Assembly: GCA_009192285.1 (NCBI GenBank)
Contig: WBVU01000004.1
Location: forward strand, 682,001 to 746,000
DNA: 64,000 nucleotides
Direction of reading: 5' to 3'
DNA from: Morchella semilibera
Lineage: Eukaryota; Ascomycota; Pezizomycetes; Pezizales; Morchellaceae
The notes beneath the pieces were generated by a model. That model was not told where the DNA came from, ran no database searches, and was given only the letters and a program-made list of their open reading frames with translations. A program made the position numbers and the translations under genes. This document shows, in pieces, positions 1 to 64,000 of the stretch (position 1 is the stretch's first letter; each line of letters opens with the position of its first letter).

Positions 1-441
1 CAGTATTTCCTTTTACATGTCGGATAGTTGAGTCAGCCCCTTCCTTTCCTTTTTTTCCTTTCTAGATGCGTGGGTACAGAAATCGAGGGGGAAGTTGAAA
101 GAGACACTATTGGAAGTTGTGAAACATATTTATACTGTGAATGGAACATCGAGGCTGCAGTAGCCCTAGCCCCTCCCCTTCTCTCTACGATGAGGTCGGT
201 GACAGTGGGTATTCTGAGGAAATTTAGGTAGAAGGATAGAAAACTTTATAAGTGAATATGTAGTTTATAGTGTAGTAAATGTCTAATGCAAAGTCCAACA
301 AAAGAAATTTGTAGCAAAGTAAAGGTTCTTCAAAAAAAAAAATAACTCCAAAAAGAAAGAAAAAATGTCAAAATACTCGCTCCAAATGCTTCCCAACGCC
401 GGTTTGTTATACACACGAATACATTAGACGTAAAAGAGTCC

Positions 442-1943
442 TCATAAGCCATAAAGTCTTTGAAAATGAAAATGGAAATGAAATATAAAACGAACGCCGG
501 AGGGAGTCGACCCAAAAGGAAAGAAGGATGATAAAAGAAAATTGGTTTACGCTTACCTAGCAAACGCTTCACCAACTTCCCAGCTTCTTGCTTCCCATGG
601 GGTCTGTCCCCAAACCCCCCAGCTCTCGTACATCCCATGACATATTTTTGTCTCATCTAGATAATTTCCTGTTTTCTCCCCTTCCGCTGCATAGTCTAAT
701 AATCGATCCCGAAACCCCTTGAATGGGACCATATCAATATATGGATGATGTTCAATCTCTAACTGCTTCTTCGTCGGTAACAAATCTTCCGTTCCATCTG
801 GTAGTGAAACTGGGCTAGGACTATTGAATGGGGAGGTAGCGTCATCATCTAGCATAGTCTTTTTGGAAATTTGTAGTATTTTGGCAATCTCAAGAGAGGC
901 ATTAAAGAGTGTGGAGTAATTCAGTGTAAGATAAAAATCGTCTCGTGGGAGTGGTGCATTCAGATGAAATGGATTGGGGTTGACAATCGGGCTTGCGGAA
1001 TAGTTTGGCGGGAGGTCAGGAAATCCCAGATGCTCAGAATCACTAATATCGCGGCTCTGGGGTACGTTGGGGCGGTACGAAGTATGGGTAGTCGGACTCG
1101 AATCTTCACCACGAGAAAACGTGTGAGTTAGCGGCAACGATGAGTCGGTTTGGAGGGAGGAGATGTACGCTTGGATTTGTGGCGGCGATGTAGCTGGTTC
1201 TGAGACCGGGTGAGAATGAGGTGTAATAGCGTATGCAGGCTGAGGACTGGTATGGTAGTAAGGCTGTGCCAAGTGCTCGTAGGATTGTTGCTGCTGTTGA
1301 GGATATGCCTGAGGGTTCCATGCTGAAAGTTGCTCGGGTTCTCTGATGCTCTGATGCCTGGCTTCAAATAGTGGGCCAAAGTCACCCATAGTATAGATGC
1401 TTCTAGGGGAGGCTGTAGCTCTGGTAGACTGCGTTGAAACACTTGATACAGTAGCTTCTTGACTTGAGGGTCTACTCTCCAGATTGCTAATCTTGGTAGC
1501 TCTGACCGGGTGCCCACTCCCACTTTTCTTCTCAATCCTTCCAGATGTGGTGCCAGCCTCGGTGGTAGATTGCTTCTTCTTCTTCTTTAATGGGCTAGCT
1601 GATGATGATGTTGTGCTACTTGTGGCTCCAGCTTGACGTTCCAACTCTTCAAGTCTTTGGCGGAGTTTACGGCCTTAGTACGGATGTTAGATGATGATCG
1701 GAAGCAGCCGGGATCAAAAGGTCGCAAAGGAAAGTGAACTCACGATAATTCCTTTGGGCCAACCTATTCTGAATTTTTCTGCGCTCGTTCAAGTCTGTGA
1801 CTTTTCTCCAGTCATCATCCTCAGTTTCCATGACTTCTGAGCTATCATAACCGTTGCCTGAGATGACGAGTTAGTAAGAGGCATCGAGATAGCAGGGTAC
1901 GTTTGCGGGATTTATTACCACTACGACCAAATCTGATAGACAT
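442..1943 (-). CDS. bZIP transcription factor with DUF3425-like C-terminus
   Basis: Predicted nuclear DNA-binding regulator. I read four exons: 1943-1919, 1857-1744, 1673-557 and a tentative last one, 457-442. The first two introns join in phase and create the bZIP basic region at about residues 34-50 (RRKIQNRLAQRNYRRKLRQR), which carries the fungal N-x2-A-Q-x2-Y-R signature. Intron 2 splits this region and ends in AAG rather than the usual CAG/TAG. A short leucine zipper start (LEELE) follows, then a long Ser/Pro/Gln-rich middle with a Q run. The C-terminus (HHPYIDMVPF, then WGQTPWEARSWEVGEAFAR) resembles the DUF3425 domain that follows bZIPs in many ascomycete factors. The exon at 557 ends cleanly at AG|GTAAGC; the final exon (about 5 residues) is a guess, giving about 423 aa. 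No target genes can be inferred. Confidence 0.8.
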
Positions 1944-3409
1944 TTCTGAAGTTGGATATAGAATGATTTTCTGGCTCGTTCAAACCTTGGGTGTTGTAAC
2001 GGGGAGGAGGGGCGGGGGGGGTTAAGTGGGATTTTGTAGTTTTGTGATGGTGCCTATAAGTAAACTGTGAGGCGTGCTTTGACCGTTGTCCCTTTTGCTG
2101 TGCCGTAACGCAATCAACCAAGATCTGGGGGCTGAATAGAAGACTTGATGGATGGAATGAGTGAGCCTGGGAGTCGGGAATACAGTGGGCCTTATGTATC
2201 TCCACAACCCAAGTGGGGGTACGGCCGCTGCGGTCTATTCAGAAGGGTGTCTCAAAATGAACGATAGTTGTAAAACGGTATTGGGGCTGGCAGGAGAGGG
2301 TATCTTTGGGATTGGGGGCCATTGTGCCCAAGTTACTACTGGGCGAAGGGTAGGGTGCATCCAAATTCCAGAAAGCCATGCACACACAAGAAAATAGTGC
2401 ATCCTGCATGCTAAGGCTGGTGCAGCCACAAGCCAGGGTTGTTTTGGTCCTGGGATTTCCGTTCCAATCTCTAAAAAGCCTTTGGGTCCAAGCTTGCGTG
2501 ACAGGTGGAAACACACACCAAAAATGCCTATTTTGAGCAAACACGCCGAGTTACATAAATTCGGAACTGTATCGGCGGCCTCTTTGTTGCTTCGATGGTT
2601 ACTTTATTCGGCTCCATTAAGCCCATGCATGCAGTGCTATGTTCGGAGTAGTCATTTAATTAACACGGATTCTAAATAATTATTAGATCTAGAAATCTCA
2701 TGAGATTGGTATACATGTATGCATGGTGATCGCTGGCAGTTGAGTTGCCCTACGCCGTCGGCCTTTCGCTTTTCTTTGCCTTTCTTCCTTCGAGGCATCC
2801 CAACTAGCACTACAACAGCTTCCGTTCACGCCCGCCCCGCTGACATACTGCCTTATAAACAACAAATAATGCTATCATTCACAATCAGTGGTCATCATCA
2901 TCGTCATCGTTGCTCTCTCGTCCTCGAATGTAATGTTACTAGAACAGTACAGTACCCCCTGTAGGTTTCTAAGCTTTAACAAACCCACTGTAAACAGACC
3001 TCTAGCTCTGCCCTATGGACAGTGCGGGACGCCGTGAACCAACGCAGGGCTGTCTTGCGTCTCGCTTCGATGTGGCTATGTGATGTTTAAATATCTATGT
3101 GCACTTCCGTTACCGCTAAACTGATCCACCCCCGTGTTACAACGCTAACTCACACAAGGGTGTTCGAAAGGGTGTTCAAATAGCCACAGCCACAGCCACA
3201 CTCTAGGTAGACCCAGTCCCTTCTAGTTCACTCCCGCTCTCACCACTCGTGAATAAACATACTAGCCCGTGTTCATGTTCATCTCATGGCTTGTTGATTA
3301 GCACACTTTCTACGCCTGGACCATCAAATATCCAAATTTAAGCTCAGCCCAGATCAACCGAACAAAATCTCAGGACCAGGAAGGTGCAGAAGTCAAGAAC
3401 ACTCCTCCC
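1944..3409. other. Intergenic region, divergent promoters
   Basis: Lies between the bZIP gene and the coiled-coil gene at 3410, which are transcribed away from each other, so it should hold both promoters. Short ORFs occur on both strands but none resembles a known family. One TACATGTA palindrome is present near 2712. A small CCACAG repeat lies near 3183-3200. Confidence 0.5.
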
Positions 3410-4685
3410 ATGGCTAACGACTTTAGTAGAGCTGGGATGAGGACCCCTAAACCTCTTAGGGCCAATGTAAAGACCAACAGGACTGCTAAGAATAAGGATG
3501 TCCGCAGCGTCAAGAAGAGAGACAAGATCTTAGCGAGTAGCTTGGACAAAAAAACTTCGGTTGGAGAAACAAGAGGCTTGTCCTCATCAGCTAAGAAAAC
3601 GAAAAAGAAAAGGATCGTGTACGAACATCCACTGGCAAAAGCATTCAATGGTGAGAACGATGCAGTCTCTTTTTTTGACGAATCAAATTATCCGAAGAAT
3701 GTCCGGTATGTATGCCTTTAGGCTGCATTGGTAGCAACCTGTCACAATTGGAAGTTGTACTATTTTTACTCCTCGACCCTTAGTGGTGCCTGGATCAGAA
3801 TATTGAATACCGTTGGGGGCAACGGGATCTTGCGTTTGAGCACTTCTGTATGATCTTTTGGACGATAACTCTTCCTGCAAATTATCGTCATTTCTTTCTC
3901 GAATGTTTTTCTGTTTCATATCGCCTTCTCTCAATTCGTTTAGAACACAATTATTATTATTGCCCCAGGCATTCTTAAGACATGTTCGACTCTCTTAATT
4001 ACCAAAGTAGCCTTATGTGGTTGTCCGCTATGACATGTTCTTGATCTCGATGCTCCCGAGACCTACCTGAACTAACTCTATTACGTGTCCAATAGACTCT
4101 CTCTCAAAAACAACGTCGCATATTTCGACGAAACTATCAAAAAAGCTTATGGATAGCCTACAAATGGCACTTTCCCAAATAGGAGCGACTACAGCCCGGA
4201 GCCAAATGTACCTGACTGAGGCTTTGGAACTAAAATCAAAATTATTTACATCCGCACCACATCTGTCGACAAAGTTCGAAGAAAAGGTTACGAAGTTCCA
4301 AGAGATGGCTAAGCAAAAGACAGAGTTATTAGATGTGCTCTGCGAAAGTTGGACAGAGTGCGTAAATGAGATTGGAAACCTAGGAATTGAGGAAGGTGCC
4401 CTGAAACATAAGGGGGGAGAGAGCAACATTCCAAAAACATATGGTGATTCACAACAGGGGCAGCGCTCCGGTAACTGTAAAGACGATGAGGAATTCGATA
4501 ACCTTCTTGAAGATATCAAGGCTGTGAGTAAGTTATGGGCTAAGAAGATGGAAGATAGCGAAAAGGTTTGCACTTTACCCACTCCAATATATGCAAGAAG
4601 TACCTAATGTTTCCACTTCTATTGGTAGAAAATTGCCGACGAGGTTCTTAAGCAGCAAAAGCTTGCCGCAACTGTGCTTCTTTAG
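3410..4685 (+). CDS. Unrecognised basic, coiled-coil protein with an apparent frame break
   Basis: I do not recognise the family. Exon 1 (3410-3705) starts MANDFSRAGMRTPKP, is rich in Lys/Arg with likely nuclear localisation sequences, and ends at CG|GTATGT. The next coding block runs to 4565 and joins in phase to 4629-4685, through a 63-nt intron, ending KKIADEVLKQQKLAATVLL. That part is helical and coiled-coil-like, with a poly-acidic stretch. The join between exon 1 and the block is a problem. The acceptor TAG at 4093-4095 continues exon 1 in phase (RLSLKNNVAYFDETIKK) but then hits a stop at 4154 (YG*), while the long downstream frame is one base off; the switch falls at an A6 run, 4139-4144. 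Either a base is extra there, an internal exon in the 390-nt interval was missed, or the gene is decaying. Confidence 0.5.
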
Positions 4686-7600
4686 GTACATACTCCATTT
4701 TCTCAGGGGGCTAAAGCATCATGCTCATTCGGTCTAAATAGGGGTGACATGCGGTGCCATTTAGTGGTATCTATTGGTTTTCACTGATTCTACAGCTGGT
4801 TTTCTGATCGTGGCTATTACACAACGGAAAATAGGTACTTCATCTTACTATTGTTTGGGACGAGGAAAGGGTTAATGACATTATGGCTAGGAAGGTTTGA
4901 TATCTTTGGAAACTGCCCTTTGTTGCATTGGATGATTTGATGTTACCACATGATCTATAGCTGCACGCGAAAATTATGTAGCTTCTTTAGGCGAAGGATT
5001 ACTAAATTGGGATTCTATCTTTATAGCTACTATAAAAGAATTGGCATAGCCCTGTCTATTTCGGCACAAATAGCGTCTCCAGATCTGGGATATCTTCGTA
5101 TTTACCATTGAACTGATTTGGAACAAGACACTGCGGTATGCACCTGAGTATAATGTAGAACTCACGATGCCATGCAGGAACAAAGACTCAACAACGGATT
5201 TAGAAAACTCGGGCAATTTAGATTTAGATTAGAAATCAGACAAGTATTTGGAATGATAGTACATACATTTATTGACATTGTAAAGTGTCGCAGAGGTTTA
5301 TTTAATTTTAGGGGATATTCATGATTTCTAAGGAGAAGTGGCTAGAAAAGGTAAGTACAGAAGTTATCACACTGAATGAGTAACCGAACACGTGATATAT
5401 TATGCATGCAGCTTGGCGGCTATGGATGAGATCTCTCTCGGCATCTCAACCAGTCAAGGAAGACTACATGTACTAATCTATACAACCCAAGTGTTTCGGA
5501 GATTAGATGTCTACTTCTCGGATGATACTACTTCTGCGAAAAGTTGTGTGTAATCATTAGGACCCTCATCATTGGGACCTCATTTCACGCACGAGATGCC
5601 TGAGAGGGTGGCAGTCGATCTGCAGCTATGGTTGGCGCATCTTCACCATGAATCACTCGAATCATTGGTCCCTACAATCCATCAAATTCCTATTCACGTG
5701 ATCCCATCCAAATCTCGTTTGCGGCAATTACCGTTTTTTTTTTTCCCCGACATGAAACGAAACTTTTCCTTCGAGTTCGTGTGACCTGGAATTCAACGGT
5801 CCTAAGGTTTTTTTTTCTTTCTTCTTTTTTTCGGGTCATTCGATGGAAGCGAGCACTATTATTGAACTCTCATACCCCCTTGGTCACAAAGAGTACTCGT
5901 TAAAATTTACGCTACCATATCCCTCGAACGGCAAATTTCTTGGGGGTCGCCGTTACATCACACCCCCGAAAGGGTAATTTTGAACGAACCAGTATTTTTA
6001 TGGATGCAGGGCTGACCGAAGACAACCCCATGCATACGATGTCAAACTGCATAGATCATAGCAACGGCTGCAATATAGATGTTTTTCACAGCATCTCGTA
6101 CCCGCATGGAAAACATTTGCATTAATTATTCATCATTCCCAATCTCTACCCGATGAATCACGATGGTGGTGTTAATTAAAAGGGATTCGGGGTTCGGGGA
6201 GTTAGTTAGCATTTCTCATGCACTTTGAATTTACTGGGTTTAGATTAGACGAATCAAATACCCCGGGGTTACATGCAGGTGTGCATTCAACCCCCCCTGA
6301 AAAGTGGGAACCCTAGGGCACATATATACATTCCTTCCCTCTGATTCGTCTTTTCGTCTACACACGTGGGAATAAAGAAAGTGCTGATATTCTTTTTTTC
6401 TGAAGGTTTGAAGGGAATGGTAAAAGCACTATTAATAGCACATATCTCTGCATTCTGCACCTACGGATTACCTTTGAAGAGACCGATATTGTCATGGTCC
6501 GCAGGTGGTCACTAAGCATATCAGCACACTGACAGCCGCAAACTTTAAATTGTGGGTCATCGGGCTCCACATTTCAGCCGTGGCTGTGCAATATGTGTTG
6601 CCCTACTGCTTGTTGACACTCACGGGCCCCCAAGCAAAAAATCACTGTCCAGGACTACCTAGAATAATTGACAGGCGTTCTCTATGTGGCTGGTTGAATT
6701 CATAAATTTGGGGCAGGTGGGTATATTTAATGTAGTATGCTTATCGATCAACAAGGCTGAATAACCTGATCTGTGCGGGGGCGGCGCAGCTAAACATACC
6801 ACACCCACTAGTAGGGTGAAGTTCTTTATTCTAGTTTAGATTACAGACGTGTCGGTGTTATGTGGACTGCATTCTAGCGGTTTAGATCGGTCTTTTTATA
6901 TCATGGTACATTCTGAGGAAACCCGATTGGCTGGCTAGGAAGGGTGATAAATAGAGTTATTCGGTGAAATGCACTGATTTATTCTAGAAATGTCTCAAGA
7001 AGGGAAAGAATACCTACCTGAGGCTTGTAGGCTCCGAGTCGGATTCCAGCCATACTCTGCCTACATACCGGCGCTACACCCACCCTAGTTTATTTGGATA
7101 CCAAGTATTTTGATTCCATCTAGAGCGTTATGCTTACAAATGTCAGAAGGCATGGGAGCACATATAAGGCTGAGATACGAGTGATATTACATGATCCTCA
7201 TTGCCTCCACCACTTCGGGACGCAACAAAAATATAATTAAAAAAGGAAAAAAAAATCCAACAAGAGCGTAATATCACACTAGCATAGGCATGTTTGTAAT
7301 GGCTAATTGGGTTGGACTCACTAAGAGAAATAAATCGGGTTACTATATTTTTTACCTGGTCACCGGGAACGGCGGCATCATGTTCCCTCCCTTGATTGCT
7401 GATCGTGAAAGACTACTGGATAGCTTTCCACCAAAACAAATACAATATCCAACTTTTCTGAGACATCAGGCTTCGAACATGTCAGCGATCAAGACGTTTG
7501 ATTTCTTCACTCGAGCTAGTGTCTTGTGATACAATAAGACGTAACCAACCACATACATAGCTAGGCATATAATGGATTGGTTTAAGAGATCACCGATATG

Positions 7601-10600
7601 CTGTAGCCGGGAAGAAAGAACGGTAGAGGAAGTCCAAACCGAAACGGAGGTTGAAATGTCCATCTACGTGTCCCCATAGGACCTGAGCATATAGTAGACG
7701 ATTATTAGCTACACCCAGTCGTTATTTGTGTCATGGAGCCTTGCAGCCCCTTGATGATCGACGTCCCAGACACAATCTAATGGCTTTAGGACTCTGTTGA
7801 ACCTTCGAAGCAAGGCTAACAAATACCTTGTGCCCACTCTTTTGACAGGGATTCCTCAGATCTCAATGATTCGTGGCTCGTGTTAATTAATGAAAAATGT
7901 GCTTCCTTGTCCTAGCAATCATGGCTCGATTCTCCGGTCACAGGATCCCTACTAATTTGAGGGAGAGAATCCTGCACTTCCATACTAGTGGCACGAACTC
8001 CTGTTCGATTAAAGCCAGTGATTCCAACGCCCAGGGTACAGGATCGGGTCGATTGATCGTGCGTTGGCATCTCTCCTCGTACGCTACTATGGGAAAAAAC
8101 TAACAAGTCCGCTGCATACGTTTCATCTAAGTGTATATCAAAGCTTCTATACTCCTGGTACGAAATAAGAAGGGGAGGAATAAGATGAACTGACGTTTCA
8201 GGTTTTTTTTATTATGTACCCCTCTTCATTATATGTAAACGTGCATGAGTCTAGGGTGTAGTGTTTAGCTTCCAAAGTATGCCGAGACCGGAGTTAATAA
8301 CTTGCGCTATGTTTCGATACTGGGGTGTTTCTAGTGTGGGGTACAACTCTATTTTAGCATTTCATAGTACACGTTGTAGAATCTGATGGTAGTTATCCGG
8401 TTCCTGGGTATTGGGTTAGACTAGGGTCGCCGCAAAGACTGTGAGCTGATCGAATCTATATATGCTTTGTGACTTATCCACGTCCAAACCCAGAGCCACG
8501 GATGGTGATGATGTAGTTCAAAGAAACCATTGTACTTTGATATAAGATATTATTGGCTGATCGGCTTCGGGTCCAACAGGGAGCTATATTGACCCGAGGT
8601 TGGCGGGCCACATTGGTTGCAGGTGATTATTGCATGCACTACCATGCACCATCTTTGAATCGATCGCAGGATGTTTAAAACTGAAATGATAAAACCCGTG
8701 AGTACGATATATTATGCAGGGAACACTCCCGGCTCGAGCCAATAAGAGATAGAATGGCAGGGAAATATTCTTTCGGGTAACTTTGACATACCCGCTATCT
8801 TGGTACTGATTGACGTTGACCCGAGAGCATCTCAAAAATGAAAAACCATCGTGGACACATCATATATTGAACACCGTTCGTACTGCCGTTGTACATCAAG
8901 ATGAAACTGTATCGGGACAAGTGATACTTTAAAAAGATGAGTACGTATATGTATGTGTGTTTTGCACGGCAAGGGGACCAGGAGAGTGAATGGATCTGGG
9001 AGTAAGGAAATACGAAGAAAGAGAGAGAGAGAGAGGGAAAAAAAAAGGACACGTAAGGGCGTAACGTAATTCCTAGATACATGTACATGCTATTGAGGTC
9101 TAGTTTTTGACCGTTTCAGCGAGCGGGCATGCATGTACAGCTAATACCTGAGGTTTATTTAATTTAATTAAGCTACACGCACCGACGCGGGCAACCACCA
9201 GATCAACAAAAGTGATATACCCTTTCATTTGTCTTTTGCTCTTTCCATATATGGAGAAGAGTCTGCATGTCCATGTCCGTGTAGTTGTCTTAAGATCATT
9301 TATTGTTGAGTCGTGTGCCCCGAACGTACCCGCTAATAACGGGTCGGATTAGAGATATTTATAGTTTACACATATCCCTCAAAGAAATCTGCAGGATCTC
9401 AGAAAAAAAAAAGTACACGCGTTTTCTGGTGGTTCTAGTGCCAAGGTTATGGCTGGTTAAAAATAAATCTATGCGTACAGGGTTGCTGTAAAGCCACAGA
9501 GGTTTGAAGAGGGGTTTCGATTCCGAGATACATTTATCTTCAAGACTCCTGCTTGTAATATTAACAATGAATGGGTACTTATGGGTTGATACATGTATTA
9601 AATGCATGTAGATCTATGTAGATAATTTTAGCAATATCTCAGTACGGATATAGAACCTCCAAGTAAAATAGTTAATTCAATTTGTAGACTGTTCCCATCT
9701 GTAGAGTACAATGCTGCAGAGAGAGAGAGAGAGCCGGTTGGCCTTGTGATAGTATCGAAATGATGTCAAATATACGTACATAGTGACGTCTCGATAAAGC
9801 GACTAGCTTCATAGCTAGAGGATATTGTATTTGTGAATTACAAATAAAAGTGCAAGGCATTCGTGGTTATATTAGGCATCATCGTAGGCCGGTGAGTTGA
9901 CTTTATATATAATCATGCACGATCCTTTCCTATCTGTGCGTCACTATAAGCTGGGAACTGCACGTAAAATTAACTATTTCCTCAATATTGTAATTCACGT
10001 CTAGATGGACTCTAGGTTAGGGACTAGTGCATGAGTGCATGTTGAAAGTGATTTATTAAAGGCTCTCGGGTCGGAAGCCAGAACTAGCCGGAAGTCTGGA
10101 ATCCCGTCATTTTAGGAATAAGCATAGGTTTTTTTAAAGCCTAAGGAAAGATGATAAAAGTGATAGTATCGCTTGTGGGGCTAGTGGTGAGTGCCGTAAC
10201 CACATTTTAGTGTAGGGATGCATAGAATATCACTCGAACTGCCCCCCTAGATCGGCCCTGTTTCGCTGATTGTTGTCGTTCATAGATCATATATTGCATC
10301 CTGTTCGGCTGATTGTTTTGTCATGACCTATTGATTGGTTTTTTCGGCCCGATTGAATTCAATCTATATTTAGTTTTATCAATGGATCAGCCTGATCAGC
10401 TGATCCTGATTATGTTTGCCTTGTCCGTGGGTAATATCACGCAAGCCGTAGACAGAGAAGCCGTTGATTCCAGTACCCAGCAGGGCACTGTCTTCTATAG
10501 GTAATCTGTTTATGGATTATATCACACCCATTCAAGCTACACCAAAAGAAGGTGACATCCGATGAACCCGATTATGCCGTAATACCAGCATCGATGACCA

Positions 10601-11794
10601 AGAGCCTACTCAGATAGGTACAAAGACATTGGTCCGTTTCGTCTTCTTTCGCGGGCTCAAGCTCGAGCTTTACGAGCCTCGAACTCCCCGAGGCTTCAGG
10701 ATGTGCTAACGAGAGGCCTTGGGCGGCTCCCAGAGAAATATGGAGGGAGTCATTTTCGCCTCTGTGTTTGTGAAGACCAGAATCTTGTTAAAGCTCATGA
10801 TCAAGGCAGCCCTAAAAATGTGAATTGAAGGGTATTTTCCCTTCCCGTGTGCGTATCGCCTGGTACTACTAATACTACTAATCCTTGGTATGCCTGGGCC
10901 TGCACCGCTCCTGAAAATAGTCTATTAAGCTCTCCTCACGGAGTTCGACCACTTCCTGAATACCTTGGGGAAGCAACTGGCTTGGGTGACACACGATTGT
11001 TAGTGTAGCATCAAGCAAGGTTTTTATTGCACTAACTGAATTTCAGAATTGAGGCGGGCGGAGTTCCGCCTTAATCAGAAGTACATTGGCCGCTCCTCGA
11101 GCCTGGGTCTACACCAGCATCTATGTAGGCGTGCAGTCTGCTACATAGACTAGGCTGATCTATCAAAGTGTTGAACGTAACTAAACCAACTGCAAGGCTT
11201 CAGTGGGCTGAGTGCGCAGGTGTTTAAATTGTGCGTGGAGTATGTGTTAGAGACCCATGGTGTTGAACAGCTACAAGTATGTAGGAAGTGTTGATGTGGT
11301 GGATGGAGGAGGCCGGTTACCGCAGTAGTAGGTGAGAGGGTGTATAGCACGTATAGCACCACAACATGCAAGCAAAACCTAAACCCTAGGCCTAGCCACG
11401 GGCAGCCAAACCCCACCAAACCGCCCGGATCACACTCAATCAACAAGGTCTAAATTGGTCCATCCCTCCCAATATTTTCACTAGAGTGACACTTTCCATG
11501 GCAGACACTGGACAAATGGAATCGTTCAATTCATAGACATATATATGTGACTATGCGTGGCATCACTTACACAGCGAAGGCGTGGTGATACTGTAGGCCA
11601 ACAAAGAGAACTGGACACACGAAGTCACGGCCGGATGGATATCGGGGGATAATGGAAACCAAAAAATGTTGGATTGCTTCGAGGCAAAGAGGGGACCAGC
11701 AATACTTGAAACGGTAAACTGCTGCTAGACCCCCCAAAGGTATCGAGGTACCTGGAGAGTCCGTCCAGGGACTTAAAATAAATAAGTATACTAT
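4686..11794. other. Gene-poor region
   Basis: About 7 kb with no ORF that I can support as a gene on either strand. Candidate ORFs are short (under 100 codons), lack family signatures and look like chance reading frames. It holds GA microsatellites near 9019-9035 and 9719-9734, and four TACATGTA palindromes (near 5465, 9078 and 9591, and a further near-match at 9131). Decayed mobile DNA is possible but I could not define any element boundary here. Confidence 0.4.
9019..9036. repeat. GA microsatellite
   Basis: Uninterrupted GA dinucleotide run followed by a short A tract; a simple sequence repeat in non-coding DNA. Confidence 0.8.
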
Positions 11795-11974
11795 GCAGCA
11801 AAAGACTTACGTGAATGAGTGTCATCCCTCAAGAGCGTCGCTACCATGTTGGGCATTCTCATCACTGCTCCCACCAGGATTTGAACCTGTCGTGGTCATA
11901 TGGCGTAACCCAGTGTATTACCACTAGGCCACGCCACGATGTTTTTATTTGTGTCGTTATAGTTTATGAGCCCT
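11795..11974 (-). mobile_element. tRNA-derived SINE-like element, copy 1
   Basis: A 180-bp segment closely matching a second copy at 51639-51820. Read on the minus strand it carries a tRNA-like head with a polymerase III A box (TGGCCTAGTGGTA) and a B box (GGTTCAAATCC) at tRNA-like spacing, then a shared unrelated tail of about 85 nt. A true acceptor stem cannot form: CGTGGCG at the 5' side does not pair with TGGGAGC after the T arm. This argues for a SINE or tRNA pseudogene family rather than a working tRNA. ORFs across it on the plus strand are shadows shared by both copies. I saw no clear target-site duplication. Confidence 0.65.
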
Positions 11975-13312
11975 CTATTTCTTGGCATACCATAGGTGGT
12001 TCTGGAGGGGGACCGGAAAAGCTACTGCCCCCCTCTTTTTTTGTTTAGTCCATCAACCAAGCTCACGCGGCAGGCATACTGTCTTTCGTCTATTTCTTTT
12101 CTCTGTTTTATAGGAGGGAGAAGATACCAGAAGGTTGCATTGCAAATGAACCAATCGAGCAACCAACCAACACCATTTCGGTCATAAAGGATCACTCGGG
12201 TAGACACTCGACCGCTCCTTCCCGAATAACCGCCAGGTTTCAAGACGGCGAGGTATTTTTATGTCTCATCCCGCTTAAGCAGAAGGCCAAACGAGTCTAC
12301 TCTTGCTAATTACAGCATTGTCCCGATAGAGAACTGAAGATGGTTAGATAGAAGAGGAGCGGCACTGCTGGGCACAAAGACTGTAACCACCTCATGCACT
12401 CTCATCCGTGCCCCCCACGAGCCCTATACCTCAACTCACTACGTCCCCACATACAATGTATGTACCTTACCCACCCGCACCCCGTACATCACACGTCCAA
12501 AAAAGAAATTGGATCACAGGGCATCACTCGGCAACCATCACACACCAAGTAATTTTCCCCAGAACTGTCCAGAGCCCACATCCAAATACAGTACCAAAAC
12601 AAAAGCAAGGGGGGGAGGGAGGTTGTTCTGTCTGGGGCTGTCGGAGTGCTTGATCTGTGTATACTAGCTGGTGAGCGACCTCCGGCGGCCAGCTGCAGGT
12701 TTCGAGACGGAGTGGGATCGAGAGGTTGCTGGGTTGCGCTTGCTAGTTAGCCTACCTCCATGTCACGCTGTCACGCACTCCAAAAGCTACTTTCATGTCT
12801 CTATCCCTTAACCCCCTATAATAGAGGGTCGGAATCTGTATGAAGGACCAATCATTTGATAAGGGAGATAACGATCTGTTAGCAACTTTTACTTTTTCCT
12901 GGGGGGTCAGCATTTTACTATCAACAGCTTATCTATGAAGGGCCGGGATAGCACCAGGCCAGTGACCCAAGGACCGACATACATGTAACTCTCGGTAGAT
13001 GCCAATGATCAAGAATTCTTTAAAAAAAAAAGCAATTGAGTAGATGTATCCATTAACCCAAAATGTCAACGTCCGCGACACCTTTCCGTGGTCAGTACGA
13101 AATGCTTGTCACAAACTCTGTATACAAACGCATAGAGGCGTACATTGTAGACAGTCCCCATAAAATAAGATTCATCAAGCTGCATTCACATTAACAACAT
13201 CAGAACTCATACAATACAGCAATAGTCTCTCTCTCGCCACCATTACCATTTCACCAGTCCGTTTCGCTCCGTGCATACAATAACAATAACATGACATATC
13301 CCGCACACAATA
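11975..13312. other. Non-coding interval between SINE copy and MITE
   Basis: No supported gene. It contains one TACATGTA palindrome near 12980 and short low-complexity A and G runs. Confidence 0.4.
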
Positions 13313-13719
13313 CAGCAGACTCTCGCTATAAGGATATACAGCCTATAAGGATACAAGTGTCTGGTCCCATTGTTTTTGTATGGGAAAATAAGGATATCTT
13401 GTTACAAGAATATACCGGGCAATTTTGTATGTGTATCCTTATAGAAACTAGTCTTGGAATGAAAGATTTTCTTCGGGAGCAAGAAGGATCAAACCCTTAA
13501 AAATAATAATAAAAAATTTGTCAAACCCACTATACAACGCTTCTTATACAGCAAATCTAGAATACTTGATTGGACACATTGATACTGAGCAAAGCAAGGG
13601 GTAAAGTCAAACTGGAAAGAGACCACGAAATGTAACCGGAACACCTAACCCTGAACTTTCTATAACGATAAATCGGATAAGGATATCGTATTTCGGTCCC
13701 TTATAGCAAGAGTCTACTG
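13313..13719. mobile_element. MITE of Tc1/mariner (pogo/Fot1-like) type
   Basis: A 407-bp element bounded by TA on both sides (13311-13312 and 13720-13721). The left end reads CAGCAGACTCTCGCTATAAG and the right end, reverse-complemented, CAGTAGACTCTTGCTATAAG: two mismatches in 20 bases. The inner sequence repeats TATAAGGATA-type motifs in both orientations (near 13331, 13345 and 13433-13441), possibly sub-terminal transposase sites. TA flanks and CAG-starting inverted ends are typical of the Tc1/mariner superfamily, particularly pogo-like elements. It is too short for a transposase and no such ORF is present, so it would be non-autonomous. It sits 24 bp past the stop codon of the MATE gene and may contribute its 3' UTR. 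Confidence 0.75.
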
Positions 13720-13743
13720 TATACGAGAGAATCCCACCCCTCT

Positions 13744-15770
13744 CTACGCACCCTCAATCCTCGCCACCGCATCATTCACCACCCCCTTCCAATCCGTCCT
13801 CAACACAATCGTCGTCTGAATGGTTGCGACAAACACCAGCGCGACCGCAACCCCACTCCACAGCCCATACAGCTCCCACCCAAACCCGAACGCCGTGACC
13901 GCCGATATCGGGATCGCCAGAACATAGTAGGCAATAATGCTGACATAGCTGCCAATGTACTGCCTGCCCTGCCCTCTGAGAATCCCACCGCCCATCGAAG
14001 AAACCGCATCAAACATCTGGAACAGCGCCGTGACCGGAATCACGCTCACTACTAATGCAATGACTTCGGGATCCTGCGTCAGAAGCAGGACGAACCATCC
14101 GCGCGCAGAGAATACGAATAGGAGGTTCACTACCCCTAAGAAGAGTGCCGCTATGAAGCCTGCATAGGCAGCCGTCTTCGCGCCTTCATCGAGAGTTGCG
14201 CCGAGGAGGTTCGCGACGCGGGTAGAGGAAGCGATTGAGAGTGCGAAGGGGAGCTGAAAGGCAATGTTTGTTGCGGTAACAAGGACTGACTGCGCGGCGA
14301 GATGTGATGTGTCGAAGTAGGATGCAAGGAGTGTTAACATTTCGAAGGCGATGAACGCGGCCTCAACGATGACGAGGCCGGGGATGGAGAGCTTGATCAT
14401 GGGCCACCAATTGCGGAGACCCTTGCGGGTGAAGCCGCCCCAGCAGTCGTAGCCGTCGACGAAGCGGACATAGAGAAAGAGTAGGAAGGGCATCATCCAG
14501 TCGGTGATGACTACGGCGGTGGGGGCGCCCGCAAAGCCGAAGCCGTATTTGGGGTGCTACAAAGGGAAGGTGATTAATGGAACATCAGACGAAGGGTCGG
14601 ATGTTTTAACGTACCCAGACGAGAACATAGTTCATGATTGCATTGAAAGGGGCACAGAACAAGAGCACATAGGTTGAGGCAGCAAAATTGCCTTGTGACT
14701 GTACGAACCTCTTACCGGCCTCAAAGAAAGCATATCCTGGGCTATGGGACAAGTTAGTCTTCTTCTTCTGCTACTTATAAAAGAAGGTGATGACTTACGC
14801 CCCAATTGCAAGAATCCTCAAATATTTTCCAGCCAGCACGGCCAATTCGGGCTCCGGGATGAGGAAAGTAAGAATCTGCTCGGCGCACAGCCATATCATG
14901 ATAATCGGTACCGTGATACACGACAGGAAATAGATCATCCTCTGCAAATGTAGACCAATAAGAGTCTTATTTCCCGATCCATACGCCTGTGCACACAGCG
15001 TATCCAACGACGTCGTCAACCCTAAAAACCACACATCAACATCAGCAATCACTCGGACAATCCGCCACTATAACAAGCTAATTGAACCTACCTTGATAAA
15101 CCGCATACCCTGTGATATTCGCCGTCATTGTTGCCAGCAAGACCGCCGCCAGTTCATCCTTTCCCAGATTACCCGCGGAGAACAACGACGCGAACGTCAA
15201 GCTATACTGTAGCAAAAACGTCACATACAACGGCAGCGTATATTTCACAAGGACAATGAGCTCCCTCTTATATGTCGTATGCACCATGCCGTTCGCAACG
15301 GCCTCATCCCACCCCAGCACCTCTCCACGCTCCTCGCACGCCAGCGAAGCTGGCCGCGACACTATCGTGCCATAGTCGGAGGGTTTAATATGGTTATCCT
15401 TGAGCAGGGTCTGCTCCTCGGCCACCATGTCTTCTATCTCGGACCTAGTCAGGAAGCCCGACTCAGTTGGTATCGATGAGCCCGGCAGGAATGCAGGGCG
15501 TGCGTTTCCAAACGTGAATGATGGGCGACGATAGCTTCCTACGAGTGAGAGACGACTGGAGTCGGATTGGCGAGAGAGGAGGGGTGTTGTGTCGTCGTCC
15601 ACGATGGTGGGAACAGCTATGTGGTTATGGTCGTGGTCGTCAACTATGACGGCGCTGCTGCTATCATTATCTACGTGCGAGGGAGAGGCCCTGTAATGGC
15701 TCCAGAGGGCAGATAGACCGGATTGGGGCTGCGGTGGGGGAGCGCTAGTGTTATTATTGTGTGAAGCCAT
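13744..15770 (-). CDS. MATE family multidrug/toxin extrusion transporter
   Basis: Polytopic membrane antiporter of the MATE family, expected to export organic cations or xenobiotics in exchange for protons or sodium at the plasma or vacuolar membrane. Four exons join in phase: 15770-15092, 15021-14799, 14741-14615 and 14556-13744, giving 613 aa. The first 150 or so residues form a hydrophilic N-terminal tail rich in Ser, Asp and His, usual in fungal members. The MATE core follows, with the hallmark [18 protein letters not shown] after the second helix, [17 protein letters not shown] in the middle, and AAQSVL and [11 protein letters not shown] in the second half. Introns are 49-71 nt. Length and layout are complete, without frameshifts. 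The relation to yeast Erc1 is by family only; the substrate cannot be told. Confidence 0.93.
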
Positions 15771-17225
15771 GAATTGTAGGCTGCACGGTGATCAATCACT
15801 GCCAATATTTTAGTAGTATTATTGCGAGTATGTCTTTGTTTCTCGGCAGTTGTTTCTGGAATTGGTATCGTGTTACGGGTTGTTGCTGCTCATAGAGTCA
15901 GAATTGCGGGTGATATTTATGATATCCGAGAAATCAGATGCAATATCTATGATGGGAGTGTGTGAAGGGAGTGTGTGGGTAATATATTCAGGTCTAGAAG
16001 ACGCAGGAGAGGAAGATCAAGATACCCACCCCCGAAGCACCGAACCAACAGACCGGCCGAAGGATATGTAAACGGCATGGATATGCCATATCGTCCATTC
16101 TGGGAGGGGTGGGCGGGGGTTGGGGGGGGAAGTCATATTCATTACCTTCAAAAGCGGGAGTTGTAAAATAGCCACTAAAGCCAATAGGAACGACGATGAC
16201 CTTCGGGTGTGCAGCAATAAAGAGAGCAGTGCCTTCTCCCCTGGAATTAAATATCTAATGGGGCAGAGTGGTTCAGGTTCAGCAGCAGAGGGATGTATGA
16301 AATACCGCAAAATCTAAACACCAACACTTGCAGATTGACGCCTAGAAGGTAGGCTCTGGTTGGCCTATACCCCTGCTGTCTCGCAACCGAGTTTTCTGAC
16401 AATTTACAAAAAGCCCACCTTCCTTCCTCGTATGTAAAGTATATGGATACATGTTAGGAAAGGTATGTATGCAGGCTGTTATCGGTGGAGCTGGCACGAA
16501 CCTCTACTCTCTCTCTCCCTCTCTCTCTCTCGATCTCCTCTAAAGTCATCGCTTCTCTTCCTCCTTCCTGCTAGCCAGCCAGCCACGGATAGGAAGGACC
16601 CTGCAGGAGAAAGCAAAGAAGAGAAAGAAGAAGGCCCAGCACAGACACGGAAGGAGTCAAGAGGGAACTCCTACATACATGTAGGTACATACTCTAATTA
16701 ATCCTGGTGAGCAAAAAGATCTAGATCTATCAACTTGGATAAGCAAGTGAGGGCTTACATACGCTCTGTCTGATATGCATCCCCCATCCTGACATACTCT
16801 ACAGCCAATCCTCTGCATTAAGCACTCCAAGAAGAGCCCCAAAGATCTCCAGTGAGTGATCAGTGGGTGAGTACTGGGTCTCGTACCTATATCTCATCTA
16901 CTCACCCAGGCCATCACAGACTGCATGGGAACGATCTGATCCTAGGGTCAATAGAGTTGGTTAAACCTGGGGCCATGACACACACAAAAAAAAAAAAAAA
17001 AATTAACAAAAACCCTTCTGTGACCAAAACTCCGCCGCGTGCAGATCAATGATGATATGCGGCAACACACCCGCACCCCCAACTACACCCCTGTAGCTAC
17101 CCCGTGATAAGCGAGAAAAAACTTCCCCGGCACTTGAAGAACGAAGCTTTCTCACCCCCCCCCACTAGCTAGTACCTACACACAAACAACTATTTTCCCT
17201 TCAATAACTAAACACTAGCATCATT
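15771..17225. other. Intergenic region between MATE and DUF202 genes
   Basis: Divergent promoter region. Contains a CT-rich microsatellite at about 16503-16533, an A run at about 16985-17002 and a TACATGTA palindrome near 16676. No coding family seen. Confidence 0.5.
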
Positions 17226-17993
17226 ATGTCCAGCTGCCTTCCCCCAGTTGATATCGACGAGTAAGCCTACCCACCCCATTCCATCCCCCCCCCCCAAACC
17301 CCACTCCCCCCTCCATATCAACCTTCAAAGATATACTTACTAACCCTCCCCACCTCTACCACCAGGATCGGGCCTAATAGACCTATAATCCTCTCCTCCC
17401 CCTTCATCTCCCCACTCCTCTTCACAAACGACGCCAGCGATGCACGTGACCACTGTGCCAACGAGAGAAACTTCCTCTCGTGGCTACGCCTCTCCATGTA
17501 CCTCTGCGTCGTCTCCATCGCCATTGTCATCTCCTTCCACTTCAAGCGCGAGCCCACCCAGCTCGAGCGCAGCATGAGCATGCCGCTCGGCGTCGTCTTC
17601 TTCGTCTTGAGCCTGGCCTGCCTGTTCGCCGGCCTGGCAAACTATCTCAAGACGATACAGCTATACAGCCGCAAGTCGGCCCTGGTGCAGAGTGGTACGA
17701 AGACGCAGGTGGTAGGTTCTCCGAATCCCGGTTGGGGGGAAGGGTGCAGTGGTGTGATGGTGGTGGTACGAGTATTGATTTGGTGTGTGGGGTGGACAGA
17801 CGTTGGGGATTATTACGGTGGCGATTATTGCGACTTGGTGGGTTCTACTTCTTTCATATTGTACTCTCTAATAGCTCCCGTGCACTCTTGACTTAGACAT
17901 ACTTACCACCCCATACCATGTACTCTTCTACAACCGCTGTACTAACACCTCATCAGTCTCCTCTTCCTCGCCACAAATGCCAAAACACGGTAA
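17226..17993 (+). CDS. DUF202 (YidH-type) membrane protein
   Basis: Small membrane protein of 150 aa with the DUF202 domain, whose biochemical role is unknown. Exons 17226-17260, 17366-17708, 17800-17837 and 17957-17993 join in phase. The domain opens with the characteristic ARDHCANERNFLSWLRLS (about residues 40-57). Three hydrophobic segments follow: one directly after it, one around VFFVLSLACLFAGLANYL, and the last, IITVAIIATCLLFLA, assembled across two introns. The donor of intron 2 (GTGGTA) is weak, but the join restores the third membrane segment and a stop right after NAKTR. Fungal DUF202 proteins, including yeast vacuolar-transporter-chaperone relatives, have the same three-helix plan. 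Confidence 0.85.
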
Positions 17994-18908
17994 AGGGTCG
18001 AGTAGAGATACCTCGTCTCTATCATTTATCTGCTAGCCTATCCGCCTTCCATCTGTCCGTCTGTCTGTCCGAGTACGTCCTGTCCTGTCCTGTCCTGTCC
18101 TATCTATACCCCCCGTTTCCGTCCACGCCCGGGACCATGCAGAATTACACTGTGGTAGTGGTGATAGTAGTCAAAAATTGTGTACCGTACCCGCCTTATT
18201 GCCAAAAAAAGTAAAATAAAAAAAGTAAGAGACCAAAAATTGCACCATCCCATGTTCCCAGCTGTGCTAGCTGAATGCTATGTTCCACTTAAAAAAGGTA
18301 CTGGTACCAGCGCCCCCCCCCCCCTCTGATTCTCTCTTCCACATGCTGCTGTGTGTGACGGTGGATTGCACCTATGACGGTGGTGGTGGTGGGAATCCTA
18401 GCAACGGAGTACGACTGCTCCCTCTCACTCACTCACACAAAACACAAACCTAGTGCCAAGAAATAAACCATTGGATATCTCCTAAAAGATCCGTGAGTAT
18501 ATAGAACTTGTATGTCGATCTACCTACTTACAAAGGCCATATCTATATGTATATACTTGTATATGTGGGTTGATGATCTATAACATGAAAACGACCAGAG
18601 GTTTGAAAATCAAGGCTTCCATCACCGTGGTTGTATGTACCGTAGTTATAACTTTAATAATGCCATGCTTGCACCCCCACCCCCACCCCTTGGCCGGTGC
18701 AGGTCTACAAAAACTAACTAATAAGTACGCTGAATGCCTTTCCAATGCCTGTCGCTCACTACAACAAAATCTTAAATAACTAGACAATAGAACATATAAT
18801 AGGAGATATATATATATAAAAAAAATCAAATTACTACATACCCCCCCACCTTTCCTCATAGACATAGCCCTACAAACAAACAAACAAACAAAAAAGTCCC
18901 CTCGCCCA
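17994..18908. other. Intergenic region
   Basis: Lies between the 3' ends of the DUF202 gene and PEX12, which converge. Contains a TGTCC pentamer tandem run at about 18078-18101 and several C and A runs. No gene seen. Confidence 0.5.
18078..18101. repeat. (TGTCC)n tandem repeat
   Basis: About five copies of a 5-base unit in tandem, within non-coding DNA downstream of the DUF202 gene. Confidence 0.8.
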
Positions 18909-20603
18909 CTAAACCATAATCCTCCTCAACCCCTCGGTCCCGCCCAACAGCCTGACCCCCGTGACCGGGCAGCACCCCTTTCCGCTGCCCGGCTCCTCCT
19001 CGCCCTCCTGCACCCACCGGAAGATGCACGGATAGCAAAACACGTAGCCCGTCTGGCAGGCGGTGGGGTTCGTCAGCTCGTTCTCGCAGATGGCGCAGAT
19101 GCGGCTATCCTCCTGCAGCTTTACCAGCTTGCGGCCCTGCCTCTCCCTGCCTGCTGCCGCCGCCGCCTCGTGGTCGTCGCCGTCGCCGTCGTCGTCGTCG
19201 TCTGCTGCCGGTGGCGGCGGCGGGATGCTCCATGGCGGCGGGAGCTCGATCGACGCGGCCGTCTTGGCCGACAGCTGGCGCGCAAAGTCGGAGGCGTGCC
19301 ACCACTCGAGGAACTTGAGGAAGAAGATGCTGGTTGGGAGGAGGATCTTGAGGGAGTCGAGGAGGCGTGGGAGGATCAGTCGGGTGAGGAGCGTGGGGGA
19401 GAGGAGGGTGCGTGATGTCAGGGTGGGAGTGGCGCCGGGACGGGTGGTGGGGCGGGAGGCGGCTTCGAACGCACGCTGTGGTTTGGGGTTTGTGTTAGTT
19501 TTTTTTTTAGTTTTTTTTGGTTGTGAGTTTGGGGGGGGGGGGGTAATGATCATAGTGCAGGTTTTTCTCTTGCTGTGTGCATGGGGAGAAGGGGGGGAGG
19601 GGAGAACGTACGTGGTCTGCCTCGTTGAGGCGGCGCATGCGGATGTTGACGAGGAAGTGGAAGGGCGTGTGGTAATGGGACTTGTCGAAGAGGTATGCGA
19701 GGTTGAAGGCGAGAGTCGTGAGGTAGTAGGCGGCATTGATAGTTGGGTAGATCTTTCGCAGGAGCTTCTTGAGGTAGTAGATGAGCTTCTCGCGCACGGT
19801 GGCCTGGACAATTAGGTGGGGTCAGTGATCGGATTGCAGGTAAACCCCCCCCCCCCCATTGCGGTAGACTGGGGGTAATAGAATTGGGTAGAGCAGTGGG
19901 AGTAGTAGTAATAGTAACGATAGTAATATAAGTAGTAAAATACTCAAGATGTGATAGTAAACTACTCGGGGAGTGGTTGATGAAATTGCTCCCCCAGTAG
20001 AGGGGTTGGAGGGGAAATGATAAATAATGGCCGCAATTAACTTACATTCTCCGCCGGCTCATCATTGCGATAATTCGAGCCAAAGAGGTTCGCCGCAGCT
20101 CCGCCAGCATGAATTTCATACGCGTCGTCCAGCTTCCTCTTCAGATATGGCACCCCAACCTATTCACACCTATCAGCACAAGCCCTCACTCCCTCCCCCT
20201 TCTCCAACATACACAGAAAACTCACAATCAGAAACAAACTCCTCCACACATCCGTCCTCCCCAGCCTCGTACTCGCCGCCAGCACATCCGGCACGGCCTT
20301 TCCCGCCCTGGGCAGATCCTTCGCCAGCACCCTCTCCCTCTTTATCCCATAAAAGTTCTCGGTGAAGCTGCCGCCCCATCGCGTGAGGTAGTGGCGCTCG
20401 ACCAGCAGCATGAACAGCGCGTAGACCTCATCGTACCGGTTGAAGATGTGGATGAGGTAGCGCGGGTGGCGCTGGGTGAATACGGCGAGCACGTAGCGGA
20501 CGCTGGGTTCGAGGAGGTCGCGCAGCTGCGACTCGGAGAGGAGCTCGAAGAGGGAGGGCTTGGACGAGTCGAGGCCCGATGATACGTTGGACATGAACTC
20601 CAT
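18909..20603 (-). CDS. PEX12: Peroxin-12, peroxisomal RING E3 ligase subunit
   Basis: Component of the Pex2-Pex10-Pex12 ubiquitin ligase complex in the peroxisome membrane, needed to recycle the import receptor Pex5. Exons 20603-20226, 20159-20046, 19803-19612 and 19475-18909 join in phase to give 416 aa. The N-terminal Pex2/Pex12 domain shows [20 protein letters not shown] and [17 protein letters not shown] (about residues 45-95). A C-terminal variant RING begins at about residue 354: [20 protein letters not shown], then CCPVTG. As in other Pex12 proteins, not every canonical RING zinc ligand is present. A low-complexity insert of Pro, Asp and Ala lies between the membrane part and the RING. 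Long ORFs on the opposite strand are GC-rich shadows. The gene is divergent from the METTL4-like gene. Confidence 0.95.
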
Positions 20604-21408
20604 TGTGGTGGAGCTCTAGGGGGGGGGGAATAGGTTCTAGGGCTCAGTTTTGTGAGGGATGTAGATTCGGAGGGGAGAGAAGGTGGAGTTGTTAATTGCG
20701 GCGGATATCTACGATCACGGTATGGCAAGTGTGCCGAGGTGTGTGTTAATGTTGTTTAGGTGCCGCTGCCGACGTGCAGGGGTGGGAAATATACCTATGT
20801 ACATGTATGTATGTGTGGGCAGGCGTCAGTCGCGTGTAATAATGACTGACTGCACAATGGCTGGCGCGGTGGTCCAATGAGAGAAATATATTTTCAGGAC
20901 TCGATTAATTGGTTGTGAGTATCTCATTAATTGGTTGTGAAGCCCAATTGGGTTTATTACTACAATATTCTATTTCTTTATGGGGATAATCCACTGAACT
21001 GGACTGGCTATATCAACGTTGAAACTATTATCAGGATCCCCGAATATGAAGTAGGTACTCTACAGGTACTTCATATACTTCAGTCTCTCTCGTTCACAGC
21101 CCATAAACCTTGGGGTGGGAACAGGGTCTGGGGACGGGACTATTGAGACATGGACTTTACTGGCCAAACACACTTTTAAAAAAGAGATCACATCATTAAT
21201 TACTCTAGGTAAGTACATCATTACAGAATGTTGCATTAGACTACGATATGAGGCATCCAAACTTATCCAACCCTAAACCACTGCAACCCTCAACAAGTAA
21301 ATCCCTTCCCCCTTCTCTCTTCTCTCCTCTCCACTCCTCCCCATTCAGCAACCTGCATGATCTCCCCACACCCACACCCACACATCCACACCGCATAATC
21401 CTCTCTCT
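20604..21408. other. Divergent promoter region PEX12 / METTL4-like
   Basis: About 0.8 kb between two divergently transcribed genes. Contains a tandem duplication of TTAATTGGTTGTGA at about 20905-20918 and 20928-20940, an ATTGG/CCAAT-like unit in each copy, and a TACATGTA palindrome near 20799. Confidence 0.5.
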
Positions 21409-22696
21409 ATGCCTCCCTCCCTCCTCTCCCTCCCCCTCCACGTCTCTCCCAATGCTCAAACTCTCCTCCTCGACATCCCCAGCACCCTCTCCGCCCCTCC
21501 AAACCTCACTCCGCGCACCACCCGCGCACCACCGACCACCCCCTACGTCCTCCCCGACCCAAAGCACCCTACACCCTCCTCCTCCTCCACATCTCTCTCA
21601 GCCCAGCATGCGCGCCTTCTCCCCATGCTCACCGCATCCCTGACCGACCTCCACAGCACCTACACCGGCCCCTACCACCACGCCCGCGCACTCGACGCCC
21701 CTCCTCCCCCCGGCGCCGAGCTCGACTTCCACGCCCACGTCCCGCTCCTGCAGTCCTCCACATACGCTGCCGCCGACGACCCCATCATCCTGACGCACTC
21801 CACGACGCTCTCCGACCTCTCCGACATCCACAGCACGCTCGTGACCTCGTCGTCCGACCACTGGCTCACGCTAACGCTCACGCACCCCTTCCCACCAAAA
21901 CACTTCCACATCCCTCCGCGGTCGTCGTTCCTTCTCGCGCCCTTCCAGTCCGCGCCCGCCGCGGCAACCTTCGCCGCTGCCGGCCGCTTCGACTTTGTGC
22001 TCCTCGACCCGCCGTGGCCGAACCGCAGCGCGGCGCGCAGCGGTGCCTACGAGACGCTGGGGCGTTTCAGCGTGGGCGAGCTGTTGGGGCTGCCAATGGG
22101 TAGGGCGCTGCTGCCTGGCGGGCTCGTCGCTGTCTGGATCACCAATAAGCCGCGGTACCGCGCCTTCGTGCTGGAGAGGCTGTTTCCGCGCTGGGGGGTG
22201 CAGATGGTGGGCGAGTGGGTGTGGCTCAAGGTTACGACGGCGGGGGAGCCCGTGTTTACGCTGGAGGCGGCAGCCACGAGGAAGCCGTATGAGGTGCTGG
22301 TGTTTGGGCGCAAGCCGGAGAAGGTCGGAGCTACGGCCAACAGGGAGAGGAAGAGGGTCAAGGTGGACCAGCAGCAGCAGCAGCAAGAATTGGCGCAGAT
22401 ACCGGGAAAGACGATTGTTGCGGTGCCGGATTTGCATTCGAGGAAGCCGGGGGTCAAGGGTGCGTTTCTGGATTTTCTTTCCTTTCTTTTTTTTGTTTAT
22501 TGCGGTCTACTTACCTGGCACAGACCTCGTCGAGCCATATCTACCAGCAAACTACAAGGCCTGCGAGATATTCGGACGAAACCTCACCGAGGGGTGGTTT
22601 ACATGGGGCGACGAGGCAATCAAGTTCAACTGGGACGGCCACTGGAAACCAATCGACGAGGTCGAGAACGAAAATGACAAGATGACTGACGAGTAA
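21409..22696 (+). CDS. METTL4-type MT-A70 N6-adenine methyltransferase
   Basis: Putative S-adenosylmethionine-dependent N6-adenine methyltransferase. Exons 21409-22459 and 22524-22696 join in phase (407 aa); the split codon restores DLVEPYLPANYKACEIFGRN, a conserved ending for this family. The catalytic DPPW lies at residues 200-203 in FVLLDPPWPNRS, followed by GGLVAVWITNKPRYR and RKPYEVLVFGRK, all MT-A70 landmarks. The N-terminal part (QTLLLDIPSTLS, HLxPRSSFLLAPF-like) matches METTL4 relatives rather than METTL3/14. In animals METTL4 methylates U2 snRNA and has been linked to DNA 6mA; the fungal substrate is unknown. I chose the first ATG in frame after stops and low-complexity sequence; an extra 5' exon is possible. 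Strong GC bias produces long false ORFs on both strands. Confidence 0.9.
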
Positions 22697-24628
22697 TTTC
22701 TCTTGTGGGCAGTATACTCTTGCTTTTTTCTTTCTTTCTTCTTCTGGTAGGTACGAGCGCCAGAAAGATATCCCGTATTAACTCGTAATTGTGTGGAAGG
22801 TGTCTGCCGGTAAATAATTATTTACCAACGACATGCACATTGTAGCAACTTTCTTTTCTGTGGAAAGCCGGAGAAATGCACTCTAAATACAGTAATTAGC
22901 TTCTCAATGCTGCTGTAGTGCTTTAATATACTGTAATTTTGGGTCTTTACCCGGGTGGTCCCGTGGGTAATAATAGTAATGAGAGCTTCACGCACTCATT
23001 CTCCGTGAACGGTTGATTTCATAATAAATACCCCATTGGTACCGTGATCATTGACCCCCCCCGGATGGCCAAGCCTCATCCAAACAACCCAGACAATCGT
23101 CCAATAATATTTGCCCCACCAATCATTTCCCGCCACAATTTTACGGAGGAGTGGAATACTTATAAACAGTCGTCCACCCCAGAGCATTACCAACCGGGCA
23201 TAGGTTCCCCGTCAGACACTACTAGAGGTCCGGCTCGAAACAGCCATTAGAATCATCTGCATGCAAGCTTCGTGTGCATTCATTCCCCCAGAACCTGGAG
23301 TACTAAACCAGACTTTCTTTCAATCCTCAGTCCTAACGGCATATGTTTGCCTCACGGGGCAGATCCACACGGCCAGAAGGGGATATGAGCTGTGTCATAT
23401 CGAGATATCGAGTTTCATTCCCTGTAATGCCTGCTTTTTTGTAAAGAGCACGGGATGGTGATGTCGTCGAGAAAAGAAAGTAATTATATATTCTAAACCG
23501 GAGCCTTTTGCTTCGAGCGACAGGCACAGCCTCAGCCTCAGGCAGCTAGTGCGATCCTCAAGGCACATGTGAGATCCCCCCCCTCAAGGCAACGACCGGC
23601 AATGCCAGAAGCAATAACAGCGATCGCTATAGCCTAGCCTCCAGGGACCTTGGTCAGAACAAAGCTCGAATATCCCACGCCTTTTGTGTTTAGCAATGGA
23701 AATATAGATGGGTCGATATTTGAGTGGTGGGAGAGAGGAAAAATATTCGCTAATTCCTTATCTATAGCCCAGATATACACTCAGTGCGGGGGGGATCCAG
23801 ATCGTGACAACTGTAGTGAAAATTCCATGTGGTGTGTGTGTGTGTGTAGCGTCGTTCGCGATTACTGCCCTCGTATGCCGCCTGGCCAGAAGTGCATCGT
23901 ACCCAGTGATCACTGCAGGGCGCTGCGGCTATCAGTAGGCAGCATACTTTTTGTATCATGAGAAGGCCCGATGCATTGCCTTGCAGCTCGGCTATGGGTG
24001 GTGGTGGGCTTGCCGGGAGGTGTAAAGAATATGGAGGGAAGTGAAGGTGTTAGAGGAAAGACCAGGAGTTGAGTCTGGAAATCGAAGTCCATGAAAACCA
24101 TGGGTGTATACTTCAGCAAAACCCTGATCCGTGAAGAAGGCGCCAAAATAAGTGTTACTAGAGAAAAATGCTTTCTGCGACCATGTGGCTCTTTAAATGC
24201 TGCAGATACAGACTCAGGTTTATCGCAGGAAATGTCCAATATTCTTCCGGCCTTTGAACGCCTTGATAATAACAGAATCCGGAGAAATAAAGTGTAACTT
24301 TCTTTTCTTCTCCTCAAAGTGTCTTATCCAATAAGACCGTTTATCCCAAATAAACCCGTGCAGTGTCCTGAACCACCGAGTGATTACCCATGATTCGCAT
24401 CATGCGGGGAACCCTAGCCCTCAGCCAGATCATGAACCTGCAGCTCGGATCAGGAGAGAATGGAACATTACATTGATATACATGTAACTACCTAAACTCA
24501 TTGCTTGCCGAGAGCTGTATCTCTCGGAAGCTGGAATATAGGAACAAAACAAGCATACGCAACTTTTACTCAGTACCCAGCGCTATGTACGGTGGAATCG
24601 AGTGCTCAAGAATACACTAGCAACTGGT
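22697..24628. other. Intergenic region
   Basis: No supported gene across 1.9 kb. Contains a GT microsatellite at about 23828-23847 and a TACATGTA palindrome near 24478. Short ORFs on both strands have no family features. Confidence 0.45.
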
Positions 24629-25173
24629 CTAACTCAAGCTAGGTGAAACTAAGGTCCCACCCTCATCACTAGAAATTTCAAGAGCATCAAGAGCATCCTC
24701 ATAAATTTCAGGGTCACTTTCATCCTCTGCCTCCTTCTCGTCCCCGCCCTCCTCGATTCCAGTTCGCAACACTCTCTGGAGGATGCCCTGGCCATGCTTC
24801 AATATCTTGCCCAGATCATTCTCCGCTTTCACCCAAGATCTAACAGCGAACTCTAAGGACTTTGAAGTTTTCACAAGTTCTGCAGCAAGCTTGAGATTCT
24901 CTTCGCCCAATCTTAGGTTTTCAGCACGGAGTGCTTTGATCTCTGCTTCTTGGGCATTGACAGTTAATTGTGTGTTCCCCTAAGTGGTAATTGTAAGCTA
25001 CTGGGAGGCAAGAGCTTTTTGAAGTTGATACTTGCATCGCATGGAGTGTCTGGGTGACTTTCTGCAGCTATGACGTGCGGGAGCCCGACCGATTCCGGGC
25101 TTCCAGTGTGTCGACGGGTGTGTGCCCTTGGCGGTGCCATAGGTTGATCATGATGGAGCTGCGAATCACTCAT
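24629..25173 (-). CDS. Unrecognised coiled-coil protein with an apparent frame break
   Basis: Family not recognised. The 5' part (from ATG at 25173) codes for about 69 residues: polar, rich in His and Pro, beginning MSDSQLHHDQPMAPP and including INFKKLLPPSSLQLPLRG. The 3' part continues in another frame as a clear coiled coil (AEIKALRAENLRLGEENLKL), then a helical stretch and an acidic tail to the stop at 24629. The two frames meet at a run of four C on the plus strand, 24977-24980. One additional base there would join them. A GT-AG pair nearby would give a 22-nt intron, too short and out of phase. So this is a missed splice form, an assembly indel, or a decaying gene. Confidence 0.42.
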
Positions 25174-27205
25174 TGCTTCTTTTCTTCTTCGCCTGTGCCG
25201 TTACTAGTCGTGAGTTGAGGTGTAGATGTTTCAAGAGCTACAGGCAATAGCTAAGTAGTTAGAGGCCAGATTTTCTGCCTACATGTACAGATAGTACGTA
25301 ATATCTAAATTTACTAAGCATTGACTTATAGTATACTTTCTACGTGCGACAGTAGTTGAAGGCTAAAAGAGACTTTGCGTGTGTGTGCATAGGACATCAG
25401 CCCTAAGTTCTGACATCGTTAAACTGATGGGGGGTCGGCACCAATCAGATTGCTACAAGATGGGCTATGCTTATTTTGCACAAACCCATTCTAAAGTGAA
25501 TATATGTATCTAGTACTATGGTATTCCGTCTTAAACACCACGTACGTTTATGTAAATGGCAAACTATGATTTGGACTGAAATTCCTGGAGAAAGGCTGAA
25601 GGGCATTTTAATCAGAAAAGTGGTGCACTAGGATCAATGTGACGCTGCCCGGCTGCATCAAAGGCGATATGCATCGAATTTGGCCTTGAATATACGAGCT
25701 CGCCACGAGATCGTGTTAGGAAGCTATTAGGTTAATGCTGATTGATCTTGCCGGGCGGATCTGGCTCAGCGCCCCACGTAAGTTTTAGGGCAAGGTGATA
25801 GACCTGTAAACCTCTTGGTTCTATCTTTCCAAAATTCCATGGAATAGTTGCCGCTAGCCGCTACTGAAGAGCGTGAGTGCTCAACGTTCTCTCAACTTTA
25901 ACGGGCTAGATTTTAACCTTCCGGTGATAAATCTTTATGAGCTCGTAGGAGACTACCACGGCCACCAGAGAATCCTATTTATGTGTTATCTACGGAATCC
26001 AGGCATTACATGTTTAGTTGTATGTGGTTCGATACAATGTTGAAGGCTTTGATTGAAAATTCGTAGTTGTAGGTGTTGTGTTCCTTTTATAAGAGCCTGC
26101 AAGGCCGAATGGCCTAGTTTTGAGGGAGTTGATGAAGTTTTGCGCGAATTGCATGATCGAATGCAGAAATAATCATTCGATCCACACCATTATCGGTGTT
26201 TTGCAGGAGTTTGACGTGATCAATGTGAATGAAATGTCACTCAAGGAGTAAAGACCGCTCGCCCTTTATCCTTTCATTCGCTGGGAAGATGGGCATGCTC
26301 TAGGATGAGAGTGATATCGTGGTGATGCGTCTAAAAATTCATAGCCTTGATGTGCGTTGGCCTTGCGGAACAGGAGACCACTCATCCAAAGTATCTGTTG
26401 CCCAACTAGAATAAACTCTGAAACTGAAATTCTGGCTTGATCTAAGAACCACTGTTTTCAGTGACGGAGCCAAAGATTTTGAATAGTCAGTTGGTGGCAC
26501 TCTCTAAGGACCTCGGTCAGGAGGGATGATGAGGGCGGAGGTCATAGAGGAGGTGGAAGAGTGAGTCGATGGACGTGTCAACAAACACTGGGCTACATGC
26601 ATCGCTCCTATCTGCGAATGAGATTAGCCATGCATAACGGAGACTGACATTTTACTTACGGCTGCAAAGATTATCCCCCGAAAAACGGGTGTTTCTCCTC
26701 AGTGAATGAACGGGGTGGTTGCCTTCCAGGAAAAAACAATATCGCCGCCCCCAAGAAATACAGTAGCGTTAGGCGAGGATGGCGGCGCTAACTCGCGAAT
26801 TACCCACCAACACCAACCGAACACTCCTCCGCCTTCTCTTCCTTCTTGGTGCACTCACCACTTATTACACCTTTTGTCTCCATTCCATAAGAAAAGAGTT
26901 TCCGGCACCCTTCGACGGTCGCCTTTATACTCTATCTGCATACCTCCAGCTACCCTTCTTGCATACAAGGCTGTGTTGTGGATAATATACATTCACACAA
27001 TTACAGTACACACACCAATGCGTCTGTCGCCTTTGGAATTGACACTGAAGCGGTTTTCAACCCCACTTCCTGAAGGCAGCCGTTGATAGCTCGATAGAAC
27101 AACTCCTCGAAAAATAAAATCACTCGCCACGAAAAAAAAATATCAATAATTCATAAACGTCTACCGGTTGTCTCTTAGGGGGGTCACGCAGGAGCTTGGG
27201 GTGGA
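25174..27205. other. Intergenic region
   Basis: Upstream of the coiled-coil gene and of the PHD gene, which diverge. A 68-codon ORF at 26779-26985 (plus) encodes one hydrophobic segment (LLRLLFLLGALTTYYTF) and could be a small membrane protein, but I have no further support for it. A TACATGTA palindrome lies near 25281. Confidence 0.4.
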
Positions 27206-30200
27206 ATGGCTCAGCGTGACGATCGTGTTCATTCCGAGAACGAGTCTGGTCGTTTTCAGTCGGCGGATTCCCACCAACAGGCAAGTGATTTCAGTTTAAG
27301 ACTTTATCTTTATTGAAATATATCACTTTCCCTCGTTTCGCAATGCGTTATCGTTATCCATCCTGGAAATGATATACATTTGCGAATGCTCAGTAGAGAG
27401 GAAAATACAAGTAAAAGAGCGAAATATGGAGCTTGCCAGCACATGATGATCCTCCTGGTAAAAGGTCCGACTGCAACAACAGGGCGCTTAAGCATTCTTT
27501 CGAGCAATTATCTAATTGTTGAGCGCTGCCTTCCGAACTCTCTTCACCCATCGATCCTATCATTTCTTGAGCTTCAACCCTGATGCTTCATAACCTACCT
27601 CATAGCCTCTTTCTCTTAATCAGTTATCATTTGTTGCAAGTACAGCTATGCATTACATCATCAGAATCCTCGTCCATTTCTTAGTCCATGGACTTGAACG
27701 ACGGTAGGCATAGACAAATTAGACAAGTACCACAATATGGAGCTTCAGCATCTCTTATATCTACCTATTGGGGCATTCTACTCAGGTCAATTCAATGCTA
27801 ATTGTATTTACTTCTCCTGGGCCATACATGAGCGCTCAAAGAACTAGGGTCTTCATTGTTCCCTTTTTTGGTAAGAGCTCTTGTTTGGCTTGGGTAAGTG
27901 GAGCGAAACCCTTGAATTCCTGAGCTGGGGCGCTCTGGTAGTGGAGAAAGGAATTATGGGCTGAAGCCAATGGCAGTGGAGCACAAGTTCTTTGAGAGAG
28001 TATTGTGCTTGGACAATTGATATTGGTTTTGAGTTTGAGAGAGGAATGGTTTTGGTGTAATTTGAGGTTGAGCTTAAAAGGGGTGATGGTAGGTGGAATG
28101 GAGGTTTATTGGAAGGGCTGAGCTTACAGTTAGTGTTTGTGAGATGGTGATGGTGAGGCGACTTGTGTCCTAGCAGGATGAAGTCCAAAATAACTGAAAA
28201 GATCTGATGCATAGCTTAAAGGCTTATCATTTTTCATAAGCTTTACTGATACTAAGCTTCTGGGCAACCTGGCGACCAATTAACTAACGTTTTAAAACTG
28301 TAGGAGCGTGTACAGGCGCGTACAAAGGCATACCCAGAGCAAAATGGGCATCAGGTACCAACTTAAGGATCAAAGGCCCATTTTTCCCTCAAATACTAAT
28401 ATGAGACAGTTCACTCGTCTCGACCCTGCCAATGGTAGAGACCTGGGCCGAATCCAGCCCTCCATGACGAGCAACAAGTTCCCCAGATCTAGCTTAGTAG
28501 CGCGTAAAAGTGCGCAAAGCTATCAGCCTACTGGGCGCCCACGGGGGCGCCCTAGTAATAAGCCTCGACCAGGAGAAAATCCCTTGCCTCGGCCCAGGGC
28601 CCCCTCAGAAGATCGGCATCAAACAGTAACGGGAACTAATGGGACAGAAATTGATAGATACATCAGCAAGAAAGATGAGGATGAGACAAGTAAAGTTCCA
28701 TCTAGAAAGAACGATAGGGCGGGGGTTTCCGGGGGCGCGCAAATACCACAGGAACGGGCGGGCCGTTTGAGTCCTAAGGAAGATTCGGGCATATACAAAA
28801 GGTCTGGCCTCTCAATGACTACGGATAGCTCGGATGCAACAGGAGAATATCGCCCAGTAAACAATGAGCCACCAAAGTCTAGATTCAAACGGTTTGCTTT
28901 GCCTAGCTTTGTCTCTCAATAACTCGAACTGATAATTTCAAAAGTACCTCCGAGATAGATATAGAATGTCTGCCGCAGGACCGTAGTACATACATAGCTA
29001 GGGACCGAACTCTTCCGACAGAGTCTCAATTCTTCTCGCCACCTGAGTTGAAAACCGATAGACTTTCAACAGATTTAAGGCCAACTGCTTCGTCACTCCC
29101 CAGCGATCATAATTACCCCAGGCTGGCTACAATACACGGGAAGTCCGAAACCGATATTGTAAACCCTATCTCAACATCAATATCTAGCGGCAACACGCCG
29201 CCACAATCTTACTCTTACTCGGGACGAAAGAGGGCGCGTTGCGCGAATCCCTCACTCTGTACTAGGTGTGGAAAGCCAGGCGAACCAACCAACGACCTCA
29301 TTCCTTGCTCTGAATGCGAACAGCCGTACCATAGCTTATGTCATCGGCCTGCAAAGGCTATACTAAGGTAAACTTCTACCCTTTTTCTCTCTCCCGCCCC
29401 TCGAAATGATAAATAACGTTATGTCTTATAGTAGTAAAACCTGGAGATGCCAGCGCTGCATAACCCGCTCTGAACAGCAGTCTAATGCGTCCACTCCAAA
29501 GGGGCAATCATCCAACTCCATCTCCTCTGAAACTTCTGCCTCGTCGGTAACTTCTACCGCACTTATCCCCGTATCAAAAGGACCTTCGGTTAAGTCCGGT
29601 ATACCCAGGGCCAATGGTACCGAACATCTTCGAAACGATGATGCGCGCCCGGAAGATATAAATTCTTATTCTGATGATGGCCGTCGGATGATTAAACGAC
29701 TCAAGGGCGGTATATCTACCCAACATCAGTGGCCAACGGAAGGTCCTGTCTTTGGTGGTGGATTGGCAAGATCAAAGATTTTTCATGGAAGTCAAACGTT
29801 TGCCGTCGTAATCGACAGCCATTCCCGGAGCACATCGGCATCTACCGATGGCAAGCGGGATGATCATCAGGGCTTTGAACCTTCAGCTACTACGAAAGTC
29901 CCTCAAGAGTGGGTTGCAAAGCGTGCAGGTATTGCGAACCGTTCATCGTCTCCTCCCCCGGCGCCTAGAGTCTATTCTGAAGACTTAAGCACACTAAAAC
30001 GGACCCGTCTTCCATCAGAGATAAAAGATTCACAGGAAATGGATTACGACATCGTCGATGCCCAAATGAGCTTAGATGCAGATCCCCACTCACCAATGCA
30101 GGAGCGTAACATGCACACTTACAGCGTGCATAACAACACTTTAGGATCACTGCCGCCTTGGGCGAGGGAATCAAATAGGCCCTTTAGATATGATGATCAA

Positions 30201-32013
30201 TTTAACTATGATGAGCAAAGGACACTCCATGAAAACAGCTCTCCCCATTATTCTCCAAGCGTAGGAGACCGCGAAGGAAATGAAACTGGATGTTACATGA
30301 ACCGGGAATATCGTGAGGCATCATCTCCACCTTATAGCCCGCCTGAATTCTATGGAGACCTTGGAAAGGACCCGACACATATTCCGCTGCCTCAAACGAA
30401 AGAACATTCGAAAAATAACGACGATGGGTTTTTCTGCGTAATGTGCCATTTTTATGTTCAAAACAATACGCAATACAAAAACAATATCTGGTATGCATCT
30501 GGTTCTTCAGCACTTGTTTCTACTACTAATTTCAACCAAAATTAGCGGGGCCTGCTCTCCTTCTGGCCCTCCGCGACGGAATCCCCGGGTTACTCAAGAA
30601 TCATCGCAGGCGACGTCTCAAAGAACGGCAAGACAACCACGGCATCCAAATGGTTCAAAATCCCACCGAAGAAGGTCGCGTAAGCAGCGCCATGGGCATT
30701 CTGGGTCCGCTTTACTTCCGGGTTTACAGAGTCATGAGGCATCCAAGAACTCGACACACGAGGAATTTTGTTCTGTGTCTTCGACTAGATTTCAATCATC
30801 GAAAGATAAAGTGATTGAAAAGTACCAAATGAAACCTGGAGCGCCTGTTCCAGTTCCGGGACCAAAACCGCGAATAATAAGCGTACTGCGAAAAAAAAAA
30901 GATGAGGAACCTATAAAAAACACATTGGAACCGCGTGCCAGCTCGTGTGATCCTGATACAGGAGAGAACTCGCTGGCTGTCGCTGCTAACGAGGAATCCC
31001 GGAAATCTATTAGATCTAGCAACTCTACAGGTCCAGCAAGAAAGTTTCCTAGCACACCTATTCCCCATGACTCGCCGACTCGGAAAATGGTGAACACCAC
31101 TGAGCGTCCAGTGAGTCGTAGCAGTGATGCTCCTCCGAAGAAAATACCGCGACGACCTGCAGTTAAAAATGCAAACGGGTCAATTCAATTCACTGATTCT
31201 GATGACTCTGATGATCCAGTGAATGATAGCGCCAGAATTAAAATGCTTGAGAAAAGGTTAGAAGAACAGAAAAGCTGCACGAAGAACCAGAGGAACGAAG
31301 CTAGAAGGCTGCAGGAAAAACTCACAGATGCCGCAAAGGAGCTAAAGAGGGTCCAAGGGGAGCTCAACGCTGCTCTGGCTCAAGTACGCAAAATTAAGAA
31401 ATCAAATCCCGTACAGCTGGACCAAAATGACGAAACGAAGGCATGTGACAAGCTGTCAAAGCTCCCTACAGGAAAGCTAGCAACTGTGCCTCTAAAATTA
31501 AAGGATCTCTATAAAGATATTGATTTTTCCGCATCTTTGCCTTGGCCTTGCTCCCCTGAGCTTCCTGAGCCGGATCCGAGTACTTTCCGTAAACCGGGGT
31601 GGCGGAAACAGCATCAAAAATTTGACACCAAAAGAATTCTGAAGCTCCATCTTCATCGCCAATTAATCCGCGTTAAAAGCCCACCGCTCTTGGTTACACC
31701 CGGGTCGCCTTACGGCCTAATTAATTCTCATGGGGACACCCGGAGTAATAGTTTGGACGATGAGTATAGTGAATATTCTCTGGGGGAGCCTGAAACTATC
31801 GATGAGTTCCTAGGGTTTCCAGAGAATATGGTTCCAGCTGTTAAAGACGGGGTCCTGGGATTTCGGCCCGGAATTATCGTATGTTTCCGCTCTCTGACCT
31901 TGATAGGGGTTTACAGCTACTAACGTGAGTAGAACCAACGAACCCGACGTCTCGATCGAAACGTCCAGCACTATAAAGTCCGGACCCCTGGAGCTCTTTT
32001 GGATAGGATTTGA
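27206..32013 (+). CDS. AT-hook and PHD-finger chromatin protein
   Basis: Large probable nuclear protein of about 1167 aa. Exons: 27206-27280, 28304-28354, 28410-28891, 28945-29367, 29432-30490, 30546-31878 and 31933-32013; all joins are in phase. An AT-hook core (GRPRGRPSNK) lies at about residues 80-92. A PHD finger lies at about residues 306-354: CTRC, IPCSEC, YHSLC and, after an intron, WRCQRC, giving the C4-H-C3 ligand set that usually reads histone H3 tails. A second CxxC pair (FCVMC) faces ICGAC created by the next splice. A coiled coil spans about residues 920-985, and the C-terminus is basic. The first intron is weak evidence: 1,023 nt with a GC-AG border (CAG|GCAAGT). If it is wrong, translation could start at ATG 28344. 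Most of the protein is disordered and Ser-rich; the function is not recognised. Confidence 0.78.
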
Positions 32014-32940
32014 CCTGGGGACACCTGCCGGATTCACCGTCTCCTACCTTTCTTCTGCCCCCGTGACTAAGCTTTTACCTCTTCACCTTAGCAACCTCGA
32101 TTCTGTATAATATGGTTAGGGTTAATTATCTTGGTGATTAATGATTTTCGTACCTGTCCTGGTCTTTCGTTCCATTTTATTTTGGGTTAATATTTACTTG
32201 GTGTTTCGGAACTTTTAGAGCCTGCTTTTGCTGGAAAGGCGCATTGGTTTGGTTCTCTATCTTTAAAAGTTTTTATGTCTCTTTACGAACCTTGTTTACT
32301 TCCTAGCGGAAAGGGGGAGAGAGTAAACTTTTTATTTGTTCATATTGTAATGGGTTTGATCCAATCCATAAAGTGGTTCGGTGGCCATGCATGTTAACCT
32401 CTTTCTGGTCCCCATTGAAGGAAATGAAATCTTGAGTGGCCTTGCTGTTTTAGACCGACTACTACATGTACGTATTACAATTTCGATCGCTTTCTTCTGT
32501 GAGGGAAGTCTGTATGTAGATGCTTGATCGAGTATCATCACCTGAAAATAAAACATCATTACTCAATACCTGCAAGGTATGCTACTGAATACATGTATTC
32601 GAGTATGCGGCTTCACCGCGAGAACTGAAAATGCCTTCCCCGCTTAATTAATCGATTAGGGGCTTCGTCTGTACTGTAGTTCTAATCGAATCTCACCACC
32701 GGTCTAGAATGCCCACCTCCCGTTAAGTAGTATTTTCAATTCGAAGGCTGGCATCTTTGCGAGCGGAGAAACAATTATCCGAACCCACGAGTTGTGGCGT
32801 TGGTGTAACCTGTTTGCGAGGCGCAAATCATTCCAAACGACATCATTGATTTCCAAGCAGTGCCAACGATCTCTGACAGACCCGACCAACCATCGCTGCA
32901 GCATTTGGAATCAGAACAGAATATTATCGCATTATCACCC
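32014..32940. other. Intergenic region between PHD gene and GRX5
   Basis: Contains GTTAGGGTTA near 32115 and two TACATGTA palindromes (near 32463 and 32590). No gene seen. Confidence 0.5.
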
Positions 32941-33547
32941 ATGGCATCCATCTTCAGATCACCGGTATTCAGACAGGTAGGACTTTCCCTCCGGTCCCAA
33001 GATTGTTTCATTGAAACCATTCATTATTGTTATAGACTACTGCCCGAGTCCTGCGCACATCATCGCAGCCGCTCCGGGGGCTGCAATTCCAACAGATCCG
33101 TCGCCTCTCAGAAGACACACGCAAGACCATTGATGGAGTGCTACAGACGGCCCCTGTGGTCCTGTTCATGAAGGGTACTCCGGAGATGCCGCAATGCGGA
33201 TTCTCGCGTGCATCCGTGCAGATCCTCGGGCTGCAGGGTGTTGACCCAACAAAGTTCGCCGCAGTCAATGTTCTGGAGAACGACGAAATTAGACAGGGTT
33301 TGTCTTCCTCCTTCCCCTTCGCTTCTCCCTCCAGTAATGGTTGGGGGGTTAACTCTGTCGGGCGATAGGGATCAAGGAATTCTCCAACTGGCCCACGATC
33401 CCCCAATTGTATGTGAACAAGGAATTTATCGGGGGTTGCGATATCCTTGTCTCAATGCACCAGTCTGGTGAGCTTGCGGAATTGCTTGAGAAGGAGCAAG
33501 TGCTTGCTCCCCCGGAAGAGACACCCGAGGGGGGTCAGAAGGCATAA
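32941..33547 (+). CDS. GRX5: Mitochondrial monothiol glutaredoxin Grx5
   Basis: Monothiol glutaredoxin that passes [2Fe-2S] clusters from the ISC scaffold in the mitochondrial matrix. Exons 32941-32976, 33036-33297 and 33369-33547 join in phase, giving 158 aa. The first 45 or so residues are basic and Ser/Arg-rich without acidic residues, a typical mitochondrial presequence. The core has [18 protein letters not shown], with the CGFS active site at residues 66-69, then [19 protein letters not shown], which includes the glutathione-binding TIPQLY and GGCD motifs. Length and motifs are normal; a short acidic tail ends the protein. Confidence 0.96.
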
Positions 33548-35078
33548 AGGGCGCCTTGGGATACGATTAGGTCTATAACTTAAAAAAATGAATGAAATCC
33601 TTTCTCCGCTCCCGGGTGAGATTGATAATACTTCTGTTCATATCTGTAACTAGTAGGTGCATAGAGGGAGGGCTATAAAATTATGTTTATAAGAGCGCTA
33701 TCTCTATTTTTTTGTTTCGGCTTCCAACGTACATATCATGCATAGAGGACTGACAACGGGGGTTTAGCACATAATTACATCTACCTCATACACATGAAGT
33801 AGTATAACTCAAGTTTTTTTTAGGAGAAAGACAAATTCATTCCATCGCAGATTATGCCCTTTCTCAATGCCTGATGGCTCCATTGAACTCTCGAACGTCA
33901 AGTGGGCTCCCACTCAATTATGGGGCTGAATTATTTTGAGCCAGTTTTTTATTTTCACTTCCTCTTCTTTTTTTCTTGGAGGTTAAAAACTGTGGTCTTT
34001 TAGGTCTCGAAGATCTCAATTCAGCCCTTAGATTGAGATCTGCGGCAGCGGAGGGAAATAAAGCCACGAGATGTTTGAGGGGCACGCGAGACAGATACGG
34101 ACGACAGAAAATGCGGGGTTAGCACGTGTTTTTCTGGTAGGAAATTGATCTCTTTGGTAAGTACATAAATACATGTAGTAATTGGCTGAAACTTGTACCT
34201 ACATGGCAATATACCCGGACGTACAGGCCTCGAACTCTGCCGGGATCTGACACAGAAACTTCAGACCTGGAAATTTGGTCAACATTTAGACCAATAGGCT
34301 TTTTAGTTTGATCTGCTAAAGGTAGTACAACCATCTCTTTTAATAAGGATATGTTGGTTGAGGTTCCAACACGTGTTCATATCATTGTAATAACCTTATT
34401 CTATCCTCTCTTAAAATGCAGGTGAATTGCTTCTGGGCTAGGCTTCTTCATTGGACTGTTTTACCCGGGAGTGTTTTGTGATGACTGCCTATGGTTGAAC
34501 TACAACTACCCAGCTAATGAATATAAAAGATTAGGACTGGACCCGTTGCCTATACTGTGATTTCTAAAAGTTCCGATTTCTTAGACTTGGTATGTAACAG
34601 GCCAGGAAGCGTTAGCGCAAAAGGCATCGAGTGCTATTTCATGAAGAAGTCTTGTGCTCTTAGAGGTGAGATTTGTGATGCTTATAATGCTCAGAACTGA
34701 GTTCTTATCGGGCCTATACATGTAGTTAATAAGCCTCGTAAGATTTATACATCTCAGCCCTGGTCAATTCTTCTAGAGCATACGCATGCCAAGCATCATT
34801 CCATTGAAACACTCTGAGTTCATTCCTTAATAAATAAATAAAAAAGCACAGAAAAGAGTGCTCCATGTTATCACATTATCGTGTTTTTGAGGCTTCCTCC
34901 TCGCCATATGGTACATAGAATGCGTCCCTAACGCGTTTTACTCAACGCCGAGATCTTCCCACAATGTCGACCCCCAAACCCTCAAAATTCCACCCCCACA
35001 AAATACATGTACCTATTTCCAGGCCACCACCATAACCACTCCAACACCTGTTGTAGTCTCAAGTTCTGGATTAGGAGC
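33548..35078. other. Intergenic region
   Basis: No supported gene in about 1.5 kb. Contains three TACATGTA palindromes (near 34171, 34720 and 35003). Confidence 0.45.
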
Positions 35079-35516
35079 ATGACTACATTGAAGGCCATGA
35101 AGCCCTGGTACCCCCTCCCCGAGGAGATAGAGAGCCTCGTTTCCCAAGTCGAGGAATTCTACAAAAGCTTCGTCCTTGACATGCGTCTTCTCTGCGACTT
35201 TCCTCCTGAAGCCTATAGTGGGTTATCTGCATGGCACAAAAAGCTGCAGAGGGAACGTCGGAGAGCCTTTAGAGTTGGTCCAGTCCGTCTCATGGATTAT
35301 TTGTTTGATTGGCTAAGACCTTGTCCTACGGCTGATCAGAAGAGAACCGAATATAACTATTCCGAGGATCCAAAGGACTGGACCGCAGCGTTCTTGGAGG
35401 AGGCCCGCCGATGCTATTGGAAGGACGTGCTAGACTGTTGTGAGGTGTCGACTATGTGGAGGAAGCCCGAGGAGATTGAGAAGGACAAGGAGAAGGACAA
35501 GGAGGAGGAGGTCTGA
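35079..35516 (+). CDS. Orphan hypothetical protein
   Basis: Single-exon ORF; the same frame opens at 35007, but the second ATG at 35079 gives a more protein-like start (MTTLKAMKPWYPLPEEIESL). The 145 residues are helical, rich in Trp, Arg and Glu, and end in a charged EKDKEKDKEEE tail. There is no signal peptide, membrane segment or known motif. Composition looks coding, and no family is recognised; probably lineage-specific. Confidence 0.5.
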   Translation: MTTLKAMKPWYPLPEEIESLVSQVEEFYKSFVLDMRLLCDFPPEAYSGLSAWHKKLQRERRRAFRVGPVRLMDYLFDWLRPCPTADQKRTEYNYSEDPKDWTAAFLEEARRCYWKDVLDCCEVSTMWRKPEEIEKDKEKDKEEEV

Positions 35517-36290
35517 TGATCTGGTTGGGGTTCTACAGGTGCTACCGTAAGTACACCGTTTGAAATTATGATTCTGAACCGGCTGCTAACTTTGAGAGAA
35601 AGATTTGTACTACATGTCATACTCGAAATCGGAAAAAACCTACTCAGGTATCATTTGACAAATAATACGTAAGTAAAAGCTTATTTCGTCGGTGGTAAAG
35701 TAATTTGCGCCCGTGATCAACGTTGCAATTGATAGTAACATTCTGTAGGATGCACAGTCGAGCAACACTTTCTACCAACTAGAGGCTACAACACTGTCAG
35801 AGTAAAGGGGGGTGGGGACGACTAGAACAATTTAAATTAAGATCGTATCACTGATTGAGTAACTCTAATAAGACAACAGGGGAAAAAAAGATCTTTATTT
35901 TGATTTTTTTGTGTAATATTGATACAAAGAAGAATATAGATACCTCTACTTAACGATAGATAAACATAATGAAGCGCCAAGCACACAAATAAGCCCGGTA
36001 AGACAGATATCCTCACAAGAAACAAAAAGCCAAGCAAACCAATTCGTAAAGCCGGAAGGAAAATCGTAAAACATCAATCCACCAGTATCCTAGAAAATCC
36101 CACCCAGGAGAGAAAAACAGAGAAAGACAATCCTCGTGCCAACCCAGTAAGTATCAAATACCCAACCGCGAGTAAGTGACCTATAGTACGCCATGAAGAA
36201 AAAAATAATACAGAGAAGACCCATCAACACAAAATCCACTCCAGTACTAGAAAAGAATTGTGGCCCGAACTCAAACAAAGAAATCCACTT
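35517..36290. other. Intergenic region
   Basis: Between the 3' ends of two convergent genes. AT-rich, no gene seen. Confidence 0.5.
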
Positions 36291-37479
36291 TCACTCCTCT
36301 GACAGATCCTCCTCTTCCTGAACTACATCAAGCCCCCTCATCCCTGATGATCTGTTTCTGTAAGCACCTCTTGAACTACCCCTGGTGCCATTGCACCAAT
36401 TGTATCGTCTGCCCGAGCCATCATATTCTCTCCTTGAGTACTTCCACTGCCTCCCACGGGATCCGCTATATCCACTCCAGGAATTGCTCCTGGGGCCTCT
36501 GTACGCCCTATCGATAGGTGGAAGTCTCGACATAGGCGCTGTTTTCATACTACCCAATGGTGGCCTTCGTAGCGGTGGTACTGGTCCTGTCGGGTGTCCC
36601 GTGAACAGTTGCTCCATCTCCGGCGATGTGGGCACACCCAGAGATAATATTTGTGCTCCCTCAGGTCCTGCTTCTTTCGAAAATGTACTATATCCATGCC
36701 CCCCTCTACTCTCATGGAAAAGCGGTGAGCGGTAGGTGTCCTTAGAACCTGTTCGCCTCCAGGCTTTGTATGTGTATTCAGGTTCACACCGTCGGTTACG
36801 GCCACGCCAATTGGTGACAGAGAGTGATCCAAAGATAGAGTGACGGCGTGGATCATGAGGGATGTCGGATTTGGTACGGGGAAAATTTCGGCGAGAACGG
36901 TACCATTCTATCGGAATTAGGTATTAGATTGTGACTGGGAGGAGGGGTGCTTTGATTTATGTGGATAAGTTACAGGTGGCACGGGTACAAAGGGGGGTGC
37001 AAGTGCGAGTTAGCGCACAAAGGAAGGTTAATAAAGTACTTTTTGCGAGATAATACTGCAAGTGAATTGGTGCCACCCCGAAACGCATGTGAGAAATGAA
37101 ATCCAATATAACACACACCTTTCAAAGGAGCAACATCTTTAGCTCTCCAGGGCCTTCTCTCCTCTTGCTCAGGAGAGTATATCAGTTCGTTTGCAGTGGC
37201 ACACCATATACACCCGGCAACGATTGTAAATATCACAGCAACGAGTCCAAATACCATTATGACAATGAATATTCCACTCCGCGGAGACCCTGCCCCCCCT
37301 CCTATTGGCCGAGCTATTTCATCCGGGGGGTCAATTACATCTTCGTATTCGGGATGCCTATGAACGCCCTGAAGCCCGATGTGATTGAGAATTGTATGCA
37401 GGAGCTCAGATGGCGCCGAGGTTAGTTGAGGAATTGGCGCCATTATAGCTGCAGTGATTGCAGCACAAGCATATGTCAC
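36291..37479 (-). CDS. Single-pass membrane protein with basic, proline-rich tail
   Basis: Hypothetical protein of 325 aa from exons 37479-37119 and 36907-36291, joined in phase across a 211-nt intron. The N-terminus (MTYACAAITAAIMAPIPQL) could be a signal peptide or part of a longer start. One strong membrane helix (SGIFIVIMVFGLVAVIFTIV, about residues 68-90) is followed by WCATANELIYSPEQEERRPW and a long tail rich in Arg, Ser, Pro and Gly, including RGSSRGAYRNRSSG. The tail is probably cytosolic. Many ascomycetes have short-ectodomain, single-helix proteins of this style with unknown role; I do not assign a family. Confidence 0.68.
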
Positions 37480-37995
37480 CCTAATGTATCGTGTGATTTT
37501 GTGGGGGGAATAGAAGGTATGAAGAGGGAAAGAAGAAAGAAGAGGGGAAGAAGGAGTAGAAGAAGGCTACTAGTAGAGAGGGGGCAGTGTGATCTATCTA
37601 TGAGGAATGCCAGGGTGAGTGACGGAGGCGTACACCAGGTGTAAGGTGCGGTAGTTGTGGTGTGCTGGGCTGGATCTATGCCTTGCGGGGATACCTGAAT
37701 CTAAGACTACTGTGACTGATCGTCTCAGTGCCTCAACGAAAGCCAAACCTGTTGGAAGGTAAAAGTATTAAACCCTGGTCTCGCTTATCCTCAGATGGTG
37801 CAGAACTATCACCAAATAGCTCGATGCGTGACGATATTGCCCCACAATGCGCAATCTATTTAATGATGCGGAAGCATGCGAGAGATCGTGATCTGAAAGA
37901 AGGTAGGCTGATACTCGAAGGGAAGGAGCACAAGTGGGGTATTCATCACCACTACCAATCCTCTCAAAAACGGAATGCCTCTCAGAGGTTTCGCC
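37480..37995. other. Non-coding region before inverted repeat
   Basis: Overlapping ORFs on both strands end inside the adjacent inverted repeat and lack family features; I do not call them as genes. Confidence 0.4.
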
Positions 37996-38162
37996 GTACA
38001 GTCTTTCACCGTCTCTTGACGAATACTGCCAGTTGACGATTCTGATTCTGAACAGTACATATCGCAAGAAACAGCCAACCTGCGAGATCTCCAGTCCTAC
38101 AATTTCCATTGGCCTAAAGTGTCAACTGGCGGTATTCGTCAAGCGACGGTGGACGACTGTAC
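37996..38162. repeat. Long inverted repeat (42-nt arms, 83-nt loop)
   Basis: The arm at 37996-38037 is the reverse complement of 38121-38162 with four mismatches, starting GTACAGTC on each outer side and ending CCAGTTGAC at the loop. The loop, 38038-38120, is not self-complementary by eye. Transcribed, this would form a stable hairpin. It could be a foldback element, a remnant of an inverted duplication, or a hairpin RNA source. Confidence 0.75.
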
Positions 38163-39050
38163 TCCAGATAAGAGGAACCGACTTTAATTTTGAATCAGTC
38201 CATTAGACAGAAGCCAGCAGTCACACACAAACGGAAAATGCAGGTTCTGTGATGTACATACACACAGCTGAATTTCCAAACTCCCAATCCTTCGGCTTGA
38301 AACCCGTGGCCAACATAGAGCAAAATACCCAATTTAGCTGAAAATAGGTCCCAATATGCTGCATCTACCCGGCTACCAGACCCAAGCATCATTAACTGAA
38401 CCGACTTAAACCGCCCTGAGGGGACTCAGCCATCTTAGTCTCCGTCCGATTTATAATTCTGATTTGGCACCTGATGCCATGAAGGATAGAACATCCAGAC
38501 GTAGATAAAGGAATTCGAGTGATTGATTAACCCTTGCTCTTCCTTCTGATAGTTGATGAAACAGTAAATCAGCCCGTACTTCCGATGCAGGGAAAATGGC
38601 TAACCTATGACGATTGGAGGTCGGGGAATTTTAGACTTCGGGCGCGCCCGAATCAGTCATCGTGACTGCTCTTATTCTGAGTGGAGCACGCGACACCTCC
38701 CTCATGTTGAGAGGGGAAAAAGCTTCCTAGGAAAATACCTAAAGAGCTGCATCCAGTTGTATGGAACCCAGCAAAATTAACTCAATGCCTTATTCTATGC
38801 GCAATTTGTTATTAAACCTCAAGTGCTTCTTCTATTAGGAGAAAACAAGAACAAATCGGCCGCCAACAGGGTTAGGGTGGTGTATGTTTTATTATCACCA
38901 CTGTGCGTCTGGCCGTTTTGCAAATACCCTCTGTGTTCACGCCAAGAGTACGAACACGTGCTGCATGTAGCGTAAGTGAAGCATTGGTTCTACCAACACT
39001 ACATGTATGTTTCCTACAAAAAACCGCTCCAGGGTAATAGCTCTACAACA
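38163..39050. other. Intergenic region upstream of AP-1 sigma
   Basis: Presumed promoter of the adaptin gene at its right end. One TACATGTA palindrome lies near 39000, about 50 bases before the start codon. No other gene seen. Confidence 0.5.
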
Positions 39051-39737
39051 ATGGCAATAAGGTCAGCATACTCAACTCCGAAGCTCGTATAAGCTTACCA
39101 GAGGCTGATAGAACGCCCTTAGATATTTGATTCTCCTCTCAAGACAAGGCAAAGTGGTTTGTATCCCTTTAATCCCATGATATCATAGATAAAGTAGCAT
39201 TTGTATGCCTTTGATGCCTAGCTAAGTATGTATGAGCTAACAATTACCTTATAGCGTTTGTCTAAATGGTTCATCACAGTTTCTCCAAAAGAAAAGTCCA
39301 AGATCCTTCGTGAAGTAACACAGCTTGTCCTAGCAAGACGTGCTAAGATGTGTAACTTTCTTGAGTATAAAGGTACCTTTCAATACTATCTATTCCCCTA
39401 GATAAGCTAACAATATCAAACAGATACTAAAGTAGTATATCGTCGATATGCATCACTCTTCTTCATAACCGGTATTGATAGCACGGACAACGAGCTCATC
39501 ACATTAGAAATTATACACCGTTACGTAGAACAGATGGATAAATACTACGGAAACGTGTGCGAGTTGGACATTATATTTAATTTCCAGAGGGCATATTTCA
39601 TCCTGGACGAGCTGTTGATTGCAGGAGAGATACAGGAGAGCTCCAAAAAGAACGTTCTGATGTGTATCTCGCAACAGGACGCAATTGAGGATACAGAGGC
39701 GCATGATGAGGGGTTGACAAGACTTGGGTTCCAATGA
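39051..39737 (+). CDS. APS1: AP-1 clathrin adaptor complex sigma subunit
   Basis: Small subunit of the AP-1 adaptor that sorts cargo into clathrin vesicles between the trans-Golgi network and endosomes. Exons 39051-39061, 39123-39156, 39255-39372 and 39424-39737 join in phase to 158 aa, the usual size. The first exon is only 11 nt (ATG GCA ATA AG) and the second 34 nt. The protein starts [20 protein letters not shown], and has [20 protein letters not shown], the sigma signature [20 protein letters not shown] (here with II at the start), and [20 protein letters not shown]. The assignment to AP-1 rather than AP-2 or AP-3 rests on overall resemblance. Confidence 0.95.
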
Positions 39738-40046
39738 TGGGGTTTTGCTTCTTTCTTATGACTTTGCTTTTTTATATTCTTTTTTCTGCTTTTTTTGTTT
39801 TGAGTGTGGCTGGGTAGGTACTTTTCTACGTCATGTAGTACTTATTTGGTAAGTTCTTAAAAGTGGTGTGATGCGGTGATACTAGCAGGCATCTGATTTA
39901 TCAATGAGAAAATCAATAACCTTTGGGAATGATCCAACTTGTCACGAAAAAACAGATAAAAGCCCGCGGTTATTGTGATATAATACAAGTATGGTTTCAC
40001 GTCTTCATAGCCTCACGCCCTCACAATCTCGGACATAACACTCAAA
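39738..40046. other. Short convergent intergenic interval
   Basis: Between the stop codons of the adaptin and snRNP genes; T-rich tract near 39765-39800 could serve 3'-end formation. Confidence 0.4.
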
Positions 40047-40999
40047 CTACTGCCTTTGGTACGTGACCTTGACAATCTTGTCCTCCAATACCATCCCACC
40101 CATCCCTTCCTTTGCACCAATAGCCCCTTCCAATTGCTCGAATTCCACGAACGCAATCCCCTTCCTTCCCGGTACCATACGCACTTCCTTGAACCCGTCG
40201 AAGCGCCCAAATAACGAGGTGAGCGTATTCTCGTCTGTGTCGTCGGGCAGATTCTGCAAGAATAATGTAGTATTTGGTGGAAGATATTCGTCTGGGATTT
40301 GTGGGGCTGCGGCAGGAGCAGTAGATTTGAGCCCGCCTCCGGTCTTCTTGGCAGTGGCTTTTGGTGCGTCTGCGGCTTGCGGAACTGCCCCGGTACCGGC
40401 TGCAGGTCGGCGTTGGGATTCAATGGCCGCAAGGGCTTGCTTGCGCTCTATTTCACATCGATTAGCTCAGTAAGCACAGCCTACATGCAAGAAAAACAGA
40501 GGTAATTACCTTTCTCCGCCAGCCTTCGTCTCTTATGTGCTTCAAACTCGACACTATCCTCCCCAGCATCTCGCTTTACGGTCGCATCGCTGCGGGTCTT
40601 CGCGAAGGCAAGGACCATGGGCTTATCAAATAGAGGAAATGCCTGGACCTCCTTGATGGCTTGTTCAGCGGCTTGTGGAGAGTCAAAAACCACAAAAGCT
40701 TGTCCCTTGGCCTTCAGGTTCTTTTTTGCGACAAGGTCGATAATGTTTCCATACTGGGAGAAGATGGTAGTAAGAGACTGTTTGAGCAGAGGGATCTTAA
40801 TCGATTCCTCGAGGTTACGGATCTACAGGGATATGTTAGTGGGTTTCTAGAAGCTCGGGGGGTAGTGAGCAAAGAGCTACATAGACTCTAGACAAGTCGT
40901 TAGTGTTGTTACCAACCAAAATATGTGGAAGGGGGGGTATTACGTGCAAGACGGAGTACCAGCAGATACTGTCGCGGCAGGCGGTGAGTTAGAGGCCAT
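40047..40999 (-). CDS. U1A/U2B''-type snRNP protein with two RRMs and a 7-nt microexon
   Basis: Spliceosomal RNA-binding protein of the U1A/U2B''/SNF family, expected to bind a stem-loop of U1 or U2 snRNA. Exons: 40999-40944, 40887-40881 (7 nt), 40822-40510 and 40447-40047, with introns of 56, 58 and 62 nt; the total is 258 aa and closes in phase. The microexon AGTCTAT supplies part of RRM1 RNP2, giving TVYIRNLEESIKIPLLKQSL; RNP1 is KGQAFVVF. A basic, Ala/Pro-rich linker leads to a C-terminal RRM2 with TTLFLQNLP and GIAFVEF. Both RRMs and the linker match the family. Without the microexon RNP2 is lost and the frame breaks. Whether it acts on U1 or U2 cannot be told. Confidence 0.93.
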
Positions 41000-41239
41000 A
41001 GCTGAGTTGATTTGGGAGGTTTGTCCTGAATTTAAGATCTCAAGAGGTATGGTACCAGACTTGGGTACCTGTTAAGTCTTGTGTCTTGGCATATCGACGT
41101 TGGCTCAAGCTTCGGCTATCATTGCCAAGGTTATAGTTACCCTCTCGAGTTCCCGCCCTGCGGCTCAACTCAACGTCATTACTGAACCCTTGTGGTCCTT
41201 GTCCAGGTCCACCTCCATTACTCCCCGTGATAACTCACG

Positions 41240-41999
41240 ATGTCCCAATTCAATAAGCTCGTACCGCCGCCTAACTTCTGCCAGGTTGAAGAGGGGTTGT
41301 TTAGAAGCGGGCAGCCAACATCCATTAATTTGTCTTTCTTATCGGAACTGAAGTTGAGGACCATTGTCTGGCTTGGTGGGTCTCCTGCGCGCTCCGTGAA
41401 TCTAATGTTTCTTGTTTATAAGAAACACTGAGCTTGTTCTCGTATGGATATTAGTTACCTCTGATATTTTCGCTATGTGTATTCTTACCCACTTTCTGTA
41501 GCTGTCGAAGAACCGGATGAAACACTCCTAGGATGGCTAGATGATAATAACCTCACTTTGTACCACCTTGGCCTCCAAGAGGGTGGTGCGCCATGGGATG
41601 CCATCACTGTCGAGTCCATTACCGATGCCCTAGAGGTACAGATGACAGCTCTCATCCATATCAACCGGCAATAGCTGACTTAGTCACACAGCACATCATT
41701 AATCCTTCGAACTTTCCCATACTTGTATCCTGTTCAATGGGTAGACATAGAACAGGCACCGTGATAGGTTGTCTCCGCCGCTTGCAAGGGTACAGAAAAT
41801 CGCTCTTTAAACAAAATCCCACTTTCTGCTGACGTTACGATGAAGGTGGAACCTATCAAGCACCCTCGAAGAATATCGACGCTTCACTGGAAATAGGCGT
41901 AACAGATTGGAGAATGAGCTTCGGATAGAGTATTTTGATACTGCATTGGTCAAGCTACCGCAGAAAGAAGTGCGTCCTAGCTGGTTGTGGCTGGATTGA
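41240..41999 (+). CDS. Siw14/Oca-type dual-specificity phosphatase
   Basis: Cysteine-based phosphatase of the fungal Siw14/Oca group; Siw14 cleaves inositol pyrophosphates, while other Oca members are less well understood. Exons 41240-41375, 41502-41635, 41692-41789 and 41846-41999 join in phase, giving 173 aa. The start [20 protein letters not shown] and [12 protein letters not shown] are typical. The active-site CX5R loop is CSMGRHR (Cys104, Arg110), followed by [20 protein letters not shown], where GW is restored by the last splice. The variant loop with Met/Arg rather than KGKHR suggests an Oca6-like member. It starts about 240 bases from the divergent snRNP gene. Confidence 0.88.
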
Positions 42000-44385
42000 C
42001 TACATTCATAGGTCTCTTTTCTGTGTTAACTCTCGATCTAATACGACGAAACGAATGGCGTTATCTTTGATGGGCGGCTTTTAGATTGGTAAGGGTATAC
42101 CTCCTACTTTCTTATGTCATTTAATTTCTACATTCACCTTTCCGTAGAAGCCTGGTTGAACATTTCAAGAACCACAAGCTAGTCATGCTGTATCGCCTTG
42201 TTGCTGTCGCTCGTGTTAGGTGGCTGGCATGTAGTTGTAAATCAAGCTACATCCTAACCCGGCTGCTAAAAATTGTCCCTGCGAGAATGTCCCAGCTAGC
42301 CCGTTCCTATCACTGTGAAGCATCTTCTGGCTTCTTTTGTGAAAGACGTCGAGTGACATACCATGACGTAAACCCATCGCCCGACTATTTATCTATTTAT
42401 TTATTTATTTATATTTTATACATGCATGCAACCCAAAGGTTATGGTAAAAGTCCACGCCGATTTTCACAATCTGTCTACCCCTTTTCCAATTCTCCTCAT
42501 CGCCCGATTAACTGATTGATTGACTCCTCAACTTGAACAGCCACAACGGTCAAATGCCGGCTTACTACTGGCTTGGAGAGGCCGAAATCAGGTGGACAAA
42601 GAGGCCGGGGGGATGTAAATTCTGGCCACGAATGGCTGATGCGGGGGCAGATTTCAACATCTGACCCTTTCAACCCCCTTCGCTTGCTCTACGCTCGCTC
42701 CCTTCTATGACATCTCTATCCGCCTAGTCTACCTATTACAACTATCGGACATATCTACTCCACATTTTCAATTTGATGGCATTCTTTTGTAGAAGTACAG
42801 GGGATTCTTCTAGTCGGGTTACGAAGGAAGTAAGTATTTATATATCTTTTAGATGATAGAATAAAAACCTCTCTATCCCCCCGCCAGGGGAACTAAGAGA
42901 CAAGAAGGCTCTCTGGCCAAGGGAACGAAGTTGCTCGTTGGTTTCATTGATCTCCTGTTATCTTTGTGTCCGGAGCGATCCTGTTGAAGATTTATCGAGA
43001 ATAGCGTGTACAAGGGTCTCAACTGAAACTCTTTCCGTAACCCCTTAAAGGTAGATTAGACGGCCTGAAGCCCTTCGTTTGTTGATCATGAGGATCAGGC
43101 CCGCCTGTTGAAAACTGCAAACCAATCACTTGAACCATCGCAGCTTAGGAGCAGCAGGCAAGATAACCTACGACGAGTCTACTAACGATGAGCGAGATGC
43201 GTGTTGGAGACTTACGGTATGATCTGATCTCTCTTAGTGAAGACAGTTTTGTTGCTAGATACTCTCTCTTAGTTTAACAAATCGCTGGTTTTCAGATACA
43301 ATGGCTGTCCATACGAACCATTATATACGTGTGCTAGTAGTAGCGACCCTCCCCGGTGAAGACAGACGACCTAAAAAGCCATCCAATCCAACTTCTGGCG
43401 CTATCAGGCTATGAACCTGTCCTTTGGTTTATCAACTTTCGTTGTTTTTCAATTACAAGCTAGTAACTTGAACCGTTGGAACGCGCGGGCTAAAAACCCA
43501 AACAGCAGATACAGCTAAAACTGTACCCGTGTCCCAGAAGGTGGATAAATGGGGGGGAGCGCTACGCATCACCGAACTCATCAGCAGAAAGAGGGCGATC
43601 AGGAAGGAAGGGGACAGTGTTTAAAAGAGAAGACTCACCTTCATGGCATCAGTAGGCTAGATCACTCTTCTAATCTCCTAGCCGAGGTTGGGTTCAAACA
43701 AACCTTAACCAGTAACTCCCGTGGTAGCCTTTTGGGAAGCACGAGTGTTTGCCCTAGGAGTGACCTGATGGTTGGGTGTGACATCACTACGGGGGGGAGT
43801 AAGTGCGCGATGCGGAGCGTGATGAGAGAGAGGTGGTGTGGCTGGCGGGGTGTTGATGTGAGGGCATGTGGGTTAGGGTTAGTCTCGTGCCCATCCCAGA
43901 CAACTTGCTGTCCCGTGGCTAAGGTGGTACATGGTTTGTAGTGAGATGTAGATAGTGTGTGATGGGTGAGCCCAATAGGGCATTGGTGCTGATAGCCAGC
44001 CCCGGGGGTGATGCGTATGAGAAGCCCTATTTTCTTACATGTATTAGCAGGTGAGGGGCAGTCTTATCCCTGGTGGGGTGAATCATAACTTGTCACTCGT
44101 CCGCTCACATGCCCGTTTCATGGTCAACATTGTGATTTAGTAATAGACACTAGGAATAAACAGTTAAGTTTACACAGGCTCCTTCCTACATGATTGGATA
44201 TACGATAACGAAAGAGGGGTATACACAGGCTTCAAACGAGATCTTGCCCACACTCAAACAAAAAATCAGCATACTTGTACAGTTCTTACCCCCACACACA
44301 ACCCACGCTCCGATTATAAAAAACGACAAAACGCCAATTCCAAATAAATATGCAGCATGATCGCGCGGCCACCACCTCCCTCTGT
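42000..44385. other. Intergenic region
   Basis: About 2.4 kb without a supported gene. Contains a TTTA-type microsatellite at about 42388-42412, GTTAGGGTTAG near 43872 and a TACATGTA palindrome near 44035. An ORF at 43549-43941 has no family features. Confidence 0.45.
42388..42413. repeat. (TTTA)n microsatellite
   Basis: Simple tetranucleotide run in non-coding DNA downstream of the phosphatase gene. Confidence 0.8.
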
Positions 44386-45331
44386 CTACACCTGACCGAT
44401 GCTGGACCTCCTGTCATCCCTACTCCTCCTAAACTTGCCACCAAGAGGCACCCATCCATCCTTACCCACCCAATAGCTCCTCCCGAACTTCACCAGCGCT
44501 CTTCCCAATTGTCCCTTCCATCCCTCACCATAATTCCTGCCCTCGAACGGCGCCTCCCCTGGAGTCGCACTCTCCATAACAACGCTCCTGGCAAACGCCG
44601 CAGCAATCACAACAAAATACGCCCTCACGACCCATAGAATGACAATGATGAGGACACATGTAGGGCTCTCAGGCTGAAGCATCCCAGCGCCGAGATAAGG
44701 CTGCTGCGCGGCTCCATCAATATTCATGCCAACGGCGACAGCCTCCTGGCCGCTCTGGACAACCTCAACATTGGTGACGTTGTAAACTGGAGAGGTGAAG
44801 CCGGCGGTATCATCGATCGTCTTGGCAGCTGAGCTGAGCGGGTGCTTGGCGGAGAGGACAAGGAACCAGGAGATACCGAACACAACGGTGTAGAGCGCGT
44901 TGATGAGAGAGTCCAGGAGGTAAAGATAGGCGAAGCTGAGTGCCGCCAGAGGGTCACGGTGATGTAGTTTTGGTGTTATGAGGACAAGAAGAACGGCGAG
45001 GATTATAGAGTAAATGTACATGGAGAGTTGGAGGCCGGAGATGGCGGCGCCTGGAGAGAAGGGGTAATAGTAAGTAAGGGAGTGGGGGGGGGGGGGACCA
45101 CGGGGGTGTTTAGGACCCACCAGTGAAGATGGCAAGAACTCCATAGAGTCCTGAGACCTTGTTCAGTAAGGCGCTCATCAGGATCAGCTCGGCGCCATTC
45201 TGAAGGTCAAAAAGACCGAGAAAATGCTAATGCAAGATAATGTTAACATTATGGCGTGATAGGCCCAACGGTCTTAAGAGAACACATACTGTCGGGCGGG
45301 GCATCCGCAGAAAGCGGAGTGAGAAGGTCAT
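44386..45331 (-). CDS. KEI1: Inositol phosphorylceramide synthase regulatory subunit Kei1
   Basis: Golgi membrane partner of the IPC synthase Aur1, which makes inositol phosphorylceramide, a fungus-specific sphingolipid. Exons 45331-45290, 45226-45121 and 45050-44386 join in phase to 270 aa. The N-terminus (HFLGLFDLQNGAELILM, then LLNKVSGLYGVLAIFTG) and ISGLQLSMYIYSIIL are landmark stretches of the Kei1/DUF1753 family; AYLYLLDSLINALYTVVFG follows. About four membrane segments, then a luminal/cytosolic loop, a last helix (LIIVILWVVRAYFVVIAAAF), and a basic tail. Slightly longer than the 221-aa yeast protein. The middle intron contains a run of G on the minus complement (45084-45096). Confidence 0.9.
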
Positions 45332-46402
45332 GATTAATGGGTGCGTATCTGCAGCAGCTGACTATGTGATATTATAGTTATAGTATCGAGGGTTGTTGAC
45401 GTTTTTATAGGTCTGTATGTACCTGATAGGCACGGATGATGGATGTGGTTGCGTTGTTGCAAGAAACAGGGAAGGGAAGGAAGGCTTGATCTATGTATTC
45501 TATAGGTAAGCAATAAGCTCCCTTTCTCTCTTCATCCCTCCTTTACTCCGCCCGGACCGGGAAGACGCATTCCGATTTCCGATTCCAGGGATTTTTTAAC
45601 CTCCGACGTGGGACAACCCACTGCTTGGAGGGAAGATCACCATACGAGTTGAGAAATATATCCCGGCGCGCTTGTTGCTGGGCTTTCTTGGAATTAGGTT
45701 TCTTTGATATGGAGATAAGTATTTAGATGCTCCAGTCTAGGTACTCTAAAGTAGAGTCTCCTTTCTTCAAAGACCATACATATACACATACATAGATTAT
45801 GTAGTTATCCCTGCAGGAGCCCTTATCCAGGAACATTCCATCATCATCACCATTCATGACATGTCGCGTGCGCTGTCAATTAGTTAACCCACTGACGCTG
45901 AGGCCCGTGTGAAATACCTCACTTGCTCACTTCATAGATATGCTAATAACTAAATTATAAAACCAGATACTAACAGCTAACAGCTAATAGTAGTAGACAA
46001 GCTAGACAGACCAGCAGTGGTAAAGCAATTGAATTAAAAAAAACTTAAAACAAAAAGGAGCCACAATTGTCTATGTAACTAGTTAGAGCCTTCTACAATC
46101 TATCCCCATCAACTTTAACGCCTCCCCTCCGGTACAAAACGATAACGATAGTATAAAACCTCCCTGAGTTTGCAAGTCGACAAACAATGAAAAAATGAAA
46201 AAAAAAAAAAAAAAAAAATGAAAAGAAAGAGAAAAAAATAGGGATAATTGTGTTGGTGCCCTTCTTCTTTCTATGCCATTAATACCTACCTGCCTGCGGG
46301 CCCCTTACTTCCCTAGTTTGCTGGCAGAGCAGAGAGCGAGAGCCTCTCTAAAAGGAAAAAAGAAAAAGAAAAAAGAACCCCCAAACCAGACCAAACCAAA
46401 CC
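45332..46402. other. Intergenic region
   Basis: Upstream of KEI1 and downstream of the LAMTOR5-like gene. An A tract of about 20 bases lies at about 46199-46220. No gene seen. Confidence 0.5.
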
Positions 46403-46867
46403 CTACATGTCCATAAACACCGCCACCAGCACCCCATCTCCCTTCCTAATCAACACCTTACTACACCACTTTATCAGCACCCATTCAATCTTTCCACTCA
46501 ATTCTCTCCGCTAGGCAATTGAACGTAACTTACCTATCCTTATACACCACGGCGCCCACTCCCTCCGCATCCAGCCCACCACGCGACGCAACCGCTAAAT
46601 ATGTCGCGTCGTCCTCAGTCGCCTTTCCGGAAGCTGTAAACTGTGATCAGTAACACAGTCGTCTAAGGGGGGAATACGGCCCATAAGATTCGTACCGCCG
46701 AGGCAGATGCCGGTTGAAGCCTCGATAAGGAGAGCGCCATTGACATTTGGGGTATCCATGCTATTTTGCCCGCGTCAGCACTTTGAGAGATGTGGGGTTA
46801 GGGCTCGAGGGGAGGAGAGAGAGAACTACACTTGGTTGAGCCAACGGGAGATGGCTGTGGGGTCCAT
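46403..46867 (-). CDS. LAMTOR5/HBXIP-like roadblock-fold protein
   Basis: Probable small subunit of the Ragulator/EGO-type scaffold that anchors Rag GTPases for TORC1 signalling on the vacuole or lysosome. Too short per exon to appear as a long ORF: exons 46867-46830, 46760-46696, 46633-46534 and 46496-46403 join in phase to 98 aa. The reading is MDPTAISRWLNQVMDTP, VNGALLIEASTGICLGASGK, ATEDDATYLAVASR, then KIEWVLIKWCSKVLIRKGDG and VLVAVFMDM. The pattern of a beta strand, GLCLGA-type turn, helix, and C-terminal strands fits LAMTOR5/HBXIP-like proteins. The last intron is only 37 nt, at the short end for fungi. No homology search was possible, so the family name is moderately sure. Confidence 0.65.
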
Positions 46868-48000
46868 GGCCAGGAACTGAGGTAGGGACGTTATGGTGGG
46901 CTAAGGGGGGGGGTTGTGATCCGGGGATAGGTAGTATGATAAGCTGTTTAACTGTGGGTCCTAACTGTGAAAGTCGGAGTAGCAATCGTGGGTTTGTAGA
47001 TGTAGAGCAGGTAGGTGCTTCTCTGTAAATGTAGGAATCGGACGAGTGAGTCGCGCGTGGGTACTATCCTAAGTAGCAGCTCCTAGCCGGTTTTAAGTTC
47101 AGCTGGTACGTTATTATTATTAAGGGCCCGATACTCAAAGTTGCTCGTTCCTGGTTGGGGGAGTCGAGGTCAAGAACAAGCAAGGAGCACCCCCAACAAC
47201 AAGACTCGAGGGTGGAAGGGAAAAAAATGAAACATCGAATTTAAAGAAAAGCTCTACACATATCAATCCCATATCCCTTCTACCTTCTATCCCAGGACCA
47301 GGGCTTCTTCAATCGAAGCTCAAAGAAAGAAAAGAAAAAAAGTTCTAGATGGCAGCGCAGCTAGCTGTCGGACGTGTTCAAACAGCCCACCCACCCACAC
47401 AATTGTTATTATAATTTTTTTATCATATCGGCGGGCCCCCAGCTAGCAGCAGCTGCTGCAGACTACATAACCCAAGTAACAACAACTACATGTAGGTACT
47501 TGTTTGCCTCCTTCCCAGAGTATTTTTTTATCAGACGCGTGCAGATACTACTCTAGTAATAAACGTCACTGCGCATACAGATAAGTGGACATTGACCTCG
47601 TGTCTGTTTGCATTGCATTGTGCATCTCTACATATGTATTTCTGCTTAAATAGAGCAGAGCACATAATGATAGAGTCCCATCAATGGCTACATCTACAAT
47701 ATCGGACCGGCTGGTGTTTGGTTGGCCACGCAGAAGGGTCCAACTATCAATCGTTGAAATTCTGAAACCAATTGCTTCACCTTGTGCATGCGGAGATTAA
47801 TCCCCACATGTGAAATTGCGAGTGTGAGTGACTCGAAAGGAAAGAAAAAACGCCCAATTTCAATGACTACCTTCTGCATGCATGCAATCAGTTCAATTGA
47901 GCCTCAATTCAATCCCTTGGCAGAAGTATCCATTCACATCACCGCTTGAACCTCAAGCTCGAAAAAAAAACATTCGAATACCTACTACCAAGCAGTAAAC
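46868..48000. other. Divergent intergenic region
   Basis: Promoter region between the LAMTOR5-like gene and the ORF at 48001. One TACATGTA palindrome lies near 47488. No gene seen. Confidence 0.5.
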
Positions 48001-49041
48001 ATGCCACGGAAGCTTCCCTGGGCGATAACAATTTCAAAACCCCCGGCCTCCTCTCCGAACTCACCTCCACCCAAACGCCGAAGAATCTCCGCATCCACAA
48101 CACCCTCCTCAGTGCCAGCTAAACCAAAGCTTGCTTTCACGCCAGCTACTGATGGGGGTGGAGACAGGGATGCAGACCTCTCTAAGCCCGTGTACATGCT
48201 ACCCAGCGACGAGCGCTACATCATGGTCGAGGACGAATTCCTCTCAATCGCTCAGACATACACTCGCTCACTCCACCGCGCGGAGTATGAGCGCCTGCAG
48301 CGCCTCGCCAAGACGACACACGCACGACGCATCACAGAGATTCAGCGCCCAGTTGCAGGCGTGCAGAGGATGAGTAAGGCCGCGGTGCTTAAGAAGCAGG
48401 AGAGCGATAGTGAGGAAGACGCTGTGGTCCACAATGTTTGGGGGAAGAGTAGTCTTGGATTACTCATGTGTAGGCCAAAGGATGAGGAAAAAGACTTATC
48501 CGTTGGTTGGAGGGTGGGTGCTAGGATAAGGCCGGCGGTAAGGGAGCCCAGGGCGGTTAAGAGGGAACCTCTGGCGAGGCCGGAGGTCAAGGGGGTTGGG
48601 CCAGCGGTTAAGAGGGAGCCCGCGGGGGGTCTACAGCTAGCGAAGGAGCCCATACCCCCTCTACAGGAGTCCTGCACTCTTACTGCGTCTGAAGAGAGTT
48701 CGGACGATGATCTCGACGCCCCGGTCATCCGCAAAAATAAGACACAATCCCATGGCCAGGCACAAGCCGAAGCACAGTTCCAAGCCCCATCTAGCTCCCT
48801 CCCATCCCCTATCCCTTCGTTCGCCTCCACTCTAACTCCCTATTCCCCATCCCTTTCCCCCATGCCATCATTCTCGCAGCCACAGTCCTCACAGCCAGAA
48901 CCCTACAATCGCCCGTCGCAGATCAAGAGGGAGATACCCGACCTCGACTTTGACCTCGAAGCGCTAGCTCAGAGGAGTGCGGCATACAGAAGCCGGGCTA
49001 TAGCAAAGAGACAGGCAGAGGGCCTGGCCCAGAAGAGGTAG
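48001..49041 (+). CDS. Conserved-looking hypothetical protein, probably nuclear
   Basis: Intronless ORF of 346 aa, starting at MPRKLPWAITISKPP. It has an early basic PPPKRRRIS sequence that could be a nuclear signal. The best-ordered stretch is YMLPSDERYIMVEDEFLSIA followed by QTYTRSLHRAEYERLQRLAK (about residues 64-104); I have the impression of similar segments in other ascomycete hypothetical proteins but cannot confirm this. After it come repeated VKREP units (near residues 188 and 206, also in the tail as IKREIPDL), which resemble sumoylation motifs (psi-K-x-E), an acidic Ser-rich patch, and a Pro/Ser-rich tail. Function unknown. Confidence 0.72.
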   Translation: MPRKLPWAITISKPPASSPNSPPPKRRRISASTTPSSVPAKPKLAFTPATDGGGDRDADLSKPVYMLPSDERYIMVEDEFLSIAQTYTRSLHRAEYERLQRLAKTTHARRITEIQRPVAGVQRMSKAAVLKKQESDSEEDAVVHNVWGKSSLGLLMCRPKDEEKDLSVGWRVGARIRPAVREPRAVKREPLARPEVKGVGPAVKREPAGGLQLAKEPIPPLQESCTLTASEESSDDDLDAPVIRKNKTQSHGQAQAEAQFQAPSSSLPSPIPSFASTLTPYSPSLSPMPSFSQPQSSQPEPYNRPSQIKREIPDLDFDLEALAQRSAAYRSRAIAKRQAEGLAQKR

Positions 49042-50750
49042 ACTTAATCATATTGTGATACGGAGCTTCCTCCTCCTCCGGCTTGTCTTTTTATAGGGTG
49101 GAGCTCCTAAAGGTATGGTATTGGTAGACTCTGGGGGTTTCTTTATCCCCGGGAATCGGGAGTTATCTTTAGTTAGGCGTTTTTGGCATAGGTGAAATCG
49201 ATAACTGAGGTCTAAAAATGGAATTTTGTAACGAGTGACGGGCTGTGAAGCGAGGTTTTTCAATTATTGTCTACTACCTACAAAGCGAAGACAACAGTAA
49301 ATATGGGTGTTGAATAGCATTGCGTTTCTCCATCACTGCTACAAATATTCACCAAATTAGTGTTATCTCTTGGGTTGTTGAAACTTGCGGACCCCCTACT
49401 TTCCTTATTTGGAGGTCTATGAAGTGGCTCAGCAACCCGGCCATAAACTATCACTCGGACCTGGATAGCCACACACTGATTTTTTCGGTAATTACTTGGG
49501 TAGTCCAAATGGTAAGTGACAAGAGAATTAAGCGAGTTTGAGAGCACATGCTTAAGACCTGGGTGAAGATAAAATCCGATATTGTGGCGAGGAGCAAGCT
49601 TCACAGCTAGGTCAACGCACTGATTCTTGCAATTCTGCGAGTCGAATTTTTTGTGCGAAGAACATGTAAAAAAAGAGGGCTTGGTTGGCTCCTGTTTTAC
49701 CCATTGTTTTGAATGGAGGACAGTTGGCTGCACCGAGTGAGAAACTATGATTGATATGCCCCTCTCCTCACTACGAGGAATAGGAGTAGCTAGGTTAGGT
49801 CATTGTCAGAATGTTTGCTGCTGTGGAAAACCGGAACATTTAAGCTGTGTACACTTTGGGCGACTGACAAGTGTACTCATAATATATCACTCGGCACAAG
49901 AGCATCTGCTTTGTTTCTATTTTGGTTCCTTAAGTTGATGGGAGGGCGAAAAAAGAGGGAGATGTATTAACTACATGCAGATATAATTTGTATTGATGAG
50001 GAGTCTAGTAACGCTAGGGTACTATGGGAGGGATGGGATTGCTTAAGTACATGTATTTACATTGGAGAGCCGCTATAATAAGTGGTAATTACATTAATCT
50101 CACGAAACAGCACATGACTGAAGACAGGCTACATTCGGCTCGTATTAGCCCTAAGTTAGGGCTAGGACTTTGTCTACATGTGCATGTACATAAGATGCGT
50201 GTGCCCCCTCTTTTTTTCTTTTCCTCCTTCCTCTTCCTCCCCCTTCTTCCCCATCACTCCTAGTACTATCGTCAACACCAGATGGGTCAATGCAAGTCTG
50301 TCCACCACGTGCTCCTATTTCGTCCACCACTAGTATTTAGGTTACTAGAATGGGTTTAGTTTTTTGGTTATAATATTCTTTCGGCTCTACGAATAGCGGT
50401 CTATCAGTGTAAGTGCGTCCTTCTAAACATCTCGTTCCATCGAAGCATTTCAAGTCCCTATTATTTTCTCTACGACAACCATCCAGTCATGGGTTCTATG
50501 GATTCTGGGGCCTGCTAACTGTAACAAATTGGGTTGAAATAAGCATGTAGGGTGCCGGTGTTTCTTGAAGACATTTGGATAATGAACGAGAAACAAGGGG
50601 GTAAAAATACTTATCCACTTTACACTCACTCTATTGATTAGGTAAGTGTCTTAAAAGTTATTATAACTTGATTCTGAGAGCATTCAGCCATTAATAAGTA
50701 CCAGAGCTATCCTGTTTTCTCGACTTTTAATCCCACCCAAGATGAAGCAT
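49042..50750. other. Intergenic region
   Basis: No supported gene. A 151-codon ORF at 49278-49733 (minus) has no recognisable features. One TACATGTA palindrome lies near 50048. Confidence 0.4.
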
Positions 50751-51240
50751 TTTTTCACTTCCGTTCTTTTTGATCAGGTAGGGCGGTTTCAACGTTCGAA
50801 TTGAAACTCGAATTGAAATAACCCTACCTGAACTAGAGAAGGGAGTGTGAGATTTGCTATCTTAGATTGTCCCATATTATCGGCTTATTTTTGCCCTTGT
50901 TTAGACGACAGTTGAGATGCCCTGCCTGAGCTAGAAAAGGGTACAATGGACTTTTCAATTCTTGCAGCGTGGGCATATGCCCGTTAGTTTTTCACTTTCG
51001 TTCTCTTGACTAGGTAGGGCAGTTTCAACGCGCGAACTTAAGTTTGCATTGGAGTTCCCTACCTGGACCAGAAAAGGAAGCGTGGGAAACTTGATTCATT
51101 GCCATTACAGCTTTTATGCATGTCCCGTTACCCATTACTTGTTTTTCGCATCCGTTCTCTTGATCATGTAGGGCGGTTTCAACGCGCAAACTTAGGTTTA
51201 CATTGGAATTCCCTACCTGAACTAGAGGAAGGGAGTGTGA
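50751..51240. repeat. Repeat cluster of three hairpin-type units plus a half unit
   Basis: A unit of about 100 bp occurs at 50751-50850, 50989-51087 and 51142-51240, and a right-half remnant at about 50919-50945. Each starts TTTTTCaCTTcCGTTCTc, then GGTAGGGCGGTTTCAACG, and ends CCCTACCTGAACTAGAG plus GGGAGTGTGA, with small changes between copies. GGTAGGG near the start and CCCTACC near the end are complementary, so each unit can fold into a hairpin; copy 1 has a further inner GTTTCAA/TTGAAAC pair. Spacing is irregular (about 238 and 153 bp), so this is not a simple satellite. Confidence 0.75.
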
Positions 51241-51638
51241 TGAACCCAGCCGTTTATCCGACCTCTTTTTTCCCCCTCCTTTTTTCTTGTTGGACTTAAT
51301 TCAACTAGAATAATTCAGCTAGAACAATTCAACTAAAACTACTGATATCATGAGATAGGAGAAGGAAGTGGAAGGATGGAGGGGATGAGGGGGGGCGTAG
51401 CCCCCAATAGCAGCTGTAATACAGGCCCGGGGGGACTTGATATCCATACCTCAAGGTAGAGTAGTACCTACAACTCGCGGCCGCGAGGTGCTACCCTAGT
51501 CTACTATGTACTACATGTAGATTACATCCTTTTGCGCCCCGCAATCTATTGGTTGAGGGTGACGGGGGTATTGACCAAGCACGACAACATGTACGTACCG
51601 TGGTTTACATAACTCGCGGTTAAATGATAAAAAAGCCG
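51241..51638. other. Spacer between repeat cluster and SINE copy 2
   Basis: No gene seen. Contains a TACATGTA palindrome near 51515 and an AATTCAACTAGAA-type short repeat at about 51298-51335. Confidence 0.4.
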
Positions 51639-51820
51639 GCAACAAAAGACTTATGTGAAGAAGTATTCATCCCTCAAGAGCGTCGCTACCATGTTGGGCT
51701 TTCTCATCACTGCTCCCACCAGGATTTGAACCTGTCGTGGTCATATGACGAAGCCCAGTGTATTACCACTAGGCCACGCCACGATGTTTTTGTTTGTGTC
51801 GTTGTGGTTTATGAGCCCCC
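51639..51820 (-). mobile_element. tRNA-derived SINE-like element, copy 2
   Basis: Second copy of the element at 11795-11974, same orientation, with differences mainly in the leader, in the region between the boxes (GACGAAGC here, GGCGTAAC there) and at the tail end. A box TGGCCTAGTGGTA and B box GGTTCAAATCC are unchanged. Outside the stated limits the two loci share no similarity, which defines the element ends at about GGGCTCAT on one side and a TTTTGTTGC-like end on the other. Confidence 0.65.
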
Positions 51821-52163
51821 TTGTGGAAAGATCTCCTTGGCAACGCATCAATACATAACCGCTCCCGGAAGGTCCTGGCACTGTCTGTTGATTCTAAATT
51901 GTAAAGGTATATACACAAACAGCCGCCGCAGTAGTCGGTGTGGCCTCGTATTCAAGTACAGCGAAGAACATTTTGGGCCAAAAACGAAACTTAATTAGAC
52001 ATGTGTTAAGAACCTGAGGTACAAAAATACCCTGAAGAGTACCACGGCCCCATAAATCACATTAAATGAGCCAATCAATCAATCAGTCTTACAAGTCACA
52101 AGTGGTCACTCGCCCAACATGAACACTTGTGCCACGGGAAACATTCGGCGAAGCTAGTACTGA

Positions 52164-52172
52164 TTAGGGTTA
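52164..52172 (+). promoter_or_regulatory. TTAGGGTTA box upstream of rpl5
   Basis: Matches the telomere-like motif bound by Tbf1-type factors, which control ribosomal protein genes in several fungi. It lies about 455 bp before the start codon, rather far for a fungal core promoter, so this is only a candidate. Confidence 0.25.
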
Positions 52173-52237
52173 ATGTACCCGTCAGGGTGAGGACAGAGTC
52201 TATAGACTCCAGAAGACCTATAACAAAGCCCCTCTTT

Positions 52238-52266
52238 CCCTCTCTCTCTCTCCCTCTCTCTCTCTT
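52238..52266. repeat. TC microsatellite
   Basis: Interrupted CT dinucleotide run in non-coding DNA upstream of rpl5. Confidence 0.8.
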
Positions 52267-52624
52267 CCCCTTCATACTTCATGTGGGAGAAGAATAACGT
52301 TCCCGATCCCTGCCCAGCGCCAAGCAGCCAATGATTTCCAGAGCAACAAAATTCAGCCCCTGGTACCAAAGTGCGGAAACAAGGGAATATCTAGAGATGG
52401 AAATTGGAGAAAATAAAAGTAAAGGGTCTATTTCAATAAAAGCCCTTATCTTGATCTTTTAGGCCGTCACAGATCGAGATTGTAAAGAACGCACAGCACC
52501 ATGCACGGTGGGATGAGAGTAACTTGAATGGCAACGGCAGCAGTCATTATTAGACCTTGAATCGGCCAGGAAACAGCGGTCAACGACGAACTAGTACTAG
52601 AATAACTGTCAGTAAAAGATCATC

Positions 52625-54004
52625 ATGGTATGTAGACCCCTAGATCATCATGGTAGAAACATCAAAATAGTTGGGCTTCTCTACTAAAACCCTTCACAGC
52701 CGTTCCAAAAGAAAGTCAAATCCAATGCCTACTTCTCGCGGTACCAGACAAAATACCGCCGCAGACAGCAAGGAAAAACCGACTACTACGCCCGAAAGCG
52801 CCTGATCACCCAGGCAAAGAACAAGTACAATGCCCCAAAATACCGGCTAGTTGTACGCTTCTCCAACCGCGATGTATGTCCCCCTTCTCATATCTGGCAC
52901 AACTCACTCCATTCCCAGGCTCTTGTCTGCACAGGAGCGATAAAAATTAGAAGAAAAAAAAAGATCCAAGAAAGCCCGGTACCTCAATCATTCGCAGAAA
53001 TTCTAGAATACAGTCAGCAGAAATGCTCAATTCTACGAACGAAGCTTTATGCAAAGATTCACTGTGAATGGAGGTGGGCTAACCGTAACTCTGCCCCTTG
53101 GCCTCTCTTCCCTAACCCCAGATAATCTGTCAAATCGTCTCCGCCGCCATCCTCGGCGACGTCGTCCTTTCCTCCGCCTACAGCCATGAGCTGAAGCGCT
53201 ACGGCATCAAACACGGCCTCACAAACTGGGGTGCCGCCTACGCCACAGGCCTCCTCCTCGCACGCCGCACCCTCGTCAAGCTCGGCCTCGACGAAACCTT
53301 TGAGGGCGTCACCGAGGTCGATGGCGAGTACAAGCTCACGGAAGAGTGCGAGCACGACGGGGAGACTAGACGCCCGTTTAAGGCGCACTTGGACGTCGGC
53401 TTGCATAGGACCTCGACTGGCGCGAGAATCTTTGGCGCTATGAAGGGTGCTAGTGATGGCGGCTTGTATATCCCGCATAGCGAGAGTAGGTTCCCGGGTT
53501 TCGATATCGAGACCAAGGAGCTGGATGCCGAGCTATTGAGGAAGTGAGTTTGCTCCGCCCCCGCCCCGCTGCTAGCGCTCTCGCAACTGTGGCCGCGGCA
53601 TTGGAGGATTATGACGCTAACGCGGCAGTAGGTACATATTCTCCGGCCATGTCGCGGAGTATATGGAGACCCTCGCCGACGATGACGAAGAGCGCTACAA
53701 ATCGCAGTTCGGCAAATACATCGAGAGCGAGATTGAAGGTTTGTTCTTTTCTGTCACTGATTCCTCTTCTTCTAATGCACTACATACACTGACATAGCAA
53801 ACAGCCGACGGCCTCGAAGAGGTTTACGAGAACGCACACGAAAAAATCCGCGCCGACCCAAACCTGGCCGACCCAGAACGTGACACTAAGGGCAAAGAGC
53901 ACTGGAAATCTGAGAGCGAGAAGTTCAGACTTAAGAAGAAGAGCCGTGAACAGAGGCGTGACGCTGTTAAGGCAAAGATCGCAGAGGCAAAGTCTGCTGC
54001 TTAG
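52625..54004 (+). CDS. rpl5: 60S ribosomal protein L5 (uL18)
   Basis: Large-subunit ribosomal protein that carries 5S rRNA into the ribosome. Exons 52625-52627, 52700-52873, 53122-53543, 53632-53738 and 53805-54004 join in phase to 301 aa, the normal length. The first exon is just the start codon, ATG|GTATGT, a layout common for ribosomal protein genes in fungi. The protein reads [20 protein letters not shown], then [73 protein letters not shown], all L5 hallmarks, and ends in a basic coiled stretch and AEAKSAA. The second intron (248 nt) is longer than the others; I found no snoRNA boxes in it. Confidence 0.97.
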
Positions 54005-54431
54005 GTTTACATAGTTCACTTGCTGTAACTATTCTCTTCCCCCTTAGGGACCATCAGTTAAACGTCGTTTGGGATTTGGGTTTGGGTGTGGGTCCGAATC
54101 ACATGTGCCTCTGTGATAAATGTGGAACGACTCCGACTATCTGAGCTATGGTGTTGGACGACAAGTCATAAAAATTGATTATCTGTGGTATAAGAAAGAT
54201 CTAAATGATACTTTTCAACCTAAATTACCACTCCTTCTTAGTCCTGCTTTTGGTACACACCCCCGGACATATACAGTCGTCATCAAGATATCAAATATTG
54301 AAAGTATAAAAAAGCTTATCCATGGCTCGAAGTCAAAAAAGTAAAAGAAAAAGGAAATAAAAACAGATGCAACACAGCTATAATAAAATTCTAAGAAATG
54401 CACGATAGAAAATACACTACAAGTCACCAAT
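54005..54431. other. Convergent intergenic interval
   Basis: Between the 3' ends of rpl5 and the sulfite reductase gene. AT-rich, with no gene seen. Confidence 0.5.
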
Positions 54432-57400
54432 CTACTCCTCGTCGGCGTCTTCCTCAGCAACCTATTAATCCAATTAGCATCAAATTCCATCACAACTAGG
54501 TAAAGTTAGAAACTTACATCGTCGTGGAACGTCTTTCCCTCTGTAGTAGGCTTAATCACCCCAATCCTAATGCAGAAGTCACCAAACCTCTCGCCATCCT
54601 CCTTCTCCAAAGCATAACGCTTGAACAGAGGCTTTAGGATCTCTAGAATCTCTTCCTCCTTGATAGAGCTTCTGTAGAGCTTGTTGAGTCTCTGTCCATG
54701 GTAACCACCACCAAGATACATGTTGTACGCTCCGTAGGCCTTTCCAACGAAGGCAACCTCGGCCAGCCATGGTCGGGCGCAGCCGTTGGGGCAGCCAGTC
54801 ATTCTCATGACGATCGAGTCGTGGCGAAGACCTGCCTCCTCAAGAACGCCCTCAAGCTTGCCGATAAGAACAGGCAGATATCTCTCACTTTCCGCCATAG
54901 CAAGACCACAGGTGGGGAAAGCAACGCAGGCAGACGAAGACAGCCTTAATCCGGAGAACTGGTAGTTGTCGAGCTTGTACTTGGCCATAAGGTCCTTCAT
55001 CGCTGACAAGTCGGCATCATCGACGTTGCTAAGGATGAGGTGCTGGTTACCAGTAAGGCGGAATTCACCCTTGTGGACCTTTGCAATCTCGCGGAGACCA
55101 GTCTTCATGGGGAACTCGGGGGTGTCCTCGATACGTCCATTCTCAATAAAGAAGGTGAAGTGGTTCTTGCCGGTCTCGTCCTTCTGCCACCCGAAGGTGT
55201 CAACGTTGGACTCAAAGTGGAAGGGCCTGGCCTCCGCAAACTTCCAGCCGAGAAGCTCCTCAACCTTGCTGCGGTAGACGTCGACACCCATGTCATCGAC
55301 AGTGTACTTTAGACGAGCATGCTTGCGGTTCTTGCGGTCACCGTGATCACGCTGGACCAACATGACCTTCTCGCAAACAAGGTGGATACGCTCGATGTCG
55401 GCGAAACCAAGCATACTACCAGTTCGGGGGTATGTCTTCTTGTTGTTGTGAGTGACACCCATACCACCACCAATCAAGACGTTATAACCAGCAAGCTTGC
55501 CGTCAGCGCCCTTGATGGCGATCAAACCAATATCGTGTGCGTAGACATCAGTGTCATTGTGTGGAGGAACGGCAATGGTGATCTTGAACTTTCTGGGTAG
55601 GTAGGTTGGGCCGTATAAAGGCTCGTGGTCAACAATGGCATCACCGGCAACCTGGACCTTCTTATCATTCTCATCCTGGAGCCAGATCTCGTGGTAGGCG
55701 GTTGTGGCGGGGAGGAGGTGGTCGCTGATGCGCTGGGCTGAAGCCTGGACCTCGTTGTGGAGGGCGGTGTTTGTGGGGAGAGAACTGCACATAACGTTAC
55801 GGTTGACATCTCCACAGGCGGCGAGGGTGGTCATGAGGGCTTTATTGATGTCCTGCATGGAAGCCCTCAAATTCCTCTTAAGAACACCATGGAACTACTT
55901 GATGTTAGCAATTGAGATGGCAAGAATTTTGGTAGTATTTTTGGCTACAAACCTGGAACGTCTGTCTGGTAGTTAGCTTCATAGTGGTGTTACCCCACGC
56001 GTTGCTGATATCATCCATCTGAATCCACTGCTTAGGAGTTGAGATACCGCCAGCCAGTCTGCATCGGATCATGAAAGAGTATGCAGGCTCCAGTCCCTGG
56101 GCCTTGCGCTCATCTCTTAAATCCCTATCATCCTGCATGTAAGTACCGTGGAACTTAGTGAGCTGCTGGTCGCTGGCAGAAATCTGGCCAGTGCTCTCGT
56201 CCTTCAGACCCTCTGCGATGGTACCACGGAGGAAGTTTGAGGCAATCTTGATGTCCTCGTTGGTAATTGGGGCAGGTTCATCCGGGAGTCCGTCAACTTT
56301 GTCAACACCGAGAGCAGTCCATATCTTAGGCTCCCATTCTGAGTATGCAGTCTGATAACCATCGGGGTCCTGGTCGTTACCAAGACCAATATCAGCAAGC
56401 TTCTTGGCTCCAAGGTCGGCAATCCTCTTGTCAAGGTCTTTCCCGGGCTTGTTGTAGTAGTGCTTGTCCTCCTTGCGAGGCCAGTAGTGGCTATCACCAA
56501 GAGCGAAAACAGAGTAGTTGACACCAGCCAAGTCCAAGTCGGTAGAGTTCTTCACGGCAATCCAGAAAGCATGACCATTCTGGGGGAATTCACCCTGACC
56601 GGCGGTGGAAGTGATGAAAACAACGTTTTCCTCATTGGAAAGATCTTCAAGAGGGTATTCCTCCATGGACATAGCCAAGGTTTTGAGACCCCTAGCCTTA
56701 CCACGTCTCGCCAATCTCTTAGCAAGATTCTCTGCGTTACCACCATCAGATGCGAAAAGGATGGTCAATGGGGGTCCAGATAGTCCCTCAAGGAGCTTGT
56801 TGTAGGCGTCCTTAGCCTTACGCTTCTGTTGGTGCCTGACCTCAGTTCCGTAGGAGCTAGCAACGTTGGCAGCAAACTGGGGATTCCTCTTGGCAAGCTG
56901 AGACAAGTGGTTGTCACGCTTCAAAAATTCCTTCAGCTCGTTCTTGATCCTCTCAGAGTCAAGGTTGAAGTTAACACCACCCTTTTCTTCGCCATTAGGA
57001 TCCCAGCGGTACAATGGCCAGTAACCAAGGTCGACAGCTTTCTTGGTCTCCTGCAAAACCGTGAGAGCCGAGTCATCCTCTTTATTGTAGGGAAGGTACG
57101 CAACAACAACTGAGGGCCCTTCGAACTTGTCGGCATCAATCATGGCGTGTAATACCTGAGTGTAAGAGCTGTAGACGGCGACGGAAGCAACATATGAGTT
57201 TCCAAAGTTCATAGCGTACAGACCAATGTCCTTCTTTCTCCGTGAGGAATCAGCAGCAGCGTGCTCTGAATATGGCTGTGAGTCGATAACAAGCATGTTG
57301 ATGTTGATACCAGAAGCAATGACATGGTGAACACCGGAGTTACCAAGATCATAGGCCCAGGCATCAGATCCTACGAGCCAGTGCGACTGCTTGTAGAAGA

Positions 57401-59220
57401 GAGCCTTATCAGCCAAAAGTTCAAGAGCAACTTTAGAGCCGTCGGCTTCCAACTTCTCAACAATGTCATCTGCTAGGCTAGCACTCTTCTCCGGGTCCTC
57501 TGCAACCAGAAGCCACTTTGAAAGAGCTTCACCAGGAGCAGCGGTAGAGAATTCGCTAGACTTGGCTAACTCTTCGACCCTCTTAACGAAAGCCTGGCGT
57601 TTCTCAATTCTGGCCAAAAGAGAACCGTAACCGTATTCGGGGCTAGCGGCGATGGTTGCTGAGATTCCAGCGTGGGGTTTGTCGAGAGAGTTGGCAACGT
57701 GCAATCGCTTGCCAAACAACTGATCAAGAATCTTCATGTATGCTGTCTCAACAGCCGGCTGCTCAACTTTAGACTCTGTAAACTCAGGACCCTCTGCTAA
57801 GCCAACAAACAAGTTCTGCACTGGGGCCTCCGCCTTCAAGTTCTGAACAATCCCGCGTACTGCCTGGTTAACAGTCTCCGAGTTGATGAAGCCCAACTGG
57901 TGTCCAACGACAACAGGGGCGCCTTTAGCAGCCGGTCCGGCGCGGAGACATGTAAGCAGGTCTAGGAACAGAGGGCCCCATCGGGTGGTCTTCTTCTTGA
58001 TCTGTTCCAAAACCGCAATTTTGTTAATTGACTTGGGGAGGCTGTCGGCTAATCTGGTACCGAACCATGGGCGGTAGAGTCTTGAGAAAATCACGCCAAC
58101 CCGCGAGTAATCCTCCTCGGATGACAATGCCTCAATGGTGGACTGGAAAAGCTTGGTGGTTGAGCCAAAAACAAAAAGTGCAATGTTCGCGTTCTTGGGG
58201 CCTTGGTACTCGAAAACGTTGTATGAACGGCCAGTGATCTGGCTGATGATCTCAAAGATGCCCGAAACGTGCTTGTAGATGTCGTCGGAGGTGACAGCAC
58301 GGGAGCTAATTACCTCCTCCAGAGATAATGCTGAGAGAGAAGGCTCTGTGCTCTTGTCCCCGATAGTGCTTGTGCCATTGCTGTTTGCGGTAGTAGAGAT
58401 TTCGCTCGCAGGGCTGGCGATACCACTGACAACGGTGCTTGCGCCATTGGACGCTACTGGGGGCTTTGTCTGTTTTGTCTGTGCTACTACGCCATCATCT
58501 GCATACAAGCTGCTTGAGTCAATTGATTGAGACTGGAATGTTCTTGCGGCAGTCTTGTCCAAAACCTTGTCCATCAGAGCCTGGTCTTCAATCTCAATTG
58601 GTTTGTCCGCTCCTGAAGAGGCAAAGAAATGAACAACTGCCTTTCCGGTCTTAATCGCAAGGGCATGAGCTGTTACGGCCATGTCCTGAGCCTCCTGGAT
58701 TGACTCTGACTGGAGGAGGACTAATCCCGTCTGTCTAATTGCTGTGATACCGGAGTAGTCCGGGAATTCCGCCGGCTGCATTGAAACATGAAGAACGACG
58801 GGGTAATTGATTAATTTGTATAGGTGAGGTATTGAGGAAAGCAAGATATCTGAAGTTGTTGTAACAGAGACGAGCTTGCCTGACCGAATGGGCTGGAATA
58901 CTGAGAGCAAAGGGTCCGCATTTTGACGGATGATGTGGACCTCCGGGGCTGGCGCCAGAGCTCCCTTTGCTCCAGTTGAAGCAAGAGTCTCAAGCTGGGA
59001 AGAATATGCTGAAGCAGCCCCTAGGGATGACTGAACAGAAACAACAACATCACTAGAGAGGTATGCGATTCTTGCGACTGCAATTATGGTCGTAATGTCA
59101 GCAACCAACGATCATTGATCCAGTGTAGCGAGACTACCGTGAAGGATTGTTTGTGATATTAAAAGGTTAACAAGACGTACCTGCCTCCTCCGGAGTGTTC
59201 AAAGTTCCAACCGAAGCCAT
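54432..59220 (-). CDS. Sulfite reductase (NADPH) beta subunit, Met5/SirA type
   Basis: Hemoprotein subunit that reduces sulfite to sulfide in sulfur assimilation, feeding methionine and cysteine synthesis. Exons 59220-59181, 59077-55953, 55894-54518 and 54461-54432 join in phase to 1523 aa, as expected for fungal Met5/Ecm17/SirA. It starts MASVGTLNTPEEAVARIAYL. The N-terminal half resembles pyruvate-ferredoxin oxidoreductase-type domains. A flavodoxin-like domain follows at about residues 780-935 (ILFASDGGNAENLAKR, FITSTAGQGEFPQN, SVFALGDSHYWP). The C-terminal hemoprotein part has the siroheme/4Fe-4S ligands CVAFPTC and, later, CPNGC (about residues 1378, 1384, 1423 and 1427). A final 10-codon exon adds the acidic VAEEDADEE. 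Intact and under likely sulfur control (see the upstream sites). Confidence 0.97.
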
Positions 59221-62200
59221 TTCCGAGGATAATACACAAGATACAAGCTCGAAAACGGTGGACTTCCTACGAAGAAGAAGAGGATGAAGAATAAAAAAGC
59301 GTGCACCGTCTACACTTTATTTTTGTGTGCACCTCTGACCGAAATAGGTGGGGGAAAGAAATCATTCAGTTTATCTAAGCTGTGATTGGCTGATGGCGCC
59401 AAGCGATGGCGTGATAGGCAAATTTTCTGGGGTTGTGTTAAAGCTTTGTTAATTACATGTATTACCGTAACCCGATTCAATTGCCTTTTCTTTTTTTTTT
59501 TTTTTCACAGGGATCCTTTTTTATGCTCATCACAATGAGACGAATTGCGTGAGTACGCAGCTCATGTAATTCGATTTTGTGGCATACAAAAATGCTTCTT
59601 GTACTCTATGTACCAGGATTATTACATGATGTAGTAAATGGTTCGCGCCACAAAATAGCCAGCTCCGGTATAAATAACCCCCGAAAGTGAGTTTTAACGG
59701 TTGAATTCATCCCTACATGCCTACATTTAGGTACATGTACTTAGCACTGTTGATCCAGGGTTAGGGTTTATACATATAGACGCTGGTTATCCACCTGCAG
59801 GTCCACATTGTAGGTAGAGTCGGTACAGCGTGCTTACCCCACCTACGAGCAACGTCGTACCTACCATTCTGTTACGTACCGACTGTGTAGGATTTCAAAC
59901 CGTCCGAAATACCCGCGAGCGTCCAGACCCTGAAATCTCGTAATCAGCAAAAAGTAGAGTTCTTGGACATGGACCACATCACACATGAGGTGATGACGGG
60001 AAGCACATGAGTTCCCGCGTCGGAACCCAAGCATTTAGCGAATGTTTCACAACCAAGGGGAAAGATGCAAAAAGGATGTTTGACTACATGTAGGTACATG
60101 TAGGTACACTGCTTGGGTTGCACCCACTAGCTTAGCAGTACTGAAGTTTGTGCCGCAATCTACATACCCGGGATGATGATGATACCCCTAGGTAGCGTAG
60201 GATTCATAATGTGACTTACCCGGCAAACAATTGACCTAGAACTCAAACATACATGTAGCTCGCACTCACAATCACACCAAAGCTTACACTTCCGATCATG
60301 CTGTTACTTCGATCGTGTCTAATTGCGTGTAGTATCTCGACCCTATGGAAACCAACTAACGCTACGTCCACTATTGGGTCATCAAAAGCTTGCCGCCTTG
60401 CGAGCGAGGACCTTTACCGAGTGATATATCATGAGGGTGGTAATCGCTATACACTTATGTTGCGATGTGGGGCCAAACCTCGACGACTCTCGCCTGTTGA
60501 TATATTTCTTGGTCAGAATTCATCATACACCACGCAAAACACACAACATGGCCACTTCCAACACTCTAGGTTGTGCGAAACGCACAGTATATGAAGTGCT
60601 ATACTAAATACCTAGGAACCCAGGACCTGGAACCTCTGCCTTGGGCTTCGGTAATCTTTCGCCTAGATCGTATCTTTATAAAACTTTAAGTCCTGCTAGG
60701 CCTTCCTTTGGATGACGCAAGTACGGGCGCTTATAGTGTTAACCAACATGGAAAGATAGACATGTAATTAACCCTACGGCGAACAGTAAGCTGTCAGTAG
60801 GGGACGGGCATGAGACTACTTGTAACTAACAGTCACTATGATTACACATGCACACATGCACACACATCAATTTCTGTATAAATTCCAGCGCAACCATCAG
60901 CGAGCTTCGATCCTATACATGAAGATATTTGTAGCACGACTTGCGTTTAGGGGATGGTTAAAACAACATTTTCTGGTCTAGAACCTCGTTTTGACTGCAA
61001 CTTTATTGACATAGCTCTGCCGACGATAATTGACAACACTCTGCTGTTATAATATCTGGTAGACACTGATTTCATGATTAGTAGGTCCAAGGGAAACTAA
61101 CAAGAGAACACAAAATAATTATGCAGCGGCCGTGGTATATATTTATTGGCACAACGACTCCATCACGCTTTTACAGCATCTCTGGTAGCATGTAACGTTC
61201 TCACTGGGCTCGTCGCCAGTCCTCCTCCGGCGGACAGCAAGCTGTCTGTAGGGTGAGCGCGAGACTACTATCACCATTCCGCATCCTACGTACTGACGCC
61301 AACTATATCGTAGTCTTCCGTGCTCAATCCTAAATTTGACAAGAGTCATCCTCTGTTCTATGTAGTATCCAGGTACAGCCCCGCTCCTACATACAGTCTC
61401 GGAGATAGAGGTAAAGATGTAATCGTAGGGCTGCGGTACGTATTGAGTCAAGGATACCGGTTTGAACCAGCATCGTAAGTAGAGTACCATATCGATACCG
61501 CATCGATACAGAATCACTAGAGTAATGGTTGGAATACGGTAGTCAGTTTCTGTCTATTTTCGGTACTGTAGCCATACCTCTATGGCGCCTCATGGAATAA
61601 TCAGATGTTTAATCCACTCCTCTTCAGTTAGGGATTCTCTCAGATTTTTCTATAGGTTTGCACCAATTTACAGGCGCGGACTTGCATGTACTTGCGCTTC
61701 GGGCTCGGAACAATCCTAAATCACCACATTTCGTGGCCATCGAGTCAATGGCAAACTCCTAAGGCCAATGGCAAATATTGGTCCAGAGCAAGTGCGGAAT
61801 AATTAGCTAATCATAGTTGTATTAAATAACCAGCTAAGGTAAAGGAGCTTGCGCAATGTCTGTTTAGAATGGACTCTTCTTTTGTTTTTCTCCTTAGACC
61901 CTCGGAACCACAACGATATCGAACATTTCAGTAGTTCCAAAGCTTTTAGCACTTCGAAGTATAAATGCTCACTCTGTAAGAGTTAAAATTCCGTTTACTT
62001 AATCTTTTATTAATATTTCCGCATCCCCACCAAATCATACAGATTGATTGGCGTTAGTCAGCAGCATTAAAAAACAAGAGGGTGAAAAGATAACTACATG
62101 TACTCGCGTACGCGAGATATGGGCTGGTCTTTCTCTGATTTTCGCGAGAGTTCTAGAGTTTGTAGTCAATTACGATACTGTAGGTAGTCAAATGATTTGG

Positions 62201-63018
62201 GCCTAGGGGGGCTTCCTTAAGTTCACGGCTCAGTGGCAATCCTAGCTGATGGCGCCTTGGACCAGAGACACCCACGGATTCATGTGCAGGGCTCAAACCT
62301 GCATAAATTCGCCACACTACCCAAACATCCTACCCAAACTGGGCCAAATATACTAAACTCATCCACCCACTTCACCTCGGCGTGGCTGACGAGCCAGATT
62401 GTCTCGATATCTCTTTCCTCGAGGACTAGACTCGAGACCCAAGTATCCAATAAGACAAGCTGGCTCAAGCCTTAGTTAGCGCCCATACCGAGGCAGGTTA
62501 AACCATCTAGGGCTCAAGGATGCTACACAGGTACTTACCACCCTCATTTTTTATTCTTTTCGTATAGTAAATAAAAACCAAAGTTCTAAAGGCTACGTAG
62601 GCCTAAAAGTATGAGTATTCAAATATTTTGGGCTTGCCTTAAGAGCTTTACAAGCACGAGTTCAAATTCCATGAGACAGGTTAGCTCGAGCTATAGTCAA
62701 GGCTCAGCCCAAACGAGCCCGTCAAACCACACTACTTACCCATCTCCGAGATCATGGGGCAAAGAATGTTTTAGAGGCCTCAATTCGATCACGGTAAAAA
62801 GTCATTGCGCAGAAGTCGAAAACTAAGTATCGGAAAGAGATATGAGGGGCAACGATCTAAAGATTAGGGATCTTGGAAGGTAGGTGAGCGGGGATAGATG
62901 GCCGTGGATGATCTGAATGCGATATTTGATACCCCGGTGGCGGAAAAACTTAAAGATAAAAGGAGCTGTCCTTCATCGTTAATACTCACATTTGCCAGAT
63001 TTTCCAAAAGAAACTAGC
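59221..63018. other. Gene-poor region upstream of sulfite reductase
   Basis: About 3.8 kb; the right side of it should hold the promoter of the secreted-protein gene and the left side that of sulfite reductase. Six TACATGTA palindromes occur (near 59454, 59733, 60087, 60098, 60251 and 62095). A segment of about 40 nt near 60784 (CAGTAAGCTGTCAGTAGGG) recurs in changed form near 61237 (CAGCAAGCTGTCTGTAGGG). ORFs at 60298-60594 (plus) and 61143-61517 (minus) lack family features. A T tract is at about 59488-59507. Confidence 0.4.
59393..59415. promoter_or_regulatory. Pair of Cys3/MetR-like sites upstream of sulfite reductase
   Basis: ATGGCGCCAA (59393-59402) and ATGGCGTGAT (59406-59415) each match nine of ten positions of the Cys3-type consensus ATGRYRYCAT recognised by the bZIP activators of fungal sulfur genes (Cys3, MetR). 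They lie in tandem 173-195 bp before the start codon; ATTGG (a CCAAT box in gene orientation) lies at 59384-59388. Inferred from sequence and known regulation of this pathway. Confidence 0.4.
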
Positions 63019-64000
63019 ATGCGATTTTATCGAATCTTCTCCTGCTTAGCCCTCATTGCAGGTGCTATAGCAGACAGGTCCCCATATCCGCCGGGATCGG
63101 GACCTCTGGATACTACAGACCATCAAAAAGCCACAACTGAGAGATCAGACAATAAATTTACTCTCGATCACAGTTCTCCCTTGGTCATCATTGAACAAGA
63201 TGACTACGACAGTTATGAAACGGAGGACGTTTACCTTTCCCCCAAGCCGCTTCTTGTACCTCAAGACAAGTTTCCAAAGCCCTTCTCCGATGGGATTGGG
63301 GTCGAAAACATTGAGACTACCGAAAAGACTGGCCCTGAAAGGGGCTATGCCGAGGATATCGATATTGAGGTGATCGATTTTGAGAGATTGTCTCCTGAGT
63401 TTTACGGCCCTCCGCCCCCCCATCCATACTTCCATCACCCTGAGTACGAAGAGTTTCACCCTCCGCCTCCTCCTCATTATCCCCCCCCATCCGAGTACGA
63501 GGAATTTCATGGAACACCCCCTCCATTCCCTCCTTATGGGCTTCCTCCCCCAGAGTTTTATGGGTTACCCCCGCCGCCCGATTTCTATGAAGAACCACCA
63601 TATGTCATGGGCCCTCCCCCACCTTTATCTTTGCCTATGGAGATGAGCCCTCCGGTACCTTCCATTCCAAAACAAGCAACAAAATCTAAGGGAGGAAATG
63701 TTCACGATAAAAAACTCCAACGTAGGAAATAATGTGAAGGAGGCCTCAGCAGTTAACAAGGCCAAAGGAAACAACATTGCCATTCCTGGTCAATCCACGG
63801 CTACTAACGATAATGAAAACCTTAACCAAGATGTTGCAGTAGCAAAGTCTGTCGAGAAAAACCTCAACATCGACGTGAACACTCCCGAAGAGTCTCCCCA
63901 GGCTCAAGTCCAAGCCCAGTTCCCTGGTGGACAGGTTGGCCCGCTTCAACAAGGACAGACCTTCTTGCCAGGCGGTGTTATGCCTATTGGTATGACTGAT
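63019..64000 (+). CDS. Secreted proline/tyrosine-rich protein, incomplete, with a frame break
   Basis: Starts best at ATG 63019: MRFYRIFSCLALIAGAIA is a good secretion signal, with cleavage predicted after AIA. The mature part is acidic, then carries repeats of EYEEFH separated by proline runs (PPPPPHYPPPSEYEEFH, GLPPPEFYGLPPPPDFY), suggesting an extracellular or cell-wall protein. The frame ends at 63732 (QRRK*), but another frame stays open from there to the window end, rich in Gln, Asn and Val (for example NVKEASAVNKAKGNN and AQVQAQFPGGQVGPLQQ). Reading one A fewer in the A6 run at 63709-63714 links the two into one continuous protein. It could instead be a missed intron. The 3' end lies outside the window. 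Family not recognised. Confidence 0.65.

Follow-up and report, generated by a model that had tools for sequence, protein, structure and literature searches.

A predicted seven-nucleotide coding exon completes the RNP2 motif of a U1A-type gene in the morel Morchella semilibera

The window analysed here, a 64,000-nt stretch of the Morchella semilibera genome, carries on its minus strand what is probably the U1A (usp102-type) gene of this morel, and with high confidence we take the seven bases AGTCTAT near its 5′ end to be a real, constitutively included coding exon. The gene runs from an ATG at 40999 to a stop codon ending at 40047 (258 codons plus stop) and is divided into four exons, all read on the minus strand. 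Exon 1 (40944..40999, 56 nt) contains the ATG, codons 1–18 and the first two bases of Thr19, ending in TGC AC; its residues 1–19 are identical to those of a Morchella importuna database protein (P0001) apart from V11A. Intron 1 (40888..40943, 56 nt, phase 2, GTAATA...ACTAAC...TCTAG; GTAATA...CACTAACGACTTGTCTAG) is followed by the microexon AGTCTAT (40881..40887), which encodes the last base of Thr19, Val20 and Tyr21 and lies in the RNP2 of the first RNA recognition motif (RRM1). Intron 2 (40823..40880, 58 nt, phase 0, GTAGCT...ACTAAC...CTGTAG; GTAGCT...CCACTAACATATCCCTGTAG) separates it from exon 3 (40510..40822), which starts with ATC CGT AAC CTC and encodes RRM1 from Ile22 onward and the first part of the linker. 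Intron 3 (40448..40509, 62 nt, phase 1, GTAATT...GCTAAT...AATAG) precedes exon 4 (40047..40447), encoding the linker, RRM2 and the stop codon. The spliced junctions read TGC AC|A GTC TAT|ATC CGT, giving Cys-Thr-Val-Tyr-Ile-Arg. Signals and frame place the seven bases among microexons, defined as internal coding exons under ~15–51 nt between two spliceosomal introns.

The original prediction of a 7-nt microexon finishing the RNP2 of a U1A/U2B''-family protein was right in both coordinates and reading, TVYIRNLEES being found in the M. importuna protein as well, and its joined frame of 258 codons plus stop with no frame error was confirmed on the minus strand. It had also placed an ACTAAC branch point about 14 bases before the microexon; this too held, with the branch A located 13 nt from the 3′ end of intron 1 (counted inclusively; 14 and 15 nt for introns 2 and 3). 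That prediction named one branch box, and intron 2 was found to have an ACTAAC box of its own.

A protein search with the spliced product returned 1,210 matches at E ≤0.001, and residues were counted on the 120 listed of these. The best match was M. importuna P0001 (258 aa, 96% identity over the full length), which carries PSCTVYIRNLEES at the microexon position, indirect support for the predicted presence of the microexon in the mature mRNA; exon structures in M. importuna and the other species were deduced from their proteins. Among the 120 listed homologues, T[VIL]Y[VICA] preceded the conserved N-L in 107 (105 with a stricter pattern), S-V-Y-V was present in 5, and 8 had neither pattern. 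The Thr and Tyr of the RNP2 T-x-Y are obtained solely when the microexon is included. Alignment with solved structures placed Val20-Tyr21 without gaps opposite positions 12 and 13 of human U1A (NHTIYINNL), so that Tyr21 pairs with Tyr13. Conserved aromatic residues on strands 1 and 3 are reported to stack through their side chains on bases C5 and A6 (PMC2203988), and taken together with the alignment this suggests that Tyr21, supplied by the microexon, is the RNA-stacking tyrosine of RRM1. The Pfam RRM_1 score was 88.1 bits with V-Y, and 86.1 and 86.0 bits without; being almost insensitive to these two residues, it neither helps nor harms the case for the microexon. No relatives of the protein were found in the viral contigs or in the bacterial and archaeal genome contigs searched.

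U1A rather than U2B'' is the likely identity of the gene. The product has two RRM domains joined by a linker (Pfam RRM_1 in two stretches, 88.1 bits), and its structure matches extend over the full length of human U2B'' and both RRMs of U1A. The best solved-structure match speaks against U1A by a small margin, human U2B'' scoring 151.1 bits, versus 147.5 bits for U1A. A separate, single-RRM U2B''-like gene with an unbroken TIYITNL is present on contig C4 (C4:1411913 region; L011:1462-1776 and on), its best matches being U2B'' chains at 84.2 bits, compared with 76.2 bits for the best U1A chain. Since this second gene accounts for U2B'', the gene in the window is more likely U1A; usp102 is the name that the Pyronema relative bears in its source. 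The earlier assignment to U1A/U2B'' is thus retained at the level of the family and refined to U1A as the more likely member. The frame of the C4 gene breaks after ...IFGKEM, probably at an intron. On the contig pairs C9/C10 and C12/C13, RRM matches of identical score recurred at almost matching positions, as would be seen had one region been assembled twice, as separate copies or haplotypes. The snRNA loci of the genome (L016-L027) comprised five U1-like loci, two of them above the family cut-off, and seven U2-like loci, six of them above it.

We enumerated splice models with one or two introns of at least 35 nt, GT or GC donors, running from the ATG to exon 3. Among those staying open into exon 3, T-V-Y-I was given by one model only. 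The other models with V-Y directly before I-R-N-L used the same 7-nt exon with different exon 1 donors, or a 5-nt exon, and all models lacking the microexon lost V-Y. One of these has a single 147-nt intron that starts with a GTATCT donor at 40969 and uses the acceptor at 40823, giving AAT-IRNLEES and making the 7-nt exon a chance occurrence. It is the sole one-intron GT-donor model to stay in frame (four more use GC donors), it resembles the Tuber database protein P0002, likewise without V-Y before IRNLEES, and RRM_1 is still detected in its product (86.1 bits). However, it removes the RNP2 Val-Tyr found in 107 of the 120 listed homologues, conflicts with M. importuna P0001, would contain two branch boxes and two acceptors, and is over twice as long as the other introns of the gene; we regard it as very unlikely. 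Stwintrons (spliceosomal twin introns) are reported in Pezizomycotina, where they are removed by consecutive reactions (PMC6616335), and the 121-nt interval between exons 1 and 3 could be read as one, lost completely in two steps without leaving an exon behind. We considered it as a candidate and rejected it: a stwintron leaves the frame open when the whole interval is out, but once all 121 nt are gone, exon 3 follows exon 1 in the wrong frame, which closes after 54 codons, and V-Y is lost, making this reading extremely improbable. Chance was assessed on first-order Markov sequences of the 121-nt stretch. An open in-frame exon of ≤30 nt occurred in 47% of 20,000 such sequences, and because in-frame exons of this size are so common by chance, an open reading frame alone is little proof. 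Of 200,000 sequences, 357 contained an AG-N7-GT exon that completes an RNP2-like x-[VIL]-[YF], and 4 had, in addition, a branch box ahead of each acceptor (58 of 200,000 with the real last 30 nt retained); a looser count of such chance exons gave 49 of 20,000. The case for the microexon is one that rests on residues, branch boxes and homologues, and not on frame alone.

A different alternative is that the microexon acts as a regulated switch: skipping or retention would cost the protein RRM1 and bring U1A levels down, perhaps with U1A itself in control. The expectation that skipping would destroy RRM1 was borne out: omission of the seven bases shifts the frame, with a stop after 54 codons, 204 nt upstream of the junction at intron 3. 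Retention would likewise truncate the protein, to 19 codons for intron 1 and 35 codons for intron 2. The weak donor of intron 2 (5/9) and the reported 20-nt microexon switch of Trichoderma Xlr2 (PMC11121469) also favor regulation. The genome's U1 genes have TTGCAC at the core of their stem-loop II loop (CAUUGCAC; L016 and L017). Within the 1,601 nt surrounding the U1A-type gene, this motif has a single occurrence, with 0.21 expected; it forms the last six bases of exon 1 (40949-40944, minus strand), abutting the 5′ splice site of intron 1. As a U1A autoregulatory site, this candidate was rejected: the match is post hoc, the locus reads CUUGCAC with the first base A1 changed to C, and in predicted folds the motif does not appear in a U1-like loop. 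In human U1A, loss of A1, to G and similarly to C, is reported to cost ~5 kcal/mol (PMC2203988). The regulated skipping put forward originally is unsupported, since splice sites in filamentous ascomycetes are reported to be paired by intron definition (PMC6616335) and retained introns, not skipped exons, are reported to dominate in fungi, skipped exons averaging 3% of skipped-plus-retained events across fungi and protists (PMC2397502). The accompanying idea of autoregulation finds no support either, the sole U1A-like motif in the locus having the costly change at its first base. A regulated switch is accordingly unlikely, and so is autoregulation. A related and similarly improbable scheme would have U1A homeostasis operate through its own microexon, the weak intron 2 donor making splicing dependent on the strength of the U1 snRNP, to which U1A contributes. 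In it, intron 2 would be retained when U1A is low, or U1A at high levels would bind UUGCAC abutting the donor of intron 1 and block that intron. If it were true, either route would end translation within 36 codons, and the gene would contain a sensor specific to its lineage, formed by the entry of intron 2 beside an old intron.

The preferred reading, a constitutive 7-nt exon, calls for nothing beyond ordinary splicing. Introns of 56 and 58 nt, each with a donor, an ACTAAC branch site and an acceptor to itself, would be recognised singly by intron definition, and because recognition would take place across the introns, the 7-nt exon need not be recognised as an exon and its length would be irrelevant. 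Two successive ordinary splicing reactions would then leave AGTCTAT in the mRNA, supplying the end of Thr19, Val20 and Tyr21 to the RNP2 strand of RRM1. We infer that the transcript is spliced in this way in the cell, and likewise the order of the two reactions, constitutive inclusion of the exon and its birth by entry of intron 2 seven bases downstream of an older intron 1. The U1 5′ end in this genome's U1 genes is AUACUUACCU, and the donor match to the consensus against it was 6/9, 5/9 and 7/9 for introns 1, 2 and 3, that of intron 2 being the weakest; were splicing to fail, intron 2 would more probably be retained than the microexon skipped. A donor and intron-length model drawn from 264 kb of the genome was dropped: frame-restoring GT...AG pairs with a branch box numbered 122 donors, versus 127–175 for five wrong dinucleotides, so that such pairs were no commoner than the controls. 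A second attempt with 163 branch-box sites (GTAGCT 4 vs 1, GTAATA 4 vs 4, GTAATT 2 vs 4) was too thin. Neither model separated real introns from controls.

To examine the site in relatives, we inspected the nine records among the listed homologues that name species of the order Pezizales. Four of the nine models were broken exactly at the microexon site: Tuber reads STIRNLEES, Pyronema TVPVRN and Geopyxis CTYVRN, and the Sphaerosporella model lacks the entire CTVYVRNL. The other five (Morchella, Rhizina, Terfezia, Peziza and Wilcoxina) were intact. Damage elsewhere was confined to 2 of 107 other records (P0080 and P0115, in which V-Y or V is missing at the site), giving a Fisher P of 2.5e-4 for 4/9 vs 2/107, a test that left out the close relatives P0004, P0008, P0009 and P0010. 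With these four counted as Pezizales the proportion was 6/13 (P 1.2e-5), P0008 and P0010 being merely late starts; the records are mutually related, so both P values serve as a guide only. Gene finders thus struggle at this site in Pezizales, as a hidden microexon would cause, and other causes are possible. The claim that such exons are nearly always missed by predictors therefore stood in part, for the four broken models among the nine named Pezizales, and fell short for M. importuna, whose database protein is correct here. Outside Pezizales, P0080 (Candelina) has lost V-Y and carries 22 extra residues between T and VRNLEER, resembling a translated intron, and the P0115 (Bacidia) model is also damaged at the V-Y site.

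The same records offer a view of the age of the introns. P0009 is a read-through of genomic DNA: where intron 3 lies, it has 20 additional residues, the first being G as from G|GT. A translated insert at the intron 3 position was observed in both P0009 and P0010, which suggests that intron 3 is common to these relatives. At the RNP2 site P0009 reads T-D-P-H-S-V-Y-V-R-N-L. Its T-D could be encoded by ACTGAC, which is a branch box, and its S by AG and one further base. The sequence is compatible with translation of the last part of an intron that stops at the same point as intron 1, after which V-Y continues directly into V-R-N-L with intron 2 absent. An S before V-Y-V is also present in P0038 and P0111, and in the annotated P0106 and P0109. 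These strings suggest that intron 1 is older and widely shared in Pezizomycotina, and that intron 2 was gained later, in the Morchella line and perhaps Tuber, seven bases downstream, cutting out the microexon; as a Thr to Ser change would also explain the S, this reading of intron age is a lead and not a result. Under it, entry of intron 2 beside the older intron 1 would have created the 7-nt exon. The possibility that intron 2 arose by duplication of intron 1 was considered and rejected: the local alignment yielded only TACCCCCC, equalled by 191 of 2,000 shuffles.

Fungi are already known to contain very small exons, and the morel U1A exon is a well-supported new example and no new kind. The CYP621A P450 genes of Fusarium are described as having a 1-nt exon that likewise lies in a filamentous ascomycete, in a conserved motif, keeps the frame and is often mis-annotated (PMC12940212); it differs in being 1 nt rather than 7 nt long, in a P450 rather than a splicing factor, and in its confirmation by RNA reads, whereas the morel exon is predicted from sequence. 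Xlr2 of Trichoderma, also a filamentous ascomycete, is reported to have a microexon that likewise completes a conserved binding domain near the N-terminus and was missed in gene models, but it is 20 nt long and its inclusion is glucose-dependent (PMC11121469). The P450 genes of Phanerochaete similarly contain coding exons of 2–10 codons between small introns, the shortest reported being 6 bp, in a basidiomycete and a P450 family (PMC1184071). Plant microexons of 1–15 nt, as in APC11 and VPS55, are likewise tiny exons of conserved genes, described as constitutive and widely mis-annotated with damaged N-termini; in contrast to the morel exon, they belong to plants, are conserved across land plants and are backed by RNA-seq (PMC8831610). 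The human U1A and U2B'' proteins of the U1A/U2B''/SNF family have the same two RRMs, RNP2 T-[VI]-Y-I, RNP1-like GQAF[VI]VF and linker, whereas in the morel gene the RNP2 strand is encoded across three exons. In the open-licence literature, we found no report of a microexon from Morchella or from the U1A gene of any fungus. The result is a further well-supported ultra-short exon, in an ascomycete gene of the core splicing machinery, and it illustrates how an exon of this size can conceal an RNA-contacting residue. Homology-guided annotation that allows exons of <10 nt would repair the public U1A models damaged at this site. Should intron 2 prove to be the younger of introns 1 and 2, the morel gene would provide a clean case of microexon birth through intron gain.
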